A stretch of DNA of 64,000 nucleotides from positions 124,001-188,000 of the forward strand of contig JABLYA010000002.1 in the NCBI GenBank assembly GCA_013177855.1, read 5' to 3'. The stretch comes from Ignavibacteria bacterium. GTDB taxonomy: Bacteria > Bacteroidota > Ignavibacteria > Ch128b. The position numbers were made by a program, and so were the translations under genes. How positions within the stretch are numbered: position 1 is the first letter of the stretch; each line of letters begins with the position of its first letter. This document shows, piece after piece, positions 1 to 64,000 of the stretch. The notes below the pieces were generated by a model. It saw nothing but the letters and a program-made list of their open reading frames with translations, ran no database searches and had not been told where the DNA came from.

Positions 1-1341
1 ACCGAAGAAAGAGTTAATTACACTTGAAATAATTCTTGCGTTTACAAGATCTTGAGGTCCAAAATTTTCTGTTTCCTGAATGTTCATTTTTTCTCTAATG
101 GTTCTTGCTAATCTTGCAAACGCAGTGTTGAATTGCTGAGTTAATTGCTCTCCTACTGTTCTAACTCTTCTATTTCCAAGATGATCAATATCATCAATTG
201 GATGTTTTCCATCTTTTAAGTCAATTAAATACTTTATGATTGCAATAATATCTTCTTTAGTAAGGATTGTAATATCTTCTGGAATGTTCAATCCAAGTTT
301 AACATTCATTCTATGGCGGCCAACTTCACCAAGATCATATCTTTTTGGATTGAAGAATAATTTATCAATCAACCCTCTTGCTGTTTCAAGATCTGGTGCT
401 TCGGTTGCTCTAAGTTGCTTATAAATTGCTTCAAGAGCTTCTTCTTCACTGTGAGCAATATCATTCTCGAGTGTGTTTAAGATTAAATGGCCATCAACGG
501 AGTCAATTTGTTTAATAAATTTTACTTTTTTATTACCAGTTTTCTTTGCCCTTTGTAAAATTTCCTCAGTAAACTCTGTATCCTTAGTCGCAAAAATTTC
601 CCCCGTTGAAAAATCAATTAAATCGGAAGCTATTTTTCTGCCAAAGTAATCCTTAATATTAGATTTATTTAAGTCAACTTCTTCATAGAGATCGAACAAT
701 TCAAGAATTTGTTCATCAGAAGAATATCCAATTGCTCTGAGTAGAGTTGTTGCAGGGAATTTTTTCTTTCTATCAATATAAACATACATCATATTGGAGA
801 TGTCAGTAGCAAACTCAACCCACGAGCCTTTAAATGGAATCACCCTTCCAGTATAAATCATTGTTCCATTTGGGTGCATAGTTTCTGAGAAAACAACACC
901 TGGTGAACGATGCAATTGACTGACTATTGCTCGTTCAGCACCATTAATAATAAAACTTCCCTTTGGTGTCATATAGGGCAAGTTTCCAAGATATACATCT
1001 TGCTCGACCGATTGAACAAACTCTTGTGTTTCAAGATCACGAATGGAGAGACGCATCTTGGCTTTTAGAGGCACAGCATAAGTCAATCCTCTTTCAAGGC
1101 ATTCCTGAATTGTATATCTCGGTTTTTCAACATAATATTCAACAAAATCAAGTTTATAATTTTCCCTTTGATCTAACACCGGGAAGTTTTGAAGGAAAAC
1201 ACTTTGTAAACCTTTGTTTTCTCTCTTTTCTGGTGGAACTTTAGACTGGAGAAAATCTTCAAACGATTCAAGTTGCACTGCCAATAAATCCGGAGCCTCA
1301 ACTGCACTTTTAATTTTTGAGAATGATATTCTGTCTGCCAC
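1..1341 (-). CDS. rpoB: RNA polymerase beta subunit, N-terminal part (runs off left edge)
   Basis: Beta subunit of RNA polymerase, forming one side of the catalytic cleft. The reverse strand is open for 447 codons from a GTG at 1339-1341, preceded by GGAGAT 6 bases upstream. The product begins VADRISFSKIKSAVEAPDLL and contains the beta-lobe/protrusion stretches GSFIINGAERAIVSQLHRSP, GRVIPFKGSWVEF and HPIDDIDHLGNRRVRTVGEQ, which are diagnostic of RpoB. The C-terminal two thirds, with the active site, lie outside the window. It follows rplL with a 106-base gap that holds a hairpin, the usual rplJL-rpoBC arrangement. Identity is essentially certain. Confidence 0.97.
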   Translation of the reverse strand, partial: MADRISFSKIKSAVEAPDLLAVQLESFEDFLQSKVPPEKRENKGLQSVFLQNFPVLDQRENYKLDFVEYYVEKPRYTIQECLERGLTYAVPLKAKMRLSIRDLETQEFVQSVEQDVYLGNLPYMTPKGSFIINGAERAIVSQLHRSPGVVFSETMHPNGTMIYTGRVIPFKGSWVEFATDISNMMYVYIDRKKKFPATTLLRAIGYSSDEQILELFDLYEEVDLNKSNIKDYFGRKIASDLIDFSTGEIFATKDTEFTEEILQRAKKTGNKKVKFIKQIDSVDGHLILNTLENDIAHSEEEALEAIYKQLRATEAPDLETARGLIDKLFFNPKRYDLGEVGRHRMNVKLGLNIPEDITILTKEDIIAIIKYLIDLKDGKHPIDDIDHLGNRRVRTVGEQLTQQFNTAFARLARTIREKMNIQETENFGPQDLVNARIISSVINSFFG

Positions 1342-1380
1342 TTTTACATCTCCAATAACTTATTATTGATTGTTACCAAT

Positions 1381-1424
1381 AAAAATGGAAAATGATGAGC
1401 CGTGGTTTTGACTCATCACTTTCC
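1381..1424 (-). terminator. Hairpin between rplL and rpoB, probable attenuator
   Basis: Read on the minus strand, the arms at 1412-1424 and 1387-1399 pair over 13 bp with one mismatch (GGAAAGTGATGAG against CTCATCATTTTCC). The loop is 12 bases and is followed directly by ATTTTTA. A stem plus short T-run inside the operon fits a partial terminator or processing site that sets rpoB output relative to the more abundant L7/L12. An attenuator at this junction is known in Escherichia coli; its use here is inferred. Confidence 0.6.
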
Positions 1425-1447
1425 TGAAAAAAATATTTATAGAAAAA

Positions 1448-1831
1448 TTATTTAATCTCGACTTTACCGCCAGCTTCTTCAATTTCTTTCTTAATTTTTT
1501 CAGCTTCTTCTTTACTAACACCTTCTTTGATTGTTTTTGGAGCTGAATCAACAAGATCTTTTGCTTCTTTCAAACCTAAACCTGTATGAGCACGGACAAC
1601 TTTTATAACATTAATTTTTTGTGCACCTGCATCAGTTAATACAACATTAAATTCAGTTTTCTCTTCTTGAGCTGGTGCTGCGGGTCCACCTGCTGCTGGA
1701 GCTCCTGCCATTACAACTGGGGCAGCAGCGGTTACACCAAATTCTTCTTCTAATGCTTTCTTTAATTCGGCAGCTTCTGTTAAAGTCAATCCTTTAATTT
1801 GCTCTACTAAACTTGCTACTTTCTCTGTCAT
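1448..1831 (-). CDS. rplL: 50S ribosomal protein L7/L12
   Basis: L7/L12 stalk protein, present in several copies on the large subunit, where it recruits translational GTPases. At 127 residues it has the usual length. It shows the helical N-terminal dimerisation domain (to about 35), an Ala/Pro/Gly-rich hinge (about 36-56) and the C-terminal factor-binding domain with the [19 protein letters not shown] motif. It lies 20 bases downstream of rplJ, its binding partner, and upstream of the rpoB attenuator-like hairpin. No oddities were seen. Confidence 0.98.
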
Positions 1832-1851
1832 TTTAATAACTCCTGATTTTT

Positions 1852-2376
1852 TTAATTACTTTCTTGTTTTTTAATGTAAGCATCAAGAACACCAACAAGA
1901 TCACGCATTACTGCATTGATAGTTCCAATCAAACCAGATATTGGCGATTGGATACCACCAATGATACCTGCAATGATCTCTGGTTTTGATGGTAATGAAG
2001 CCAATTCATCTAATTTTGAACCATCATAAAATGAGGATTCGATATAACAAGCTTTTAAATCTAGCTTGTTATATTTTTCTCTAAATTTTTTGATAATCTT
2101 TGCAGGAACGACCGGATCTTCATTTGAAATTGCAATACCTGTCATTCCAACAAGATATTCTTTTGCCTTTTCAAAGCGGTTAATTTGATCAATTGCAAGT
2201 TTTGCCAGAGTATTTTTTACAACGCGATACTCCACATTAGCTTTACGAAATTCACGACGAAGTTCATTTACTTCTTCAACAGTAATCCCCTGGTAGTTAA
2301 GAAGATAAAGACCTGTCGCATTCTTCAACTTATCGGCAACCCTTGCAACGATCTCGGCTTTTTCAGCTTTATTCAT
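1852..2376 (-). CDS. rplJ: 50S ribosomal protein L10
   Basis: L10 anchors the L7/L12 dimers to 23S rRNA and with them usually represses its own operon. The 174-residue product has the typical N-terminal half ([20 protein letters not shown], then [20 protein letters not shown]) and a C-terminal helix for L7/L12 binding. It follows rplA after 69 bases. That gap is where an L10-type leader could sit, but I could not draw a convincing leader structure. Length and position are normal. Confidence 0.98.
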
Positions 2377-2445
2377 AATTCAACCTATCCTTAATAGATT
2401 TACACCGTTAATATTTAGAAGCTTAAGAGTGCGTAATAGTCACTT

Positions 2446-3141
2446 TTATAAATTAGTTAACTCATTTCGATCTACCTTAATTCCAGGACCCATTGTACTG
2501 GATAGATAAATCGATTTTACATATTGACCTTTTGCCGAAGCAGGTTTTAATCTGAGAATTGTGCTCATCAAAGCTTTAAAATTCTCAATTAGTTTTTGAG
2601 CATCAAAAGATGCTTTCCCAATCGATGCATGAACAATTCCCGCTTTATCGACTCGGAATTGAATTTTACCTGCTTTTAATTCCTTAACAACTTTTCCAAC
2701 ATCATTAGTAACAGTTCCGCTCTTTGGATTAGGCATTAAACCTCGAGCACCCAAAATTTTTCCAAGCTTACCGACTTCTGGCATAACATCGGGGGTTGCA
2801 ACTACAACATCGAAGTCTAACCAACCTTCTTGAATTTTCTTTATATATTCATCAAATCCAACATAATCAGCACCTGCCTCTTTTGCTTCAGTTTCTTTTG
2901 GTCCACGAGTTAAAACCAAAACTTTTACTTCCTTTCCAGTTCCATGAGGTAAAACTACTGTACCTCTAACCATTTGATCAGCATGTCTTGGATCAACACC
3001 CAACCTAACAGCTACATCAACCGATTCATCGAACTTTGCATTGGCTAATTTTTTAACAAGCTCAACTGCTTCGGATAATTTATATTCTTTTTTCTTATCG
3101 ATTGATGAAAGATTATTTTTTACTCTTTTACTTACTTTCAT
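2446..3141 (-). CDS. rplA: 50S ribosomal protein L1
   Basis: L1 forms the mobile L1 stalk that helps release E-site tRNA. At 231 residues it is full length. Family hallmarks include [33 protein letters not shown] and the [17 protein letters not shown]-type stretch, read here as [17 protein letters not shown]. It lies 15 bases after rplK, so the pair is almost certainly co-transcribed, and L1 commonly controls this pair by binding their mRNA. No specific L1-binding mimic was identified. Confidence 0.98.
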
Positions 3142-3156
3142 ATCAAACCTATTTTT

Positions 3157-3582
3157 TTATCCTTCTACGGTGATACCCATACTTCTTGCAGTTCCTTCGA
3201 TCATACTCATTGCTGCTTCAAGTGAAGCCGCATTTAAGTCAGGCATTTTCATCATTGCAATTTCTTTTATCTGTTCTTTTGTGACTTTCCCAACTTTTAC
3301 TCTGTTTGGTTCAGCTGAACCTTTCTCTATTTTAGCAGCTTTGAGTAGTAATACTGATGCTGGAGGAGTTTTTGTAATAAAAGTAAATGATTTATCAGAA
3401 TAAACAGTAATAACAACAGGTATAATTAATCCCGCTTGATTTTGAGTTCTTGCGTTGAATTGCTTGCAGAACTCCATAATATTAACACCTTTTTGACCTA
3501 ATGCAGGGCCAACTGGTGGAGCGGGGTTTGCCTGTCCTGCTGGAATTTGAAGTTTTATGTAACCAACTATTTTCTTAGCCAT
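3157..3582 (-). CDS. rplK: 50S ribosomal protein L11
   Basis: L11 binds the GTPase-associated region of 23S rRNA next to the L7/L12 stalk. The product is 141 residues, the standard length. It has the N-terminal [20 protein letters not shown] segment and the C-terminal rRNA-binding part ending [18 protein letters not shown]. It starts 16 bases after the nusG stop and leads into rplA, the classic secE-nusG-rplK-rplA order. Identity is certain from sequence and order. Confidence 0.98.
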
Positions 3583-3598
3583 AACTTTCTCTCAAAAT

Positions 3599-4132
3599 TT
3601 ATTTTTCTAATTCTGCTTGAGTAAAATCTATTTCTACTGGTGTCTTGCGACCAAAAATACTAACCATTACTTTTAATTTAAGCTTCTCATTATTTACTTC
3701 CTGGACGGTACCTTTTAATTTGGCAAAAGGACCATTAGTAATAACAATAGGATCGCCTACTTTAAATGGAGTTTCGATTCTTTCACCTTTTGCTTCGGCT
3801 TGAATCTTTCCAATTATTCTTTCAACTTCACTAGGTTGAAGAGGTTGTGGGCGATTTTTTGTACCCAGAAAACCCATTACTGATGGAATACTTAGAATAA
3901 TATCAATGATCTTTTTATCAAGTTCCGCTTCGATTAGAATATAACCAGGGAAAAAACTTTTATTCTTTTGTTTTTTCTTCCCGTCTTTTACTTCAAAAAC
4001 TTTTTCTACAGGAATCAAAATTTGTTTAATGTAAGGTTGTAAATTTCTAAACTCAATTTCCTTTTCGAGCGCCGTCTTTACTTTATTCTCGTGACCCGAA
4101 AATGTTCTCAACACATACCACTTAAAGCTCAT
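3599..4132 (-). CDS. nusG: Transcription elongation/antitermination factor NusG
   Basis: NusG binds the RNA polymerase clamp, suppresses or stimulates pausing, and can link polymerase to Rho or the ribosome. The 177-residue protein has the NGN domain (WYVLRTFSGHENKVKTALE near the N-terminus, and PGYILIEAELD) and a C-terminal KOW domain around 122-150 (VGDPIVITNGPFAKLKGTV). It is separated from secE by 2 bases, so translation of the pair is probably coupled. Length is normal for a compact bacterial NusG, without the insert seen in some lineages. Confidence 0.98.
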   Translation of the reverse strand: MSFKWYVLRTFSGHENKVKTALEKEIEFRNLQPYIKQILIPVEKVFEVKDGKKKQKNKSFFPGYILIEAELDKKIIDIILSIPSVMGFLGTKNRPQPLQPSEVERIIGKIQAEAKGERIETPFKVGDPIVITNGPFAKLKGTVQEVNNEKLKLKVMVSIFGRKTPVEIDFTQAELEK

Positions 4133-4134
4133 CT

Positions 4135-4317
4135 CTAAAAAATCCCTTTTATTATATTACTCAAAATCTGATCGATGATATAAACAAAAGCAGCGAGAAT
4201 TAAGCAAGTGATAATAACGAGCTGAGTTGAACCCTTAAGTTCTTCTTGTGTTGGCCAGGTAACTTTTTTCATCTCCCTGACAACATCGTTAATGTAATTA
4301 ATAATTTTTTGTTTCAT
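4135..4317 (-). CDS. secE: Preprotein translocase subunit SecE
   Basis: SecE stabilises SecY in the inner-membrane Sec channel. This is the short one-helix form (60 residues). It has an amphipathic N-terminal segment with the conserved VVREMKKVTWPTQEEL motif, then one membrane helix at about 33-55. It sits between tRNA-Trp and nusG, its usual place. The start is the ATG at 4315-4317. Confidence 0.97.
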   Translation of the reverse strand: MKQKIINYINDVVREMKKVTWPTQEELKGSTQLVIITCLILAAFVYIIDQILSNIIKGIF

Positions 4318-4337
4318 AAGTTATTTCCTGATTATGC

Positions 4338-4409
4338 ACGTCAGGAGGGACTCGAACCCCCAACCTGCGGTTTTGGAGACCGCTGCTCTACCAATTGAGC
4401 TACTGACGT
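4338..4409 (-). tRNA. tRNA-Trp (anticodon CCA)
   Basis: The 72-base minus-strand sequence folds as a cloverleaf with acceptor ACGTCAG/CTGACGT, D-stem GCTC/GAGC, anticodon stem GCGGT/ACCGC with loop CTCCAAA, and a T arm with loop TTCGAAC. The anticodon is CCA. The discriminator base is G and no CCA tail is encoded. It lies directly upstream of secE, a very common position for tRNA-Trp. Confidence 0.97.
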
Positions 4410-4414
4410 AAATT

Positions 4415-4564
4415 TTATTTTGTTTCCTTATGAATTGTATGTTTATTACACCACTTGCAATATTTTTTGTACTCTACTCTTCCCGAATGGAGCTTTTTAT
4501 TTTTGGTGGTAGTGTAATTTCTCCTTTTACACTCAGTACATTCTAATGTAATAATATCTCTCAT
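4415..4564 (-). CDS. rpmG: 50S ribosomal protein L33, zinc-binding form
   Basis: This 49-residue reading frame begins [20 protein letters not shown] and ends in a lysine-rich tail. It is L33, a small protein near the E site of the large subunit. Two CxxC pairs (C9/C12 and C36/C39) mark the zinc-binding (C+) form. It lies between tRNA-Thr and tRNA-Trp, 22 bases after the former and 5 before the latter, so it must be processed out of a mixed tRNA/mRNA transcript. The start is ATG at 4562-4564 and the stop is TAA at 4415-4417. The upstream Shine-Dalgarno is weak. Confidence 0.95.
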
Positions 4565-4586
4565 TTTTCAATTCTCACTTTCTTGA

Positions 4587-4658
<72 letters not shown>

Positions 4659-4746
4659 AAATACACTATTTCAAATAAAAAAATTTCCCCTTAGAAAGGG
4701 AAAACACATTATCAAATTTCTCTAAATTTAATCTTAAAAGTTTTGA

Positions 4747-4818
4747 GCGGGAGACGGGACTCGAACCCGCGACCAACAGCTTGGAAGGCTGTGACTCTGC
4801 CAACTGAGTTACTCCCGC
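4747..4818 (-). tRNA. tRNA-Gly (anticodon TCC)
   Basis: Minus-strand cloverleaf of 72 bases: acceptor GCGGGAG/CTCCCGC, D-stem ACTC/GAGT, anticodon stem ACAGC/GCTGT with loop CTTCCAA, T-stem GCGGG/CCCGT. The anticodon is TCC. It is part of the Tyr-Gly-Thr cluster. Longer open frames across this region on both strands are translations of tRNA and not genes. Confidence 0.97.
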
Positions 4819-4852
4819 TTGTTTTACCAAAACTTTTAATGAACTTTCTGGT

Positions 4853-4935
4853 GGGTGGCGAGGGATTCGAACCCCCTAAGGCGTATGCCAACGGATTTAC
4901 AGTCCGCCCCGGCTCTCCAACTCCGGCGTCCACCC
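4853..4935 (-). tRNA. tRNA-Tyr (anticodon GTA)
   Basis: A class II tRNA of about 83 bases with a long variable arm, as expected for Tyr. The anticodon stem is GCGGA/TCCGT with loop CTGTAAA, and the T-loop is TTCGAAT. The acceptor ends GGGTGGA/GCCACCC pair over six positions, with an A-G mismatch at position 7. It is the first gene of the operon, about 20 bases after the predicted transcription start. Confidence 0.95.
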
Positions 4936-4961
4936 ATTTTATCTTATATTTTTAGCTTACA

Positions 4962-4990
4962 ATTATATTAATCTTATTTTAAAGATGCAA
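4962..4990 (-). promoter_or_regulatory. Near-consensus promoter of the tRNA/ribosomal operon
   Basis: On the minus strand TTGCAT (4985-4990), a 17-base spacer and TATAAT (4962-4967) form an almost perfect vegetative promoter. The predicted start is near 4955, just upstream of tRNA-Tyr. Strong promoters are expected for this operon. The rest of 4936-5185, shared with the divergent gene at 5186, shows no other structure I can support. Confidence 0.7.
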
Positions 4991-5185
4991 CTGAGTGGTT
5001 TATAGTAAAGTCAAAATTTTTTACTTCAATTGTTTTATTAATGTTTTCGTTAACAATAAAGAATATAATTTCATTGCGAGCTCAAAATTAAAATCAAAAT
5101 TAATCATTACTTTGAGAAAATACGAAACAAATAATATATTGCATTTGTTCAAGAGAGTGTAATTAATTAATGAGAGGACAGAAAA

Positions 5186-5701
5186 ATGAAAATTAAAAAT
5201 ATACTAATCGTAATTCTCTTGACATCAGGAATAATTTTTGGACAACTAAAAAGCCAAAAACCTCAAGAGATTAATGTTGGAAGTGCAATGCTTTCACCTA
5301 AATCGGGGAATCTATTATTCGGCTTTTTTAATCCATCAAATTTCAAGATGTCTCACTCTTATAATTTTTCCTACACCTCTTTTGGAAAATCAAGCCTTGC
5401 TTTAGGTGTTTACACAAATTCAATGTTCTATAAAATTTCTGATCCTCTCACAATGGAACTCGATATTAGTTTAACTCACTCACCATTTAACTCTTTTGGA
5501 AGAGAATTTCAAAATCAATTTAACGGCATTTTTGTAAGTCGTGCTGCATTAAATTGGAGACCTACTGAAAACACATTAATTAATGTTGAATTTCGGAATT
5601 TACCTTCCGCACTTTATCTAATGAATCCATATTATAGATATTATCCAAGCTGGTACCGTTACGATGAAGCAGGATTTAATGATTGGTATCTTGGAAGATG
5701 A
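5186..5701 (+). CDS. Exported protein of unknown function
   Basis: The 171-residue product begins with a clear signal peptide (MKIKNILIVILLTSGIIFGQ) that predicts export to the periplasm or outer membrane. The mature part is rich in aromatic residues, Ser and Asn, with alternating patterns such as FKMSHSYNFSYTSFGKSSLA that suggest beta strands. It ends in a Tyr-rich tail (YYRYYPSWYRYDEAGFNDWY). I do not recognise a family. It begins the plus-strand run that continues through rsfS and argS, with GAGAGGA upstream of the ATG. It could be a small barrel or a surface-attached beta protein. Confidence 0.7.
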   Translation: MKIKNILIVILLTSGIIFGQLKSQKPQEINVGSAMLSPKSGNLLFGFFNPSNFKMSHSYNFSYTSFGKSSLALGVYTNSMFYKISDPLTMELDISLTHSPFNSFGREFQNQFNGIFVSRAALNWRPTENTLINVEFRNLPSALYLMNPYYRYYPSWYRYDEAGFNDWYLGR

Positions 5702-5727
5702 AAAACGGAGGGAATTGATAGATCAAA

Positions 5728-6177
5728 GTGGCGGAGTCTCTTAAAACTAAAAATACACTCTTAAATATTACCCTCTTCTTTCTCGGACTTATTCTTTTAT
5801 TTATTGCATACAATATTTATCTATCACTTCAAAAACCTTCTGATGAAGATCTGGAAGAAAAAAATATTTCTGGGAAAATTATCCAGGTCAAAGTTTTAAA
5901 TGGGACACAAACTGATGGACTTGCAAAAAAGCTAACCGATTTTCTACGATCAAAAAATTTTGATGTAGTTATTCAAGGTAACTACAACGAAAGGAATGTA
6001 AAGAAAACTTTCATCATAGATCATAGAGGAGATAAAAAAATTCTTAGAAAAATAATTAAAGTTCTAAAGATTGATCCTGATCAGGTTAAAACTGATATTA
6101 AAGAATTCGAATTGACTGATGTAACAATTGTAATTGGCGAAGATTATCAAAAACTAAACAGTGAAATAAAATGGTAA
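5728..6177 (+). CDS. Membrane-anchored LytR_C domain protein
   Basis: The protein has 149 residues: a short cytoplasmic start, one membrane helix at about 11-32, a linker, then a LytR_C-type domain at about 50-140 (IQVKVLNGTQTDGLAKKLTDF, TDVTIVIGEDY). Such domains occur alone or at the end of LytR-CpsA-Psr cell-envelope enzymes; their exact role is not settled. The GTG start is forced, because in-frame stops lie just upstream at 5716 and 5719. A CGGAGGG motif sits about 16 bases ahead. The end overlaps rsfS by 7 bases, which suggests coupled translation. Confidence 0.75.
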   Translation: MAESLKTKNTLLNITLFFLGLILLFIAYNIYLSLQKPSDEDLEEKNISGKIIQVKVLNGTQTDGLAKKLTDFLRSKNFDVVIQGNYNERNVKKTFIIDHRGDKKILRKIIKVLKIDPDQVKTDIKEFELTDVTIVIGEDYQKLNSEIKW

Positions 6178-6545
6178 AAAGTGAAGCTTTAAAAGATTTA
6201 ATCGTCGAAAAAATCATCGAGAAAAAAGGAGAAAATATTCTGGTCCTTGACCTCAGAAAAATTACTTCTGTAACCGATTTTTTTGTTATCTGCTCAGGAA
6301 CAGTTGAACAACACATTAAGGCTATCAAAGATAATATCATCGAAAAACTTGAAGAAAAAGGAATCAAGTACTGGCACATTGAGGGCGAAAGAGCAAACAC
6401 TTGGGTACTCATTGATTATGTCGATGTTGTTGTTCACATCTTTCATCCATTGGCCAGAGATTATTACAAGCTTGAAAAATTATGGGCAGACGCAAAAGCG
6501 GAAAAAATTAAAACCGACTATGAACAAGTTGAGGTAAATAATTAA
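6171..6545 (+). CDS. rsfS: Ribosome silencing factor RsfS
   Basis: RsfS (YbeB/Iojap family) binds L14 on the large subunit and blocks joining with the 30S when nutrients run short. The protein has 124 residues, family length. Key stretches are ILVLDLRKITSVTDFFVICS and the end of the fold, WVLIDYVDVVVHIFHPLARD. It overlaps the LytR_C gene by 7 bases and is followed by argS after 6. A LytR_C or LytR-type gene next to rsfS is common in several phyla, which supports both calls. Confidence 0.95.
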   Translation: MVKSEALKDLIVEKIIEKKGENILVLDLRKITSVTDFFVICSGTVEQHIKAIKDNIIEKLEEKGIKYWHIEGERANTWVLIDYVDVVVHIFHPLARDYYKLEKLWADAKAEKIKTDYEQVEVNN

Positions 6546-6551
6546 ACAAAA

Positions 6552-8177
6552 ATGAAAAATTATCTTTACTTAATCTTTAAAAATCTTGAAGGCAAATTAT
6601 CTTTTATTAATACTGATAACATTATCTTCACAGTCCCTAAACAAAAAGAACATGGTGATTTTGCAACAAATTATCCTTTCTTACTCGCAAAGGAATTAAA
6701 AAAATCACCCAAAGAAATAGCTAATCAGATAGTTGAAAATTTGGAGGACACTGAAAACGCTCTTGAAAAAATTGAAGTAGCAGGAAACGGTTTCATTAAT
6801 TTTAAATTCAAGAAGGAATTTATTGACAAGCAGTTAAATCTTGTTCTTGAAAAATCATCTGAGTACGGAAAATCGAACAAATATCTCGGCAAAAAGGCAC
6901 AGGTTGAATTTGTTTCTGCAAATCCTACAGGCCCTCTGACTGTGGGACACGGACGAAACGCTGTTTTTGGAGATACAATTGCAAACCTTCTCTCTGCGGT
7001 CGGTTACAAAGTTGAGCGTGAATATTATTTTAATAATGCTGGCCGTCAAATGCGCGTATTGGCTGACTCAGTTCGATTAAGGTATCTGGAATTGCTTGGT
7101 GAAAAAATTGAATTTCCAGAGGATTATTATCAAGGCGAATACATAATTGATATAGCTAGAAAAATTTATGAAGAAAAAAAAGATGAACTAAAAAATTCAG
7201 ACGATCTTTCTTATTTCAAGAATATTGCAGAAAGAGAAATCTTCGCTGATATTAACAAAACCTTGAATCGACTCGGAATTAAGTTTGATAATTACTTTAA
7301 TGAAAATTCACTGTATGAAACCGGTAAAATTGATGAAGTCGTTAATGCATTTAAAGAAAAAGGATATTGTTATGAAAAAGATGGTGCTCTCTGGCTTGCT
7401 CTAACTAAAGCTGGACTTGAACAAGATAAAGTTATTATCAAAAGCACTGGCGAACCTACCTACCGATTGCCTGATATTGCATATCACATTGAAAAATTCA
7501 AACGAAATTATGATTTGATGGTCGATATCTTTGGCTCAGATCATATGGCTACATATCCTGATGTACTTGCAGGACTTCGAATTTTAGGTTACGACACTTC
7601 AAAGGTTAAAGTGCTTATTCATCAGTTTGTGACAATTGTGAAAGATGGTGAAATAGTTAAAATGTCGACTCGCAAAGCAAATTTTGTAACGCTTGATCAA
7701 TTAATTGACGAAGTTGGTGCCGATGTGGTTCGTTATTTTTTTCTGATGAGATCAATTTCCAGTCACTTGAATTTTGATATTGGACTTGCAAAAAAACAAA
7801 CTGACGAAAATCCTGTTTTTTATTTACAATATGCTCATGCAAGAATTTGCGGAATTTTGAGATTGGCAAAAGAGGAAGGTAAAAATCCTGGAAATAAATT
7901 TGAGCTTTTGAGAGAAGAAGAAGAAATCGAATTGATCAAACATATTTTAAATTACCCTGATATAGTTTTAAGATCTGCAGAAAATTTTGATCAACTGATT
8001 TTGATTAGCTATTTACATGAACTCGCTGAGTTATTCCACAAATTTTATCACGAACATCGTGTGTTGGGTCAGGAAGAAGAACTAACATCTGCAAGGCTCT
8101 CACTCTGCAAAGCAACACAGATTGTTCTGCAAAATGGACTTGCAATTCTTGGCGTGAAAGCACCTGAGAGAATGTAA
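6552..8177 (+). CDS. argS: Arginyl-tRNA synthetase
   Basis: A class I synthetase that charges tRNA-Arg in the cytoplasm. The 541-residue protein is the usual length. It has an N-terminal Add-1 domain, the HIGH-type motif PTGPLTVGHGR (125-135), the KMSKS-type motif KMSTRK (370-375) and a C-terminal anticodon-binding DALR domain. ArgS proteins in several groups carry such a variant KMSKS loop. It starts 6 bases after rsfS. The single-frame length shows no damage. Confidence 0.97.
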   Translation: MKNYLYLIFKNLEGKLSFINTDNIIFTVPKQKEHGDFATNYPFLLAKELKKSPKEIANQIVENLEDTENALEKIEVAGNGFINFKFKKEFIDKQLNLVLEKSSEYGKSNKYLGKKAQVEFVSANPTGPLTVGHGRNAVFGDTIANLLSAVGYKVEREYYFNNAGRQMRVLADSVRLRYLELLGEKIEFPEDYYQGEYIIDIARKIYEEKKDELKNSDDLSYFKNIAEREIFADINKTLNRLGIKFDNYFNENSLYETGKIDEVVNAFKEKGYCYEKDGALWLALTKAGLEQDKVIIKSTGEPTYRLPDIAYHIEKFKRNYDLMVDIFGSDHMATYPDVLAGLRILGYDTSKVKVLIHQFVTIVKDGEIVKMSTRKANFVTLDQLIDEVGADVVRYFFLMRSISSHLNFDIGLAKKQTDENPVFYLQYAHARICGILRLAKEEGKNPGNKFELLREEEEIELIKHILNYPDIVLRSAENFDQLILISYLHELAELFHKFYHEHRVLGQEEELTSARLSLCKATQIVLQNGLAILGVKAPERM

Positions 8178-8260
8178 TGCTTTAAATTAAATTATCTTGC
8201 GTTGAAAATTGATAAATCAAACCGCACATAATTTATTAATCCTCTAATCAGAAAATCACA

Positions 8261-9037
8261 ATGCCTAAATTCAAATTGACAATTGAATACGAAGGGACAC
8301 GATACAGCGGCTGGCAAATACAGAGAAATGCAAGAACAATTCAGGGTGAAATTATTGGTGCAATCAAAAAAGTTTTTGCGACAAACGATTTTGATTTTCA
8401 AGGTGCTGGCAGAACCGATGCTGGAGTTCATGCATTAAATCAAATAGCTCATCTCGATGTAAAAACAAATCTTTCGGAAGACAAAATTAAATTTGCACTG
8501 AACGATAATTTGCCCTCTGATATAAATATTCTGGCTGTCGAAAAAGTAAATAAATCATTTCACGCTAGAAAAGATGCGAAATATCGCTCATACCTTTATA
8601 TCATCAGTAAGAGACGAACTGCTTTTGCAAAGAAATTTGTTTGGTGGATAAAGGACGAGCTTAATTTTGAAAAAATGAATCTCGCTTCCAGGCACTTCAT
8701 TGGTCTAAAAAATTTTCAATCATTTGCTGATATAGACGATGAAGAAAAATCAACATTGGTTAAAATAGAAGATGTGCAGTTGAAAGAAGAAGGCTCGTTG
8801 ATTTTGATTAGAGTTATTGGTTCACATTTCCTCTGGAAAATGGTCAGAAGAATGGTTGGTGTGTTAGTCGAAATTGGCAGAGAAAATCTTACTGAAACTG
8901 AATTAATTAAAATGTTTGAATCAAATACAGATTTACCTTTAAAATTTACAGCCCCACCATCTGGATTATATCTTGAAAATGTTTTCTATTCGAATAATTA
9001 TAAGCTTCCTGAATTAAAATCCTGGATCAAATTATAG
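8261..9037 (+). CDS. truA: tRNA pseudouridine(38-40) synthase TruA
   Basis: TruA isomerises uridines 38-40 in tRNA anticodon arms. The 258-residue protein is full length. The catalytic aspartate is D53 in the signature GAGRTDAGVHA. The N-terminus, KLTIEYEGTRYSGWQIQ, is typical. It lies 83 bases after argS and is closed by the 9045-9084 hairpin. Confidence 0.97.
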   Translation: MPKFKLTIEYEGTRYSGWQIQRNARTIQGEIIGAIKKVFATNDFDFQGAGRTDAGVHALNQIAHLDVKTNLSEDKIKFALNDNLPSDINILAVEKVNKSFHARKDAKYRSYLYIISKRRTAFAKKFVWWIKDELNFEKMNLASRHFIGLKNFQSFADIDDEEKSTLVKIEDVQLKEEGSLILIRVIGSHFLWKMVRRMVGVLVEIGRENLTETELIKMFESNTDLPLKFTAPPSGLYLENVFYSNNYKLPELKSWIKL

Positions 9038-9044
9038 GAATACA

Positions 9045-9084
9045 AAAGCCGCCCTACATTCAGGATTTTATGCAAGGCGGCTTT
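9045..9084. terminator. Bidirectional hairpin between convergent genes
   Basis: AAAGCCGCC (9045-9053) and GGCGGCTTT (9076-9084) form a 9-bp perfect GC-rich stem with a 22-base loop. Read on the minus strand the stem is followed by a short T run. It lies between the ends of truA and the convergent gene at 9124 and probably serves both. Confidence 0.65.
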
Positions 9085-9090
9085 GTGAAG

Positions 9091-9108
9091 GGTGCGTATG
9101 AGCACTTA
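9091..9108. repeat. Left arm of an inverted repeat flanking the gene at 9124
   Basis: The 11 bases ATGAGCACTTA (9098-9108) are the exact reverse complement of 9708-9718. A second partial match, GTGCTCATAC at 9723-9732, also pairs with 9096-9105. The arms bracket the gene at 9124-9657. The role is unknown. Confidence 0.45.
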
Positions 9109-9123
9109 GTTAGATTTTGTTAA

Positions 9124-9657
9124 TTATAATTTAAAGTCAACTCCTAAATGTAAGTAACCAATCCCGTATCCAAGGCTTGCAGTTAATGCTAAAGACGGCA
9201 TAATGAAATATCTTGCATTAAAAGTAAATCCCCAGACAAAACCACCGACGCTTGCAGAAGGTTCAGGGAAGCCTCCAGGATTATTTACCCATTCCCATTT
9301 TGCGCTTGCAACATTATAACCAATATTGAAAGCTCCATAAGTGTCAAGATTTTTCAAACCAAATACATCATAATGATATGTTACCATTCCCAGCACATAG
9401 ATATTTGTATATGACCATTTACCAGAGTAGAATACTCCACCGACATCCTCGGAATAACCAGAATACATTCCGACAAATCCAACTCCAAGATTATCACCAA
9501 TGCCATATTCACCATTTAATCCAAACCCGAGAGATGCGTTACCAACACCTCCAAGTGCAACTCTACCACCAAGGTAGGTATCACCTGATTTAAAGCCTTG
9601 AGCAAAAGCTAATTGGGCTATTAAAACGAACGAGATAACAAATAGGACTTTTTTCAT
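9124..9657 (-). CDS. Small outer-membrane beta-barrel-like protein
   Basis: A 177-residue protein with a signal peptide (MKKVLFVISFVLIAQLAFAQ). A Gly- and aromatic-rich mature part follows (YLGGRVALGGVGNASLGFGL, YGIGDNLGVGFVGMYSGY, TASLGYGIGYLHLGVDFKL), patterned like an 8-strand outer-membrane barrel. I cannot name the family. The start has a good upstream AAGGAGAACC motif. It is convergent with truA, has its own 5' region and is bracketed by the inverted repeat described separately, so it is likely a single-gene transcript. Confidence 0.7.
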   Translation of the reverse strand: MKKVLFVISFVLIAQLAFAQGFKSGDTYLGGRVALGGVGNASLGFGLNGEYGIGDNLGVGFVGMYSGYSEDVGGVFYSGKWSYTNIYVLGMVTYHYDVFGLKNLDTYGAFNIGYNVASAKWEWVNNPGGFPEPSASVGGFVWGFTFNARYFIMPSLALTASLGYGIGYLHLGVDFKL

Positions 9658-9707
9658 TTTTGGTTCTCCTTAATTTTTTTGATTGTCTGTTTATTGAAGT
9701 TCATCAT

Positions 9708-9740
9708 TAAGTGCTCATTTTTGTGCTCATACTGTGCCCC
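9708..9740. repeat. Right arm(s) of the inverted repeat
   Basis: TAAGTGCTCAT (9708-9718) and GTGCTCATAC (9723-9732, followed by TGTGCCCC) are two adjacent related words. Both match the reverse complement of 9091-9108. They lie in the 5' region of the barrel gene (50-85 bases from its ATG), so they could equally be a direct-repeat operator. The rest of 9658-9943 shows no gene. Confidence 0.4.
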
Positions 9741-9943
9741 TTTTGATTGTTGGAACAAAAATGCATTAATAATTTGAAAGAATGATTTCATAATTTCATT
9801 ATTCAACTTTCTGGTTCTAAAATATTCTAATACTGTAAATCGTCAATTAGTCATTTGGCGTATTTTTTTAATAAGGAAAGAATCGAGGAAGGTATAATTG
9901 GCTTATAATAATAATTGCCCTAAATCTTAAGTTTCTCAATAAA

Positions 9944-11872
9944 TTATTTCAACAAGATCATCTTTATAATTTTTGATTTATCTCCTTGCTGTAACTTCAA
10001 AAAGTAAATCCCTGAAAAAAGTTCATTACCATCAAAAGTAAAATTGTAAGTTTTATTTCCTTCTAAATAGTTTTCAAGTAAGGTACTTATTTTTCTACCA
10101 AGAACATCATAAATAGTGATAGAAACAAATCCATTATCTTTTAAGGAAAATCTAATGTTGGTCAGTGAATTAAATGGATTGGGATAATTTTGATATAAAA
10201 CAAAATCTTCAGGCGTTTGATTGGAGTAATCCACTTTTGTTGTGTTTCGATAAAATTTAATTGCATCCGCAATACAGTAACCATCGCTTGATGAGTTTAA
10301 TCTTACTTTAATAGTATCATTCGCCTTAAAATTAATTTCGCCAAGGAAATTCCAGCTTCCACCATTTTCTCTTTGATTAACTGAAAATAAACATAACAAA
10401 CTATCATTTTTAAAAACTCTATATACCGCATTCAAAGAACGATTTGGATGAGCACTCCAGAATGCATATAACTTCATTGAGCCGCTAACTTGCGATATAA
10501 AAGTCCATTCACCAAAAGCGTTTGAATTTGGAGGAATTACATAGTAATCTTTTCCAAATCTATCTGGCTGAGATGATGAAAGCCATCCACCGGAACCTGT
10601 GAAAAGTGAGTCTGAATTGTCTATTACAAAAGAGAAGTAATCATTGTTATTATCAACTTCGATGATTTGATATCCTCTGCCTTCGAAATTATCAATAGTT
10701 TTTGCTCGAATTTCAATCTCTAAATTTCCATCATTGTGATTTGAAAAGTCAACGACAAACATCCAGGGTTCTGAATAAATTGTTTGAATTTCGGAATTAT
10801 TAATCATCAGCTTTGCTTCTGTTATTGGTCTTGAACAATTAATTTCAAAGTAAATTGTATCAATCAGCCTTACAACTTTTGGAGCAATCGAGATAAGTGG
10901 GACATTAAAATTTACATTTGTAATGAAATAAGGATTCTGAATCACATTTTTATAAGCATTTAAAACAGCCGAATTATTTGTCAAAGAAAAATCAGATTTA
11001 TTAATTAGGTGTGAATCGTAATCAAACCAGAAAACTCCTTTTACTCTTGGGAAATACTGTTGCAAATTATTGTAAAGTTGCTGCATATGATTAATACAAT
11101 AATCAGTGGTAATTCTTGGCAGCGGCGGATTACCTCTCCATTCTCTTGAAGCTGCTGCCCATTCACAAATCATAATTGGTTTATTTGGAAATTTATTGTA
11201 AACAGCACCGACCTTTGAGAGAGTTGAAATTCCTGTTTCATTCATTAAAGAATCATAAACAGGACCCCACATATAAAAATTTACTCCAACCCAATCAACA
11301 TATTCATCACCTGGATAATAAGCCATTATGTTTCTTGAGGTATCATTTGGAATATCGGGACGCCAATTCGGGCACCAAACCATCACAACATTTGGTGCTT
11401 CTTCTTTCATTATTCGATGCATCAATCGCCACTTTTCTTTATAAAGAGTTGGTGAACCAAACCAGGGGACCCAATCGCCATTCATTTCGGAAGCAAATCT
11501 TAAAAATATTGGTATTCCGCTCTTAGCAGCTTCTCTTGCCCAATTTCTTAGATGAGGTCCATCAACAACATCACGAAAAGCAGTGTCTGGTTCGAAGCCA
11601 AGCTGCATAAATGCATTATATTTTTTACAAGAATCAGCAAAAGCTTTCGGGAATGGAGATGAAACAGAAGTATAAGTCAAATATCCTGTATGTTTCTTAC
11701 CGACAAGTGCTTCAAAATTCGATATCATTCCATTAACATTAATATCATTTTGAATGAAGGCACCAATATAACATCCGCTTGGTGGTTCATACTTCGCAAC
11801 AGTTTGCGATAAGACAAAATGATTAAAGAATAGAATGAGCGAAAGTGTGACAAAAGATTTTTTACTCTTCAT
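9944..11872 (-). CDS. T9SS-exported GH26-like glycoside hydrolase
   Basis: Predicted secreted polysaccharide hydrolase of 642 residues. It has a signal peptide (1-23) and a TIM-barrel domain of GH26 (beta-mannanase) type with a probable acid/base E129 in SEMNGDW and nucleophile E237 in ICEWA. Next comes a golvesin/Xly-like beta domain at about 410-555 (DNSDSLFTGSGGW ... GYCIADAIKFY), then a T9SS sorting domain with NYPNPFNSLTNIRF. I chose the ATG at 11870-11872 because it begins the signal peptide; a longer in-frame start at 11920 would bury it. The gene overlaps nanE by 11 bases. The substrate is not known; mannan-like or beta-1,3/1,4-glucan are both possible in the family. Confidence 0.8.
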   Translation of the reverse strand: MKSKKSFVTLSLILFFNHFVLSQTVAKYEPPSGCYIGAFIQNDINVNGMISNFEALVGKKHTGYLTYTSVSSPFPKAFADSCKKYNAFMQLGFEPDTAFRDVVDGPHLRNWAREAAKSGIPIFLRFASEMNGDWVPWFGSPTLYKEKWRLMHRIMKEEAPNVVMVWCPNWRPDIPNDTSRNIMAYYPGDEYVDWVGVNFYMWGPVYDSLMNETGISTLSKVGAVYNKFPNKPIMICEWAAASREWRGNPPLPRITTDYCINHMQQLYNNLQQYFPRVKGVFWFDYDSHLINKSDFSLTNNSAVLNAYKNVIQNPYFITNVNFNVPLISIAPKVVRLIDTIYFEINCSRPITEAKLMINNSEIQTIYSEPWMFVVDFSNHNDGNLEIEIRAKTIDNFEGRGYQIIEVDNNNDYFSFVIDNSDSLFTGSGGWLSSSQPDRFGKDYYVIPPNSNAFGEWTFISQVSGSMKLYAFWSAHPNRSLNAVYRVFKNDSLLCLFSVNQRENGGSWNFLGEINFKANDTIKVRLNSSSDGYCIADAIKFYRNTTKVDYSNQTPEDFVLYQNYPNPFNSLTNIRFSLKDNGFVSITIYDVLGRKISTLLENYLEGNKTYNFTFDGNELFSGIYFLKLQQGDKSKIIKMILLK

Positions 11873-12599
11873 CAAAATCGAATGAATTATCATTCTCTGA
11901 TGTTCTTTCAAGTGAAGCATTTTCTATTGCTGAGACGAACCAAGATGTAACAATTCTGGGCCGAGTGATGGCTGTTCCAACCACAACAGACCATGCACCA
12001 ATTTTAATTGCTTCTGCACAAAATTCGGGAGTGTTGTATCTCCCTTCGGCAAATACTGGAACTCTTAAATTATCTACCAATTTTCTCAGTAAATCAAAGT
12101 CTGGTTTATTGTTATTAAGATAACGGGTTTCTGGTGTATATCCGCTCAAAGTTGTAGATACACAGTCGGCACCACTATCAACGCATGCGATAGCTTCATC
12201 ATAAGTTGCAATGTCAGCCATAATTAAAGCATTATATCTTTTCTTAAGTTGTGAAATAAACTCTGGACCCGACAATCCTTCTCTGATTCGAAAAGTTCCA
12301 TCAACAGCAATTATATGACAACCAATTTCAAGCAATGATTCAAAATCTCTAAATGAACCAGTAATTTTAACTGAACCATCTTCGAATTGAGACTTAATCA
12401 ATCCAATGACAGGAATTTTAACATTCGCCAGAATACTTTTGGTCTTTTTAATTCCTTCGGATCGAATGCCTTTTGCGCCGCCCATCTCTGCAGCACGAGC
12501 AAATAGAGTTACGCCTTCAGGTGTGTTAAACGGATCATCTCCCTCTGATTGACAGGAGACAACAAGACCATTTTTTAATTCTTCAAAAATTTTTTTCAT
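11862..12599 (-). CDS. nanE: N-acetylmannosamine-6-phosphate 2-epimerase
   Basis: NanE converts ManNAc-6-phosphate to GlcNAc-6-phosphate in sialic-acid or ManNAc use. The 245-residue (beta/alpha)8 protein begins LKNGLVVSCQSEGDDPFNTP, with CQ in the usual place. It also has GAKGIRSEGIKKTKSI, IIAVDGT and ADIATYDEAIACVDSGADCV, all typical of NanE. The last 11 residues are an acidic extension. It overlaps the upstream FAD-fold gene by 17 bases and the downstream glycosidase by 11, so the three are one operon. No other sialic-acid genes are nearby. Confidence 0.93.
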   Translation of the reverse strand: MKKIFEELKNGLVVSCQSEGDDPFNTPEGVTLFARAAEMGGAKGIRSEGIKKTKSILANVKIPVIGLIKSQFEDGSVKITGSFRDFESLLEIGCHIIAVDGTFRIREGLSGPEFISQLKKRYNALIMADIATYDEAIACVDSGADCVSTTLSGYTPETRYLNNNKPDFDLLRKLVDNLRVPVFAEGRYNTPEFCAEAIKIGAWSVVVGTAITRPRIVTSWFVSAIENASLERTSENDNSFDFDEE

Positions 12600-13443
12600 C
12601 GCTTAATCTTTTCTCGATTTCTTCGGCAATTAAAATTTCATTTTCTGGTTCGAATATATTTACAAAATCAGTGATGAATGAAATTCTTTCGTCGAACTTT
12701 GCTCTTTGATTTAATGTAAACATCAAATGTGACTGAGCAGGGACAATTTGAATTCGACTTCGATTTTGTCTTAGCAATTCATCTATCTTATCCAATGTCT
12801 GCGTTGCAATTTCTTCTACATCAAAAAGATTTTGTGTATCTAAATCAATTGATAACCACCACCTTTCATCTTTCAATCTAATTTTTTGATCTACATTCTG
12901 TAAAATTTTTTCATCTACTGGTAGAGAAATAAAATTAACTTGAGCCTTTGAAAATATTCTCGATGTTTTATCTATTAATGGTGCAAAAGTAAATTCAGTT
13001 GAAAAGTCAAACAGCTTTGAAGTTGTAAAATTAATTTCACCTTCCTTACCAATTACATTAATATAGATCAAATCTTCAGAAAAATTAACTTGATATGGAG
13101 TGATGTGAAACAAAAGTTCAATCTCATTTTCTTCACAAACTTTTTGAAGAATATATTTCACAACTTCAGGATTGAATAAAATATACTGGGCATCTTCGAA
13201 TAAAATGCCTTCATTAAATTCTTTAACTCGCTTTAAAATACTGTTTAAAACTTTACCTCGATCAAAGTCTTCTTCAGGTTTTCTCTGAAGTAGATTAAGA
13301 CTTTCTGTAATTGAGCCGCCGAAAAATCCGTATCGATTTAAAAGCAACACTTTTTTGAAATTCTGTTTTAGAAAAATTGAAGCTACAACTCCAGAAAGAT
13401 TAGCGGGATAAATTATTAAATCATATTGATTGCTTGTTTCCAT
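12583..13443 (-). CDS. Degenerate FAD-oxidoreductase-like protein
   Basis: A 286-residue protein whose N-terminus has the shape of an FAD_oxidored/Rossmann protein (beta strand YDLIIYPA, helix, second strand KKVLLLNRYGFFGGS). The dinucleotide glycine motif is missing: where GGGPAG is expected the sequence is YPANLSG. The rest is unremarkable and I see no second cofactor motif. It may have lost catalysis and act as a binding or scaffold protein, or use a variant nucleotide loop. It heads the operon with nanE and the GH26-like enzyme. Confidence 0.55.
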   Translation of the reverse strand: METSNQYDLIIYPANLSGVVASIFLKQNFKKVLLLNRYGFFGGSITESLNLLQRKPEEDFDRGKVLNSILKRVKEFNEGILFEDAQYILFNPEVVKYILQKVCEENEIELLFHITPYQVNFSEDLIYINVIGKEGEINFTTSKLFDFSTEFTFAPLIDKTSRIFSKAQVNFISLPVDEKILQNVDQKIRLKDERWWLSIDLDTQNLFDVEEIATQTLDKIDELLRQNRSRIQIVPAQSHLMFTLNQRAKFDERISFITDFVNIFEPENEILIAEEIEKRLSDEKNF

Positions 13444-13527
13444 TTCTCATCAATTTATCTGTGGAACATTAAGAATTTTATGGAGATTTTTTTCCAGCTA
13501 TACGACATTTCGAAAATTATTTAGAAT

Positions 13528-14379
13528 TTATCTGCCTAAAATTGTATTGTCAATCAATCTTGTGTTTCCTATTCGAACGGCGAGTAATAAATAATATTCA
13601 TTTCCTTCTTTCAATAAATCAGCTTTCTCAAAACTTTCTTTCTCAACAATTTCCACATAATCAATTTTAGCAAGTGAAAATTGATTGATTAAATTCTTCA
13701 CTTTTTCAATTAAGACTTTTGCTGATCTTTCTCCTTCGTTGAAAAGTTTTTCAGCAAGTTGAATTCCTTTATAAAGACACAAAGCTTGATTTCTTTCTTC
13801 GCCTAATAAATAAACATTTCTTGAGCTCATTGCAAGACCATCAACTTCTCGAACAATTGGCAGAACATCAACCCTAATTGGAATGTTCAAATCGTTAACC
13901 ATTTTTTGAATTATAAAAGCTTGCTGAGCATCCTTTTGACCAAAAACAGCAAAATCTGGCTGGACGATATTAAATAACTTTATTACAACAGTCGTCACAC
14001 CTTCAAAGTGAGTCGGGCGAAATTCTCCTTCTAAAATTTCACTGTACTTTCTGACCTTAACATAAGTCTGATAATTTTCGCCGTACATTTCCTGAGCTGA
14101 TGGTATAAAAACAAAATCACATTTTTCTTTTTCAAGTAAACTCAAATCCCTTTGTTCATCTCTCGGATAGCGATTAAAATCTTCGTTTGGAGCGAATTGA
14201 GTTGGATTGACAAAAATCGAAACAACACAAAAATCTGAATTTTGTTTAGCGTATCCAACAAGACTGAGGTGACCCTCGTGCAGATATCCCATCGTTGGAA
14301 CAAAAGAAATGATTTTTTTCTGAAGCTTTAAATCCCTTAATTCGTTTCTTAATTCACCAATTGTTCTAAGAACCTTCAT
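13528..14379 (-). CDS. panC: Pantothenate synthetase
   Basis: PanC joins pantoate and beta-alanine using ATP, the last step to pantothenate. At 283 residues it is full length. It has the HIGH-like PTMGYLHEGHLSLV (29-42), FVNPTQFAPNEDFNRYPR, and FGQKDAQQAFIIQKM. It lies 17 bases after mgtE in the same direction. panB and panD are not in the window. coaD, later in the same cofactor pathway, lies about 45 kb away and is unlinked. Confidence 0.97.
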   Translation of the reverse strand: MKVLRTIGELRNELRDLKLQKKIISFVPTMGYLHEGHLSLVGYAKQNSDFCVVSIFVNPTQFAPNEDFNRYPRDEQRDLSLLEKEKCDFVFIPSAQEMYGENYQTYVKVRKYSEILEGEFRPTHFEGVTTVVIKLFNIVQPDFAVFGQKDAQQAFIIQKMVNDLNIPIRVDVLPIVREVDGLAMSSRNVYLLGEERNQALCLYKGIQLAEKLFNEGERSAKVLIEKVKNLINQFSLAKIDYVEIVEKESFEKADLLKEGNEYYLLLAVRIGNTRLIDNTILGR

Positions 14380-14396
14380 TCTTTTAACCTAAAGTC

Positions 14397-15776
14397 TTAT
14401 AATAATTTACCTTTTAAAATTTCCATTGCGACTGAAAAGTAAATAATAATTCCAGTCACATCTACGAGCGTTGCAACAAAAGGTGCTGAAGATGTTGCGG
14501 GATCAAATCCAATTTTCTTTAAAATAAATGGAAGCATTGAACCAATCAAAGTTCCCCACATTACCACACCGATGAGTGAAAAGAAAACAGTCATAGCTAC
14601 ATAAAACCAATATTCACCATAAATATGAGTAGCTTCTTGCCATAAGAAAATTCTTAGAAAACCGATGAAGCCCAAAATAATTCCGAGAGAAAGACCGGTT
14701 AGAAATTCTCTTCTCATAATCTTGAACCAATCTTTCAAAGTTACTTCACCCAGAGCCATAGCGCGAACAACCAGTGTTGATGCCTGAGAACCCGAGTTAC
14801 CACCACTTGAAATTATCAAAGGGACAAAAAGGGCAAGCACAACAGCCTTCGCAATTTCTTCTTCAAATACTGCCATTGCTGTTGCAGTAAACATTTCGCT
14901 GATAAAGAGAATTGACAACCAGCCAGCTCTTTTCTTAATCATCTTAAGAATAGGAATCTCTGAATAAGGTTCTTCCAGAACTTCAACAGCGGCTTGTTTT
15001 TGAATATCCTCAGTTGTTTCTTCTTCTGCAACATCCATAATATCATCAACCGTCACGATACCAAGTAAAATTCCATTGTTATCAACGACAGGTAACGCAA
15101 CTGTATCATACTTTTGTAAAACCGAAACGGCTTTTTCCTGATCTTCGTTAACAAGAAGAGGTGTTATGTTTTCATCGTAAATCTCTGCAATTTTTTGGTC
15201 GGGCGATGCAAGTAAAATATCTCTAATATCAACTGAGCCAAGCAGTTTTCCTTTTTCATCTGTAACGAAAATGACATTTAATGTTTCCTTACCTTTACCG
15301 ACTTTTCTTATGTAATCAAGAACCTCCTGAATTGTCCACTCAGCTTTGACAGCCAGATAGTCTGGCGTCATCAAACGGCCAATTGAATTCTCAGGATAAC
15401 CTAAAAGAGTGGTTGCAATTTTTCTTTCATCGGTTGAGAGTAGCGAGATTAATTGGTGCAGAGCTTGAGTGGGAATTTCCTCAAATAATGCAGTACGGTC
15501 ATCAGGATCCATTTCATTCAAAATTGCTGCAACATCCTCCTTGCCCATCGATTTAATTAATTCCATCTGAGTATCAACATCAAGATATTCAAACACATCA
15601 GCTGCAAGTTCACGATTCAATAACCTAAAAATTATAACTCTTTCTTTTTCCTCAAGTTCAACGATCAATTCAGCGATGTCTGCGGGGGGCCATTCCTGTA
15701 AAACTTCTTTTAATACATCAAAACGTCTTTCATTAAGAAGTGATTTAATTTCAGGTTTCAATAATTGTGTGAGCAT
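14397..15776 (-). CDS. mgtE: Magnesium transporter MgtE
   Basis: Inner-membrane Mg2+ channel gated by cytoplasmic Mg2+. The 459-residue protein has the superhelical N domain (about 1-125) and a CBS pair (about 135-255, with GSVDIRDILLA and GIVTVDDIMDV). A C-terminal part follows with five membrane helices, containing the pore motifs SSGGNSGSQAS and FVATLVDVTG. All conserved acidic N-domain repeats appear present. No M-box-like riboswitch could be recognised in the 135 bases upstream. Confidence 0.96.
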   Translation of the reverse strand: MLTQLLKPEIKSLLNERRFDVLKEVLQEWPPADIAELIVELEEKERVIIFRLLNRELAADVFEYLDVDTQMELIKSMGKEDVAAILNEMDPDDRTALFEEIPTQALHQLISLLSTDERKIATTLLGYPENSIGRLMTPDYLAVKAEWTIQEVLDYIRKVGKGKETLNVIFVTDEKGKLLGSVDIRDILLASPDQKIAEIYDENITPLLVNEDQEKAVSVLQKYDTVALPVVDNNGILLGIVTVDDIMDVAEEETTEDIQKQAAVEVLEEPYSEIPILKMIKKRAGWLSILFISEMFTATAMAVFEEEIAKAVVLALFVPLIISSGGNSGSQASTLVVRAMALGEVTLKDWFKIMRREFLTGLSLGIILGFIGFLRIFLWQEATHIYGEYWFYVAMTVFFSLIGVVMWGTLIGSMLPFILKKIGFDPATSSAPFVATLVDVTGIIIYFSVAMEILKGKLL

Positions 15777-15911
15777 TGTTTCACCCTCTTGATTTTAAAA
15801 TTAAATTTCAAACAGAACAAATCCTGAGGGATTCGCTCCAACTTTTTAGATATGCTTCAAAGATTTGCTTAAGCCTAAAAAATCAAAACAAAAGATCCAG
15901 AGCCTATCAAT

Positions 15912-16754
15912 TTAGCTTGCAAATAAATCAAGCAACTGTGTAATTTTTGATTTTAATTCTTTTCTGTGACAAATGAAATCAATAAATCCTTTTTCAAGTA
16001 AAAATTCAGATGTCTGGAAACCCGGAGGAAGGTCTTTGCCAGTTGCTTGTTTTATAACTCGTGGTCCGGCAAATCCAATTAATGCACCAGGTTCAGCAAT
16101 ATTTACATCGCCGAGCATTGCATAGCTTGCGGTGGTACCGCCAGTTGTTGGATCTGTTAATACAGAGATATAAGGCACTTTTGCTTCAGCAAGTTTTGTG
16201 AGCAATGCAGAAGTCTTTGCAAGCTGCATAAGTGAAAGAGCACCTTCCATCATTCTGGCACCGCCGCTTTTTGAAATAATAATTAACGGATACTTAGTCT
16301 TAATTGATTTCTGAATCGCACGAGCAATTTTTTCTCCAACCACTGAACCCATACTTCCACCAATAAAAGCAAAATCCATTATTGCAGCAACTACATTATG
16401 ACCATTTATTTTGCCAGTACCTGTTCTTACTGCATCATATAATCCTGTTGTTTTAATCGCCTCTTTTATTCTTTGTTTATAAGGTTTTGTATCGACGAAA
16501 TTCAATGGGTCGTCGGACATCATTTTTTTGTCCATCTCTTTGAAAGATTTTTCGTCAAACAAAATTTCAATGTACTCGGCACTTCCGATTCTAAAGTGAT
16601 AATTGCATTTGGGACAGGTGTAAGCGTGTTGCTCAAGTTGCTTTTTATGAATTATCTCGCCGCACTTATCACACTTTGTCCACATTCCATCAGGAATTTC
16701 TTTTTTCTTTGAGTCGCTTTCGATTCCGCTTTTAGTTCTTCTAAACCAAGCCAT
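15912..16754 (-). CDS. accD: Acetyl-CoA carboxylase carboxyltransferase subunit beta
   Basis: AccD with AccA transfers CO2 from carboxybiotin to acetyl-CoA, making malonyl-CoA. The 280-residue protein starts with the four-cysteine zinc ribbon (CDKCGE ... CPKCNYHF, about 28-50). The crotonase-like fold follows with [12 protein letters not shown] and [16 protein letters not shown]. It lies 14 bases before the DUF1573 gene ends upstream. accA is not in the window. Confidence 0.97.
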
Positions 16755-16768
16755 TTAAAAACCCTCCA

Positions 16769-17473
16769 TTATTTTCTATAAACATCTGCTTGAATTGTCA
16801 AAATTACTTCTGGATTTGATGGATCATTCGAACGGATTGTCACATATCTTGTAACCAATCCATTATAATTTGTTGAATTGAACTCAACTCTTATTTCACT
16901 TATATCGCCGGGATTTAATTTTCTTTTCTTTGGAATTGCGGCAGCACATCCGCATGAGGAGTGAATATCAACTATTTCAAGAACGCCCTGACCTGTATTT
17001 GTGAAAGCAAACGATGTCTCGTATATCTTACCTTCTTCTACTTTTCCAAAATTGTGAAACAACTTATCAAAGAAAATTTTGGGAGCACCAGTCGTATCAA
17101 TGTAAACTTGAGCTTTGATTGTTATTACTTTTGTCGGATTATCAGGTTCATTAGTTCTTAAATAAATTCTCTGAACTTGATTTCCAAATTTACCGTGAGT
17201 ATCGAAACGAACATCAAGAAAACCTCTTTCTCCAGCAGCATATTCTTTTTTCTTAAGTGTTCCAACAGAACAACCACAGGAAGCAGAGATATCAAGAATC
17301 TTTAATGTATCGCCGCCAGCATTGTAAAATTCAAATGTATGCTGAACAACATCATTCTGTCTGATCTTTCCAAAATCATAAGTATCTTCAACAAACTTAA
17401 GTTGCGGTTTAATAAATTGAGCGTAGGATGTAACAATCAGAGCACTCAACATCAAAAAAATTCTCTTAATCAT
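16769..17473 (-). CDS. Exported protein with two DUF1573 domains
   Basis: A 234-residue protein with a signal peptide (MIKRIFLMLSALIVTSYAQ) and two tandem DUF1573 (Ig/ASPM-SPD-2-Hydin-like) units. The first contains EFYNAGGDTLKILDISASCG at about 45-64, the second FTNTGQGVLEIVDIHSSCG. Each carries the SCGC cysteine pair. I start at the ATG at 17471-17473, which has GGAGG 5 bases upstream, rather than a longer in-frame start at 17509. Such proteins are common in Bacteroidota; function unknown. Confidence 0.85.
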   Translation of the reverse strand: MIKRIFLMLSALIVTSYAQFIKPQLKFVEDTYDFGKIRQNDVVQHTFEFYNAGGDTLKILDISASCGCSVGTLKKKEYAAGERGFLDVRFDTHGKFGNQVQRIYLRTNEPDNPTKVITIKAQVYIDTTGAPKIFFDKLFHNFGKVEEGKIYETSFAFTNTGQGVLEIVDIHSSCGCAAAIPKKRKLNPGDISEIRVEFNSTNYNGLVTRYVTIRSNDPSNPEVILTIQADVYRK

Positions 17474-17550
17474 AATTCCTCCACTTTGAAAACTAACAAA
17501 TGTATACAAATATATTTGATATCTTAGAAAATTACTAAGAGGTGGGTTGA

Positions 17551-19017
17551 TTATTCAATCTTTAATATTGGATAGTTTTTACAATTATAAAGATATCTGA
17601 ATTTTTCATATTGAACTAATCCGCTCATTGATTGCGGTTCTAATGCAAGAACAATTAAATTTTTCTTTAGTTGATCAGTTGGTATTAAAATATATTCTTG
17701 TCCAAGTTCTTCTTTATTTACTCTTTGCTCTTGAATTTGAATATCAACTAAATATTCCCCCTCAATTAAGATCGAATCAATGTTTATAACTTCATATCTA
17801 CTTATCACTTTATCATCAGGAATGATTTCCGAGTACCTCAAATTATGATCTTGAATAAATTCTACTAATAATTCATCATTCTTTGGAATTAAGTAAGCAA
17901 ATGGAATTTTTATTTTCAACAAGCTTTCAATTACCGGATGATAATTTGAAATTGAAATGATTGTATCTTTTTCTTCACCAACTAACTTTACTGGTAATTT
18001 GAATGACTGACCATCAGGGAAGTGGTCTGATCGAACAATTACGCTGTCCTTTTTAAGAATATCTTTTCTTGCGGCTTCGACAAGTTTTTTAATTTCTTTC
18101 TGATTTTGATAACAGAATTTCAAAAGACCAAGCATTGTTTCACATTGTCCCTTTGCTCTTCTCTCAATATTATCAAGATAGAAATCTCTGCCATTTTTAC
18201 CTTCAAGAATAAATGACAGAGTATTTAAGATTCCAAAACTTTGTCTACCATCATTTATATCGACTGTGCTGTGTCTTAGTCTTTCCTTGTCAGGTGGACC
18301 ACCTACAACATATTCACAGAAAGTATAATTTTTTGCTTTCAGATAATTTTCTATGAATGGTAAAACTTTTTTCTTTTGATAAGATCTTAACTTTTCATTG
18401 ATATTTAGGTTAGTCAAAAGACCCAGTTGTTCATCGGCATTCTTGTAATAATCAAATTCTTTCCAGTCATTTGAATATGGGAAATACTCGTGTACATCTA
18501 AAGTTACTTCAAAATTGTATTTATTAAAAAGTTTGTGAAGAGCTTTTGTTTCATTTTCTGTAAGAATTAAATGATTTCTGTTTAAGTCAACTCCATTAGA
18601 ATTTCTCCGCTGATTTTTTTCAGAACCATCTGGATTCATCTGGGGGATTAGAGCGAAATCAATACGATCAAATAAATAGTGATTTTCTTTCTTAAGAAGT
18701 TCTTTAATTAAGAATAGAACCCCTTCTTTACCAGATTGCTCATTTCCATGCTGTTGTGCAAAAAATAATATTTTCAGTTTGTTTTTGTTTTTACCAAAAT
18801 CGCCTTTTGAAAAATAAAGTATGTAAATTTCTCTTCCTTCATTAGTAGTTGTAAGAACTTCTTTTTTAATCAATCTCGAATTTTTGTCAATTTCAGCAAC
18901 ATACTTTTTCAGTTCCTCATAAGAAGTCAGACGGGTGAAATTGGATTTCTCGAGCGGAGTATCTTGAGAAAAAAGTAATGATAAATAAGCAAAAAGAATT
19001 AGCAAAACTCTAAACAT
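17551..19017 (-). CDS. Exported M14-family zinc carboxypeptidase
   Basis: A 488-residue secreted or periplasmic metallo-carboxypeptidase. It has a signal peptide (to about 18) and the zinc ligands H90 and E93 in QHGNEQSG and H176 in LDVHEY. Substrate-binding RRNSNGVDLNRN lies at 137-148 and the catalytic Glu is probably in FILEGKNG near 280. The HxxE...H order fits M14. A C-terminal domain of about 150 residues is probably a beta-sandwich. No T9SS tail is present. It follows the S51 gene by 51 bases and is probably co-transcribed, so it may trim peptides released by that enzyme. Confidence 0.85.
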   Translation of the reverse strand: MFRVLLILFAYLSLLFSQDTPLEKSNFTRLTSYEELKKYVAEIDKNSRLIKKEVLTTTNEGREIYILYFSKGDFGKNKNKLKILFFAQQHGNEQSGKEGVLFLIKELLKKENHYLFDRIDFALIPQMNPDGSEKNQRRNSNGVDLNRNHLILTENETKALHKLFNKYNFEVTLDVHEYFPYSNDWKEFDYYKNADEQLGLLTNLNINEKLRSYQKKKVLPFIENYLKAKNYTFCEYVVGGPPDKERLRHSTVDINDGRQSFGILNTLSFILEGKNGRDFYLDNIERRAKGQCETMLGLLKFCYQNQKEIKKLVEAARKDILKKDSVIVRSDHFPDGQSFKLPVKLVGEEKDTIISISNYHPVIESLLKIKIPFAYLIPKNDELLVEFIQDHNLRYSEIIPDDKVISRYEVINIDSILIEGEYLVDIQIQEQRVNKEELGQEYILIPTDQLKKNLIVLALEPQSMSGLVQYEKFRYLYNCKNYPILKIE

Positions 19018-19068
19018 ATAAAGTCCTTGATTTTTAATTTTTCAAAAAGATTAAAATACTTGAGTTGA

Positions 19069-21099
19069 TTACTTTAATAAAACCATTTTTCTTGTTTGAG
19101 AATAATTATCAATCTCAAGTCTTAAAAAATAAATTCCATTTGGCAGATCAGTTGCCTTGAAATCAAGTTCATAATACCCAGCATTTAGAAAATCATTAAA
19201 TAAAACTTTTACATTCTGTCCAAGAATGTTAAAAACTTTTAGTGAAACAAATTTTTGTTTATCCGATCTAAATGTAAATCTAATTTTTGTTTCATTGTTA
19301 AAAGGATTTGGGAAATTTTGATGCAGTTCAAATGGTTCAAATTCAACTTCTTCACTAAGTTCATTGACCGATGTTAATTGATCAAATTTCCCTTTATTAA
19401 ATAAATATTTTATTTGCGAATGATTTGTAATTGAAATCCTAAATTTATCAATTGCAACAACCTGTCTTGGACCGACACTTCCGCTTGCTCTATATGTTGA
19501 TGAATCGATATAAAGTGCATCTCGTGCATCAATGATTAAATATGGTATTGATACATTCCCAGATAGTGATGAATCAAATTTTGAAATCTCAACTCTGCCA
19601 GTCCCGTTCAGATATAACCCGAATCTTTTTCTATTTCTCATCATACCCCACAAAACAGAGCTCATCCGATTCTCGTAGAAATTCGAATTTTCATAAATCA
19701 TTGGTTGAAAAATTAAATCATCAAAAATTGAAAGACCATTATTATTAGTCATTCTTCCTCTAAACGAGGCAAGATTATCTAAATCAACATTATCAACATA
19801 AAATTGACCCGCAATCTTTCCAGAATTCCCGAAGAAAAATATTGGCTTTGATTGATTAATGCTTGAATAAAAAGAATCAGATAACAATGTTCCTTGTTGA
19901 TTTAGCAAAGTCAGATGTTTTAATGAATCACCTGCAATTATAAAGCAGGTTGCTGCTGAAATTTTTGATGCTTCTTCGGGAATATTCAATACTAAACTAT
20001 CGAGATATAAGACTGAGTAATTGTAATTATTTGATTGAAGATAATTTATGATTGTGTTTGTTCCAGAAAATCCTGGGTGAGTTATAAGTAAAATATTTGT
20101 TGAATTATTACTAATTAAAAATTGAGAAAGATTCTGATTGGTATGTAAACTAATATCGTTATTTCCAGTTAGATAAAAATTTGTCTTTGAAAAACTAAAG
20201 CCAGCAGAACTATCCAGTACTTTTGCTGAGGCAGGAACTTCTAAAATGTCAAGATTCTGAAAATCAAATTTCCAGTTTTTAGTTAAGAGATGACCGCGAA
20301 GATTTTCAATTGTGTATTTATTGTTTGTGAACTCAGATAGTTTGGTTTTACCATCGAAATAAAAAACTGCTACCGAGCCGCTTCCCATTACGACTGCTGA
20401 TTTATCAGGATAAATACAAATCGCTGTTCTGTCATCAATTCCGGCTCCGATTATTTTTTTCCCATATGTATAAAAAATATTATATAACATTGCAATTAAT
20501 CTGCCGTGTCGACCTCTTTCCATTAAATGTGTATCAATCAAAACATTTGGCATTAGATTTAAAAAATTATTTTCGAATTTCATTCTTGAATAGAAGGGAT
20601 TCAGCAAAGCTTCATCAGGATAGGCAGAACCATTTTGAGCGCTGAAATCAAATTCACCAAGTACCATTGCGCCAGCACTTGTTCCAGCAATTACACCACC
20701 ATTCTGAAAGACATATTTAATTGCATCTTCTGTTTTTGTCCCTTTCCACAATCTAATGTACTGCCATTGATCTCCACCTCTGAGAAAAATAGCTTTCGCA
20801 GTAATAAGTTCATCGTAAGTTGACTGAAGATTAGCTATTGTAGTTGAAGAAATTGTTTTATTATATGCAGTATCAGCACCAAGCCACATAAAATAATTTG
20901 GTAACCAGCTGGATGCATCTGAATAGCTTAAGATGATAATTTTTCCGCTATCTGATTTTTGCACAATCCAGCGGTAAGGTTCATCGCTCCAATCGTTGTA
21001 ATTTTCACTTCCTCCACCAATTGCACAAATGTAGCCCTGTGAGTAAAGAAGTTCTGTAAGGATAATTAAAATAATTAAGAAAATTTTATGAAAACTCAT
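19069..21099 (-). CDS. T9SS-exported S51 (cyanophycinase-family) protein
   Basis: A 676-residue secreted peptidase of the class I glutamine amidotransferase-like S51 family. It has a signal peptide (1-20), the S51 core with nucleophile S141 in GTSAGA, then IDTHLMERGRHGRLIAML and GAGIDDRTA. A second, divergent domain follows at about 330-580, and a T9SS sorting domain (NFPNPFNNETKIRF ... TRKMVLLK) closes it. I use the ATG at 21097-21099; the longer frame starts with TTG at 21120 and adds nothing recognisable. S51 enzymes cut cyanophycin or aspartyl dipeptides; the substrate here is unproven. Confidence 0.85.
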   Translation of the reverse strand: MSFHKIFLIILIILTELLYSQGYICAIGGGSENYNDWSDEPYRWIVQKSDSGKIIILSYSDASSWLPNYFMWLGADTAYNKTISSTTIANLQSTYDELITAKAIFLRGGDQWQYIRLWKGTKTEDAIKYVFQNGGVIAGTSAGAMVLGEFDFSAQNGSAYPDEALLNPFYSRMKFENNFLNLMPNVLIDTHLMERGRHGRLIAMLYNIFYTYGKKIIGAGIDDRTAICIYPDKSAVVMGSGSVAVFYFDGKTKLSEFTNNKYTIENLRGHLLTKNWKFDFQNLDILEVPASAKVLDSSAGFSFSKTNFYLTGNNDISLHTNQNLSQFLISNNSTNILLITHPGFSGTNTIINYLQSNNYNYSVLYLDSLVLNIPEEASKISAATCFIIAGDSLKHLTLLNQQGTLLSDSFYSSINQSKPIFFFGNSGKIAGQFYVDNVDLDNLASFRGRMTNNNGLSIFDDLIFQPMIYENSNFYENRMSSVLWGMMRNRKRFGLYLNGTGRVEISKFDSSLSGNVSIPYLIIDARDALYIDSSTYRASGSVGPRQVVAIDKFRISITNHSQIKYLFNKGKFDQLTSVNELSEEVEFEPFELHQNFPNPFNNETKIRFTFRSDKQKFVSLKVFNILGQNVKVLFNDFLNAGYYELDFKATDLPNGIYFLRLEIDNYSQTRKMVLLK

Positions 21100-21278
21100 G
21101 TCAATAATTTTTTTGATCAATAATAAAATGTTTTATCGAGATTAAAGAATAATTATTTCGAGCCTCAGAATGTAAATTAAAAGACAATCTCTCGTGCTCT
21201 AATGATTTTTCCCTTTATCAACTTAAATCAAGAATTTCTATAAACCTGTTCAGATCTAAAGTTTATTATTAATAATCT

Positions 21279-22268
21279 TTAAAATTCAAAGTTCAAAGAG
21301 ATACGATGAACATTTGGTAAAATTTTAAATGCCGAGTAACTGTAATCAAACGATAATTTATAATCAGCAAAAACAGTTTTTATCCCACCGCCAAGTGTAA
21401 AGTTTTCATCATCATAATTGTATTTGTATCCGCCTCGAATTGAAAGCATATCAAAGAAAGTAAACTCTGAACCGAAATGAATTCTTTCTTTATTGTCATT
21501 TGGGTGAGAAGCATCAATCCCAATTCGAGACTTAAAGAATTCGGTTTTAAATAAGTCCATTCCAATGCCCACTTGAAAATGTAAAGGCAAAGGATAGTCA
21601 TCGGTTACCAGTCGAGCAGGGGTTAATCTGTTTAAAGGAAAGTTATTATTTCTATCGTGAACTACATTTAAATCTGGACCGGACATATTCAAATCAGGGC
21701 CAAAGTTTGTCATTGACATTGCAATAGTTAAATTTTGAAAATCTAATGTGTATTGTGTCCCAATATCAAAGGCGATTCCATTAGAAGTCTCGTTCCATAT
21801 TCTTTGATAAATATATTTCATAGTCAAACCAAATCGAAATCTATCAGTCAAATTTCTTGCATAAGTTAACCCAATTGCCATATCCTGCGCATCAAAAAAT
21901 CTTCCCGTTCCATTTGGTTCTAATTCAGTTGTAATCTCCATCTTTTCCATATTCAAAACGATAATGCTTGCACCAAGTATTCCAAAATCACCGAAATTTT
22001 TCGCAACTGCGAAAGCATTAACATCAAAAAATTTGAACCAGTTGAAAAAAGTAAAATGAAAAGAAGTTGATTGAACATTTGCAATACCGGCTGGATTCCA
22101 GAATACTGCTGAAGCATCATCCGTTAGACCAACAACTGCAGAACCAAGTGCAGCGTTTCTTGCTCCTATAGGGATTTGTAAAAACTGAGCTCCAGATGTT
22201 CCAAGATTTGGATTTTGAGCAATTAAATTGATGGACAAAACTAAAACCAAAATAAAAACTCTTTTCAT
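21279..22268 (-). CDS. PorV/PorQ-family outer-membrane protein
   Basis: A 329-residue outer-membrane barrel. It has a signal peptide (to about 17), then the family opening LQIPIGARNAALGSAVVGLTDDASAVFWNPAG and many beta strands ending HRISLNFEF with a terminal Phe. PorV and its relatives act as shuttle or acceptor proteins in type IX secretion. A strong AAATTTGGAGGAGCT precedes the ATG. It is the last gene of the long operon from 32872, 14 bases after the large secreted protein, which suggests it serves that partner specifically. Confidence 0.85.
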   Translation of the reverse strand: MKRVFILVLVLSINLIAQNPNLGTSGAQFLQIPIGARNAALGSAVVGLTDDASAVFWNPAGIANVQSTSFHFTFFNWFKFFDVNAFAVAKNFGDFGILGASIIVLNMEKMEITTELEPNGTGRFFDAQDMAIGLTYARNLTDRFRFGLTMKYIYQRIWNETSNGIAFDIGTQYTLDFQNLTIAMSMTNFGPDLNMSGPDLNVVHDRNNNFPLNRLTPARLVTDDYPLPLHFQVGIGMDLFKTEFFKSRIGIDASHPNDNKERIHFGSEFTFFDMLSIRGGYKYNYDDENFTLGGGIKTVFADYKLSFDYSYSAFKILPNVHRISLNFEF

Positions 22269-22282
22269 AGCTCCTCCAAATT

Positions 22283-25048
22283 TTATTTAATTACTGCAAA
22301 TCGATTGAGATATTCACCTACACTCGTTTTAACAACATAAAGATAAATTCCCGTGCTAATTTCTCTTCCCCCTTCCGCTCTCAAATCCCAGATTGCTGTC
22401 CCAGTATTAGAATTATGATATATTGTTTTTATTAAATCTCCATCCAATGTAAATATGTAGATAGTGCATTCATTTGGCAGATTAATAAATTGTAATTGTC
22501 TAAGTGGTTCTCTTCTCAATTCGCCAAATTCTGGTTCAAATAAAGAAGAAACCACATAAGGATTTGGAACGACTTTAATCTTGCTTAAGTTTTCTTTTAT
22601 CACCTTCGACTCAATTCTTGATGGAAGAATAGAAAATCTATAAGCATCTCTTAAATTTGGTAAAACAGGAACAACTGTTTCAAATGAAAATACATTTCCT
22701 CGCGATGGTGGATTATTTGATTGAAATTCAAAACGAACATTAATTCCGTTGAATGTAATCGACTCTAAATTTCTGATTGTATCTTTTTTCATAATTGTAT
22801 CTAATCTTTCATTTCGAACGAGTACACTGATAAAGCCGGCGCCATTCACAAATCCATTGCTCTCAACTGAAATTAGATACATCATATTCTTTAATGCGGT
22901 TGTATCTGAAACAGATGGGATAATTTTCATAAAGTCAGAACCACTTACACGCGAAAGATTTCTGATTACATCTGGCGGAACAAGCGAAAACAAAATTCCA
23001 TCTGGTGTTGAATATGGTGTATTCAGCCAGAATGGTCTCTGATTTATCAGTGTATCCGACCCATTTTTAACTACAGTAGCAGCAAAGTTTAATGTAATAT
23101 AGTCACCTGCTTTTGGTTTAAATTCTGCTGGAACTGTTGGATCTGGATCTTCGATTTTAATTCGCATTCCTGGATTTACTGTATAAGTCGCTCCTGATAG
23201 ATAGCTTTTAGGATCAGGTGCGATGTAATCACCTGTGTAAAGATCAATTAAATGAAATTGGGTTTTTGAAATAAATTCAATTCCATATCGTTTGGGTTCT
23301 GTTCTGGATGAATCTGTAATAATGGGTGTGACTTTAGTTAAAAGTTTGCCCCTCTCTGTTCTTTGTACATAGGAAAATTTTAGTTCGTAAGTTCCACCAG
23401 CAAGTTCATCTTTATCAGTAGGATCTACAATCAATTGATAATTTGAATTTCCAGTACCAATATAAGCTACAGTATCCGAGCTAACAGATATCCTACCGAT
23501 TTGTTTAGAATAAGGAATAACTGCGATCGTATTTATAGCTGAAGTATCTTTACCAAGAGGACTTTCGAGACTCGCACCAACAAGCGTATCACCACGATCA
23601 TAAGATGTTACGCAATACCAGTATTCAATACCGTTTACAACTAAAGTATCAATGTATGAATATCGTAAACCTCGATCGAGACCAATTTTATTAGGTAAAT
23701 CGTAGTCGGCTAACTTTTGCCAGTTTACGCCTTTGTCAAGACTTTTGTAAACACGATAACCTTCAAAATCATATTCTCCGCTAAAACTATCTTTAGATTT
23801 TTCTGCTTTATCATCCCATATTAAAATTACTCTTCTATCACCTGCCCAGCCTGTTAGAGTTGGTGTAGCCGGCGGTTTGCTAATTTCAAAATCAAACTCG
23901 ATAATTTTATAAGCATTATCGAGATATCTTATTGCATCATCGTAATCATCACCTGCAATTATTGCAGTAATAAAAACAAGAGTATCGCCTACATTTAATT
24001 TATAAGGACCAGAGCTAATGGTTGCAACAATATCAAGTCCTGAAGCGGGAATTGTATTAGGATCATCATAATGAATATTTGGATTAGGACCAAGATGAAA
24101 ATATTTAGGACCCAGAGTTGGATTATTATATAATCTCGGATCACTTGACATTATCCAGTATTGTATAGAATCAATATCTCTATCATCATCGTAGAGATTA
24201 TAGTGCATATCAGTAATGCCAAGTTGTACACCATTAACTTCAGGCGTTCTTAAAAAAGCAACACCAAAATACCCTGTTTTTCCATCGGGCCACTCTCTTG
24301 AATATCCTTTAGCATCATAGAAATAGAGAAAATTCTTTTCTTTCAAAAATCCAATCTTATCATCAGCATACTCCGGGACGCCGCCGCTTACATTACCAAC
24401 ATCAATATCACAATACATAGCGAAGTAAAGACTATCAAGATCTTTTTTGCCCTTATTAATTACCAAGTACTTATAAAAAATAATATTCTGAGCAAACTTT
24501 ACTCCATAAGTGTATCCAATTTGATGAACTTCCAATCCAAGTATTGACTTTGAATTATTGCTGTCACTAAAAACACAGTAACTATCCTGATCGGATTTAA
24601 AGATTGGATTTCCATATTGATCTTTAATAGGCCAGCCATTAACTGGATGCCAGGTATCGGGTTTATCACTCATTGCAATTTTTGCAAGCTGCGGATTATG
24701 ATAACCACCAACTGCTTCCCACTCTTCGTTGGTTGTAAATCTTCCCTGAACAACATTATCCGGTACGCCAATGAACGGATTTATTCGATAGATATAATGT
24801 TTTCCACTATTTATTGGAAATTCACCGGATGGTCCCTGTGATAATCTTCTTGGATAAAGTTTACCTCTGTTTTCAAAAAACAAACCAATATTACTCGCAT
24901 TATGTACCCCACCTGCTCGATCTATTATTCCCTCTGATTTCTCAAGAGCTCTTAATCTTTCCATTTCTTCGATTTCTTTCTTGCTCTGTTGAGAATAAAG
25001 AGCAGAGATTGACAAAAAAATCAAAATGACTATAAATACTTTTTTCAT
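22283..25048 (-). CDS. Large secreted protein with Fn3-like and sorting-like ends
   Basis: A 921-residue exported protein with a signal peptide (MKKVFIVILIFLSISALYSQ). A long N-terminal region rich in Tyr/Asp loops comes first, then an Fn3-like stretch at about 395-490 (PPATPTLTGWAGDRRVILIW ... DFEGYRVYKSLD). The C-terminal 100 residues look like a T9SS/FlgD-like sandwich (VPNPYVVSSLF, then GREISTGIYLYVVKTSVGEY). The tail lacks the KKM(V)LLK end of the other five. It sits between the TonB receptor (25-base gap) and the PorV-like gene. I infer a surface partner of the receptor, not a known enzyme. Confidence 0.75.
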   Translation of the reverse strand: MKKVFIVILIFLSISALYSQQSKKEIEEMERLRALEKSEGIIDRAGGVHNASNIGLFFENRGKLYPRRLSQGPSGEFPINSGKHYIYRINPFIGVPDNVVQGRFTTNEEWEAVGGYHNPQLAKIAMSDKPDTWHPVNGWPIKDQYGNPIFKSDQDSYCVFSDSNNSKSILGLEVHQIGYTYGVKFAQNIIFYKYLVINKGKKDLDSLYFAMYCDIDVGNVSGGVPEYADDKIGFLKEKNFLYFYDAKGYSREWPDGKTGYFGVAFLRTPEVNGVQLGITDMHYNLYDDDRDIDSIQYWIMSSDPRLYNNPTLGPKYFHLGPNPNIHYDDPNTIPASGLDIVATISSGPYKLNVGDTLVFITAIIAGDDYDDAIRYLDNAYKIIEFDFEISKPPATPTLTGWAGDRRVILIWDDKAEKSKDSFSGEYDFEGYRVYKSLDKGVNWQKLADYDLPNKIGLDRGLRYSYIDTLVVNGIEYWYCVTSYDRGDTLVGASLESPLGKDTSAINTIAVIPYSKQIGRISVSSDTVAYIGTGNSNYQLIVDPTDKDELAGGTYELKFSYVQRTERGKLLTKVTPIITDSSRTEPKRYGIEFISKTQFHLIDLYTGDYIAPDPKSYLSGATYTVNPGMRIKIEDPDPTVPAEFKPKAGDYITLNFAATVVKNGSDTLINQRPFWLNTPYSTPDGILFSLVPPDVIRNLSRVSGSDFMKIIPSVSDTTALKNMMYLISVESNGFVNGAGFISVLVRNERLDTIMKKDTIRNLESITFNGINVRFEFQSNNPPSRGNVFSFETVVPVLPNLRDAYRFSILPSRIESKVIKENLSKIKVVPNPYVVSSLFEPEFGELRREPLRQLQFINLPNECTIYIFTLDGDLIKTIYHNSNTGTAIWDLRAEGGREISTGIYLYVVKTSVGEYLNRFAVIK

Positions 25049-25073
25049 ATCAAACTCTTCAATTTCTGATTGA

Positions 25074-27530
25074 TTAAAATTTAATTCCCATTCCTAATCT
25101 TATAATTCTTGGCGGACCATAATTTGCTGGATTTTTCATCCATTCTTCAGAATGACCGCCTACAAATGTGTATTCAGGATCCCCGGTATCAGGATAAACA
25201 TAAATAACATTCTTTCGATTAGTGAGATTATAGATTTCAGCAAAAATTCTGAGCTTTGAGTTTTTTATCAATTTAATCTCTTTACCAAGTTGTAGATCGA
25301 TTGTATAAGTAGCAGGTCTTCGGAGAGAATTTTTAACAACAAACCCTATGTCTCTTCCACTCGGAGTATAAGGATAACCACTGCTAGCTTTGAAAATCAA
25401 ACTATAATCTGTATTTGAAAAAAGTTTTAATCCCGAAAACTCTGGTCCTTCATTTTCTGGAATTGTGAAAGTTGCAGTTGCATTTAATACATGGGTTTTA
25501 TCAAAATCTAAGTAATAGAGCAATGTTGATTCTTGAGTTCCGGGATACTGCTCTGTTTCAGAAGATGCACTGCCCTTAGCAACGGAATAAGTATAAGTTA
25601 AACCACCAGAAAAATATCTATCGGGTCGAACATCAATTGTTAATTCAAGTCCTTTAATATTAGCATAGTCTTCATTTACATAAAGAGTATATCCGACATA
25701 TCTTCCTTCAAAGTAAGGGAAATAATATCGTGTACCTATTAATCCCGTTACATCTTTGTAATATGCAACAAGGTGAGCCGCCATTCTTTCAGAAAATTGA
25801 TGAGACAAACCAACTTCATAGGCAACAGTTCTTTGTGCATCAAGTGAAGGTTGACCAAAGAGAGGTTCTCTCACATTTAAATCATATTGTTTATTCTCAA
25901 ACAGAAACTCAAAGTCTGGGTTTTGAAAGAAATGTCCATAAGAAAAATGTAATTTTGTTCTGTCAGAAATCGGATGTGCAATACCCACTCTCGGGCTTAA
26001 CTGATATCTCGGTTTAACTTTAACAATTGAATTTGGATCTAATGGATTTTGTCTGAATTCAACATTTGCATTTAAGTAATCAAAACGGAGCCCAAGATTA
26101 ATTATTAAATAAGGATATTCAATTTTATCTTGTATGTAGGTTGCAAATTCAAATGGATAAGTTTTGTAATTATTTATATAAGGGAAATTTCTTTTAGGAT
26201 CGTAAATGTTCCAATAGCGTATCCAGTGCTTTTTAAATTGTCCTCCGAATTTCAATTCATGAATTTCTGAAGCCTGCCATTGGAAATCTATTTTAAAATC
26301 TGCAGTTACCGTACGGCTGTCCGTCATCTCAAGAGGATCGGCTTTAGAGTAAAATTCGAATCCGTTACCAATATTCGGAAAATATTCTCTCTGACTTACT
26401 GATAAATATTGAGAAGTATCTTTATCAATTCCAGAATAAAAGCCTTGATTGAAATAAGAAGCTCTGAAATCGTAAAAAAGTCTCGGCGATAATGTGTGAG
26501 TAAAGGTCAAAGCTGTCTGCCAACTGTCTGTTCTTATTCTCAAATATTGTTCGGGTATGTATTTAAATTCATGTGAATAATTTTGCCTTCTGCCTTTACT
26601 TCCTCTATTGGACAAAGTTATCTTAATTGAGGGAATATGAGTTGTGGTCAACTTTGAGAAAAAAGTAGAAACTTTATTATAGCCAAATGGGAGATAACTT
26701 CCTCGATTATCTCGATCAAAGGAGACAAAATATTTTAGTTTATTTGTAAAAATTGGTCCACTCAAACTTGCATTCAATCTATTTTCATCAAATTTATCGT
26801 ATGGACTCAAGCCAAAATCGCTCGTCCTAAATTCAAGTTTGCCGGAAAATCTGTCAGTTCCTTCACGAGTTACAATGTTAACAACACTGCTCATAGCATT
26901 TCCATATTCTGCATTAAAAGTCCCTGAAAGTAAAGTCATCTCTTGAATTGCATCATTGTTAATATCAGTTGCAAGCCGACCGAGTAAAGGATCTTTGACA
27001 TACATTCCATCTACAAGGTAAGCGACTTCATTTGTTCTTCCACCACGAACATGAATTGCTGTCCCTTCACCTACAACGCCTGCTTGAAGAGTTAATATAT
27101 CTGTAAATCTTGAAACAGGAAGTGCTTCAATTTTTTCTCTCGTAATGATTGATATTGAACTCGTCATATCTTTTTGAATCATTGGAGTCTTCGCGACAAC
27201 ATAAACTTCCTGCAATACAATATCTGTTTGTTTTAGCTGAACTGAAATTTCAGTCGTTTGATCTATAATTATTTTTACATTCTCAACTATTACAGCCTCA
27301 TAACCAATCGAGCTTACTCTTACTGAATAAACACCCGGAGGAATGTTGAGAATAACAAATCTTCCATTAACATCGGTTGCAGCACCTAAATTTGTTCCGA
27401 CTAAAATTACATTTGCCCCTATAACTGGTTCTTTCGTTTCTGCGTCTTTTACAGTTCCAACAAGTTTACCCGTAACCCCAGCAATTAAATTCGAACCAAT
27501 AACTAAAAAAAATAAAATTAATTTTTTCAT
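25074..27530 (-). CDS. TonB-dependent receptor with carboxypeptidase-regulatory-like domain
   Basis: An 818-residue outer-membrane receptor. It has a signal peptide (to about 17) and a CarboxypepD_reg-like beta domain at about 20-105 (GKLVGTVKDAETKEPVIGAN). The plug domain is at about 115-230 (TSSISIITREKIEALP, VRGGRTNEVAYLVDG) and the rest is a barrel ending in Phe. Such receptors take up oligomers too large for porins. It follows the RpiR gene by 14 bases, and its partners are the next two genes. The substrate cannot be read from sequence; peptide fragments from the S51 and M14 enzymes are a reasonable guess. Confidence 0.88.
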   Translation of the reverse strand: MKKLILFFLVIGSNLIAGVTGKLVGTVKDAETKEPVIGANVILVGTNLGAATDVNGRFVILNIPPGVYSVRVSSIGYEAVIVENVKIIIDQTTEISVQLKQTDIVLQEVYVVAKTPMIQKDMTSSISIITREKIEALPVSRFTDILTLQAGVVGEGTAIHVRGGRTNEVAYLVDGMYVKDPLLGRLATDINNDAIQEMTLLSGTFNAEYGNAMSSVVNIVTREGTDRFSGKLEFRTSDFGLSPYDKFDENRLNASLSGPIFTNKLKYFVSFDRDNRGSYLPFGYNKVSTFFSKLTTTHIPSIKITLSNRGSKGRRQNYSHEFKYIPEQYLRIRTDSWQTALTFTHTLSPRLFYDFRASYFNQGFYSGIDKDTSQYLSVSQREYFPNIGNGFEFYSKADPLEMTDSRTVTADFKIDFQWQASEIHELKFGGQFKKHWIRYWNIYDPKRNFPYINNYKTYPFEFATYIQDKIEYPYLIINLGLRFDYLNANVEFRQNPLDPNSIVKVKPRYQLSPRVGIAHPISDRTKLHFSYGHFFQNPDFEFLFENKQYDLNVREPLFGQPSLDAQRTVAYEVGLSHQFSERMAAHLVAYYKDVTGLIGTRYYFPYFEGRYVGYTLYVNEDYANIKGLELTIDVRPDRYFSGGLTYTYSVAKGSASSETEQYPGTQESTLLYYLDFDKTHVLNATATFTIPENEGPEFSGLKLFSNTDYSLIFKASSGYPYTPSGRDIGFVVKNSLRRPATYTIDLQLGKEIKLIKNSKLRIFAEIYNLTNRKNVIYVYPDTGDPEYTFVGGHSEEWMKNPANYGPPRIIRLGMGIKF

Positions 27531-27544
27531 AACCCACCTCTTCC

Positions 27545-28384
27545 TTAGGTTATTACTTGATTAAATCTTTTCATTATTAAATTAAACTCATTCAAAATTT
27601 TCTCGGCTCTCTTTTTATCCCTCTTTGCACATTCAGTCGCTATGGCATTGATCAAAACAGATATGGCTGAGAAAGAATTGGTAAATAGCATATTCTCACT
27701 TTTTACAATTAGTGAGTGTGTTGAATGAAATGTTAATGGTGCGGAACTCTTATTTGTAATTGCAACAATCTTAATTTTCCTTTCTTTAGCGAATTTTGCA
27801 GCTTCAATTGTTTCAACTGAGTATGGCGGAAATGAAAAAGCAATTAGCAAATCTTTATTTGTCATAAAAAGAATTTGATCATAAAATGTAGATGTATCAC
27901 TTCTCAAGAAACTTGAATCTATCCCTACCTGATTTAATTGATAAGAAAGTATCTGCGAAAGTAGATACGAAATGCCTAACCCCATCGTAAAAACTCTTTC
28001 CGATTTTAATATCAAATCAATCACTGAGTCAAAAGTACTTTTATCAATTAATTGAAGAGTTTCGTTTATGTTTTTAATTTCCTGATTTGCAACTGCTACT
28101 AACATGTGCTCCTTCAATTCATTCACTTTAATTGAAGGAAACATTTCAAGCTTTTTAAGATTTTTTTGCAATCCTTTCAATAACTCTGATCTAAATTCAC
28201 TATAACCTTTGAACCCAAGCCGTTGAGTAAATCTAACAATAGAAGCCACACTAAACTGTGTGGCTTCTGAGATTTCGTAAATGTTTAGAAAAGGAATTAC
28301 ATCAAGGTTTTCTAAAAAATAATCAGCAAGTTTACGCTGCTTCTTTGGAATCGAATTGTACCTGGCTAAGATTATGTTTTTCAT
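27545..28384 (-). CDS. MurR/RpiR-family transcriptional regulator
   Basis: A 279-residue regulator with an N-terminal RpiR helix-turn-helix (about 1-75: ISEATQFSVASIVRFTQRLG) and a C-terminal SIS domain (about 125-250: SERVFTMGLGISYLLSQILS) that would sense a phosphosugar or related ligand. Its ATG overlaps the stop of the upstream gene as TAATG, so it is translated with it. It lies in the middle of the operon it probably controls. RpiR proteins in some Pseudomonas-type amino-acid clusters regulate peptide catabolism; whether this does is inferred. Confidence 0.9.
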   Translation of the reverse strand: MKNIILARYNSIPKKQRKLADYFLENLDVIPFLNIYEISEATQFSVASIVRFTQRLGFKGYSEFRSELLKGLQKNLKKLEMFPSIKVNELKEHMLVAVANQEIKNINETLQLIDKSTFDSVIDLILKSERVFTMGLGISYLLSQILSYQLNQVGIDSSFLRSDTSTFYDQILFMTNKDLLIAFSFPPYSVETIEAAKFAKERKIKIVAITNKSSAPLTFHSTHSLIVKSENMLFTNSFSAISVLINAIATECAKRDKKRAEKILNEFNLIMKRFNQVIT

Positions 28385-29487
28385 TATTTCAATAGAACCA
28401 TTTTTTTAATTGATGTAAATTGACCAGAGCTTAGTTTGTAAAAGTAGATACCAGATGTCAATTCAGAAGCATCAAATTCAACAAAATGTTTTCCCGCATC
28501 AAGTTCTCTATTAACCAAAGTTTTTACTTTTTGTCCAAGAGAATTATAAACAGATAACTCAACATTTTGCTTTTCTGGAATTGAGAACTCAATCATAGTC
28601 TTTGGATTGAATGGATTGGGATAATTTTGTTTTAATTCGTAGGAGTAAGGATTTATTCCATCATTTACTGTTGTCAGGGTTGTGTATTTTGCGTAGGCTT
28701 GTTCCATATTATTAATCAATTGTGTCTCATCACTTCCAACTGCAATCCCAACCCAAAAATGAGCAGAATCATTGGGCTGAATGGTTACAGGTTCTTGAGT
28801 TAAAATAGCAACTGAACCATCACCGCCGGCAACAAAGGAAGTATCAAAGTTACCATAAGTTAAATATCCCCAGAGAAGTGAGTCAGGATCATAATAAGAA
28901 GCCGTCCAATCAATTACTCTAAATGAATAAGTTGGTTGTGAAAATATTTTGTATCCGACCAGAGGACTTGTTCCTCTGAAAGAATAACCAATGTAATTTG
29001 GCAAATTGAATTTAACTGTTTCAAGTCCATAAGTTCCATCAGGCTGTGGAATAAATTCAATTCCTATAAACGGAGTAAGAGTAGAATTCTCGCGATTAAC
29101 CACAGTGAATTTACAGATTACATAACTCTGATTCTGCCACCCATAAACTGAAAGTCTGACAAGAAAGTTTGGCGGTAAATTTGAATAAGCATTATTAAAT
29201 GCGCCAAAAATTTCATAATCGCTTTTCTCAGGGCTTTGTACATTATAAGGTTGAATTTCTGTATCCGCATCTTTTTTGTAATCATATACCTGATCTTTGT
29301 TAACACCAATTAAAATTGACGATCTATCAATTTGTCTTAAATTGTTTATTGCTGGTGAATGTATACGAACCCTTCCATAAACATTCACCTCCACTCCGAT
29401 ACTACCGGTTTAAAAACTCTGAGCTAAAAGCTCGTGAAATTGAACTCCTATCAAAAGCAGGAGACTAGTTAGTAGAATTTTTTTCAT
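28384..29487 (-). pseudogene. T9SS-sorted exported protein interrupted by an in-frame stop
   Basis: The reading frame starts at ATG 29485-29487 behind GGAGGTGC with a good signal peptide (MKKILLTSLLLLIGVQFHEL, then LAQSF). Codon 26 is TAA (29410-29412). After it the same frame runs on as TGSIGVEVNVYGRVRIHSP for a further 340 residues. It ends in a T9SS sorting domain (NYPNPFNPKTMIEF ... KKMVLLK). No shift is needed, only one base, for example C to T turning CAA into TAA. A GTG at 29392-29394 would allow an unexported 336-residue product but has no proper Shine-Dalgarno. It could be a recent nonsense mutation, a sequencing error or recoding. Function unknown. Confidence 0.75.
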
Positions 29488-29506
29488 CGCACCTCCATTT
29501 GTTTTA

Positions 29507-30913
29507 TTATTGATAGTTAATTAAAAATGGTGGAATTAAGAGAATAAATCCCAACAAGAATAATATTACCATTAAAGGCAAAACCAATTTTGCCCATCTT
29601 TCCCAGGGCACTTTAGCCATTGTTAGAGCACCCATCGTAACCGCCGAAGTTGGAATAATGATATTTGTGTATTCACCAAATTGAAAGGCTAGTATTGCTG
29701 TTTGTCTTGATACACCTGTTAAATCAGCAAGCGGAGCCATAATTGGCATTGTAAGTGCAGCCTGTCCACTTCCACTGTGAACAAAGAAATTAATTATTGC
29801 TTGAACTATAAACATTTTCTGTGCAGAAAAAATTGGAGAGGAAGATTCAACAAATGGTGTCAGTCCATATAAAATTGTATCAATTATATGAGCATCTCTT
29901 GAAATAACCAGAGTTGCTCTAGCTAAAGCAACAATTATGGCCGTACCCACCAGATCTTTTGCACCATTGATGAATGAATTAACAATTTTATCTGTCTTTA
30001 ATCCACCAAAAATTCCTGCAAGTACTCCCATAATCACAAACAAAGCAGAAATTTCTTCAATGAACCATTTGAATTTTATAACTCCAATTACAAGTCCAGC
30101 TAAACTAAGAACAAAGATTAACAGAACAAGTTTATGTCTTAGTGTCAATTTTTCTTCCGAATTCAATTCTAAATTCGTTTCGTTAAGTTTTCTTTCCTGA
30201 TCAATATCAAATACTGGACTAATGGATGGATTTTTATAAACCTTTCTCGAATAATAAGTGATAAAAATTATTGCAATTGTAGTTGAGATTATCCAGCAGA
30301 AGACTCTATAACTCAGACCAGAGAACAAGGGGAGCTCAGCAATCCCCTGAGCAATTCCTACATTAAATGGATTTAAGAAAGCACTTGCAAATCCTATGTG
30401 AGCACCAATAAGCGGAATTGCAACACCAACAATCGAATCATATCCTAATGCTAGTGCAATTGGAACCAGTATCAAAACGAAAGGAATTATCTCCTCATTC
30501 ATTCCGAATGTCGCCCCACCAAAAGAGAAAAGAATAACAAGTATAGGAATAAATGCTGCACGCATTATAGGAGATTTATTATGCATTAAAAGAAGTCTTT
30601 TAATAAAAGCATCAATTGCACCAGTGCTTGTCAGAACATTAAAAGCACCACCAACAAAAAGAATGAATCCAATTATCAAGGCGGCTTCTTTAAATCCTTT
30701 TAATGGTGCAATGAAAAGATCAAATAAGTCCTGAGGATTGCTCTCTACATATTTAAAAGAACCAGGAACAACTACCTCACGCCCATTGACTAAAGTTCTT
30801 TCATATTTACCGCCAGGAATTACCCAGGTTAATATTGCTATAAATACCAGCAATGAAAAAATGAGCAAATAAGTATTTGGTACTCTTAATTTGAATTTAT
30901 AGTTGGTTTTCAC
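29507..30913 (-). CDS. YfcC-family (DcuC superfamily) membrane carrier
   Basis: A 468-residue inner-membrane carrier with about 11-12 helices of the C4-dicarboxylate anaerobic carrier/YfcC type. It begins with VPNTYLLIFSLLVFIAILTW and the VIPGG motif, later HSGSGQAALTMPIMAPLADL, a family signature. Escherichia coli YfcC is annotated as a putative basic-amino-acid antiporter and the family includes arginine/ornithine exchangers; dicarboxylate carriers are relatives. It overlaps the S51 gene by 4 bases, which ties the carrier to the peptidases. Uptake or exchange of Asp/Arg-type amino acids would fit but is unproven. Confidence 0.85.
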   Translation of the reverse strand: MKTNYKFKLRVPNTYLLIFSLLVFIAILTWVIPGGKYERTLVNGREVVVPGSFKYVESNPQDLFDLFIAPLKGFKEAALIIGFILFVGGAFNVLTSTGAIDAFIKRLLLMHNKSPIMRAAFIPILVILFSFGGATFGMNEEIIPFVLILVPIALALGYDSIVGVAIPLIGAHIGFASAFLNPFNVGIAQGIAELPLFSGLSYRVFCWIISTTIAIIFITYYSRKVYKNPSISPVFDIDQERKLNETNLELNSEEKLTLRHKLVLLIFVLSLAGLVIGVIKFKWFIEEISALFVIMGVLAGIFGGLKTDKIVNSFINGAKDLVGTAIIVALARATLVISRDAHIIDTILYGLTPFVESSSPIFSAQKMFIVQAIINFFVHSGSGQAALTMPIMAPLADLTGVSRQTAILAFQFGEYTNIIIPTSAVTMGALTMAKVPWERWAKLVLPLMVILFLLGFILLIPPFLINYQ

Positions 30914-31770
30914 TTTACAACACTCTTTGATTTAAGATCAAATTTTTGTCCAGATACCAGGATGTGCATTAAGATATTAGAGCCACTAAGTTTATTGCTT
31001 TGATTTTTAGTTACCTGTGTTGACTTAGTTGGATCAAAGACGATTACCTGACTTTCCCCTATTACTTCAAAGGTTTGATCTGGATAAACAACAATCGCAG
31101 TAGACTCATCAATACCAATTCCAAGTTTATCTTGATTTTCAAGAACAACACTAATTAGTCTATTTAACCTTTTTCTTTTAATAAAGTGTTGATCAATAAT
31201 AGAATTTTCAATGAAACCAAATCCTTCGGATGTAATTATGTTCTCAGCTTCAATACAATTAAAAGGATTTGAGGAATCCTTGTTTCTGTATTCATCCCCG
31301 GTAATCATAATTTTACTCATTACAGCAGCACCTGCGCTTGTTCCACTTACAACACCACCACTTTTGTAAATACTCTTTATCAATTCTAAAAGTGATGTAT
31401 TAAGCAAATCTCTGGTTAATAAATTCTGATCTCCGCCCGAAAAGAAAACAACATTACAATTTTTGAACTGCTTAATGAATCCTTCATCATTTGCCTTTTC
31501 TCTATCGCCATAAAACACAAGAACATCTTTAAAGCCGAGTGCTTGAAACTCTTTTTTCAATCTTTCACCCGTAATTAATGGCTCACTTGAAGCATTGGGA
31601 ATAATCAAAACTCTGGAATCAGCTTTACTAAGTTCAAGTATTTTTGTCATAATTTCGTCAGTTCGATTACCACCACCAATTATGATAAGATACCCTTTTG
31701 GTTGAGCGAAGAAACTTTCCAGAAAAAAGAGAAAAAGTAAAACAATTAATTTGATTTTACTTTTAATCAT
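30910..31770 (-). CDS. Periplasmic cyanophycinase-family (S51) peptidase
   Basis: A 286-residue S51 peptidase with a signal peptide (to about 22). The core carries the nucleophile S145 in GTSAGA (143-148), IIDQHFIKRKRLNRLI and LGIGIDESTAIVV, and it fills the whole protein, unlike the T9SS-exported paralogue at 19069. Cyanophycinases split multi-L-arginyl-poly-L-aspartate into beta-Asp-Arg; other S51 members are alpha-aspartyl dipeptidases or act on isoaspartyl peptides. It overlaps the M20 gene by 8 bases and the YfcC gene by 4. Confidence 0.85.
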   Translation of the reverse strand: MIKSKIKLIVLLFLFFLESFFAQPKGYLIIIGGGNRTDEIMTKILELSKADSRVLIIPNASSEPLITGERLKKEFQALGFKDVLVFYGDREKANDEGFIKQFKNCNVVFFSGGDQNLLTRDLLNTSLLELIKSIYKSGGVVSGTSAGAAVMSKIMITGDEYRNKDSSNPFNCIEAENIITSEGFGFIENSIIDQHFIKRKRLNRLISVVLENQDKLGIGIDESTAIVVYPDQTFEVIGESQVIVFDPTKSTQVTKNQSNKLSGSNILMHILVSGQKFDLKSKSVVK

Positions 31771-32872
31771 AGTTCATTAAATGATAAGCTATTTTCGATG
31801 CTTGAACTAAATGTTCAATTAAAATGTATTCATTATTGCTATGCGGATTTTTAGCTCCGATTCCGATATTTATTGTTGGTATGCCTTTCTCGTTTAATGA
31901 ATTTGCATCGCTGCCGCCAAATGAGATTTTTTCTTCTGGTTTTAAACCTGCTTTTGAAATCGCATCTACAATTCTTTTATAAACATCCCATTCAGGTTTA
32001 ATCTGATATGGTTTGAAATCCCAACTAAAATTAAAATAAATTTTAGCCCCAAAGCTTTTTGCTTCATTTTCAAAAATATTTTTTACTGTAAGAATCAAAC
32101 TATCGACTTTCGAAGAATCAAAAGATCTAATTTCACCTTCAATTATTACCAATTCCGGAACCACATTCGTAGCTTCACCACCAGAGATTTTTCCGATATT
32201 CAAAGTTGTTTCTTCTTCAATTCTTCCTTGCTTAATCCTTGAAATTGCCTTAGCAGCTACTTCAATTGCATTGATGCCTTTTTCTGGTTCAATACCAGCA
32301 TGCGATGCTTTTCCTTCGATATTGACTTTGAACATTAAAGCACCAGGAGACTTGATTATGAAATTACCAGGATCTAAATGAGAATCGAAAACGAAACCCA
32401 TTTTAATATTATTTCTCAATTTTAGAAATCTTGAACCGCTCAGAGTCGTTTCTTCACAAATAGTAAAAGCTATTGTGAACGGTTTAATTTTTCTTCCATT
32501 TTCAATTGATTTTTTTAAGGCATAAAGGATTGCCGAAATGCCTGCACGATTATCGGCACCGAGGATTGATCTACCGTCTGAAGTTATTTTACCATTTTGA
32601 ATTATTGGTGATAAATTCTTTGTTGATCTGGCTGTATCCATATGAGAAAGCAAAACAAAATCACCACCACCATTAATTTCACAGATCAAATTTCCAGAAT
32701 TGCCCCCATCAATTTGAAATGCATCATCTTCAAAAACTTTAAGATTAAACTGACTGATAAATTCTTTAATAAACTCTGAAACTTCCCTCTCGTTTTTCGA
32801 TAGCCCCTCAATCTTGGAAAGTGAAATGAAAAGATCTACAAGTTCATTTTCATTAAAATTATCTGTAACCAT
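31763..32872 (-). CDS. M20-family metallopeptidase (PepT/PepV-like)
   Basis: A 369-residue cytoplasmic di- or tripeptidase. The metal ligands fit M20: H77 and D79 in SHMDTA, D107 in GADNRAG, E140/E141 in CEETTLSG, and a late His in KNPHSNNEY. A dimerisation domain lies at about 185-295. No signal peptide is present. It is the first gene of the operon, 36 bases after the predicted -10 box. It would split the dipeptides imported by the downstream carrier. Confidence 0.88.
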   Translation of the reverse strand: MVTDNFNENELVDLFISLSKIEGLSKNEREVSEFIKEFISQFNLKVFEDDAFQIDGGNSGNLICEINGGGDFVLLSHMDTARSTKNLSPIIQNGKITSDGRSILGADNRAGISAILYALKKSIENGRKIKPFTIAFTICEETTLSGSRFLKLRNNIKMGFVFDSHLDPGNFIIKSPGALMFKVNIEGKASHAGIEPEKGINAIEVAAKAISRIKQGRIEEETTLNIGKISGGEATNVVPELVIIEGEIRSFDSSKVDSLILTVKNIFENEAKSFGAKIYFNFSWDFKPYQIKPEWDVYKRIVDAISKAGLKPEEKISFGGSDANSLNEKGIPTINIGIGAKNPHSNNEYILIEHLVQASKIAYHLMNYD

Positions 32873-32907
32873 TGTTTCAAAATAAATTTAATTGAAATTT
32901 CTATTAC

Positions 32908-32936
32908 ACTTTAAGGAAAAAATATTTTTTTGTCAA
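32908..32936 (-). promoter_or_regulatory. Promoter of the S51/M20/TonB operon
   Basis: TTGACA (32931-32936), a 17-base spacer and TAAAGT (32908-32913) on the minus strand. The -35 box is perfect and the -10 box matches four of six. The distance to the M20 ATG is 36 bases. It is the only good promoter I find before eight closely packed genes. Confidence 0.55.
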
Positions 32937-33003
32937 GTGGAAGGTTTGAAATTATTTGACAGAGAATTAAGGGATTGTAAATTAAAACACTAAGATTTTG
33001 GAA

Positions 33004-34758
33004 CTAAAATTTCCCCTCCAGACTCATCCACCACTGGGCTATACGCATTTGAGAAAATAGATCAGGATCTATTAAAACATTTAAGGTAAAATTTGATGAG
33101 AGAAAAACCTTAAATCCACAAATTGCATTGGCTTCGTAAATAGAGTTTTTATAACCCGAATTTTTACTTGATACCACTGTTCCAATTTCTTGATACGTAG
33201 AATCATTATGAACTACGGTTCTATTTCTTATCCTATAAACAAAATTTTCTTCGTATTTCCCACCGCCAGTCAATTGATTCAAAAGAAACATTAACTCTCC
33301 ATAGTCACCAACTTTTACATTGAATAAAAGTGGTATTTGATAGAGATAATCCATCGTTTTTCTTTCTAATTCAACTTGAGCATCTTCGAAATAACTGTAT
33401 CTGGAACTATCCATCGGATAATATGATAATTGAGAATTATTTGTCATCCAAATTGTTCTACTTGTTCTGCTGATATTAAGTGGCTCATTAGAAATAATTT
33501 CCGAATATTTCTCAGAGTAAAAAGCACCAATTGCAAGATTAACTTTCGGTGAGATGTCAATTCTTAATCCAATAAAGCCGTTATATTCTTTCCTCTTTTC
33601 AAATCCAGTTAGTTTTGAAAAAGAAATTTGCCGATAATCTTGTAAGTTTTTAATCCAGTAATTTTCATTTGTGTAAAATGATTTATTATAGACAAAGTTT
33701 GTATCATATTGTTTGCGATTTCCATTGAAGTCAAATTTACCGCTTAAATAATTAAAGTAACCAAATACCTTCAAATTATCTTTTATATAACTCGAAAAAT
33801 CAAATCCTGAATAATACAACTTTCCATCGTTGTCGAAATTACGATCAAGTTTCGAATAATAGCTGGAATAATCCCAAAAATTAGAAACATCAGGAATACC
33901 TGTTTGATAAAAGTATTTATTAACACTATTAAATGGTTGATTAACTTTTCCAGCAAGTAAACCAGTTTTAATTCCGATCTTTGTTTTTTCATTTAGTGAA
34001 TAACTTAAGCCAAAAGTATAATCTTGATGATTATAATCTTGATCCTTGTCAATATCCTCCAGATATTCTCCCACATAGTCTGTATCCTGATGATTATTTG
34101 CGCGATACCTTAAACCTATTCTTGAATAATTTATTCCATTAAAACTAAAGCCTGCTGAAAATTTTTCATTTATTTTATATCCTGCAAAGAAAGAAAAAAT
34201 ATCCCCTTTAAATTTCATTTCGTTATTTTCCGTGGAAGAAGTCTGATAAGATTTTTCCATCAGAATCGGATAAATTAAATCAACAAAAGAATCATACCTT
34301 CTTATATTTTGATAAGTCAACCCCACAAATAATTTTCCTGATAAAAACTCAACTGGATTTGTAATAAAACCGAATGAAAATCTAGGCTCAGGCTCTAATC
34401 TGGTTGTAGGGAAATAATGTAGAGGATAAATTACTCGACCTTCGGGGATAATCTCGGGCATTTGATCAAGGGGTATTACAGGATAATCATATAAATCAGC
34501 CTCTTTTCTCTCCCCACGGTAATCAATGTAAAAATAATACTTACTCTCAAGTTCCGTTAGTCTAGCTGGATTTATAATCATATTAGCAAAGATATTTTCA
34601 ACTAATACTGGAGTTATATCTTTTAAATTTTTCATTCCATATGGATTTAATAACTGACGATTAAAATAATAATCACTTGATTCGAAATATTGCTCCAAAC
34701 CGCTCTGGGCTAATAATGAAGTTGAAACTAAAAGGAGGGCAAATAATTTTAATATCAT
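33004..34758 (-). CDS. Outer-membrane beta-barrel protein
   Basis: A 584-residue exported protein with a signal peptide (MILKLFALLLVSTSLLAQ). The rest is long and Tyr/Phe/Asn-rich with alternating strands (FSFGFITNPVEFLSGKLFVG, FSAGFSFNGINYSRIGL), and it ends in ...WWMSLEGKF with a terminal Phe. This is the pattern of a large outer-membrane barrel without a TonB plug. I do not recognise a named family. It runs in the same direction as ubiD, with a 138-base gap that contains a duplicated segment. Confidence 0.75.
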   Translation of the reverse strand: MILKLFALLLVSTSLLAQSGLEQYFESSDYYFNRQLLNPYGMKNLKDITPVLVENIFANMIINPARLTELESKYYFYIDYRGERKEADLYDYPVIPLDQMPEIIPEGRVIYPLHYFPTTRLEPEPRFSFGFITNPVEFLSGKLFVGLTYQNIRRYDSFVDLIYPILMEKSYQTSSTENNEMKFKGDIFSFFAGYKINEKFSAGFSFNGINYSRIGLRYRANNHQDTDYVGEYLEDIDKDQDYNHQDYTFGLSYSLNEKTKIGIKTGLLAGKVNQPFNSVNKYFYQTGIPDVSNFWDYSSYYSKLDRNFDNDGKLYYSGFDFSSYIKDNLKVFGYFNYLSGKFDFNGNRKQYDTNFVYNKSFYTNENYWIKNLQDYRQISFSKLTGFEKRKEYNGFIGLRIDISPKVNLAIGAFYSEKYSEIISNEPLNISRTSRTIWMTNNSQLSYYPMDSSRYSYFEDAQVELERKTMDYLYQIPLLFNVKVGDYGELMFLLNQLTGGGKYEENFVYRIRNRTVVHNDSTYQEIGTVVSSKNSGYKNSIYEANAICGFKVFLSSNFTLNVLIDPDLFSQMRIAQWWMSLEGKF

Positions 34759-34804
34759 TGATTATTCCGATTAGATGAAAAATAATTTTCAGACTTAATC
34801 TACC

Positions 34805-34836
34805 AATTCAAATATAACTAAATAATTCAGATTAAA
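34805..34836. repeat. First copy of a 32-base direct repeat
   Basis: The 32 bases starting AATTCAAATATAACTAAATA recur perfectly at 34870-34901, 65 bases on. This copy is downstream of ubiD and non-coding. The arrangement looks like a short duplication of the ubiD 3' end region. Confidence 0.7.
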
Positions 34837-34869
34837 GCAATACCACAGCTGTTGCTCAATATTCTCCTT

Positions 34870-34901
34870 AATTCAAATATAACTAAATAATTCAGATTAA
34901 A
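34870..34901. repeat. Second copy of the 32-base direct repeat
   Basis: Perfect copy of 34805-34836. This one includes the ubiD stop codon (34897-34899), so it is likely the parent copy. No third copy was seen nearby. Confidence 0.7.
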
Positions 34902-36672
34902 CCTTGAATAGTTTCAGCCATTTCTCATCAACTTTCTTAATAATATTTTCTTCCATTCGTAAAGGCTCGGGATAACCTTGTTTCCAGGTCGCATCGATTC
35001 CCAAAATTCCTTCATAAATCGGACTTATTCCAATTAATTTTTGTTCTGTAAAAACAATATCTCTTTCTGCGTCAAATCGGGTAAAAATGCCCCAGATTGT
35101 TTTTTCCTGATTAAAGACATCAACATCTTCACTTACAGCAGCAATAATTTTAAAAGAACTCAATTCTTTTTGTGCGACAAGTTTTTCAATTGTCTCTCTT
35201 CCATTTTTTTCAACCTGGAAAACGAGTAAAGTATCTTCGTAAGTGTTTATATCACGAATTGTTGGATTTGTTTTTAGTAATATTTTTTTAATTTGTTCAA
35301 ACTCGAGTCCTTTGGTCGTTTTTAGTTCCTTATTTTCAATTTTACTTGTTGCATCAATTACCATTTTGCTTCCGAGGTTCATTTTGAAGCTCGTGAAATC
35401 CAGTGTATCTAAAGGTACTTTTGGTATCATTACGAAATCATAATGGGGATCAAAGTTCCTTTTAATTTCTCGTAATACAGCTCGAAAGTCTCTTGGATTT
35501 ATTCCTCTGTCAACAAGAATTACACATTTGGTTAAAGAAAGTTGTCCTTCACCCATAATGCTGAGAGCAGTCTTCACCGCTTCTTTGTGATATCTTTCAT
35601 CAACAGAAACAACGAGCAGGTTATGAAATCCTGCTTCATAGTAAGCCCAGAGCGATTCAATCTCAGGATGGATCAATTTTATTAACGGGCCAAGAATTTT
35701 CTGAGTTGCATCACCAAGAAATTTATCTTCCATTGGAGGAATGCCAACAATAGTTGCAGGATAGATAGGATCTTTAGCAGTCGTAATTTTTCTTATTTGA
35801 AAGATTGGAAATTCAGCAGCAGCAGAATAATGTCCAAAATGATCTCCAAATGGGCCTTCCATCCTCCTGAAATTTGCTGGAACAATTCCTTCAAGAACAA
35901 ACTCAGCATTTGCAGGAACTTTGATTTTAATTGATTTAGCGTTGATCATTGGAGTTCTTTTACCTCTTAAAAATCCAGCTAACATTACTTCATCTATATT
36001 TTCTGGAAGTGCAGCAATTGTCGCAAAGAGCATTGCTGGATCAGTTCCAAGTGCAACAGCAACTGGTAAATCTCTACCAAGTTTTTCTGCCTGATAATAA
36101 TGAAATCCGCCGCCTTTTTGAATTTGCCAGTGCATTCCAGTAGTTGCATCATCAAAGACCTGCATTCGATACATTCCAACATTTCGTTTGCCTGTTCTTG
36201 GATCATAAGTAAAAACCTGTGGAAGAGTTATAAATCTTCCGCCATCCTGAGGCCAGCACTTCAAAACAGGTAAATCACTTAATCTTACTGGAATCTCTTG
36301 AGCTTGAGAATATCTTCCACCAGATTTAGGGAAAGTTGATAAAACTCGTTTTAACATTTCTTTTCGTTTCAAAATCTCATTGAATTTTGGCGGGACTAAA
36401 ATTTCAGCAAACTTCAGAAGTTCATACCCAAGTTCATCTGGATCTTTTTGCAACGCAAGTTCGATTCTTCTATCAGAAGCATAAATATTCATCAACAAAG
36501 GATATTTTGAGCCAATTGGTTTAGTGAAGAGCAAAGCAGGTTTGTTCATCAACAAAGCACGATGGGCTATTTCTGTTACTTCAAGAACAGGATCGACTGG
36601 TTCTTCAATTATTAATAACTCTTTTTCTGATTTTAGTTCTTCGATAAATTCTTTAAGATTTGAAAAGCTCAT
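34897..36672 (-). CDS. ubiD: UbiD-family decarboxylase
   Basis: UbiD enzymes decarboxylate aromatic or unsaturated acids with prenylated FMN. Here the likely role is in quinone biosynthesis (menaquinone by the futalosine route, or a ubiquinone-type step); substrate not determinable. The 591-residue protein has the core NVGMYRMQVFDDATTGMHWQ, FVLEGIVPANFRRMEGPFGD and ATIVGIPPMEDKFLGDAT, with the conserved E-R-Q region in place. It is somewhat longer than the roughly 490-residue E. coli UbiD, from a C-terminal extension. No ubiX is nearby. Confidence 0.92.
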   Translation of the reverse strand: MSFSNLKEFIEELKSEKELLIIEEPVDPVLEVTEIAHRALLMNKPALLFTKPIGSKYPLLMNIYASDRRIELALQKDPDELGYELLKFAEILVPPKFNEILKRKEMLKRVLSTFPKSGGRYSQAQEIPVRLSDLPVLKCWPQDGGRFITLPQVFTYDPRTGKRNVGMYRMQVFDDATTGMHWQIQKGGGFHYYQAEKLGRDLPVAVALGTDPAMLFATIAALPENIDEVMLAGFLRGKRTPMINAKSIKIKVPANAEFVLEGIVPANFRRMEGPFGDHFGHYSAAAEFPIFQIRKITTAKDPIYPATIVGIPPMEDKFLGDATQKILGPLIKLIHPEIESLWAYYEAGFHNLLVVSVDERYHKEAVKTALSIMGEGQLSLTKCVILVDRGINPRDFRAVLREIKRNFDPHYDFVMIPKVPLDTLDFTSFKMNLGSKMVIDATSKIENKELKTTKGLEFEQIKKILLKTNPTIRDINTYEDTLLVFQVEKNGRETIEKLVAQKELSSFKIIAAVSEDVDVFNQEKTIWGIFTRFDAERDIVFTEQKLIGISPIYEGILGIDATWKQGYPEPLRMEENIIKKVDEKWLKLFKV

Positions 36673-36843
36673 AACTCATCCAATATTTGTGGTTAGTCAT
36701 ATCTAATGCAATTTAATTTTTACAAGGAGAGCATTCAAGGTTAAAAAATCCTGATGAATTTTATTCAAATAATAATTTTACATTATTATGCCAATTAATT
36801 TAATTTTATAAAGAAAACATTTTTTTAATAAGGGGGATTAAAA

Positions 36844-37965
36844 ATGAAAAGCAGCAGATATAAAACAATTGTTCAGCAATTACTTGAACTCGCTGGAATC
36901 CGAATTAACGGCAACAATCCTTGGGATATTCAAGTCCACGACGAAAGATTTTATAAACGCGTTATAACAGAAGTCGAACTCGGGCTTGGCGAATCATATA
37001 TGGACAAGTGGTGGGATGTAGAAAAACTCGATGAAATGATTTTCAGAATCTTACGCGCTGATTTACAGGATAAAATAAAACGAAATTTAAAAGTCGCGTT
37101 ACAACTTTCAGGTTTTTATCTCATCAATATGCAATCGAGAAAACGCGCTTTTATAATAGGAGAAAAACATTATGACCTTGGTAATGATCTTTTTCAGAAT
37201 ATGCTCGATAAACGAATGAATTACAGTTGCGCCTACTGGAAAGATGCAACTAACTTAGATGAAGCACAGGAAAATAAACTCGAACTTATTTGTAAAAAGC
37301 TTTATCTAAAACCAGGCATGCGTGTTCTTGATATCGGATGCGGCTGGGGTGCTTTCGCAAAATATGCAGCTGAAAAGTATGGAGTTGAAGTCGTTGGCAT
37401 TACCGTTTCAAAAGAGCAATTAAAACTCGCCAAAGAATTATGCGACGGTTTACCAGTTGAAATTCGTCTGCAAGATTATCGTGAAGTAAATGAGAAGTTT
37501 GATCGAATCGTTTCAATTGGAATGTTTGAACATGTTGGCTATAAAAATTATAGAGAGTATTTCAAAATTGCGGCAAAAAATTTAAAAGATGACGGCATCT
37601 TTCTCCTTCACACAATTGGTTCAAATATATCAACTAAATCTACAGATGCCTGGACACATAAATACATTTTCCCAAATGGAATGCTGCCATCTCTTGCCCA
37701 AATTTCTAAAACTGTAGAAAATCTATTTGTAATCGAAGATGTTCATAATTTCGGTGCCGATTATGATAAAACTTTAATGGCTTGGTATAATAATTTTAAA
37801 AACAACTGGCATAAACTAAAGGATAAGTATGGCGAGCGATTTTACAGAATGTGGGAGTATTTTTTACTCTCATGTGCTGGTGCATTTCGTGCAAGGAAAA
37901 ATCAACTTTGGCAAATTGTTTTATCAAAGAAAGGTATTCTTGGTGGTTATAGTTCGATTAGATAG
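36844..37965 (+). CDS. cfa: Cyclopropane-fatty-acyl-phospholipid synthase
   Basis: Cfa adds a methylene bridge from S-adenosylmethionine to unsaturated phospholipid acyl chains, usually late in growth. The 373-residue protein has the N-terminal lipid-binding region (ELGLGESYMDKWWDVEKLDE) and the SAM motif VLDIGCGWG at 161-169. The conserved RLQDYREV, GMFEHVGYKNY and WYNNF segments also fit the family. Start ATG follows AAGGGGG. It is monocistronic between divergent ubiD and the sugar dehydrogenase, with 171 and 237 bases of flanking DNA. Confidence 0.94.
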   Translation: MKSSRYKTIVQQLLELAGIRINGNNPWDIQVHDERFYKRVITEVELGLGESYMDKWWDVEKLDEMIFRILRADLQDKIKRNLKVALQLSGFYLINMQSRKRAFIIGEKHYDLGNDLFQNMLDKRMNYSCAYWKDATNLDEAQENKLELICKKLYLKPGMRVLDIGCGWGAFAKYAAEKYGVEVVGITVSKEQLKLAKELCDGLPVEIRLQDYREVNEKFDRIVSIGMFEHVGYKNYREYFKIAAKNLKDDGIFLLHTIGSNISTKSTDAWTHKYIFPNGMLPSLAQISKTVENLFVIEDVHNFGADYDKTLMAWYNNFKNNWHKLKDKYGERFYRMWEYFLLSCAGAFRARKNQLWQIVLSKKGILGGYSSIR

Positions 37966-38148
37966 TTATTATCTTTTTCAAAAAATTTTTTTCTTGATTA
38001 AAGTATCTTAAAAATCCAACCTGTTAATAAAAATTTTTTGTCTCTACAAAGTCAGATTCCATAATATCATTTGTTTTACGTTCCCAGCATCTTTTTATTA
38101 TTAAGGTTGAATTATGGTTATCTCCATTGCCAACAAAAATTATATTGA

Positions 38149-38181
38149 TTAATTGCAATAATTATCACAAAATTGCATTAA
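38149..38181. promoter_or_regulatory. Inverted repeat upstream of the sugar dehydrogenase gene
   Basis: TTAATTGCAAT (38149-38159) and ATTGCATTAA (38172-38181) are near-perfect inverted copies with a 12-base spacer, starting about 50 bases before the ATG at 38203. The layout could be an operator. The A/T-rich setting makes a chance match possible. Confidence 0.25.
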
Positions 38182-38202
38182 CAACAAACAGCGGGTTCAA
38201 AT

Positions 38203-39651
38203 ATGATTGAAAAAATTTTCACAATTTTAATCTTAACATTTGTAATTGCTTCTTGCAATGAAACCAAATCAACAAGTTTCTCGCTCGAAGAAGCCTTTCC
38301 GTATTTAACTTTTTCAAATCCTGTTGATTTACAATCTCCTCGTGATGGAACAAATCGCCTTTTTGTTGTAGAGCAGCAAGGACGAATAATTGTATTTGTA
38401 AATGATAGAAACACCACAACTAAGAAAGTTTTTTTAGATATAAGTGATAGAGTTTCTTGGGGTGGTGAGATGGGTTTGCTTGGACTCGCATTTCATCCTC
38501 AGTTCTCTTCAAATGGATATTTTTATGTTAATTATACTGCGAACAATCCAAGGAGAACTGTGATATCGAGATTTAGAGTTCCACCAACAAATCCCGATTC
38601 AGCTGATAAAAATTCTGAATTAATTTTGATGACATTTAATCAACCTTACTCAAATCATAATGGCGGATGTTTAGCGTTTGGACCTGATGGATATCTTTAC
38701 ATTGCAACCGGAGATGGAGGCTCAGCTGGTGACCCACAAAACAATGCGCAAAACTTGACTAATCTACTCGGGAAAATTTTAAGAATTGATGTAAACAATC
38801 GACAAGCTCCATTAAATTATGCAATACCCGCTGATAATCCCTTTGCAAATTCTCCTGATCCAAATATAAAAAAAGAAATTTATGCTTACGGTTTAAGAAA
38901 TCCGTGGAGATTTAGCTTCGATCAAGTCACAAACAAATTATGGTGCGCCGATGTCGGTCAATATGATTGGGAAGAAATTGATATAATTGAGAATGGCGGT
39001 AACTATGGTTGGCGATGTTATGAGGGCAATCACCCATATAATCTATCGGGTTGCTCAGGTTCTTACATTTTTCCGATTTATGAATATTCTCACATCGAAG
39101 GGATTTCAATAACTGGCGGTTATGTTTATCGTGGAAATCAATTCCCAGAATTAACCGGGAAATATATTTACGGCGATTTCGGTTCAAAAAAAATTTGGGC
39201 GTTGACCTACGACGGTTCATCAACTCCCGTTAATGAACTAATCGCTACTTGCCCTCAAGCAATAAGTTCATTTGGAATTGATGATCAAAACGAAATTTAT
39301 GTGGTTGGATACGAAGGCAGAATTTACAAATTGAAAAAAGTCACCAGAGTTGAAAATCAAAAAAATAAATCTGAGTTTATTAAAATATATCAGCCTTACC
39401 CAAATCCAACAAATGGCAAAGTAAAAATCAAATATGAAATTCAAAAATCAGATTTGAGTTCTACTTATAAGATCTTTTTTAAGATATATAACTTACTCGG
39501 GGAAAATTTGCTTGACATTTACAATGAGCATAGCGAAGCGGGTAACTACGAACTAAATTTTGAAACTGACAAGTTAACAAGCGGGATTTATTTCACTGAA
39601 ATTTTAATCAACCAGAGAAGAGAAATATTTAAACTTCTTATAATAAAATAA
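38203..39651 (+). CDS. PQQ-type glucose/sorbosone dehydrogenase, lipoprotein with T9SS tail
   Basis: A 482-residue protein of the soluble glucose/sorbosone dehydrogenase family (six-bladed beta-propeller that binds PQQ and Ca2+). Propeller motifs include DGTNRLFVVEQQGRIIVF, MGLLGLAFHPQFSSNGYFYV, DGYLYIATGDGGSAGDPQNN and IYAYGLRNPWRFSFD. Its N-terminus is a lipoprotein signal (MIEKIFTILILTFVIASC, Cys18 in an IASC lipobox) and its end is a T9SS sorting domain (PYPNPTNGKVKIKY). The two sorting signals together are unusual. The final blade is replaced by the tail. Electron acceptor and sugar are unknown. Confidence 0.85.
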   Translation: MIEKIFTILILTFVIASCNETKSTSFSLEEAFPYLTFSNPVDLQSPRDGTNRLFVVEQQGRIIVFVNDRNTTTKKVFLDISDRVSWGGEMGLLGLAFHPQFSSNGYFYVNYTANNPRRTVISRFRVPPTNPDSADKNSELILMTFNQPYSNHNGGCLAFGPDGYLYIATGDGGSAGDPQNNAQNLTNLLGKILRIDVNNRQAPLNYAIPADNPFANSPDPNIKKEIYAYGLRNPWRFSFDQVTNKLWCADVGQYDWEEIDIIENGGNYGWRCYEGNHPYNLSGCSGSYIFPIYEYSHIEGISITGGYVYRGNQFPELTGKYIYGDFGSKKIWALTYDGSSTPVNELIATCPQAISSFGIDDQNEIYVVGYEGRIYKLKKVTRVENQKNKSEFIKIYQPYPNPTNGKVKIKYEIQKSDLSSTYKIFFKIYNLLGENLLDIYNEHSEAGNYELNFETDKLTSGIYFTEILINQRREIFKLLIIK

Positions 39652-39652
39652 T

Positions 39653-39707
39653 AAAGCTCATCGGGTGATAGGAATGACAAAAATTTTTTCAAAACCCGAT
39701 GAGCTTT
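39653..39707. terminator. Bidirectional terminator hairpin
   Basis: AAAGCTCATCGGG (39653-39665) and CCCGATGAGCTTT (39695-39707) pair perfectly over 13 bp with a 29-base loop. The hairpin lies between the convergent genes ending at 39651 and 39733 and can serve both. Confidence 0.75.
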
Positions 39708-39732
39708 GTTTAGAAAAACGATTTTTAATTCT

Positions 39733-41268
39733 TTACTTCAACAAGACCATTTTCTTAACTAAAGTTGATTTTTCAGTTTTAAGTTCATAAAAGTAAATTC
39801 CTGAAGATAATTTTCCCGCATCAAATGTAATTTCATACTCGCCAGCTGTATGGTAACCCGAGACTAAAGTTTTTAATTCTCTTCCTAACAAATCATAAAT
39901 CTTAATCGAAGCATTTCCTGAAATGGGAATGTAATATTTAATTTTTGTCGCTGAATTGAATGGATTTGGATAATTCTGATAAAGTATGAAATTATTCGGA
40001 ATGGTAACAATTTTTGATTCATTTTTAAGTAAAATCGAAGTAATGAAGTTACCCGTAACAGGATCAATCAATAGAAATAAATTTTTCTCATATCCTGTAG
40101 TTGAATCCACTCCATTATAAATTGAATGAAAACGAACATACGAAGTATCAAAAAACGATTGCGAATAGAGGTAACCCCCAGAAATTAACTGGTAAGTTTC
40201 ACGAAAAGCTTTGCCACCATTTAACTCACCAATTGCAAATAGAGTATCGCTGTCCAAATATGAATTAAGTTCCAATTGTTTATTGAATTCAAAATCCTCA
40301 AATAGCCAGCCTGAAGTATCATCCAGAACCGGAACACCAAAGAATAAATTTACTGTAAACTTTATAGTATCCTGAGATAAATAACCATAAGAATTAGCCC
40401 AAGATCTTCCATCAAAGTCTGAAGTTAAAAAACCTAAAGCATACATTAGTTTTGCATCAGGATAATTGGCTTTTGCAACTGAGTCAACATTCTCAAATTT
40501 TTCTTTAATTGTTACAGGATTAAAATCACCTTGAAATTTCCTAGCTATATTTCCATCAGTTGGATTTATATAAAAAGTTAAAAATCCGCGTGGATTATAA
40601 CTCGTATCGGCTTTATAGTATGTAACCTTCCAATAAATATTGCTTGTATCAGGGAAGAACAAATCTTCGTTCGATAAATTTCGTAATTCATAAAAAATTG
40701 AAGTTGATGTTCCCTCTTCCGATCTAAATCGATAACCGCCGTTAGCTTCAGCAATCAATGAAACTGAATCGCTGTCAATAAAATTACGTGTAATTGCAAG
40801 TGTTCCACCCGTAAATGGGAAATTAACAATAGAGGTATCTAAATATGCAAAAGCGCTTGCACAATTAACTACAAAATTCCCTTTTTGATTTGAATAAAAA
40901 TAATAACTGATGAATAAGGATTTACCATCAATTGAATCTCCCATAGGAGTAGTTGATGCAAATTCATTTAATAAAATAGCTCGTAATTCGCTGTCCAATG
41001 CAAATTGCTTTGCATAATAAATTGCAGTATCAAGCCTCTCCTTAGCAGTAATAAATTCATTTTGCAAATTTGATTTATTGGATGGTCGTTTTGTAAAAGT
41101 GTAATTATTCAGATGACTGGATTTTAATTTTTCCATTTGCAGAGAAATTGATTTGTATTTTTTATAAATAGTTGGATTAAACCGAGGTGATTGACCATAA
41201 GCTGAAAGTTTTTGATTAAAACAGAGAAGAAGCAAAATAAAAATTAAATAATTTGTTAGCCCTTTCAT
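39733..41268 (-). CDS. T9SS-exported protein of unknown function
   Basis: A 511-residue secreted protein with a signal peptide (to about 26). Its beta-rich body includes a segment FLTFYINPTDGNIARKFQGD and a later repeat-like FLLIDPVTGNFITSILLK, which suggests two related units. It ends in a T9SS sorting domain (NYPNPFNSATKIKY ... VKKMVLLK). I do not recognise a catalytic domain. It shares the 39653-39707 terminator with the sugar dehydrogenase gene. Confidence 0.8.
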   Translation of the reverse strand: MKGLTNYLIFILLLLCFNQKLSAYGQSPRFNPTIYKKYKSISLQMEKLKSSHLNNYTFTKRPSNKSNLQNEFITAKERLDTAIYYAKQFALDSELRAILLNEFASTTPMGDSIDGKSLFISYYFYSNQKGNFVVNCASAFAYLDTSIVNFPFTGGTLAITRNFIDSDSVSLIAEANGGYRFRSEEGTSTSIFYELRNLSNEDLFFPDTSNIYWKVTYYKADTSYNPRGFLTFYINPTDGNIARKFQGDFNPVTIKEKFENVDSVAKANYPDAKLMYALGFLTSDFDGRSWANSYGYLSQDTIKFTVNLFFGVPVLDDTSGWLFEDFEFNKQLELNSYLDSDTLFAIGELNGGKAFRETYQLISGGYLYSQSFFDTSYVRFHSIYNGVDSTTGYEKNLFLLIDPVTGNFITSILLKNESKIVTIPNNFILYQNYPNPFNSATKIKYYIPISGNASIKIYDLLGRELKTLVSGYHTAGEYEITFDAGKLSSGIYFYELKTEKSTLVKKMVLLK

Positions 41269-41363
41269 TTTTTACCCTCCACTTTTTTAAAAAAATTTAA
41301 ATGACAATCAAAAGATATTCAATAGCTACAGGGAAAAAGCAAGGTCTAACTGATTAAGCTTGA

Positions 41364-42005
41364 TTATTTTAACTTATTCTGAAAGATTTTTTTTGTTTTC
41401 TCAACCTTAGGTGCAACAACAAAAATGCAATAAGTGCTGTAAGGATTTTTTTCAAAATAATTTTGGTGATATTCTTCAGCTCTGTAATAATTTTTGAGCG
41501 GTTCAACTTGAGTCACAATCGGCTTAGAGAATACTCCTTCCCGCTCAAGTTTTTTGATAAATTCTATAGCAAGATTTTTTTGAGTTTCATTGTGATAAAA
41601 AATAACTGAGCGGTATTGTGTTCCAACATCTGCACCCTGACGATTTAATGTAGTTGGATCATGAGTTTTGAAAAAAATCTCGAGCAGCTCATTGTAAGAA
41701 ATTTTTTCGGGATCAAATTTAATTTGACAAACTTCGGCATGACCTGTTTTACCAGTGCAAACCTGTTCGTAAGTCGGATTTTCAACATCACCACCGGCAT
41801 AACCGACTTCTGTTTCAATCACGCCATCAATTTGTTTGAAAACAGCTTCGGTACACCAGAAACATCCTCCTCCAAAAGTTGCAAGTTCGTAGTTCAATTC
41901 ATTTTTATTTTTTGTTTGTTCTGACATTTTGATATTCCCTTTACAGTTTATCGTTGAAAGTTGAAGGAAAAAAATTAGAACGGTAAAAATAAAAATCTTA
42001 TACAT
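41364..42005 (-). CDS. msrA: Peptide methionine-S-sulfoxide reductase, exported
   Basis: MsrA reduces the S epimer of methionine sulfoxide in proteins. The catalytic motif GGGCFWCTEAVF places the active Cys at 48. GYAGGDVENPTYEQVCTGKT and QYRSVIFY are also typical. The first 25 residues are a signal segment (MYKIFIFTVLIFFLQLSTIN) with Cys21, a non-canonical lipobox, so the enzyme is probably periplasmic, possibly a lipoprotein. A cytoplasmic form could start at the internal Met27. No msrB is adjacent. Confidence 0.92.
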   Translation of the reverse strand: MYKIFIFTVLIFFLQLSTINCKGNIKMSEQTKNKNELNYELATFGGGCFWCTEAVFKQIDGVIETEVGYAGGDVENPTYEQVCTGKTGHAEVCQIKFDPEKISYNELLEIFFKTHDPTTLNRQGADVGTQYRSVIFYHNETQKNLAIEFIKKLEREGVFSKPIVTQVEPLKNYYRAEEYHQNYFEKNPYSTYCIFVVAPKVEKTKKIFQNKLK

Positions 42006-42101
42006 ATCAATTTTTCTTTTTGAGATTTTATCTGACTTCTAAAACATTGATTTCTCATTCCATTGCATCAATGATCTAGCGAATTCAATTAAAAGTTTTG
42101 A

Positions 42102-43361
42102 TTAATCATTAAGCTTTAATATTTGATTATAAACTTCTGCGATTGGAATTCCTTTTTCAATGGAGATTTTTTTGCACTCTTCAAATTCGGGGATGTATTT
42201 TTTGCCGTGTTCGGTAACGACAACCTTTACTTTTACTTTTCCAAATTTAGTCTCGACGAATTCAATATCTCTGTTAAGTTTTCTTCGATCAATTTTAATG
42301 ATGCGAACACCAAGAGTTGTTGTTTCACGATAAATAATTCTCAAAACTTCATCAACTTTTGAAGATTCGCACAGAGTTGATAAAACAATTCCAGGTCTGC
42401 CCTTTTTCATAATAACAGGAATTAAATAAGCATCATGTGCACCTGCTTCAAGAAGTTTTTCAATCACAAATGGATAAAATTCTGGATTCATATCATCAAT
42501 GTTTGTTTCAATAATGTAAGAATCATCTACTGAATAACCTTCGACAAATTCACCAATTAAAATTCTAAACAAGTTTGGAAGCTGCGGTATATCTTTGCTG
42601 CCTGCACCATAACCAATATTTGAGATTTTTACTTTCTTATCACTCATCAATCCGCTTGAAAGAGCTTTGATGATTCCAGCACCAGTTGGAGTTGTTAACT
42701 CAAATGGTAAATCAACAAATGTCACAGGATATTCTTTGAGTATTTCGATTGTGGCTGGTGCCGGGATTGGCATTCTGCCATGTTGAGTTTCAACAAATCC
42801 TCGTCCAAGAGGAACTATTGAAGTATAAACTTTTTTAATGCTGAAATAATCAAGTCCAATTGCACAGCCAACAATATCAACAATCGAATCAATTGCGCCA
42901 ATTTCGTGAAAATGAACATCATCAAGTTTTACATTATGAATTTTCGCTTCAGCTTCGCCAATGATGGTGAATATTTTTTTCGAAATATCTTTAACATTTT
43001 CATTCAATGAACTTGAGTTAATTAAATCCATAATTTCAGAATATGTCCTGGTTTCATGGTGATGGTGATGTTCTGCATGCTTGTGTGCATTTGTAGTGTG
43101 ATGATGTTCGTGATGGTGCTCATTTGTTTGATGATGTTCTTTATTGTTTTTATGATAATTTTGATCTAAAATTTTTACATCAAATTTTACAGCGGTGATA
43201 GATTTCTTTTGAACACTCGAAGTCGATAATTCGTAACCGCCCAGATTCAATTTTTTCAATTCTGACTGCAAATACTCAAACGGCAACCCGGCCGATATAA
43301 AAGCACCGATCATCATATCTCCGCTAAGTCCTGAAAATGCATCGAGTAAAGCTATTTTCAT
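42102..43361 (-). CDS. larC: Nickel pincer cofactor synthesis protein LarC
   Basis: LarC inserts Ni into the pincer nucleotide cofactor of lactate racemase and relatives. The 419-residue protein begins LLDAFSGLSGDMMIGAFISA, followed by DVHFHEIGAIDSIVDIVG and LPFELTTPTGAGIIKAL. A His-rich stretch at 70-103 is a plausible Ni store. Here LarC is one frame, unlike Lactobacillus where a frameshift joins two parts. larB, larE and larA are not in the window. Confidence 0.92.
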   Translation of the reverse strand: MKIALLDAFSGLSGDMMIGAFISAGLPFEYLQSELKKLNLGGYELSTSSVQKKSITAVKFDVKILDQNYHKNNKEHHQTNEHHHEHHHTTNAHKHAEHHHHHETRTYSEIMDLINSSSLNENVKDISKKIFTIIGEAEAKIHNVKLDDVHFHEIGAIDSIVDIVGCAIGLDYFSIKKVYTSIVPLGRGFVETQHGRMPIPAPATIEILKEYPVTFVDLPFELTTPTGAGIIKALSSGLMSDKKVKISNIGYGAGSKDIPQLPNLFRILIGEFVEGYSVDDSYIIETNIDDMNPEFYPFVIEKLLEAGAHDAYLIPVIMKKGRPGIVLSTLCESSKVDEVLRIIYRETTTLGVRIIKIDRRKLNRDIEFVETKFGKVKVKVVVTEHGKKYIPEFEECKKISIEKGIPIAEVYNQILKLND

Positions 43362-43454
43362 CTTTAATTTCCTTCTTTTGCTTGCAAATATATCAAATGA
43401 TGTTTAGAGTGATTGTAAACGAATTTATATCTTTGAGTAAATAATGAGAAATTT

Positions 43455-44597
43455 ATGATAAACAAAGACGAAGTTCGAAAGCATTTCACTTATCTTAATA
43501 ATGGAATGATTTATTTCAATCACGCATCGACAGGACCAATTCCTGATTTCACAGTCAAAGCAATTAATAAATATCTTGAACAAAGAAGTGAAGATTCAAT
43601 TGATAATTACAACGAAATTTTAGCCATTACAAAAGAAACAAAAGAATTAGTCGCAAAATTTATCAATACAACCTCTGATCGAATTGCATTTGTCGATAAT
43701 GTTTCAAATGCGATGAATCTCTTAGCTCAGGGACTACAATGGAACAAAGACGATGAAATTATTCTCTTTGATATTGAATTTCCTGCCAATGTTTATCCTT
43801 TTTTGAACCTTGAAAAGCAAGGCGTGAAAGTAAAAATACTTCCAACAAAAAATGGTAAAATCATATTTGATGAGATTAGAAAAAATATCACGGATAAAAC
43901 AAAACTCCTTTCAATAAGTCACATACAATTTTTAAGTGGATATCGAGCAGATCTTGAACAAATTGGAAAACTCTGCAAAGAAAATGGGATAATTTTCGCA
44001 GTAGATGCAATTCAATCGTTTGGAGTTGTAAACATCGATGTTCAAAGAATGAACATTGACTTTTTAGCTTCGGGAATTCAGAAATGGTTTCTTGGACTTG
44101 AAGGGACTACCATCGTTTATGTTTCAAAAGAACTTCAGGATAAAATCAATCAAAAATATGTAGGATGGTTGAGCGTTAAAGATGCCTGGAATATTCTTGA
44201 CTACAAACTTGAACTTGATGAGACTGCTCACCGCTTTGAAAACGGAACATTAAACTATGCTGGAATTGTATCGCTGAATCCGAATATAAAATTTTTTATC
44301 TCACTCGGAATAAATGAAATTGAGAAAGAGATAATTGAAAACACAAAATATTTAATTAACCTTCTCGAAACAGATCAATTTTATTTTCTCTTCAAACCCG
44401 ATAAAGATTATCAAATGTCTGGAATTGTCAGCATTAAAGTTGATAATCCTGAAAATGTTTTTCAACAATTAAAGCAAAGGAAAATTCATATTTCAGTGAG
44501 AGAAGGATATCTGAGATTTTCACCGCATTTTTACAATACAAGAGAAGAAATTGAAACCGTCGTAAAAAATCTTAAAGAGATTACAAACAAATCTTAG
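43455..44597 (+). CDS. Class V aminotransferase (cysteine-desulfurase-like)
   Basis: A 380-residue PLP enzyme of fold type I, class V. It has YFNHASTGPIP near the N-terminus, LSISHIQFLSGYRADLEQIG, the PLP-aspartate region IIFAVDAIQSFG, and the PLP lysine in SGIQKWFLGLEGT. No clear active cysteine loop for desulfuration is seen. It heads a three-gene run with pabA (7 bases on) and a permease. The substrate is unknown; kynureninase-like or isopenicillin-epimerase-like roles are alternatives. Confidence 0.85.
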   Translation: MINKDEVRKHFTYLNNGMIYFNHASTGPIPDFTVKAINKYLEQRSEDSIDNYNEILAITKETKELVAKFINTTSDRIAFVDNVSNAMNLLAQGLQWNKDDEIILFDIEFPANVYPFLNLEKQGVKVKILPTKNGKIIFDEIRKNITDKTKLLSISHIQFLSGYRADLEQIGKLCKENGIIFAVDAIQSFGVVNIDVQRMNIDFLASGIQKWFLGLEGTTIVYVSKELQDKINQKYVGWLSVKDAWNILDYKLELDETAHRFENGTLNYAGIVSLNPNIKFFISLGINEIEKEIIENTKYLINLLETDQFYFLFKPDKDYQMSGIVSIKVDNPENVFQQLKQRKIHISVREGYLRFSPHFYNTREEIETVVKNLKEITNKS

Positions 44598-44604
44598 AAA
44601 CTAA

Positions 44605-45168
44605 ATGATCTTAGTTATAGATAATTACGATTCTTTCACTTTCAACCTTGTTCAACAACTTGCTAAGTTTAATGCAAATTATATTGTTTTGAAGAATGAT
44701 GAAATAAATTCCGAATTGATACAAAAAATCAATCCCTCTAAAATTTTAATTTCACCTGGACCGGGAAGACCCGAAAATTCCAAAGGCTCGCTTATTGCAA
44801 TAAAAGAATTTAATAAGCAAATCCCGATTCTTGGAGTTTGTCTTGGACATCAAGCAATCGGTTACTTATTTGGAGCAAAGATTATTAGAGCAAAAAATAT
44901 TTTGCACGGTAAAACATCAGAGATTAAAAACGATGGAAAAACAATTTTCAGGAATTTGCCGGAAAAATTCTTAGCCGCTCGTTATCATTCTCTCGTCATT
45001 GATGAAAAATCACTTTCAGAGGAATTCGAAATCTCGGCAAAAAGTGATGACAATGAAATAATGGCAATTAGACACAAACACTTTCCAATCGAAGGAGTAC
45101 AATTTCATCCAGAGTCTATCTTAACCAAATTTGGTGATGAGTTGATTAAAAATTGGATAGAAATGTAA
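44605..45168 (+). CDS. pabA: Anthranilate/aminodeoxychorismate synthase glutaminase subunit
   Basis: A class I glutamine amidotransferase that feeds ammonia to chorismate. The 187-residue protein has VIDNYDSFTFNLVQQL, the oxyanion SPGPGRPE, nucleophile C in GVCLGHQAIG and His/Glu in VQFHPES. TrpG and PabA cannot be separated by sequence alone; no trp or pab partner is near. The stop overlaps the permease start as TAATG. Confidence 0.9.
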   Translation: MILVIDNYDSFTFNLVQQLAKFNANYIVLKNDEINSELIQKINPSKILISPGPGRPENSKGSLIAIKEFNKQIPILGVCLGHQAIGYLFGAKIIRAKNILHGKTSEIKNDGKTIFRNLPEKFLAARYHSLVIDEKSLSEEFEISAKSDDNEIMAIRHKHFPIEGVQFHPESILTKFGDELIKNWIEM

Positions 45169-46418
45169 TGTTCGAATTTCTTCAGAAAATAGATTACAAG
45201 CTTTTTTTAACAACCACAATTACAATCATCACACTTACGGGAATTGCTATTGGAAGTCTTCCAAAGCTCAGGATGAATCGAGCAACAATCTCACTTGTCG
45301 GTGCAACATTTTTGGTTTTAACTGGGGCAATTTCACTCGATGATGCTTATCGGTCAATTGATTTAGATACGATTACACTTCTGCTTGGAATGATGATTAT
45401 AAATGTTAACTTAGGTATATCAGGTTTTTTCCAACTGGTTGCATCGAAGATAATTCATTTTTCAAAATCACCGGGACAATTGCTGATTTTAATAATTTTC
45501 TCCTCGGGAATTTTATCTGCCATTTTTCTTAACGACACAATCTGCATTATGCTTACACCTTTGATTGTTGAGATTGCCATCTCATTGAAAAGAAATCCAA
45601 TTCCCTATTTAATCGCACTTGCCGCTTCAGCAAATATTGGTTCCGCTGCTACGATAATTGGAAATCCTCAAAATATGATAATTGGAATGAGCTCAAAAAT
45701 CCCATTTCTGAAATTTACTGGAGCTTTAATTATACCATCAATATTAAGTCTGCTTATTCTTTACATCATTATAATTCTGATTTACAAAAGTGAATTCAAG
45801 AAGGAAAATTTTGAACAATTTCCTGAATTTAATTTCAGAATTTATAAGCCTCTTTTTGTAAAGTGTATTGTCGCTGGATTTATCTTTGTTGGGATGATCA
45901 TTCTAAATTTTCCTCTTCCACTTTCTGCACTTACGTCGGCTTCAATTCTGCTCGTTACCCGTAGATTAAAACCACAAAGAGTTTTTATAGAAATTGATTG
46001 GTCGTTGTTAGTTTTCTTTGCAAGCCTTTTTATAATTACAGGTTCAATTGAAAAAAATGCATTGAGTAAAAAATTATTTGATTTAATTGAACCAATAGCA
46101 AAAGGCAATAGCGGGCTTTTTGCTGTATCTTCAGCAATATTGAGCAATATTGTATCCAATGTTCCTGCAGTAATGCTCTTTAAACCATTGATTGGTCAAT
46201 TTATTAATCCTGAAAAAGCGTGGTTGATACTTGCAATGTCTTCAACTTTTGCGGGTAATTTGACTTTGCTAGGTTCAGTTGCAAATTTAATTGTTGCTGA
46301 ATCAGCTAAGCGTTATGGTGTAAAACTGGAATTTGTTGAATACCTGAAAGTTGGTGTGATAATTACAATTATTTCAATTGCAATTGGTTGGTTGTATCTT
46401 GAACTAACATTTAAATAA
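45168..46418 (+). CDS. ArsB/NhaD-type (ion transporter superfamily) permease
   Basis: A 416-residue inner-membrane protein with about 11-12 helices. The first cytoplasmic/re-entrant halves carry FLNDTICIMLTPLIVEIA and ASANIGSAATIIGNPQNMII, and the second half has SNIVSNVPAVMLFKPLI. These paired motifs are typical of the ArsB/NhaD/CitT group. I use the ATG at 45168 within TAATG. The transported ion (arsenite, Na+/H+ or an organic anion) cannot be told from sequence. Confidence 0.85.
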   Translation: MFEFLQKIDYKLFLTTTITIITLTGIAIGSLPKLRMNRATISLVGATFLVLTGAISLDDAYRSIDLDTITLLLGMMIINVNLGISGFFQLVASKIIHFSKSPGQLLILIIFSSGILSAIFLNDTICIMLTPLIVEIAISLKRNPIPYLIALAASANIGSAATIIGNPQNMIIGMSSKIPFLKFTGALIIPSILSLLILYIIIILIYKSEFKKENFEQFPEFNFRIYKPLFVKCIVAGFIFVGMIILNFPLPLSALTSASILLVTRRLKPQRVFIEIDWSLLVFFASLFIITGSIEKNALSKKLFDLIEPIAKGNSGLFAVSSAILSNIVSNVPAVMLFKPLIGQFINPEKAWLILAMSSTFAGNLTLLGSVANLIVAESAKRYGVKLEFVEYLKVGVIITIISIAIGWLYLELTFK

Positions 46419-46501
46419 AATTTCAGAGTAAACATTTTCAAGCTAAGATTTTATTTTTTAATTCAGGCGATTTTAGAATTACTAATATTTTAAAATCCAA
46501 C

Positions 46502-47815
46502 TCAATCGAAGTTCTCAATTTCACCAAAACATTCAGTAAAAATCTTGTAATAAAAATATTCTTCTTTTGATCTTAAAACTGAATTCGATTTTGTTTTTCT
46601 CTGAGATCTGAATTCTTCATCTGAAATTTTAAAATCCGCATATTCAGAAATCAAATTCTTTACATTTGAACCTTCCCAGAATTTTTCTTTCTTTCGTTTA
46701 ATAATTTTATCAGGCAAAACATCCTCAAAGGCTTTTCTCAAAATCCATTTTTCAATTCCATTTTTAATTTTTAATTCTGGTGGAATTTTAACTGCAAACT
46801 TTATTATTTCAGAAACAGCAAAAGGTACTATTGCCTGAACACCGAAAGACATTGAGCATCTATCAACTCGCTGGAGTGCAGTATTGTGCAGAACATTTAT
46901 CAGGGCATTTAGTTCAGCCGGCAAATCACTTAGATTAAAAGTTTTCAAATAAGAATACCCTGCAAATAATTCATCTCCTCCTTCTCCAGAGAAGACATAA
47001 TCAATGTATTCAAATGCTTTCTTAGTAATCATATAATTAATCACTGACGATCGCACAAGATAAACGTCAAAAGATTCGAGTGCGTAAATAACTTCTGGCA
47101 ATTCCTTTAATATCTCATCGATTGAAACAATAATCTCAAAATGTTTGGTCTTTAAATGTTCAGCCATTAAAGAAGCATATTGCAAATCAGATGAACCTTT
47201 AAGTCCTCCACTGAATGTATATAAATCCGGATAAAATTTGCTTACGATTTTTGCAATGATACTTGAATCCAAACCGCCGCTCAACCATGAGCCAATCTTT
47301 CCTTTATAAATTCTTTTTGAAATTGTTTGTTCAATTAAATCTTTTAATTTTTTGCCAATCGAGATTTCGTCTAATTCTAAAAAAACATTATCAGTATTTA
47401 CTACATCTGTCGAGTTAATTTTATTGTCTTGAAAAATGCTTCCTGGTTTTAGCTCATTAATTTTGTGCGTTATTCCAATTAAAGCTTTAATTTCAGATGC
47501 GAAAACTAAACTTCCATCATTTGTATAACCAAAATAGAGTGGAGCAACCCCTGGATAATCCCTTTCCAATACTAATGAGCCGTTTATTTCCCTTGCTCTA
47601 GCAAAGTGATCATCAAAAATGTTTTGTTCAACAAATTTTTCTTTTTCGAATTTATCAAATTCTTCATCAGTCAATGTATTCGATACAATTCCAAATGTAG
47701 AATGTTCGGTTGAAAATACCTTTTGATTTTTCCAGTTTTTATAAGGAAATTTAATCAGCATATCTTTAATAAGATCAAACCGCTCAGGCTTGTTTATTCC
47801 TACTATTCTTGTCAT
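46502..47815 (-). CDS. Asparagine-synthetase-like protein without glutaminase cysteine
   Basis: A 437-residue ATP-dependent amide-former of the AsnB family. The C-terminal synthetase domain is intact: PP-loop SGGLDSS (179-185), FSGEGGDELFAGY. The N-terminal glutaminase domain is cut to about 120 residues (only the end, YPGVAPLYF ... FASEIKAL, is clear) and starts MTRIVGIN where MCGI is expected. The start is fixed by AAAGGAG 8 bases upstream, so Cys2 is really absent. It would use free ammonia or an amine. It is the third gene of the opine-dehydrogenase/B12 operon. Confidence 0.85.
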   Translation of the reverse strand: MTRIVGINKPERFDLIKDMLIKFPYKNWKNQKVFSTEHSTFGIVSNTLTDEEFDKFEKEKFVEQNIFDDHFARAREINGSLVLERDYPGVAPLYFGYTNDGSLVFASEIKALIGITHKINELKPGSIFQDNKINSTDVVNTDNVFLELDEISIGKKLKDLIEQTISKRIYKGKIGSWLSGGLDSSIIAKIVSKFYPDLYTFSGGLKGSSDLQYASLMAEHLKTKHFEIIVSIDEILKELPEVIYALESFDVYLVRSSVINYMITKKAFEYIDYVFSGEGGDELFAGYSYLKTFNLSDLPAELNALINVLHNTALQRVDRCSMSFGVQAIVPFAVSEIIKFAVKIPPELKIKNGIEKWILRKAFEDVLPDKIIKRKKEKFWEGSNVKNLISEYADFKISDEEFRSQRKTKSNSVLRSKEEYFYYKIFTECFGEIENFD

Positions 47816-47830
47816 CTAAAAACGCTCCTT

Positions 47831-49468
47831 TCATTTGAGATACTTTTTAAGCCTCTGCTTTTCTTTAATAATTTTACCTGTTCTTGGGTTAACCGCAAAC
47901 CATGCGCCGTTAATCAGATTTGTTTTGATTCTACCACACAGGTGCGGATTTCCTATAAAATGCGGAGTATCTAAAATTCCCTCTTTAATTGCTTTTGCCA
48001 GCACTTTTGGATCTGCAAGTGGATCATCACTCATATTTCTTCCAAAGTTCTTAATTGCCTCAAGAATTATCTTTGCTTCTTTCTTAAGTTCATCTTTTCG
48101 TTTCTTTAATCTTTTATCATTTGAAATATCTGGTAAACCATTCAAAACATTTTTTATTACTCCATGAGCAATCTTACAACTCTCAATTAATTCTTCTGGA
48201 TAAACAGCGTGATCGCCTTCACAATAAGCAACTACATGAAGAATGTGCGGTTTCATATAAAGGGTTATTAAGATTGATGCAGCAAGTTGACCCTTTGCTA
48301 TATCTGGATCAGGAGAAAAGTGAGCGATACCAGATCTTACCTCACGATAAAAATCAAAATTTTCATCTTTTAATTCTTCAATCAACTCATTCTTGGCCAT
48401 CATTTTTGCCAGATCCATTTGTGGACTTGTTCCAGGCGGAGTATTAAACATAAATTGGGCAACATATTTTTTAACACCCATCTTTTTTGCGTTGTAAGCC
48501 GCAAGATAAGCGGTCGCAACTGCCAGCGAATCGTGAGCGTCTCTCAGACTCCATTGATGAGATTCATTTACTTCGACTGGAATATTTCTTTCAGCGTACC
48601 ATTTCATTGCCTGTTGATTTTCAGCAATTGAAATTTCAAGAGGTCGAGTGGATCTTCCATCCATTACACTGTACCAGGTTAATGGAATAGCAGCCCAGGC
48701 ATTATTAATTGTCTCAACTGACATTTCCGCCCATTTAATCAAATCATTTGTCCCACTATAACATCTCATCAATGGATAATTGCCTGTTCTCGATGCTTCA
48801 TAAATTGCTTTTAAATCTTCAGGTTTACGAACAGGAACTCCACCTGCACCATCAAGTTCTTTTCTCATCAGCTCTGGTCTGAAGAAAAATTCTTGAGCGT
48901 TCTGGTCCGTTCCCAGTGAAATAACATCGAGGACCTGTGCTTCTGCAATTTTTCGGGCACCTTCTATCGTTTCTTCAAGTGTGGGTCTGCCAAAGTGATG
49001 TCTTAAAATTGGATAAGGATATTTTTGTTTTATTCTTTCCTCGAGTGTTTGAGGATAGAGCTGTTCCCCTCGTTCTAAGGTTTGTCCTCTGAGATAAGAA
49101 ATCACATAATTTTGATCCTCTGTTCCATCAAAAACTTTTGAAAAGAATGAAAATTTTCTGGCAACCTCAGCAACACTTGTTGTTCCTCCAAAGATGAAAT
49201 TCTTTTCTTTTAAAAATGGATTTTTTTTAATTAGTTCTTCTAGAGATTTAAAAATATTCTCTGCAACTTCTGGCGTTAATCTATAACTTAAAGCAATTAT
49301 ATCGGGATTATATTTTTTAATTTCTTTAAAGAGTCTTTCAAGGGGGACAGCAGGACCTAGAGAGATTGTTTTAAAGCCTTCGAGTTCTGCTAATTGAAGA
49401 AAGTGATTTAAACCGCCAATGTGTACACAATTTCCGAGTGCACAACCTATAATAATTTTCTTTTTCAT
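47831..49468 (-). CDS. B12-binding-domain protein with mutase-like TIM barrel
   Basis: A 545-residue cytoplasmic protein. The first 130 residues form a cobalamin-binding-like Rossmann domain: IIIGCALGNCVHIGGLNHFL puts the cobalt-ligand His at 16, then DIIALSYRLT and FGGTTSV. The Asp of the usual DxHxxG motif is Cys14. The rest is probably a TIM barrel (GARKIAEAQVLDVISLGTDQ, VNESHQWSLRDAHDSLAVAT, NTPPGTSPQMDLAKMMA), somewhat like glutamate-mutase E chains. It overlaps the dehydrogenase gene by 4 bases and is 15 bases from the synthetase-like gene. The substrate and the B12 form are not known. Confidence 0.7.
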   Translation of the reverse strand: MKKKIIIGCALGNCVHIGGLNHFLQLAELEGFKTISLGPAVPLERLFKEIKKYNPDIIALSYRLTPEVAENIFKSLEELIKKNPFLKEKNFIFGGTTSVAEVARKFSFFSKVFDGTEDQNYVISYLRGQTLERGEQLYPQTLEERIKQKYPYPILRHHFGRPTLEETIEGARKIAEAQVLDVISLGTDQNAQEFFFRPELMRKELDGAGGVPVRKPEDLKAIYEASRTGNYPLMRCYSGTNDLIKWAEMSVETINNAWAAIPLTWYSVMDGRSTRPLEISIAENQQAMKWYAERNIPVEVNESHQWSLRDAHDSLAVATAYLAAYNAKKMGVKKYVAQFMFNTPPGTSPQMDLAKMMAKNELIEELKDENFDFYREVRSGIAHFSPDPDIAKGQLAASILITLYMKPHILHVVAYCEGDHAVYPEELIESCKIAHGVIKNVLNGLPDISNDKRLKKRKDELKKEAKIILEAIKNFGRNMSDDPLADPKVLAKAIKEGILDTPHFIGNPHLCGRIKTNLINGAWFAVNPRTGKIIKEKQRLKKYLK

Positions 49469-50568
49469 AACTTTTCTCCTATTGCTAATAGTCTTAATTC
49501 TCTTAAAGAAAGGTCGGCTATATTCAATCTCTCAACTGTTCTTCCAATCTCCCAATAATCTGTCTGATTCAACAAAGAAGCCAGATGTATTAAGGAATTT
49601 ATTGTTGGAGTTTCAACACCTAATTTTTTACCAACTGATGCGATCGGGACAAGACTTGTTGGAACATCTTCGGTCAAGTATCTCATATTTAATCGTTTAG
49701 GAGCAAGTATTCCTCTATACCCTGGATTTGCCATCATAGCATCGTAGAGTGTATCACCTGATGCACTATAAGCTAAGTATAACCATTCCCTGGCAGTCAA
49801 AGACCTTATTCCCAGTGCTTCTGCAACCTTGACTCTTTCACTATCAACTTCTTCAAGTACTTTAGCAACCGAAGGAGTTACCCCTTGAACATAAAACTGA
49901 AAATCAGATACATCTTCAATCCAACCTGCGTTCAATATACACAAAGTTGGATGAAAGACTGCTCCAATGTTATCAAAACTTGTTTTGAATATATTATCAC
50001 CAGGAACAAATTGAGGATATGCAATCCTCAGTTTCTTTAAAACTTCTGGAATAAGATGAGCTCTAATTGATGCAATTGGGATAGAATTTTTAATTCTGAA
50101 AATTTTTGCCTGTCCGGGTCCTATAGCCCTCGATGCATAAATAAAAGTTTGTGTTTCAGCTAGAATGACATCTGTTTTTATGTTCATTGAATTCAAAACT
50201 TGTTTAAATTCTAACGCCCCAAAAGTTCTGCCAGGGTTTAAAACTATTATCTGCCCATCTTTCAAATGGGGTCCCATCTGTTCAGCTATAAACCTGTGAG
50301 CTGTCGCAGGAACCACTATCATTATTATGTCAACATTTTCAATGGCTTCTTTCATATCGGTAGTTGCAATCCGAATCTCTCCAAATCCTTCCAGGCCAAA
50401 ATCACTTTCTATTCTAATTCCACCCGTAGATTTTACACCCCATAATCTCTCTTCACTTCTGTTATAGAGATTAACTTCGAAACCCATAATAGCAAGGTGA
50501 CCTGCCATTGCTAGTCCTCCATGGCCTGCACCGATTACCGCAAACTTAGGTTTGGGATTCTCTGACAT
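49465..50568 (-). CDS. Opine-dehydrogenase-family NAD(P) oxidoreductase
   Basis: A 367-residue protein of the octopine/nopaline dehydrogenase family. It has an N-terminal NAD-binding domain with GAGHGGLAMAGHLA and a C-terminal opine domain with NIGAVFHPTLCILNAGW, which holds the probable catalytic His. Such enzymes reductively join an amino acid to a keto acid, or run the reverse. Its ATG follows GGAGGAG (about 6 bases). It heads the operon with the B12 protein. Confidence 0.85.
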   Translation of the reverse strand: MSENPKPKFAVIGAGHGGLAMAGHLAIMGFEVNLYNRSEERLWGVKSTGGIRIESDFGLEGFGEIRIATTDMKEAIENVDIIMIVVPATAHRFIAEQMGPHLKDGQIIVLNPGRTFGALEFKQVLNSMNIKTDVILAETQTFIYASRAIGPGQAKIFRIKNSIPIASIRAHLIPEVLKKLRIAYPQFVPGDNIFKTSFDNIGAVFHPTLCILNAGWIEDVSDFQFYVQGVTPSVAKVLEEVDSERVKVAEALGIRSLTAREWLYLAYSASGDTLYDAMMANPGYRGILAPKRLNMRYLTEDVPTSLVPIASVGKKLGVETPTINSLIHLASLLNQTDYWEIGRTVERLNIADLSLRELRLLAIGEKL

Positions 50569-50608
50569 TGTAATTCTCCTCCATTGTGTTAAAATAAGAG
50601 TTAGATTA

Positions 50609-50636
50609 AAGATAAAATTTTTTGAATAATATGCAA
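50609..50636 (-). promoter_or_regulatory. Possible promoter of the opine-dehydrogenase/B12 operon
   Basis: TTGCAT (50631-50636), 16 bases and TATCTT (50609-50614) on the minus strand, about 40 bases before the ATG at 50568. The -35 word is the same as in the tRNA operon promoter. The match is modest. Confidence 0.35.
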
Positions 50637-50760
50637 GCCTAGAGGGATGATTCTTTTACTTTTAGCAATTTTTTAATTGTAAATGGATTTTTTAACGATC
50701 AAAGGTGATTTTATTGAAAAAATAATCTTGCCAGGTTAGTTTAATTTTAACTGATTATAG

Positions 50761-51381
50761 TTACTTAATCTTGATATCTAAAATTGGATACTTTTCCCAG
50801 CCTTTGTAATCGAAATGCCACCACTCTGTTCGCATCGGAAGAAAATTAAATTTCGTCATCGCTTCTTGAAGTATTTTTCTATTCTGCAAAACTCTTTCAG
50901 GCAGATTTTTATAATCGATGTGTGATTTCTCTGTGAAATCATCATAAGGCGTTCCCATATCCAATTCGTTCCCCAGCGAATCTACAAGCGTTAAATCAAC
51001 TGCACATCCTCGATTATGCCTCGAACCTTTTGCAGGATTTGCAACATATCTTTCATCAGGCATAATTGCCCACATTTTTTTCTGAACGGAAAGCGGGCGA
51101 TATCCATCAAAAATTTTTAATCTTAAATTGTATTTCTTTTTTAAATATTGATTGACTTTTACAAGTGACTCGGAAGCTTCTTTGATCAAATACACTTTGT
51201 TAGTTTCATAAAGTTTTTGACCTGTAAAGTTATTTTCAGTAGCGTATCGAACATCAACTAAAATTGTTGAATCTAGTTCTTGAATATTTACAAGTCTACT
51301 GATCTGTGAAAAAACCGAATTGTTTATAAAAAGGAAACATATAATCAGGTAAAAAGATATAAGCCAGTTGTTATTTGTCAT
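50761..51381 (-). CDS. D-Ala-D-Ala dipeptidase (VanX/DdpX-like)
   Basis: A 206-residue exported zinc dipeptidase of family M15D. It has a signal peptide (MTNNNWLISFYLIICFLFI, then NNSVFSQ) and the zinc/catalytic motifs SRHNRGCAVD and EWWHFD. The ATG at 51379-51381 is preceded by AGAGG, better placed than a longer start at 51408. Periplasmic DdpX-type enzymes recycle D-Ala-D-Ala; VanX-type act in vancomycin resistance, but no van genes are here. It is divergent from the TonB receptor at 51492. Confidence 0.88.
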   Translation of the reverse strand: MTNNNWLISFYLIICFLFINNSVFSQISRLVNIQELDSTILVDVRYATENNFTGQKLYETNKVYLIKEASESLVKVNQYLKKKYNLRLKIFDGYRPLSVQKKMWAIMPDERYVANPAKGSRHNRGCAVDLTLVDSLGNELDMGTPYDDFTEKSHIDYKNLPERVLQNRKILQEAMTKFNFLPMRTEWWHFDYKGWEKYPILDIKIK

Positions 51382-51491
51382 AAATACCTCTTTTAATTTA
51401 GTTCGCATTTTAAGAACAATATTCTAAATATTTTTGTTTTAAACCAGAACCACAAATTATTGTCAAAAGAAAAATAAAAATGAGGAGATAT

Positions 51492-54014
51492 ATGAAAAAT
51501 ATTTTGAAAGTCGTAATTATTGTGCTCTTGTTTTTCAATATTACAAAAGCACAGGATCAAAGAAGATCACCAATGGGTAATCTTAATATTAATGGGAAAA
51601 TTACCGGGAAATTAATCGATGAGCAATCCGGGAAACCAATCGAATACGGAAATATTGTTTTATACAGATTTCGAGATTCATCAATGGCAACAGGAACGAT
51701 CTCAAATTCTCAAGGAAATTTCGTTCTTGATAATGTAAATGTTGGAAGATACTTTATCAAAATAAGTTTTATTGGATTTGAAACTCGAGTAATCGACTCT
51801 GTTCTTGTTACTCCAAGAAATCCTGAAGTAGATCTTGGAGTAATAAAACTTTCACCAGCTGTAGTTAAACTCGGTGATGTTGTAGTTCAGGGTGAAAAAG
51901 AATTAATAATCAATAATCTCGATAAAAAAGTTATCAATGTAGAAAAAGATCTGACCAATGTAGGAGGTTCAGCGCTTGATGTAATGCAAAACATTCCATC
52001 GGTAACAGTTGATGCAGATGGAAATGTGGCTTTAAGAGGCAGCACGAACATTCGCCTCCTCCTTGATGGTAAACCAACCAATATGGAAGGCGTAAGCACT
52101 TATGACATCCTTTCACAAATTCCTGCAAGTCAAATCGAACAGATTGAATTAATTACCAATCCCTCTGTTCGTTATGATCCCGAAGGTACAGCTGGAATAA
52201 TTAATATTGTCCTTAAGAAACGAAAAGACGCCGGTATAAATGGAATTATTACACTTAACGCAGGAACTGGTGATAAATACAATACATCATTTAATATAAA
52301 CTACAAACTTGATGGTGTGAATGTTTATGCTGGTTATGATGGCAGAATTAATAGATTTAATTCTTCAGGTACAAACATTAGAGTATCGAGTATATCAACA
52401 ACATCACCATTCTTAAACCAGACTCAGTCTGGCTTAAACAAAATGAACTCTCACAATTTTACATTAGGCGCAGATTATAACTTAGATGATTTCAATTCAT
52501 TCAGCTCATCACTAAAGTACCGAAACAATACTTTTGATAATAACTCATCAAACAATGACTTAACCTACAACGCAAGTAATATTCTTGAATCTGAAATGAT
52601 TCGTTCCAATACTGGTGATAGAACATTCAATTCGCTTAACTTTTCTTTTGGATACAAAAGAACTTTTGAGGAAAAAGGTCGTGAATTTACTGCCGATTTC
52701 CTTTATTCTAATTTTAAGATGAACCGCCTCGAAGATGCTGAACAATGGAATAATGTTTATTTACCTTCCACTTCTTATGTTCATTCATTGAGGAGACTTT
52801 CTGGTGAAGGTAAAAACGATATGTATATTGCTCAAACAAACTACATTCATCCTTTTAAATCTGGGATTAGACTTGAAACAGGATTTCAAGCAACAATCAG
52901 AAAAGTAAATACTTACAGCGACTACTTTAATTATGATTTTGCAAATCAAGTTTTTGTGGATAATCTGGCACTTAAAAATTACTTCGAATACGATGAACAG
53001 ATTTATGCACTTTATGGAATTTTTTCTCATCAATTGTTTGGAATTAAATATCAGTTTGGTTTAAGAGGCGAGCAGGTTTATACAAAATCTAATCTGCCTT
53101 TAACTAATCAATCATTTAAAAAAGATTACACTTCACTTTATCCTTCAATACACATTTCATACGAATTTTTACCAATGAATGAAGTGCAACTAAGCTACAG
53201 CCGAAGAGTTGATAGACCAAACAACCGTCAGCTTAATCCAGTTGTAGATTACTCTGATTCTCTTAATGTCTTTGCAGGTAATCCATACCTTGATCCTCAA
53301 TACACAAATTCTTATGAACTGAATCTTAACAACGCTCTTGGATTTGTATTTCTTAATACAAGTATTTTCTACCGAACCACAAACGGCGTCATTTCATCTT
53401 TAACAACACTTCAACCAAATGGGGTTCTTTACACCACATTTGCCAATGTAGCCAAAAGCGAAAACTATGGTGTTGAGTTTATCTGGACACAACCAGTTGC
53501 AAAATGGTGGAGACTCGTTGCCAACTTCTCTTACTTCAAAACAAAAGTTGACGGTCAGGGAATCTTAAATGTTAATCAAGACGCAACGAGCTGGATGACT
53601 AGAATAATGTCTTCGTTTATATTTTGGGATAAAACTCAATTACAGATTGTCTTCAATTACAACTCACCAACAATTACAATGGGCGGAATGTTCGGTGGAG
53701 GATTTGGCGGCGGAGGCGGTCGCTATGGCGGAAGCACCATTATAGCTCAAGGTAAAATGTATGAAATGTATGGATTGGATCTGGCATTAAGAAAAGATTT
53801 CTTGAACGACAAATTATCTGTTACCTTACGATTAAGCGATGTCTTCAATACGCGTAAATTTGGCGGTGAAGTAAATGGGGAGACTTTCACTTCCAAGTTC
53901 AATCGAAAAATGGATACAAGGGTTCTATTTTTAGGAATTAGTTATAAGTTTAATAACTATAAAGAAAAACGAGACAGATTAAATCCTGATGAAATAGATC
54001 AGGAAATGTTTTAA
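51492..54014 (+). CDS. TonB-dependent receptor (OMP_b-brl_3-like)
   Basis: An 840-residue outer-membrane receptor. It has a signal peptide (MKNILKVVIIVLLFFNITKA), a carboxypeptidase-regulatory-like domain (about 25-115: GKLIDEQSGKPIEYGNIVLY), a plug (about 120-225: ALDVMQNIPSVTVDADGNVA) and a large barrel. The Gly-rich loop MGGMFGGGFGGGGGRYGG near residue 735 is odd. The ATG at 51492 has GAGGAG 5 bases upstream; the longer start at 51480 has none. No cofactor riboswitch was seen. Ligand unknown. Confidence 0.85.
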   Translation: MKNILKVVIIVLLFFNITKAQDQRRSPMGNLNINGKITGKLIDEQSGKPIEYGNIVLYRFRDSSMATGTISNSQGNFVLDNVNVGRYFIKISFIGFETRVIDSVLVTPRNPEVDLGVIKLSPAVVKLGDVVVQGEKELIINNLDKKVINVEKDLTNVGGSALDVMQNIPSVTVDADGNVALRGSTNIRLLLDGKPTNMEGVSTYDILSQIPASQIEQIELITNPSVRYDPEGTAGIINIVLKKRKDAGINGIITLNAGTGDKYNTSFNINYKLDGVNVYAGYDGRINRFNSSGTNIRVSSISTTSPFLNQTQSGLNKMNSHNFTLGADYNLDDFNSFSSSLKYRNNTFDNNSSNNDLTYNASNILESEMIRSNTGDRTFNSLNFSFGYKRTFEEKGREFTADFLYSNFKMNRLEDAEQWNNVYLPSTSYVHSLRRLSGEGKNDMYIAQTNYIHPFKSGIRLETGFQATIRKVNTYSDYFNYDFANQVFVDNLALKNYFEYDEQIYALYGIFSHQLFGIKYQFGLRGEQVYTKSNLPLTNQSFKKDYTSLYPSIHISYEFLPMNEVQLSYSRRVDRPNNRQLNPVVDYSDSLNVFAGNPYLDPQYTNSYELNLNNALGFVFLNTSIFYRTTNGVISSLTTLQPNGVLYTTFANVAKSENYGVEFIWTQPVAKWWRLVANFSYFKTKVDGQGILNVNQDATSWMTRIMSSFIFWDKTQLQIVFNYNSPTITMGGMFGGGFGGGGGRYGGSTIIAQGKMYEMYGLDLALRKDFLNDKLSVTLRLSDVFNTRKFGGEVNGETFTSKFNRKMDTRVLFLGISYKFNNYKEKRDRLNPDEIDQEMF

Positions 54015-54040
54015 TTAAATCTAAAAGAATTTGATTTGTT

Positions 54041-54070
54041 AAGCCCGATCAAAGATGGTCGGGCTTTTTT
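54041..54070 (+). terminator. Rho-independent terminator
   Basis: AAGCCCGATC and GGTCGGGCTT form a 10-bp stem with one G-U pair, loop AAAGAT, then six T. It follows the TonB receptor stop by 26 bases. Confidence 0.85.
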
Positions 54071-54153
54071 ATTTGGAAAAATCGAAAAAGTTGTACTCAT
54101 ATCTTTTTAGATAAAAAATATTTTTGTAAAATTAAGTAAACATAGGACAGGTT

Positions 54154-54306
54154 ATGTCTATCAATCAAATTCGCACCATTCTCTATTTCATAGCCCGCAT
54201 ACTTGGGGATATTAACGCCGTTCAAAAAGGAAAAATTGGCCAAAGAATTGGCCGCAGAATTCTTGGAAAAATTTTTGGCAGAATGATGGGCAGGATTTTT
54301 AAGTAA
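54154..54306 (+). CDS. Small basic glycine-patterned protein (50 residues)
   Basis: The frame opens at ATG 54154 behind AGGACAGG and ends at TAA 54306. The protein begins MSINQIRTILYFIARILGD and continues with a strongly basic tail in which Gly recurs every 3-5 residues (GKIGQRIGRRILGKIFGRMM, then GRIFK). It has a hydrophobic start and looks like one amphipathic helix. I recall similar short proteins in Ignavibacteria and relatives but cannot name a family; this is memory, not a search. It is in its own transcript unit between the TonB terminator and the ATPase module. Confidence 0.65.
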   Translation: MSINQIRTILYFIARILGDINAVQKGKIGQRIGRRILGKIFGRMMGRIFK

Positions 54307-54422
54307 AAAAAGAAATCTTGAAATATTAAGAGATGAATATAACTTTATAAAAAATTTAAGTAAGATTTTTGGGTCAAAAAATTTTAGTACACATTAAAGA
54401 AGTAGATGAAAGGTAAAAAACA

Positions 54423-56060
54423 ATGATAAAAAATCAGCCCGAAGTATCTTTAAGAATAAGAAATTTTCGAAGTTTTGAAGATATTACGATTCAACTTAAA
54501 CCAATAGTGCTTTTTTTTGGGAATAATGGCTCAGGTAAAAGCTCACTTATAAAAGCTACAAGATTTTTCTTTTATAATTTATTTAATGCAGGATATTCTG
54601 GAGCTCCATTATCTGACGAAAAAAATTTAAGTTTTAACTTTGAAGATATAAATTTATTTTCTTTTAAGGATACTGTATTAAATAATGATGTTAGTAAAGT
54701 AATGTTTTTTGAATTGACGATGAAAAATGCGAGAGGTATTTTTTATTCTATTCCTAATGATTTAAGACATTTAATTAAAAAACATAAAATATATGAAAAT
54801 GAAGATGAATTTCGTGAAGAAACAAAAAATTTAAGCTTTAAAGTTTTTTTAAGAATATCTCAGGAAAAAGAAAAATTGTTTTTTTCTTTTGGAATTTATG
54901 ACCTAAAAACCAATGAAATATATTACCTTGATAAAATCGATACTTGCAATGATTTGGAGTCTTATTTACAAAATAAACATCTATTCATGAATAATTATAC
55001 CAATAAAATTATTAACCCCTTTTTAGATGCATCTTTTGATTTAGTTTTTGAAGAATTAAACATTATCTTACACCAAAAAGAATACAAAAGAAAAATAAAA
55101 ATAGTTAAATCTTATTGTAAGAAGTTAATAAAATTTAGATATATAATTCCAAGCATATGCTTTAGTTATTTTGGCGATAAAAAATCATTTGAGAATATTC
55201 CAGCTATAAGAGAGAAACCTAAAAAATATTTTGATTTAGAAGGTAACGTCTTTAAATACAATGATTATTATTACATACCTTATCTTTATTGTACTTCTGA
55301 CAGAAAATATCAGAAATTGGGAACCATTTCAACTAGTAATGATAAACAACCCATTCGTAAAAAAGTTATAGAAAAACCTTCTAAAAACCATAATACTCTG
55401 CAAAAAACTTATAGTGATCTAGAATACTATAATCCTTGGATTTTAATAAATTTTGAAATTAAAGAAATGGGCTTAGCAAGTAAACTAATCGTGCATAAAA
55501 ATAACGAATTAGGCATAGGATGGATTGAATATGTGTCTATAGATGGTAAAAGTAAATCCAATTTAACCGAAGCCTGCAGTGGATTACTTCAGATTTTACC
55601 TATATTAGGTGTTATTCTTGAAAAAGAAGAAAATCCATTGAATTCACCTAGGCTTGTAATAGTGTCAATTGAACAACCTGAACTTCATTTACATCCAAAA
55701 TTACAATCACAATTGGTTGATTATTTTTTAAGATATCTGGATTTTACTTTTAATCAGATAATTACTTACTTAATTATTGAAACCCATAGTGAGCATTTTC
55801 TTAAAAAACTTCAAGTACTGATTGCAAATGATTTCGAGCTGCCTACACATTTTGATAATGAAGTGAGTAAACCTAAATTAAAAGACCTTGTTAAGATTTA
55901 TTTTTTTGATAAAAACGATGAAAATGGTATAACAAAACTAAAAGAAATTGAAATTCTTGATAATGGCTTTTTGAAGGAACCTTTCCCGGAAGGTTTTTTT
56001 GATGAATCAACCGAACTTGAATTTTCACTACTTAAAGCACAATTAAAAAGAAAAGATTAA
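54423..56060 (+). CDS. OLD/DUF3696-like AAA ATPase, candidate defence ATPase
   Basis: A 545-residue ABC/SMC-type ATPase. The Walker A motif GNNGSGKS is at 33-40. A signature-like TEACSGLLQ lies near 380, a Walker-B/D-loop SIEQPELHLHP near 415-425 and ETHSEH near 453-458. The end LKEPFPEGFFDES is typical of DUF3696 proteins. Such ATPases power defence systems such as Septu and Gabija or repair. DNA here is visibly more A/T-rich than neighbours. It is followed after 6 bases by the partner gene. No TOPRIM domain is seen. Confidence 0.8.
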   Translation: MIKNQPEVSLRIRNFRSFEDITIQLKPIVLFFGNNGSGKSSLIKATRFFFYNLFNAGYSGAPLSDEKNLSFNFEDINLFSFKDTVLNNDVSKVMFFELTMKNARGIFYSIPNDLRHLIKKHKIYENEDEFREETKNLSFKVFLRISQEKEKLFFSFGIYDLKTNEIYYLDKIDTCNDLESYLQNKHLFMNNYTNKIINPFLDASFDLVFEELNIILHQKEYKRKIKIVKSYCKKLIKFRYIIPSICFSYFGDKKSFENIPAIREKPKKYFDLEGNVFKYNDYYYIPYLYCTSDRKYQKLGTISTSNDKQPIRKKVIEKPSKNHNTLQKTYSDLEYYNPWILINFEIKEMGLASKLIVHKNNELGIGWIEYVSIDGKSKSNLTEACSGLLQILPILGVILEKEENPLNSPRLVIVSIEQPELHLHPKLQSQLVDYFLRYLDFTFNQIITYLIIETHSEHFLKKLQVLIANDFELPTHFDNEVSKPKLKDLVKIYFFDKNDENGITKLKEIEILDNGFLKEPFPEGFFDESTELEFSLLKAQLKRKD

Positions 56061-56066
56061 TTAATA

Positions 56067-56966
56067 ATGAAACAGCCAATTGTATTAGATCCAGATGTTA
56101 TTTTTACGCTCTTAAACAATCGTGATGTTTTAGACAATGGGTACAATTTTTTTCGCTTGATAAAAATTTTAAAACAACATCACATAATAGTATTTGACAA
56201 CAACAGCGGTACATCAATTTGGCTAAATGAATTCGAAAAAATTAAAAATTCACTTAAAAACAAATACGAATCTCAATTTTTAAATTATATCAATCCCAAA
56301 CATCTCAACTTTGCATTCTACATAATCAATAGTGATCAAAAAAATTTCTTGTTTGAATTAGCTCAAAAAACACCCGAAAAAATTGGTATCAAGTACGAAA
56401 GTCTAAAAAAGGATAAAATTATTTTTTACGACATAGAATATTTTAACAGTGATAACAACAATGATATTGAAAACTTTTTGCTAAGAGACAATAAAACAAT
56501 TGAACTAAGCATAGGCACAACGATTTCTGATTTCCGTCTTTTTTCCCCATATGTGCGGGAAGCTCAGCAAATTGAAATTTGTGATAAATATTTTATGATT
56601 AATCCAAATTACGATGACGATCTTAATTTCATTTTGAGCATTGTAAAAAAATCTAAAAAATTAAATAAACTAATTTTTCATATAAACTTTGATGAAGATA
56701 ACCAACTAAATGATTATAAAAAGGAATTAATTTTTAGCCGAGCAAGGGAATTTTTTGGAGAAAAAGCGATCGAGCTTGAATTTTATCTTTATAATTCGGA
56801 GTTAAATCATGACAGATTTATATTAATAGACACGAATAAATTTTCAATAAAATTCACCACAAGCTTTAATAACTTTAGGAAAATTAATGAGAATACTTTT
56901 AGAGTAGCTAAAGCCTGCTCTATAATTTTTACAACCGGTCGAAAGTATTTTGATAATTCTCATTAG
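56067..56966 (+). CDS. Partner protein with MIT_C/phospholipase-D-like C-terminus
   Basis: A 299-residue protein. The first 65 residues look like an alpha/beta unit (IVLDPDVIFTLLNNRDVLDN) of unsure family. Residues about 175-295 resemble the MIT_C domain, a degenerate phospholipase-D fold: IEICDKYFMINPNYDDDLNF, then NHDRFILID with HDR at 248-250. The usual HxKxxxxD motif is absent. It is translated with the ATPase (6-base gap) and has the same A/T-rich, Asn/Lys/Phe-rich style. It could be the effector of a two-gene system; function is not proven. Confidence 0.65.
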   Translation: MKQPIVLDPDVIFTLLNNRDVLDNGYNFFRLIKILKQHHIIVFDNNSGTSIWLNEFEKIKNSLKNKYESQFLNYINPKHLNFAFYIINSDQKNFLFELAQKTPEKIGIKYESLKKDKIIFYDIEYFNSDNNNDIENFLLRDNKTIELSIGTTISDFRLFSPYVREAQQIEICDKYFMINPNYDDDLNFILSIVKKSKKLNKLIFHINFDEDNQLNDYKKELIFSRAREFFGEKAIELEFYLYNSELNHDRFILIDTNKFSIKFTTSFNNFRKINENTFRVAKACSIIFTTGRKYFDNSH

Positions 56967-56979
56967 TATTGTCATTTAA

Positions 56980-57879
56980 TTAAAACAAATCCCCTTTCAG
57001 CTCATAGTTTCTTAAACTATCTGCAACCAAAGCCGAAATTTTTTCTAGGAGCTTGCTTATTGAACTTATTTCATCTTCAAAGAAAATTACTTTTGAAACA
57101 ACCTTACTGCTCATTTGTATTTGATCACAATTTGTATTCTTAAATTTTTCTTTAATGCTTTCGACCATTCTTTTATTTGGATTAATAACCTCATAGTTAG
57201 AGTATCTCAATTCATTCATCACTGATTCAAATACTTTTTCTGCAAATCCATAGTGGGTGCAGCAAAGTGAAAGAAATGTTTTGGCATTTTTATCTGGCAA
57301 CTTTTCCAGTGCCTCAACTAAATATTTCTGGATTAAATTTCTGGTCTTATCGCTTTCTGGATTTATCTGAATTTCACTCTCAAGATCTGGACAGGCTTGA
57401 TTTATAATTCTTGTTTCATCGATACCATTTTCAATTAATTTTAATTTATAAGTGTTTTTATTTATTGTAGTTGGTGTTCCAAGTATTATCACCTGCGACT
57501 TCGGATCGCTCTGTAATTTTTCTTTCATTGAATTCACACCGTACTTGACAATTGTTTCGACAGGAACTTTCTCTTCTTTTGCAAATCTTGTTTGCTCATA
57601 AATAACAGAAAGTGTGTTGCAAGCAATAAAAATAAAATCCGGATTATATTTTTCTTTCATAGAATACAAAGCAGAATTAAAAACAGCAATTCGTTCATCA
57701 TCGTTTGGCATTTTGTTATAACCGATCTTCTTGTCAGGCGTGGAGTTGAAATAAATTAAATCAACACTCTCAAATGGTTTTTCTTTTATAAGAAAATCAG
57801 CGGCTTCAGCCATTATGCTGATTCCACCCAAACCTGAGTCTGTAAATAGAAGTTTTAATTGCTGCTTCATTTTTTCCAT
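56980..57879 (-). CDS. Aspartate/glutamate racemase (MurI-like)
   Basis: A 299-residue cofactor-independent racemase. It has the two-cysteine layout of the family: TDSGLGGISIM at the start, ACNT near 88, and CCTHYGF near 208. MurI makes D-Glu for peptidoglycan, but the sequence is divergent (SLCCTHY in place of LGCTHY), so it may act on Asp or another amino acid. It lies convergent with the ATPase module. The shorter in-frame start (MKQQ, 9 bases in) is possible. Confidence 0.75.
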   Translation of the reverse strand: MEKMKQQLKLLFTDSGLGGISIMAEAADFLIKEKPFESVDLIYFNSTPDKKIGYNKMPNDDERIAVFNSALYSMKEKYNPDFIFIACNTLSVIYEQTRFAKEEKVPVETIVKYGVNSMKEKLQSDPKSQVIILGTPTTINKNTYKLKLIENGIDETRIINQACPDLESEIQINPESDKTRNLIQKYLVEALEKLPDKNAKTFLSLCCTHYGFAEKVFESVMNELRYSNYEVINPNKRMVESIKEKFKNTNCDQIQMSSKVVSKVIFFEDEISSISKLLEKISALVADSLRNYELKGDLF

Positions 57880-58194
57880 AAAAACGTCAAAGTATAAAAT
57901 TCATTTTTTCAAAATTACTAAATCAAAAAATTGAAGTAGAATGAAAAAAGATCAGATCACTTATTGGACAGAGTTCATTTAAATTTAAGATCAAGCAGCA
58001 AATAAAAATTATTGTGTTTCTTCTTTGTATTTAAAAGCATCGGCTCATCTCTTATATTTGAATTGGAAAGATTGGAAATTAATTTCTTCTTTTGAGAGTA
58101 GAGATAAATTTATTTTCAAAAATTTTTAGAGATACTGTATAAATGGGTTAAAAGCTAAAAATCAAAATTAAATGTAATCGAATACGGGGGAATT
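57880..58194. other. 315-base intergenic region
   Basis: Between the divergent racemase-like gene and mobA. A/T-rich, no open frame above 20 codons, no clear hairpin and no tRNA. Promoters for both genes must lie here but I found no convincing box. The last 13 bases hold GGGGG as the mobA ribosome site. Confidence 0.6.
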
Positions 58195-58830
58195 ATGTTT
58201 AAAGATATAACTGCTATCGTTTTAGCTGGCGGCAAAAGCAAAAGAATGGGAAAAGAAAAAGCGCTCCTTCCAATTGGCAATAAATCAATAATTCAAGTAC
58301 TCGTTGAAAAACTTAAAGAACTTTTTCCAAAAGTTATTCTAAGTACCAACTCACCAGAAAATTTCGTTTTCCTCCACATTCCGATGGTTGAAGATTTTTA
58401 TAAAAACATGGGACCTTTAAGCGGAATTCATGCTGGACTTATTGAAACTGAAACTGAAAAGAACTTTATTATCTCCTGTGATTTACCTCTGATGAACAAA
58501 GAAATGATAGAATACATTTGCAATTATAAATCAGATAAAAAAATAGTTGTTTGTAAAGTCGGAGATTATATTGAACCAACTTTTGGAATTTATTCAAAAA
58601 GCATTGTCGATGAGATTGAGGTGATATTAAATCTAAATTTGCAGCAAGGACTTTCACCCAGAGATATTTCAATTCAAAATGTAATTGAAAAACTTGGAGC
58701 TGAGATTATTGATCCTTCTTCGCTGCCATTTTTTAATGAAGATTTGTTTTATAATATGAACTCATTTGAAGATTACATTTATGTGACAAAGAAATTAGGC
58801 TTGAATAATTCTCAAAAAATTAAAGCATAA
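58195..58830 (+). CDS. mobA: Molybdenum cofactor guanylyltransferase
   Basis: MobA attaches GMP to molybdopterin to give the MGD form. The 211-residue protein has the nucleotidyltransferase start VLAGGKSKRMGKEKALLPIG, the Mg-binding SCDLPL, and GPLSGIHAGLIE. It stands alone, with no other mo genes in the window. Start ATG follows ACGGGGG. It implies molybdoenzymes elsewhere in the genome. Confidence 0.93.
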   Translation: MFKDITAIVLAGGKSKRMGKEKALLPIGNKSIIQVLVEKLKELFPKVILSTNSPENFVFLHIPMVEDFYKNMGPLSGIHAGLIETETEKNFIISCDLPLMNKEMIEYICNYKSDKKIVVCKVGDYIEPTFGIYSKSIVDEIEVILNLNLQQGLSPRDISIQNVIEKLGAEIIDPSSLPFFNEDLFYNMNSFEDYIYVTKKLGLNNSQKIKA

Positions 58831-58861
58831 ATTCTGACGAATTGAAAAGCAGCCTAAAAGA

Positions 58862-59347
58862 CTATTTTTTAGCAAATTTTTCTTTTAATTTTTCTGCAAC
58901 AAACTGAGGAACAAAATCACTAACATTTGCATTCAGTCGTGCAAGTTCTCTCACAATACTTGAGTTCAAATAAGTATATTTCTCGTGAGGCATTAAAAAG
59001 ACCGTTGTAATCCCGCTTGAAATTTTTCTGTTCATCAATGCCATTTGAAATTCATATTCAAAATCACTGACTGCTCTCAATCCTCGTATGATTGCAATTG
59101 CTCCTTTCCGTTTAGCATATTCAACAAGCAATCCATCGAACACATCTACTTCAACATTTGAAATCGATTTTACAGCTTCTTTAATCATCTCGACTCTTTC
59201 TTCTTTTGTAAAGAGCGGATTCTTTGACGCATTTTCCAGGACAGCTACTATCACCGTGTCAAATAATTCTGATGCTCTTTGAATAACATCAAGATGTCCA
59301 AATGTAATTGGATCAAATGTCCCTGGATAGATTACTAGTTTTTTCAT
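58862..59347 (-). CDS. coaD: Phosphopantetheine adenylyltransferase
   Basis: CoaD makes dephospho-CoA from phosphopantetheine and ATP. The 161-residue protein has the start [16 protein letters not shown] with the TFGH (HxGH-type) motif and ends with the substrate-binding [14 protein letters not shown] use ATG 59345-59347 behind GGAGC; a TTG at 59362 is unlikely. It lies one base after rsmD, the common rsmD-coaD pair. Confidence 0.97.
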
Positions 59348-59348
59348 T

Positions 59349-59900
59349 TTATTTAGCTCCAAAGACTTTTAAATAAATTACATCACCGCCTACTTTTCGG
59401 TATGGCTGCATTTGAAATATCTCACTGTCTTCTTTAATTGTAGATCGACTTCTCTGAATAACCAGCACTCCACCGTCATTTACCAATCCACGATAAATAA
59501 TGTTCTGATAAACGACATAAATTGTATCAGAATTATAAGGCGGGTCAGCAAAAACTAAATCGAATTTATCAGAGGTCTTTTTGGTAAAATTTTCCGCTGT
59601 ATCTTTTATAACTTTTACTTTATCCTCAATCCCAAGAGAAATTGCATTTTCAATAATAAGTTTATAAGTCTGAAAATCTTTTTCAACAAAACTACAGATT
59701 TTTGCTCCACGACTAATAGCTTCAAATCCAACTGCACCTGTACCTGCGTAGAGATCTAACACACTTATTCCATCAAAATCGATATAATGTCTTAGAATAT
59801 TAAACAAAGTTTCTCGATAACGATCTGTGGCAGGCCTTAATTCAGGAGATTTAATGGTTTTAATTTTTCTGCTTTTTAATTCACCTGATATAATTCTCAT
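59349..59900 (-). CDS. rsmD: 16S rRNA (guanine966-N2)-methyltransferase
   Basis: RsmD methylates G966 in 16S rRNA. The 183-residue protein has the start [13 protein letters not shown], the SAM motif [15 protein letters not shown] and the catalytic DPPYN. It is between the PilM-like gene (3 bases) and coaD (1 base), so it is co-transcribed with both. Confidence 0.96.
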
Positions 59901-59903
59901 TTA

Positions 59904-60821
59904 TTATCTCCTGAGGGCTATTCCGCAAGCTGCGGTAAACTCGTGGAAGTTTTCATAAACAGGAGAGTTCAGCACATTCTTGTTAATAATAAAGTTCTTG
60001 AATGGATTAATTAATACCACTTCGACAGGTACAATCGAATTTAACTCTTCGACAAATCTGCTCTTTAAATTTTCGCCCCAGATATAAATTTTACCAATTC
60101 TGTTTTTCATACTTTTAATAATTGGTGCGAGTTCTTTCTCGAAGTAATTTAAAACCTCTTCTTGATTATTGAAAGTCACTTTTCTGTAATTAACCAGAGT
60201 TCCTGATTGTATCAAACTTAACTCAAAAAAATCTGATTTAAGAGATATTAAAAAGTTATTTGATAAAGAGAATTCTGGATAGACAGCAAAGCAGAGTGTT
60301 TCTGCCGAAAAATGATCAATATCTGTAATTTTAAGTTTAATGCCCAAATCTTCAAACAAATATTTGAAAAAGTTCAAGAAAACTTTTTGAATGCTGAGGA
60401 AAATGATTGAATCAAATTTACTATCTGGTTTAAGGTAAATTGGGTGAAATGCAATTGAATAATCCTCGTGTTTTTCGTTATAGAAGTGTTGAGAAAATTC
60501 CCAGATTAAATGATCTTTTAATTCTTCAGGAGATAAGTTTCTTTCGACGGGTAACTTTACAACGTAAGATAGAGTTGAATCAATTGCAAGATTTATTTTT
60601 TTGTATTCAAGGTTCTCAAAGGGAAATTTTTGGAGGATATTGTAAATCTTTAATCTATTTTCTTGCGATATGTAATTTATAAGATCTAATGGTTCATGGA
60701 ATGGGATTTTTTCAATTGATTTTAGTTCAATTCGTTGATCGGATTGAGTTTCGAGTATAACCCAGTAGAGACTTTCACGACCAATGAAAAATCCGACTGA
60801 GTTAACTCGAAACCCATCCAT
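59904..60821 (-). CDS. PilM-like actin-fold protein
   Basis: A 305-residue cytoplasmic protein with the actin-like shape of PilM. It includes NLAIDSTLSYVVKLPVERNL, SPEELKDHLIWEFSQHF, a central ETLCFAV and the end TAACGIALRR typical of PilM. PilM recruits the inner-membrane alignment complex of type IV pili. Nucleotide residues are weak, so binding is not sure. The next gene upstream is a one-helix protein that may be its partner (a PilN-like role). Confidence 0.65.
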   Translation of the reverse strand: MDGFRVNSVGFFIGRESLYWVILETQSDQRIELKSIEKIPFHEPLDLINYISQENRLKIYNILQKFPFENLEYKKINLAIDSTLSYVVKLPVERNLSPEELKDHLIWEFSQHFYNEKHEDYSIAFHPIYLKPDSKFDSIIFLSIQKVFLNFFKYLFEDLGIKLKITDIDHFSAETLCFAVYPEFSLSNNFLISLKSDFFELSLIQSGTLVNYRKVTFNNQEEVLNYFEKELAPIIKSMKNRIGKIYIWGENLKSRFVEELNSIVPVEVVLINPFKNFIINKNVLNSPVYENFHEFTAACGIALRR

Positions 60822-60827
60822 TAATAA

Positions 60828-61367
60828 TTATTTTTCTCCCCAGCTTGTAGTGTTAACTTTTAATGGATTACTTAGATCACCAATCGAACCATAACCATCG
60901 GGACACTCGATATAATACAACTCCCCTTTAACAATAGTTGTATCAATTCTTAAGAAGCGTCCGCTTCGAGTAAATACTGAATCGGTTCTTAAAGTTGAAT
61001 CAATCTGCAATACATATTCACGGTGAGATTTAGGAGACCATCTAAGTGAATCAAGCACGAATTGACCATGCTTAAGCGGCCTGAATAAGGAATCAACTTT
61101 TGCTTGAATATTGGGATCTTTCTTAAAAATATTAAACAAGGAATCAAAACTATCAGTATATTTCCCGTGTTTTTCTTTGTACAAAAGTTCAAGCTGTTTG
61201 AGATTTAACATTCTAAGTCTTGATTCCTCTTTGAAGTATTTTTCTTGTTCAATTACTCTTTGAGGTTCAAGAATAGCTACTTGAATTAAAAGATAAGTAA
61301 GTCCAACAATAATTAAGATAAGAATGATGTGTATATATGCAGGTTCTGATTTTTGAGCAGTAGACAT
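60828..61367 (-). CDS. One-helix membrane protein, possible pilus partner
   Basis: A 179-residue protein with a short cytoplasmic start, one membrane helix at about 14-33 (IILILIIVGLTYLLIQVAIL), a coiled-coil-like EQEKYFKEESRLRMLNLKQL, and a periplasmic beta domain. No family is recognised. Its place between comEA and the PilM-like gene suggests a DNA-uptake or pilus function, by analogy to PilN/PilO. The start follows GGAAAG. Confidence 0.6.
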   Translation of the reverse strand: MSTAQKSEPAYIHIILILIIVGLTYLLIQVAILEPQRVIEQEKYFKEESRLRMLNLKQLELLYKEKHGKYTDSFDSLFNIFKKDPNIQAKVDSLFRPLKHGQFVLDSLRWSPKSHREYVLQIDSTLRTDSVFTRSGRFLRIDTTIVKGELYYIECPDGYGSIGDLSNPLKVNTTSWGEK

Positions 61368-61381
61368 CTTTCCTCCGAAAA

Positions 61382-61834
61382 CTATTTTGTTATGATTAAA
61401 TAATCTTTAATTTTTTCAAAAGTTTTTTGGCCAATTCTTTCTACTCTCATCAACTCTTCAATTTTCTTAAAACCACCAAATCTCTGGCGATATTCAATTA
61501 TTTTCATTGCTGTTTTTTCACCTATTCCTGGCAACTTGCTTAATTCTTCAACTGTCGCTTTGTTGAGGTCAATGCTTTGTTTTTTTAATGAATTATCTCT
61601 TTTAGGATTGATAATCGTTTCCGATTTATCAATCTTTTCATCGCTAAAAACTGCGACTAATATACTATCTATATCAGTATTTTCAAATTGATTTTTAGGC
61701 TTTTCAACTTGAAAGATTAAATTGAAATTCTTAAGAATTACGCCTCCAATTGTAAACAAAATAAGGAAGAGCAGAATTGTAATCTCTTCCTTTGTAAAAA
61801 AATTTTTTGGATTGAGTTTACTCCAGATAGACAT
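61382..61834 (-). CDS. comEA: ComEA-type DNA-binding protein
   Basis: A 150-residue membrane-anchored helix-hairpin-helix protein. It has one membrane helix at about 17-37, then the ComEA domain at 85-148: LNKATVEELSKLPGIGEKTA and a second hairpin VERIGQKTFEKIKDYL. ComEA binds incoming DNA in transformation. Its ATG overlaps the dnaJ stop as TAATG, so it is linked to heat-shock genes. The helix and both hairpins are intact. Confidence 0.88.
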   Translation of the reverse strand: MSIWSKLNPKNFFTKEEITILLFLILFTIGGVILKNFNLIFQVEKPKNQFENTDIDSILVAVFSDEKIDKSETIINPKRDNSLKKQSIDLNKATVEELSKLPGIGEKTAMKIIEYRQRFGGFKKIEELMRVERIGQKTFEKIKDYLIITK

Positions 61835-63003
61835 TAATTCCAGATGTCTTTGAAATGCTCAAATATATTTTTTGATTTTTTAGTCCGCTCTTTTGGCTTA
61901 AAGTTTGGACTATTCATTAATGTCTGCATTAATTCTTTTTCTTGATTTGAAATTTTCTGAGGGACATAAATATTAACAACAATAAGCTGGTCGCCTTGTT
62001 TTTTTGTATTTATGTTCGGTAATCCTTTACCTTTCATTCTCAATATTTTTCCTGGTGAAAGACCTGGTTCAAGTTTTATTTTCGCTTTTCCAGTTAGAGT
62101 AGGTACTTCAACTTCTCCACCTAAAACAGCCTCAGGAATTGATAAATTTAATTCATAGATAATATCATCACCCTGTCGTTGAAAAATTTCGTGAGGCAAT
62201 TCTTCTACAACGACAATCAAATCACCCGCTGGGCCACCACGTCTTCCAGCATTTCCTTCACCGCGTAAAGTCAAATAATTTCCTGTGGACACACCTGCTG
62301 GGATTTCAACATTTACAGTCGCTTCTTCTTGAACCCTTCCTTCTCCGCCACAAATTTTGCAAGGATTTGAAATTACCCTGCCTTCACCGCCACAATTATT
62401 ACAGGTTGTAATGTTCACAAACTGACCAAAAACGGAACGACTGACCTGTCTAATTTCACCTGTTCCATTACAAACTGGACAAGTCCTATGCCCGCTTCCA
62501 CTTTCAGCGCCAGTGCCATTGCAAGATGAACATTTCTTATATCTTTTGATTTTGATTTTCTTTGAAACCCCCGTTGCAATTTCTTCCAGGGTTAGTTTAA
62601 TTTTTACTCTTAGATCACTGCCTCGTTGAACCGAACCAGTTCTTCTTGATCTTGTTGAAGTTGAACCACCAAAAAAATCATCAAAAATGCTTCCGCCGAA
62701 ACCTGTCCCGCTGAAAATATCTCTGAAGGCATTAAAGATGTCATTAATATCAGTATATTCTCTAAAATCAGTTCCCTGCATTCCAGCATGACCGAACTGA
62801 TCGTACCTTCGTCTTTTTTCTGGATCACTTAAAACTTCATAAGCTTCAGCTGCTTCTTTGAATTTTTCTTCAGCTTCTTTATTACCCGGATTTCTATCAG
62901 GATGATATTGCATTGCGAGCTTACGGTAAGCTTTCTTTATCTCTTCTTGCGAAGCATTTCGAGGGACACCCAGAACTTCATAATAATCTCTTTTCGTTGC
63001 CAC
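61834..63003 (-). CDS. dnaJ: Chaperone DnaJ
   Basis: Hsp40 co-chaperone that loads DnaK. The 389-residue protein has the J domain with HPD at 34-36, a Gly/Phe-rich region, four CxxCxGxG zinc repeats ([32 protein letters not shown]) and the C-terminal domains. It starts with GTG at 63001-63003 after a perfect AGGAGGTGA that lies over the end of grpE. It is full length. Confidence 0.97.
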
Positions 63004-63006
63004 CTA

Positions 63007-63741
63007 TTATTTCACCTCCTCGTTGTTGTTATTTTGATTATCATTTGAATTTGTTTGAAGATTCGATTCACTAGCAACAATTACTTTTGAATGACGAATT
63101 ACTTTGTCATTCAACAAATAACCTTTTTCAACTTCTTCAATTATGGTTAATGGTTCAACTCCATCTTTCGGAACCTGAAGTAATGCTTCGTGATAATTGA
63201 AATCGAAAGGTTGATTCATTGCTTCGATTTTTTTCAAGCCATAATCAGAAAGTACTTTCATTAATTTATTATAAATCATTTCGACACCCTGAAGAACTGA
63301 ATTGTTTTTCAATTCTTCTTTGCTGAATGTTAATGCTCTTTCAAAATCATCAACAATTGGAAGCAAATCTTTAATCAATTTCTCATTTGAATATTTCACA
63401 AGTTGAAGTTGATCCTCAGCAACTCGCTTTTTGTAATTTTCAAATTCAGCCATTTTACGAAGGAACTTATCTTTCCATTGATTTACTTCTTCTCTTAAAG
63501 TATTAATTTCATTTTGTAATTTTTCCATTTCGCTTATTTCTTCTGCTCCTTTCTCTTCTTCTTTTTGTTCTTCGATTAATTCTGATTGTTGTGTTTCTAA
63601 ACTTTCACTTAAAGTCTCTTTATTCTGAATTTCAGAATTCTGTTCTTGTTGTTCATTAATTTTCTGATTGTCATTAATTTGGTTATTATCAGAATTTAAG
63701 TCTTTCTCTAATTCATCATTAAATCTTTCTTTATCTGCCAT
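63007..63741 (-). CDS. grpE: Nucleotide exchange factor GrpE
   Basis: GrpE releases ADP from DnaK. The 244-residue protein has an acidic Glu/Gln/Asn-rich lead (about 1-80), then the long coiled coil and the beta domain with VEKGYLLNDKVIRHSKVIVA. A strong AAGGAGGTGA precedes the ATG. It lies 12 bases after hrcA and 3 before dnaJ. Confidence 0.96.
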   Translation of the reverse strand: MADKERFNDELEKDLNSDNNQINDNQKINEQQEQNSEIQNKETLSESLETQQSELIEEQKEEEKGAEEISEMEKLQNEINTLREEVNQWKDKFLRKMAEFENYKKRVAEDQLQLVKYSNEKLIKDLLPIVDDFERALTFSKEELKNNSVLQGVEMIYNKLMKVLSDYGLKKIEAMNQPFDFNYHEALLQVPKDGVEPLTIIEEVEKGYLLNDKVIRHSKVIVASESNLQTNSNDNQNNNNEEVK

Positions 63742-63753
63742 ATTTTCACCTCC

Positions 63754-64000
63754 TTATTCGTTAACTTTCTTACTCAAAATATTAGTGAGTAGTTTTGACA
63801 TATAACCAACAATTGCAATTATTTTTGGATAATCCATTCTTCGTGGTCCAATCATTCCAATTACACCATCAGCATCACCAAATTTATATTTAGTTGTAAC
63901 CACACTGAATTCAGTCAATTTCTCATAAACATTTTCTTTTCCAATAGAAACCAGGATCTGGTCATTTTCAAGTTTGCTTGTTCTTTCAAAAATATGAAGA
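63754..64000 (-). CDS. hrcA: Heat-shock repressor HrcA, C-terminal part (runs off right edge)
   Basis: HrcA represses heat-shock operons by binding CIRCE. The frame enters from the right edge and ends with TAA at 63754-63756. The visible 81 residues include TKYKFGDADGVIGMIGPRRM and DYPKIIAIVGYMSK, the conserved end of HrcA. It is followed by grpE after 12 bases. The N-terminal helix-turn-helix and any CIRCE site lie outside the window. Confidence 0.95.
   Translation of the reverse strand, partial: LHIFERTSKLENDQILVSIGKENVYEKLTEFSVVTTKYKFGDADGVIGMIGPRRMDYPKIIAIVGYMSKLLTNILSKKVNE

Follow-up and report, generated by a model that had tools for sequence, protein, structure and literature searches.

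A probable cyanophycin-scavenging operon with two S51 peptidases in an Ignavibacteria bacterium

Ten genes in the genome of an Ignavibacteria bacterium are best read as an operon for the scavenging of cyanophycin, a reading to which we give a probability of roughly 0.7 on the sequence evidence. Cyanophycin is a nitrogen-rich storage polymer made by bacteria and, to our knowledge, little is known of its recyclers other than the makers themselves. The genes lie in a window of 64,000 nucleotides (positions 124001-188000 of the contig; genome size 3.66 Mb), extend from 32872 to 17551 on the minus strand and follow, from 5′ to 3′, the order M20, S51b, YfcC, T9x, RpiR, TonB receptor, Sec921, PorV/PorQ paralog, S51a and M14 (Table 1).

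Table 1. Genes of the operon in 5′ to 3′ order, with positions in the window and supporting profile matches.
Gene	Position	Strand	Support
M20 metallopeptidase, PepT-like	31763..32872	-	TIGR01883 271.1 bits (cut-off 274.25)
S51b, cyanophycinase-family serine peptidase, apparent Sec signal	30910..31770	-	TIGR02069 195.5 bits (cut-off 126.6)
YfcC/DcuC-family inner-membrane carrier	29507..30913	-	PF03606 359.7 bits; NF008611 389 (cut-off 500)
T9x, T9SS-tailed exported protein, in-frame TAA	28384..29487	-	TIGR04183 48.2 bits
RpiR-family regulator, HTH_6 + SIS	27545..28384	-	PF01418, PF01380
TonB-dependent receptor with CarboxypepD_reg domain	25074..27530	-	PF07715 44.8 bits; TIGR04056 85.4 (cut-off 368.25)
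Sec921, 921-aa secreted protein	22283..25048	-	no Pfam family; conserved receptor partner
PorV/PorQ-family outer-membrane paralog	21279..22268	-	NF033709 221.5 bits (cut-off 90)
S51a, S51 + degenerate S51-like domain + T9SS tail	19069..21099	-	TIGR02069 91.9 bits (cut-off 126.6); TIGR04183 37.4 bits (cut-off 23)
M14 metallocarboxypeptidase, apparent Sec signal	17551..19017	-	PF00246 78.1 bits

All genes named in an earlier note on this DNA were recovered by ORF calls and by domain and family profile searches, namely the two S51 proteins, one tailed for the type IX system and one with an apparent Sec signal, the M14 and M20 peptidases, the YfcC/DcuC carrier, the RpiR regulator, the TonB receptor and the 921-aa protein. 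The eight genes from M20 to the PorV paralog are indeed spaced by fewer than 30 bases (gaps of -8, -4, 19, -1, 14, 25 and 14); S51a follows after another 179 bases, and M14 51 bases after S51a. The single promoter that had been proposed for them did not hold up as well: one sigma-70-like site with a 10/12 match is located upstream, at 32936-32908, but such sites are fewer in the region than expected from shuffles (73 observed vs 83.1). Two of the names given earlier stand at the level of the family. The protein called PorV exceeds the cut-off of the PorV/PorQ family and misses that of the PorV equivalog (74.4 bits, cut-off 250), and the carrier matches the YfcC family while staying below its equivalog cut-off. 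RpiR regulators usually sense sugar phosphates, a habit that was counted against a cyanophycin reading. Overlooked earlier was T9x, a second T9SS-tailed gene, between YfcC and RpiR. The gene is intact in relatives, where comparison of the codons revealed CAG (L046) and CAA (L047) at the position of the in-frame TAA immediately past the signal peptide; L048 also has Gln at this position. As the relatives encode Gln where the window has TAA, the window copy is probably broken or misread.

S51b passes the cut-off of the cyanophycinase equivalog, and its pocket letters, QSDQHRRRE, are those of 3EN0. At the CphB positions 101, 132, 172-174, 178, 180, 183 and 201, of which we take Ser132, His174 and Glu201 to be the catalytic triad and Q101, D172, Q173, R178, R180 and R183 the pocket, all 19 S51b sequences, that of the window included, match 3EN0. 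As a positive control, 33 S51 genes from the 40 CphA regions that were fetched were aligned; these read Q, S, D, then T (17), Q (9) or S (7) at 173, followed by H, R, R, R and E. The negative control, E. coli PepE, reads TSNPHERRE at the aligned positions and lacks Q101, D172, Q173 and R178. In the tree, the S51b sequences form a single clade (99/99) among the CphA-adjacent and solved cyanophycinases. The earlier note had named the pocket residues among the tests of its reading; they are complete in S51b and mostly present in S51a. Family score, pocket and tree thus agree in marking S51b as a cyanophycinase, with an activity that we infer from them. Identity of the pocket may not guarantee activity, since the closest solved relative, 7uqv, bears the entry title 'pseudo-CphB'. 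S51b resembles the Synechocystis CphB (3EN0, 7UQW) in family, triad and pocket residues, and differs from it by an apparent Sec signal and by its place in a genome free of CphA.

Indeed, no CphA was found over the cut-off of 850 bits in the window genome, where 15 weak matches reached 152 bits at best. A search for S51b in 149 genomes, including the window's own, gave 25 matches at E 1e-15 or better. Among the 24 S51-bearing relatives, CphA was present in six, all of one family and with a distant S51 that CphA adjoins; it was found in none of the remaining 18 (17 with S51b-type enzymes, and G037). Because CphA is absent here and from 17/17 S51b-type relatives, and adjoins only the distant S51, the operon looks like one for scavenging rather than storage. 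CphA genomes numbered 55 in all (49 in the phylum draw and the six S51-bearing relatives), and the 40 regions fetched from them contained no ortholog of M20, YfcC, T9x, RpiR, TonB, Sec921, PorV, S51a or M14 over threshold. M20 was also considered for the dipeptidase still missing from storage clusters and was rejected, with 0/40 CphA regions over threshold and a single M20 match of 47 bits. Clade, CphA-free genomes and gene neighbours together support the cyanophycin-type substrate proposed in the earlier note, which would be cyanophycin or a close beta-aspartyl-arginine polymer.

The order of the operon recurs, whole or in long stretches, in relatives from several families of the class. L048 and L049 show it in full; in L046/L063 and L047/L065 it is divided between contigs. 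Around the 17 close-type S51b genes fetched from relatives, profile matches over threshold placed M20 in 15 loci, RpiR in 13, YfcC, T9x and TonB in 11 each, Sec921 in nine, PorV in eight, S51a in seven and M14 in six; the later genes are undercounted, because several stretches end within the operon. A scan of named genomes for S51a gave 45 loci; the majority carry the label Ignavibacteria or a synonym of it, some are Bacteroidetes and a few come from elsewhere. TonB and PorV orthologs were over threshold at 26/45 each. Variants were also seen: L050 (G078) has a four-gene block of M20, S51b, S51a and M14 without the TonB/Sec921/PorV triad, in L051 the place of the triad is taken by another, larger TonB protein together with a 515-aa protein that has no Pfam match, and in L062 S51b has none of the operon partners.

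The second S51 protein, S51a, scores below the cyanophycinase equivalog cut-off and falls in a separate exported clade outside the cyanophycinase clade; by its match to the type IX sorting-domain model it is predicted cargo of that system. The alignment retained 41 of 55 hits after removal of eight duplicates and six hits at or below 240 bits. Q101, Ser132, His174, R178 and R180 were present in all 41, and 30 read QSDTHRRRD. Position 201 is Asp in 34, Glu in one and non-acidic in six; the window protein has Thr at 173 and Asp at 201. Since Thr or Ser at 173 also occurs in 24/33 CphA-adjacent enzymes, the change from Gln to Thr in S51a falls inside their range. In the AF2 model of S51a (mean pLDDT 90.9), residues ∼20-288 aligned by VIA with Z of 28-30 to cyanophycinase entries, 23.4 to 6nqc and 17-20 to PepE-type entries. 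Residues 295-575, which in the window protein lack the GTSAG and DxH motifs, aligned in hhalign to S51 profiles over 190-240 columns, with a probability of 91-94% for the S51b profile and 97% for the CphA-adjacent profile; the first domain of S51a itself gave only 36%, and eight unrelated profiles gave at most 1%. This middle domain had no block of its own in the VIA list, which the tool counts as no evidence. The profile comparison therefore points to a degenerate S51-like domain. CphB is dimeric, and an internal pseudo-dimer would accordingly be a natural reading of S51a.

For passage over the outer membrane, the operon appears to carry a unit of its own. The TonB receptor is below the SusC cut-off, and no SusD family was found among the ten proteins. 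Of the twelve PorV-family genes over cut-off in the window genome, seven are directly preceded, on their own strand, by a Sec921-like gene and a TonB plug; when the 21 TonB plugs were placed at random, such triads numbered 0.23 on average and never more than three in 1000 trials. The predicted structure of Sec921 has a mean pLDDT of 68, and its best Foldseek matches are mostly fibronectin-type receptors with low TM-scores, from which no function was read. A search of titles and abstract openings in mostly open-access literature found no description of the TonB/Sec921/PorV unit.

M20, in which no signal peptide was seen, is probably a cytoplasmic dipeptide hydrolase. Residues H77, D79, D107, E140, E141, D163 and H344, presumably its metal and catalytic residues, are identical in 16/16 orthologs. 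Orthologs of at least 480 bits occur in 17/18 S51b genomes vs 1/131 others (Fisher p 3e-20, with kinship ignored); at E 1e-70 the counts are 17/18 vs 13/131. No IadA was found over cut-off in the window genome, nor any among the ten operon proteins, and the profile of the genome's IaaA-like gene is uninformative, the family being present in 133/149 genomes. The S51b locus L056 (G147) combines a TonB receptor, S51b, a TPR/esterase protein and an IaaA whose leader spans 35 residues, a row of genes that suggests beta-aspartyl peptidase chemistry; it lacks M20, which G147 carries on another contig (L189). Where M20-YfcC pairs occur without S51, the adjacent gene is IaaA-like in L194 and encodes an exported peptidyl-arginine deiminase (PAD)-family protein in L193, neighbours that would tie the pair to beta-aspartyl or arginine chemistry. 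Furthermore, M20 and M14 occur with the triad and without an S51 match in L191 and L192. M20, M14 and the triad are thus not specific to cyanophycin, and their gene contexts show what appears to be reuse with other substrates.

We propose the following route, in which we infer all substrates, transport directions and the order of steps. At the cell surface, S51a delivered by the type IX system would clip the polymer, an arginyl-polyaspartate, into short stretches of beta-Asp-Arg, which the TonB receptor, with Sec921 as dedicated surface protein and a PorV-type partner, would bring across the outer membrane. S51b, probably periplasmic, would cut these pieces to beta-Asp-Arg dipeptides while M14 may trim others. 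YfcC would carry either the dipeptides or the basic amino acid, once released, over the inner membrane, where the cytoplasmic M20, or a housekeeping IaaA-like enzyme, could complete dipeptide breakdown. RpiR would regulate the operon.

The departures of S51a from the cyanophycinases, at positions 173 and 201 and in its place outside their clade, would also suit an operon for other isoaspartyl or aspartyl peptides, such as those of aged extracellular protein, with an S51 specificity that has relaxed. M14 and M20 belong to general peptidase families, and the loci with M20, M14 and the triad that lack S51 fit such a diet too. We nevertheless regard this as unlikely, if worth keeping in mind, since S51b is above the equivalog cut-off and its CphB pocket is intact, whereas 4/9 of these positions are lost in PepE. 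Less credit still is due to a generic peptide locus in which the S51 pair are only one choice among many swappable peptidases and the polymer some other peptide rich in Arg or Asp. The sevenfold occurrence of the triad in the window genome and the M20-YfcC pair next to a PAD-family protein speak for such modularity, which, however, leaves the evidence on S51b specificity standing and sits poorly with a ten-gene order preserved across families.

A role in defence, with S51 enzymes that detoxify peptidyl-nucleotide antibiotics as MccG does, would draw on shared family membership and on the protection by an S51 enzyme described in PMC9239234. There, however, cyanophycinase is assigned to clade IV, and MccG to clade V. 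Moreover, three window proteins gave no PADLOC hit, and the S51 genes sit inside a whole uptake operon, so that we consider this role very improbable. Cyanophycin scavenging remains the preferred reading.

Loci for cyanophycin utilisation are known already. One was described in Salinivirga cyanobacteriivorans L21-Spi-D4 (Ben Hania et al. 2017, as cited in PMC10206079 and PMC6243061). Both it and the window locus join a cyanophycinase gene to transporter genes and lie in genomes that lack CphA, the combination that marks loci of the Ben Hania type; they also share the pairing of a plain with a tailed S51 protein, here S51b and S51a. The Salinivirga locus is reportedly PUL-like and of the SusC/D type, whereas the window locus has the TonB/Sec921/PorV triad; further differences are its lack of IadA and its YfcC, M20, M14 and RpiR genes. 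Such S51 pairs, plain and Por-tailed and called cyanophycinases, are noted for both Salinivirga and strain Omega in PMC6243061, where the gene context in Omega is said to differ from that in Salinivirga; to this extent the enzyme pair had been foreseen in print. For Citromicrobium sp. JLT1363, a TonB-dependent transporter gene near a cyanophycinase gene is mentioned in PMC3400609, which is the likeness to our locus; the passage concerned reports proximity alone. The M14 gene recalls the M14/AstE-like cyanophycin dipeptide hydrolase of the CphZ type, outlined in PMC10206079 and named in PMC12661447, in that a gene of M14 type belongs to a locus for cyanophycin. The window M14 differs in its apparent export signal and in fitting classical PF00246 best, with only 19.6 bits, below cut-off, for the AstE_AspA model; no chain named CphZ-type was among its PDB matches. 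Its HxxE, DxH and FI[LQ]E motifs are retained in 7/7 aligned sequences.

What seems new here, judged from the genes, is the import module, the tandem S51a and the M20-YfcC dipeptide step, and the surface enzyme and the outer-membrane module appear to differ from known scavenging systems. It is a tentative proposal, rather more likely to fail than to stand in full, that a modular unit of TonB receptor, exported surface protein and PorV replaces SusC/SusD in Ignavibacteria, together with two-tier cyanophycinases that include a pseudo-dimer surface enzyme and with M20 as an unrelated beta-aspartyl dipeptidase fed by YfcC. In the recurring TonB/Sec921/PorV unit, bacteria would have a second way of capturing polymers at their surface. 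The isoaspartyl dipeptidases of CphA-bearing Firmicutes and Bacteroidota are described as still undiscovered in PMC10206079; M20 is a candidate isoaspartyl dipeptidase for scavenging loci, not for storage clusters. The operon bears on the question of who recycles cyanophycin beyond its makers.

In the gene for T9x, the T9SS-tailed exported protein encoded between YfcC and RpiR in the operon, an in-frame TAA directly follows the signal peptide. Three relatives carry a Gln codon at this position, and the TAA is probably either a nonsense mutation or a misread base.

Seven ordered triads of TonB receptor, Sec921-like secreted protein and PorV paralog, including the copy in the window, were found on contigs C1 and C2 of the same genome. 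In loci L191 and L192, the triad is followed by a T9SS-tailed protein (in L191 with a weak alpha/beta hydrolase match), M20 and M14, and no S51 match was found in this stretch. The triad is missing from L051, where the S51 genes are followed by a TonB protein of 1068 aa and by a protein of 515 aa for which no Pfam family was found. In L062, S51b stands on its own, adjoining an anhydro-N-acetylmuramic acid kinase gene. Orthologs of M20 and YfcC come after a T9SS-tailed peptidyl-arginine deiminase-family protein in L193. In L194, M20, YfcC and Asparaginase_2 (IaaA-like) are consecutive genes.

Coordinates of the features (window for the TAA; otherwise each locus's own)
Feature	Coordinates	Strand
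In-frame TAA	29410-29412	-
L191 and L192	7470-18550	
L051	9260-14019	
L062	9545-11568	
L193	6410-11685	
L194	6743-10413

What the first reader, a model, noticed from the sequence alone, without database searches (positions are those of the whole stretch)
46502..50568. Opine dehydrogenase / B12-domain / ammonia-type synthetase operon
Seen: three genes in one direction, with overlaps and gaps of 4 and 15 bases, coding for an octopine-dehydrogenase-family enzyme, a B12-domain plus TIM-barrel-like protein, and an AsnB-like protein without Cys2. Known: each family acts on amino acids. Inference: a pathway in which a carbon-skeleton or amino rearrangement is linked to an opine-like oxidation or reduction and an ATP-driven amide or amine step. 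I know of no described pathway with this trio.
Basis: partly seen in the sequence, partly recalled or inferred. Interest (0 to 1): 0.72.

Follow-up and report, generated by a model that had tools for sequence, protein, structure and literature searches.

The report
Opine–B12 mutase stress-solute operon
Three adjacent genes encode a conserved, uncharacterised pathway in which an opine-type dehydrogenase and a vitamin-B12 radical mutase make an unusual amino acid that a third enzyme turns into an amide, and in related microbes the operon is wired to salt/osmotic-stress switches, so it probably makes a new protective solute.

Summary
The trio is real and correctly placed. The middle gene is a fused B12 radical mutase: N-terminal Rossmann domain with invariant axial His, plus a barrel whose closest solved fold is glutamate mutase E (Z 33.9, 371 residues, 18% identity). 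The dehydrogenase (ODH) and mutase are an ancient pair: same-strand neighbours in 71 of 81 loci across bacteria and archaea, and present in exactly the same 5 of 395 genomes of the phylum. The AsnB-like gene is an optional third part (31 loci); 16 loci carry a Ddl-like ATP-grasp ligase instead, none has both. New functional evidence: a c-di-AMP riboswitch lies 90-672 nt upstream of the operon in 15 of 45 relatives scanned, with none elsewhere in 695 kb. One locus has nhaA-I riboswitches before both ODH-mutase and the AsnB-like gene. MscS channels, Na+/H+ exchangers, MarC-type transporters and trehalose genes recur next door. Best reading: NADPH-driven opine-type step, AdoCbl rearrangement, then amidation, giving an osmoprotective solute; in some surface-glycan clusters the module probably feeds glycan decoration. 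Substrate and step order are not shown, and the window itself has no riboswitch. The pair was noted in 2009 (PMC2626281), role unknown.

The parts
49465..50568 (-). Opine-type dehydrogenase (Octopine_DH family, 367 aa); catalytic His206/Asp301 invariant in 71/71 homologues; 'NR' after beta-2 suggests NADPH
47831..49468 (-). Fused B12 radical mutase (545 aa), 4-nt overlap with the ODH gene
49079..49468 (-). B12-binding Rossmann domain (residues 1-130); C14-x-H16-x-x-G19 in place of DxHxxG; axial His16 invariant 59/59
47843..49063 (-). Glutamate-mutase-E-like barrel and tail (residues 136-542)
46502..47815 (-). AsnB-type ammonia-dependent amide synthetase (437 aa); GATase remnant without Cys2; SGGLDSS PP-loop and E278 kept

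Best explanation
The operon makes an unusual, opine-like amino-acid solute, most likely for osmotic or ion-stress protection. Proposed mechanism: (1) ODH uses NADPH to condense a keto acid with an amino acid (or reduces a related imine); (2) the fused AdoCbl mutase, using a 5'-deoxyadenosyl radical and the His16-ligated corrinoid, shifts a group between adjacent carbons as glutamate mutase does, on a substrate other than glutamate, possibly the opine itself; (3) the AsnB-like enzyme activates a carboxylate with ATP as an acyl-adenylate and amidates it with ammonia, lowering net charge. Shown by computation: gene anatomy, folds, conservation, pairing, ligase exchange, and riboswitch and neighbour associations in relatives. 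Inferred: substrates, step order, cofactor choice, and the osmotic role in the window's own organism.
For: Mutase: best solved folds are glutamate mutase E (Z 33.9), aminomutases (Z 28-32) and methylmalonyl-CoA mutases (Z about 23); axial His 59/59; one relative passes the PF06368 cut-off; MutL, the glutamate-mutase reactivase family, lies between ODH and mutase in L054; the own genome has an adenosyltransferase. Coupling: ODH next to mutase in 71/81 loci; the same 5 of 395 genomes hold both. Biosynthetic direction: N36-R37 in place of the Asp at the cofactor ribose; ATP-consuming ligases attached: AsnB-like in 31 loci, Ddl-like ATP-grasp in 16, never both, with AsnB-like genes scattered over several branches. 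Ammonia as nucleophile: some AsnB-like copies keep Cys2, and the acceptor-site Glu278 is kept 32/32. Osmotic role: 15 c-di-AMP riboswitches in 45 relatives, all just upstream and in sense, one with promoter-like site, aptamer, terminator-like stem, then ODH; nhaA-I RNAs before ODH and before the AsnB-like gene in L041, with a Na+/H+ exchanger between; in-operon neighbours versus distant genes: MarC 7 v 0, MscS beta-domain 5 v 0, Na/H exchanger 2 v 0, trehalose synthase (GT20) 2 v 0.
Against: The window has no riboswitch and its immediate neighbours are not osmotic genes. The metabolite has never been observed and the substrate is unknown. Many loci are related by descent, so neighbour and riboswitch counts are not independent. 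c-di-AMP riboswitches also control cell-wall genes (PMC9960051). Some copies sit in surface-glycan clusters, which is not an osmolyte role. The own genome lacks MutL.
Confidence: 0.6

Rival explanations
1. Fermentative amino-acid degradation: the mutase rearranges an amino acid and ODH then oxidises the product, as in ornithine/lysine fermentation (aminomutase plus dehydrogenase).
For: Mutase-plus-NAD(P)-dehydrogenase pairing resembles those pathways (established knowledge); carriers are mostly anaerobes; racemase-like gene in three loci.
Against: No PLP-Lys in the Rossmann domain; NADPH-type ODH site; ATP-spending ligases in place of thiolases/CoA-transferases; c-di-AMP and nhaA-I riboswitches; glycan-cluster copies.
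Confidence: 0.12
2. Cell-envelope precursor pathway: the module makes an unusual acid or amino acid for peptidoglycan or surface glycan, joined by Ddl-like or other ATP-grasp ligases.
For: Surface-glycan clusters with ATP-grasp, DegT, glycosyltransferases and flippases; Ddl-like ligase and racemase-like genes; c-di-AMP riboswitches also control wall genes (PMC9960051); M15 D-Ala-D-Ala dipeptidase upstream in the window.
Against: The pair or its mutase occurs in archaea without murein (L081 Methanoculleus, L042; mutase in L064, L065); AsnB-type primary-amide step in 31 loci; MscS, Na/H exchanger and trehalose neighbours; the M15 gene is not conserved next to the trio.
Confidence: 0.2
3. It is an ordinary glutamate mutase making 3-methylaspartate, with ODH and AsnB-like acting on methylaspartate.
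For: Closest fold is glutamate mutase E; a relative passes PF06368; MutL in one operon.
Against: The three arginines that hold glutamate (R66, R100, R149; PMC10947579) align with invariant His158, Gln192 and Tyr237 (alignment weak, probability 45%); the window protein has no PF06368 hit; two of the carrier genomes have a separate canonical MutE.
Confidence: 0.08

Closest known systems
Glutamate mutase (MutS/MutE; PF06368, PDB 1cb7/6h9e)
   Same: B12 Rossmann domain plus barrel with a C-terminal extension; axial His; order S-then-E as in a fusion; MutL neighbour in one relative
   Different: Single chain; CxHxxG instead of DxHxxG in 55/59; arginine claw not conserved; 18% identity; no MutL in own genome
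Ornithine 4,5- and lysine 5,6-aminomutase
   Same: Same barrel and B12 domain type (Z 28-32)
   Different: No PLP lysine; domain order differs; linked to ODH and amide ligase instead of fermentation enzymes
Arthrobacter N-(1-D-carboxyethyl)-L-norvaline dehydrogenase (1bg6)
   Same: Full-length match, catalytic His and Asp kept
   Different: Asn-Arg in place of the Asp of the NAD site (NADPH-type, inferred); nearly always beside the mutase
Asparagine synthetase B (1ct9)
   Same: PP-loop and SGEGxDE acceptor motif kept
   Different: Shortened GATase without Cys2, so ammonia-dependent; substrate not aspartate by inference
NAGGN osmolyte operon (TIGR03104 amidotransferase)
   Same: AsnB-family amidation making a net-neutral solute; the family scores third here
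   Different: No B12 mutase or opine dehydrogenase
Octopine dehydrogenase + B12-binding operon Hore_09740-09750 (PMC2626281)
   Same: By its description almost certainly the same pair, reported in several thermophilic anaerobes
   Different: No function, riboswitch, fold or ligase link was given; sequence not compared here

Membership tests
Octopine/opine dehydrogenase | PF02317 over curated cut-off plus NAD(P) Rossmann | tested here: met
   158.8 bits vs 30
Octopine/opine dehydrogenase | Catalytic His-Asp pair | tested here: met
   His206 and Asp301 71/71, aligned with 1bg6
Octopine/opine dehydrogenase | Reductive condensation of amino acid and keto acid | not testable with these tools
   needs enzyme assay
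AdoCbl-dependent mutase superfamily | B12 Rossmann domain with axial His in DxHxxG | tested here: met
   His16 59/59, Gly19 58/59; the Asp is replaced by Cys in 55/59
AdoCbl-dependent mutase superfamily | TIM barrel of mutase type | tested here: met
   Z 33.9 to 1cb7_B, rmsd 2.9, 371 residues
Glutamate mutase | Arginine claw R66/R100/R149 | tested here: not met
   aligned with H158/Q192/Y237 (weak profile alignment, strands in register)
Glutamate mutase | PF06368 over cut-off | tested here: inconclusive
   no hit for the window protein; Methanoculleus member 27.6 vs 26.6 bits
Glutamate mutase | MutL partner | tested here: inconclusive
   absent from own genome; in the operon of L054
PLP aminomutase (OAM/LAM) | Conserved PLP-binding Lys in the Rossmann domain | tested here: not met
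   no Lys at 80% or more in residues 1-140
Asparagine synthetase B | Synthetase domain with PP-loop and SGEGxDE | tested here: met
   SGGxDS, Glu278, Asp281, Glu282 32/32
Asparagine synthetase B | N-terminal Cys2 for glutamine hydrolysis | tested here: not met
   MTRIVG in the window; kept in a minority of copies
Beta-lactam/carbapenam synthetase | Tyr in place of the AsnB Glu348 | tested here: not met
   Glu278 32/32; role of the Tyr from general knowledge
c-di-AMP-controlled osmo-regulon | c-di-AMP riboswitch upstream | tested here: inconclusive
   15/45 relatives; absent in the window

The most novel reading that the evidence does not exclude
An 'opine mutase': an AdoCbl radical enzyme that acts on the opine made by its partner dehydrogenase, giving a new class of amidated, charge-neutral compatible solute controlled by c-di-AMP and ion riboswitches in deep-branching anaerobes, and reused with ATP-grasp ligases to decorate surface glycans.
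Probability: 0.3. Interest if true: 0.88.

Novelty: new variant of a known kind. Interest (0 to 1): 0.72.

Why it matters
New AdoCbl radical-mutase reactions are rare, and no solute pathway that I know of uses one. A pair conserved across bacteria and archaea, noted in 2009 with unknown role, now has a testable function: it should make a solute that rises when c-di-AMP falls or salt rises. That gives a concrete target for metabolomics, for enzymology of the mutase, and for explaining how many uncultured anaerobes cope with osmotic stress.

Tried and rejected
Canonical glutamate mutase: claw residues not conserved. PLP aminomutase: no conserved Lys. Lactam formation as in clavulanate/carbapenem synthesis: the acceptor Glu is kept and some copies keep Cys2, so ammonia is the likely nucleophile. 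Reading the three genes as an obligate trio: the AsnB-like gene is missing in 50 of 81 loci. Cobalamin riboswitch control: none found at Rfam gathering scores in the window or 45 loci. Literature: no paper in the library links opine dehydrogenase to compatible solutes or the ydaO riboswitch, and the only paper with 'glutamate mutase' and 'opine' is unrelated; the original c-di-AMP riboswitch paper is not held, so its gene lists could not be checked. The residue mapping to glutamate mutase rests on a weak profile alignment, as model coordinates were not used.
Full report
OBSERVATION. ODH matches Octopine_DH (E 1.3e-46) and, over its full length, Arthrobacter N-(1-D-carboxyethyl)-L-norvaline dehydrogenase (E 6e-75). 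The AsnB-like protein keeps the synthetase domain (E 2.7e-60; best solved relative E. coli AsnB) and a shortened GATase part without Cys2. The middle protein has only a weak single-sequence B12-binding match.

WHAT THE MIDDLE GENE IS. A profile of 59 relatives finds many corrinoid proteins for residues 1-130. The AlphaFold2 model is confident (pLDDT 94, pTM 0.84). Its best solved matches are glutamate mutase E (VIA Z 33.9, rmsd 2.9 A, 371 residues, 18% identity), lysine and ornithine aminomutases (Z 28-32) and methylmalonyl-CoA mutases (about 23). The axial His16 is invariant in 59/59; the usual Asp of DxHxxG is Cys in 55/59. No lysine is conserved in the Rossmann domain, so the PLP aminomutase type is not supported. 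A profile alignment with canonical MutE (probability 45%, E 3.5e-5, strands in register) puts His158, Gln192 and Tyr237, all invariant, at the three arginines of glutamate mutase's substrate claw (claw residues from PMC10947579). New invariant arginines (156, 235, 272, 309, 378) suggest an anionic but different substrate (inference). The organism has a PduO-type adenosyltransferase but no MutL and no canonical MutE. One relative, L054, has MutL between ODH and mutase, and the Methanoculleus member passes the PF06368 cut-off.

CONSERVATION. A scan of 84,980 species genomes found 251 relatives; the best 80 come from Ignavibacteria and other Bacteroidota, Acidobacteriota, Armatimonadota, Atribacteria, Omnitrophota, Bacillota, Caldisericota, Thermotogota and archaea. 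ODH is the same-strand neighbour within 400 nt in 71 of 81 loci. In 395 genomes of the phylum the same five hold ODH and mutase. The AsnB-like gene is next to the pair in 31 loci; a Ddl-like ATP-grasp ligase is there in 16 others; never both (Fisher p 2e-4 on the 67 loci with enough flank, not corrected for kinship). On the mutase tree AsnB-like genes appear in several separate branches. A minority of AsnB-like copies keep Cys2, and Glu278 (AsnB Glu348) is kept in 32/32, so ammonia, free or from glutamine, is the likely nucleophile.

REGULATION AND CONTEXT. Rfam scans of 45 loci (695,615 bases) found 15 c-di-AMP riboswitches (63-106 bits, cut-off 38), every one 90-672 nt upstream of the operon and in sense, none elsewhere. 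In Fusibacter sp. 3D3 (L089) a promoter-like site, the aptamer (8633-8780), a terminator-like stem with T-tail (8794-8821) and the ODH start (8846) follow in order, as in known OFF switches (OFF-switch description in PMC9960051). In L041 an nhaA-I RNA lies 46 nt before ODH and a second 240 nt before the AsnB-like gene, with a Na+/H+ exchanger-type gene between (the family was named on its L040 homologue). Genes in the same operon, compared with distant genes of the same loci, are rich in MarC-type transporters (7 v 0), MscS channels (5 v 0), Ddl-like ligases (15 v 0), Na/H exchangers (2 v 0) and GT20 trehalose synthases (2 v 0); L060 has the trio, MscS, trehalose synthase and phosphatase in one direction. 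The osmotic idea was formed from neighbours before the riboswitch scan was run. The window itself has no riboswitch; its role is inferred by homology.

A SECOND SETTING. In Bacteroidota surface-glycan clusters (L015, L132, L133, L134) the pair sits with glycosyltransferases, sugar aminotransferase, flippase or polymerase-like genes and an ATP-grasp-like ligase (the ligases of L133 and L134 were recognised by eye from their N-terminal sequence only). Opines amide-linked to amino sugars are known (alanopine in Providencia O35; title cited in PMC10609480). So the core module supplies a carboxylic acid that three different ligases can turn into an amide (inference).

MECHANISM. Most likely: NADPH-dependent opine-type condensation (N36-R37 replaces the NAD-site Asp of 1bg6), radical 1,2-rearrangement, then amidation to a charge-neutral solute. 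Gene order fits ODH, mutase, ligase, but the order of steps and the substrates are inference.

PRIOR ART. The Halothermothrix orenii genome paper (PMC2626281) noted an octopine dehydrogenase/cobalamin-binding operon in several thermophilic anaerobes with unknown role. A Thermoanaerobacter octopine dehydrogenase was up-regulated in an ethanol-stressed strain (PMC3751872); its mutase partner was not checked here. I found no description of function, fold, ligase exchange or riboswitch control in the held library.

Noticed in passing
window 50761-51408 (-): D-Ala-D-Ala dipeptidase-like (peptidase M15) gene 192 nt upstream of ODH on the same strand; not conserved next to the trio in relatives.
   Followed up: partly
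window 54423-56966 (+): AAA ATPase gene (545 aa; best PADLOC match NsnB, E 2e-37) followed by a 299-aa gene with a weak BrxL C-terminal match: possible two-gene defence system.
   Followed up: partly
L041:8760-8813 and 13453-13505: Two nhaA-I RNAs, one before ODH-mutase and one before a separate AsnB-like gene, flanking a CBS protein and a Na+/H+ exchanger-type gene.
   Followed up: yes
L077:5861-5943: c-di-GMP-I-GGC riboswitch before a 634-aa gene that runs with 36-nt spacing into the Ddl-like ligase/ODH/mutase operon; another second messenger may control this copy.
   Followed up: no
L054:1864-3249: MutL reactivase gene (PF13941, E 5.5e-166) between ODH and mutase; the same genome also has a canonical MutE (L112).
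   Followed up: partly
L132-L135, L015: ODH-mutase pairs in surface-glycan clusters, a second use of the module; in L135 it is next to two sulfotransferase-like genes.
   Followed up: partly
L055, L059, L062: Mutase, Ddl-like ligase and alanine-racemase-family gene in a row, suggesting a D-amino acid partner in these copies.
   Followed up: no
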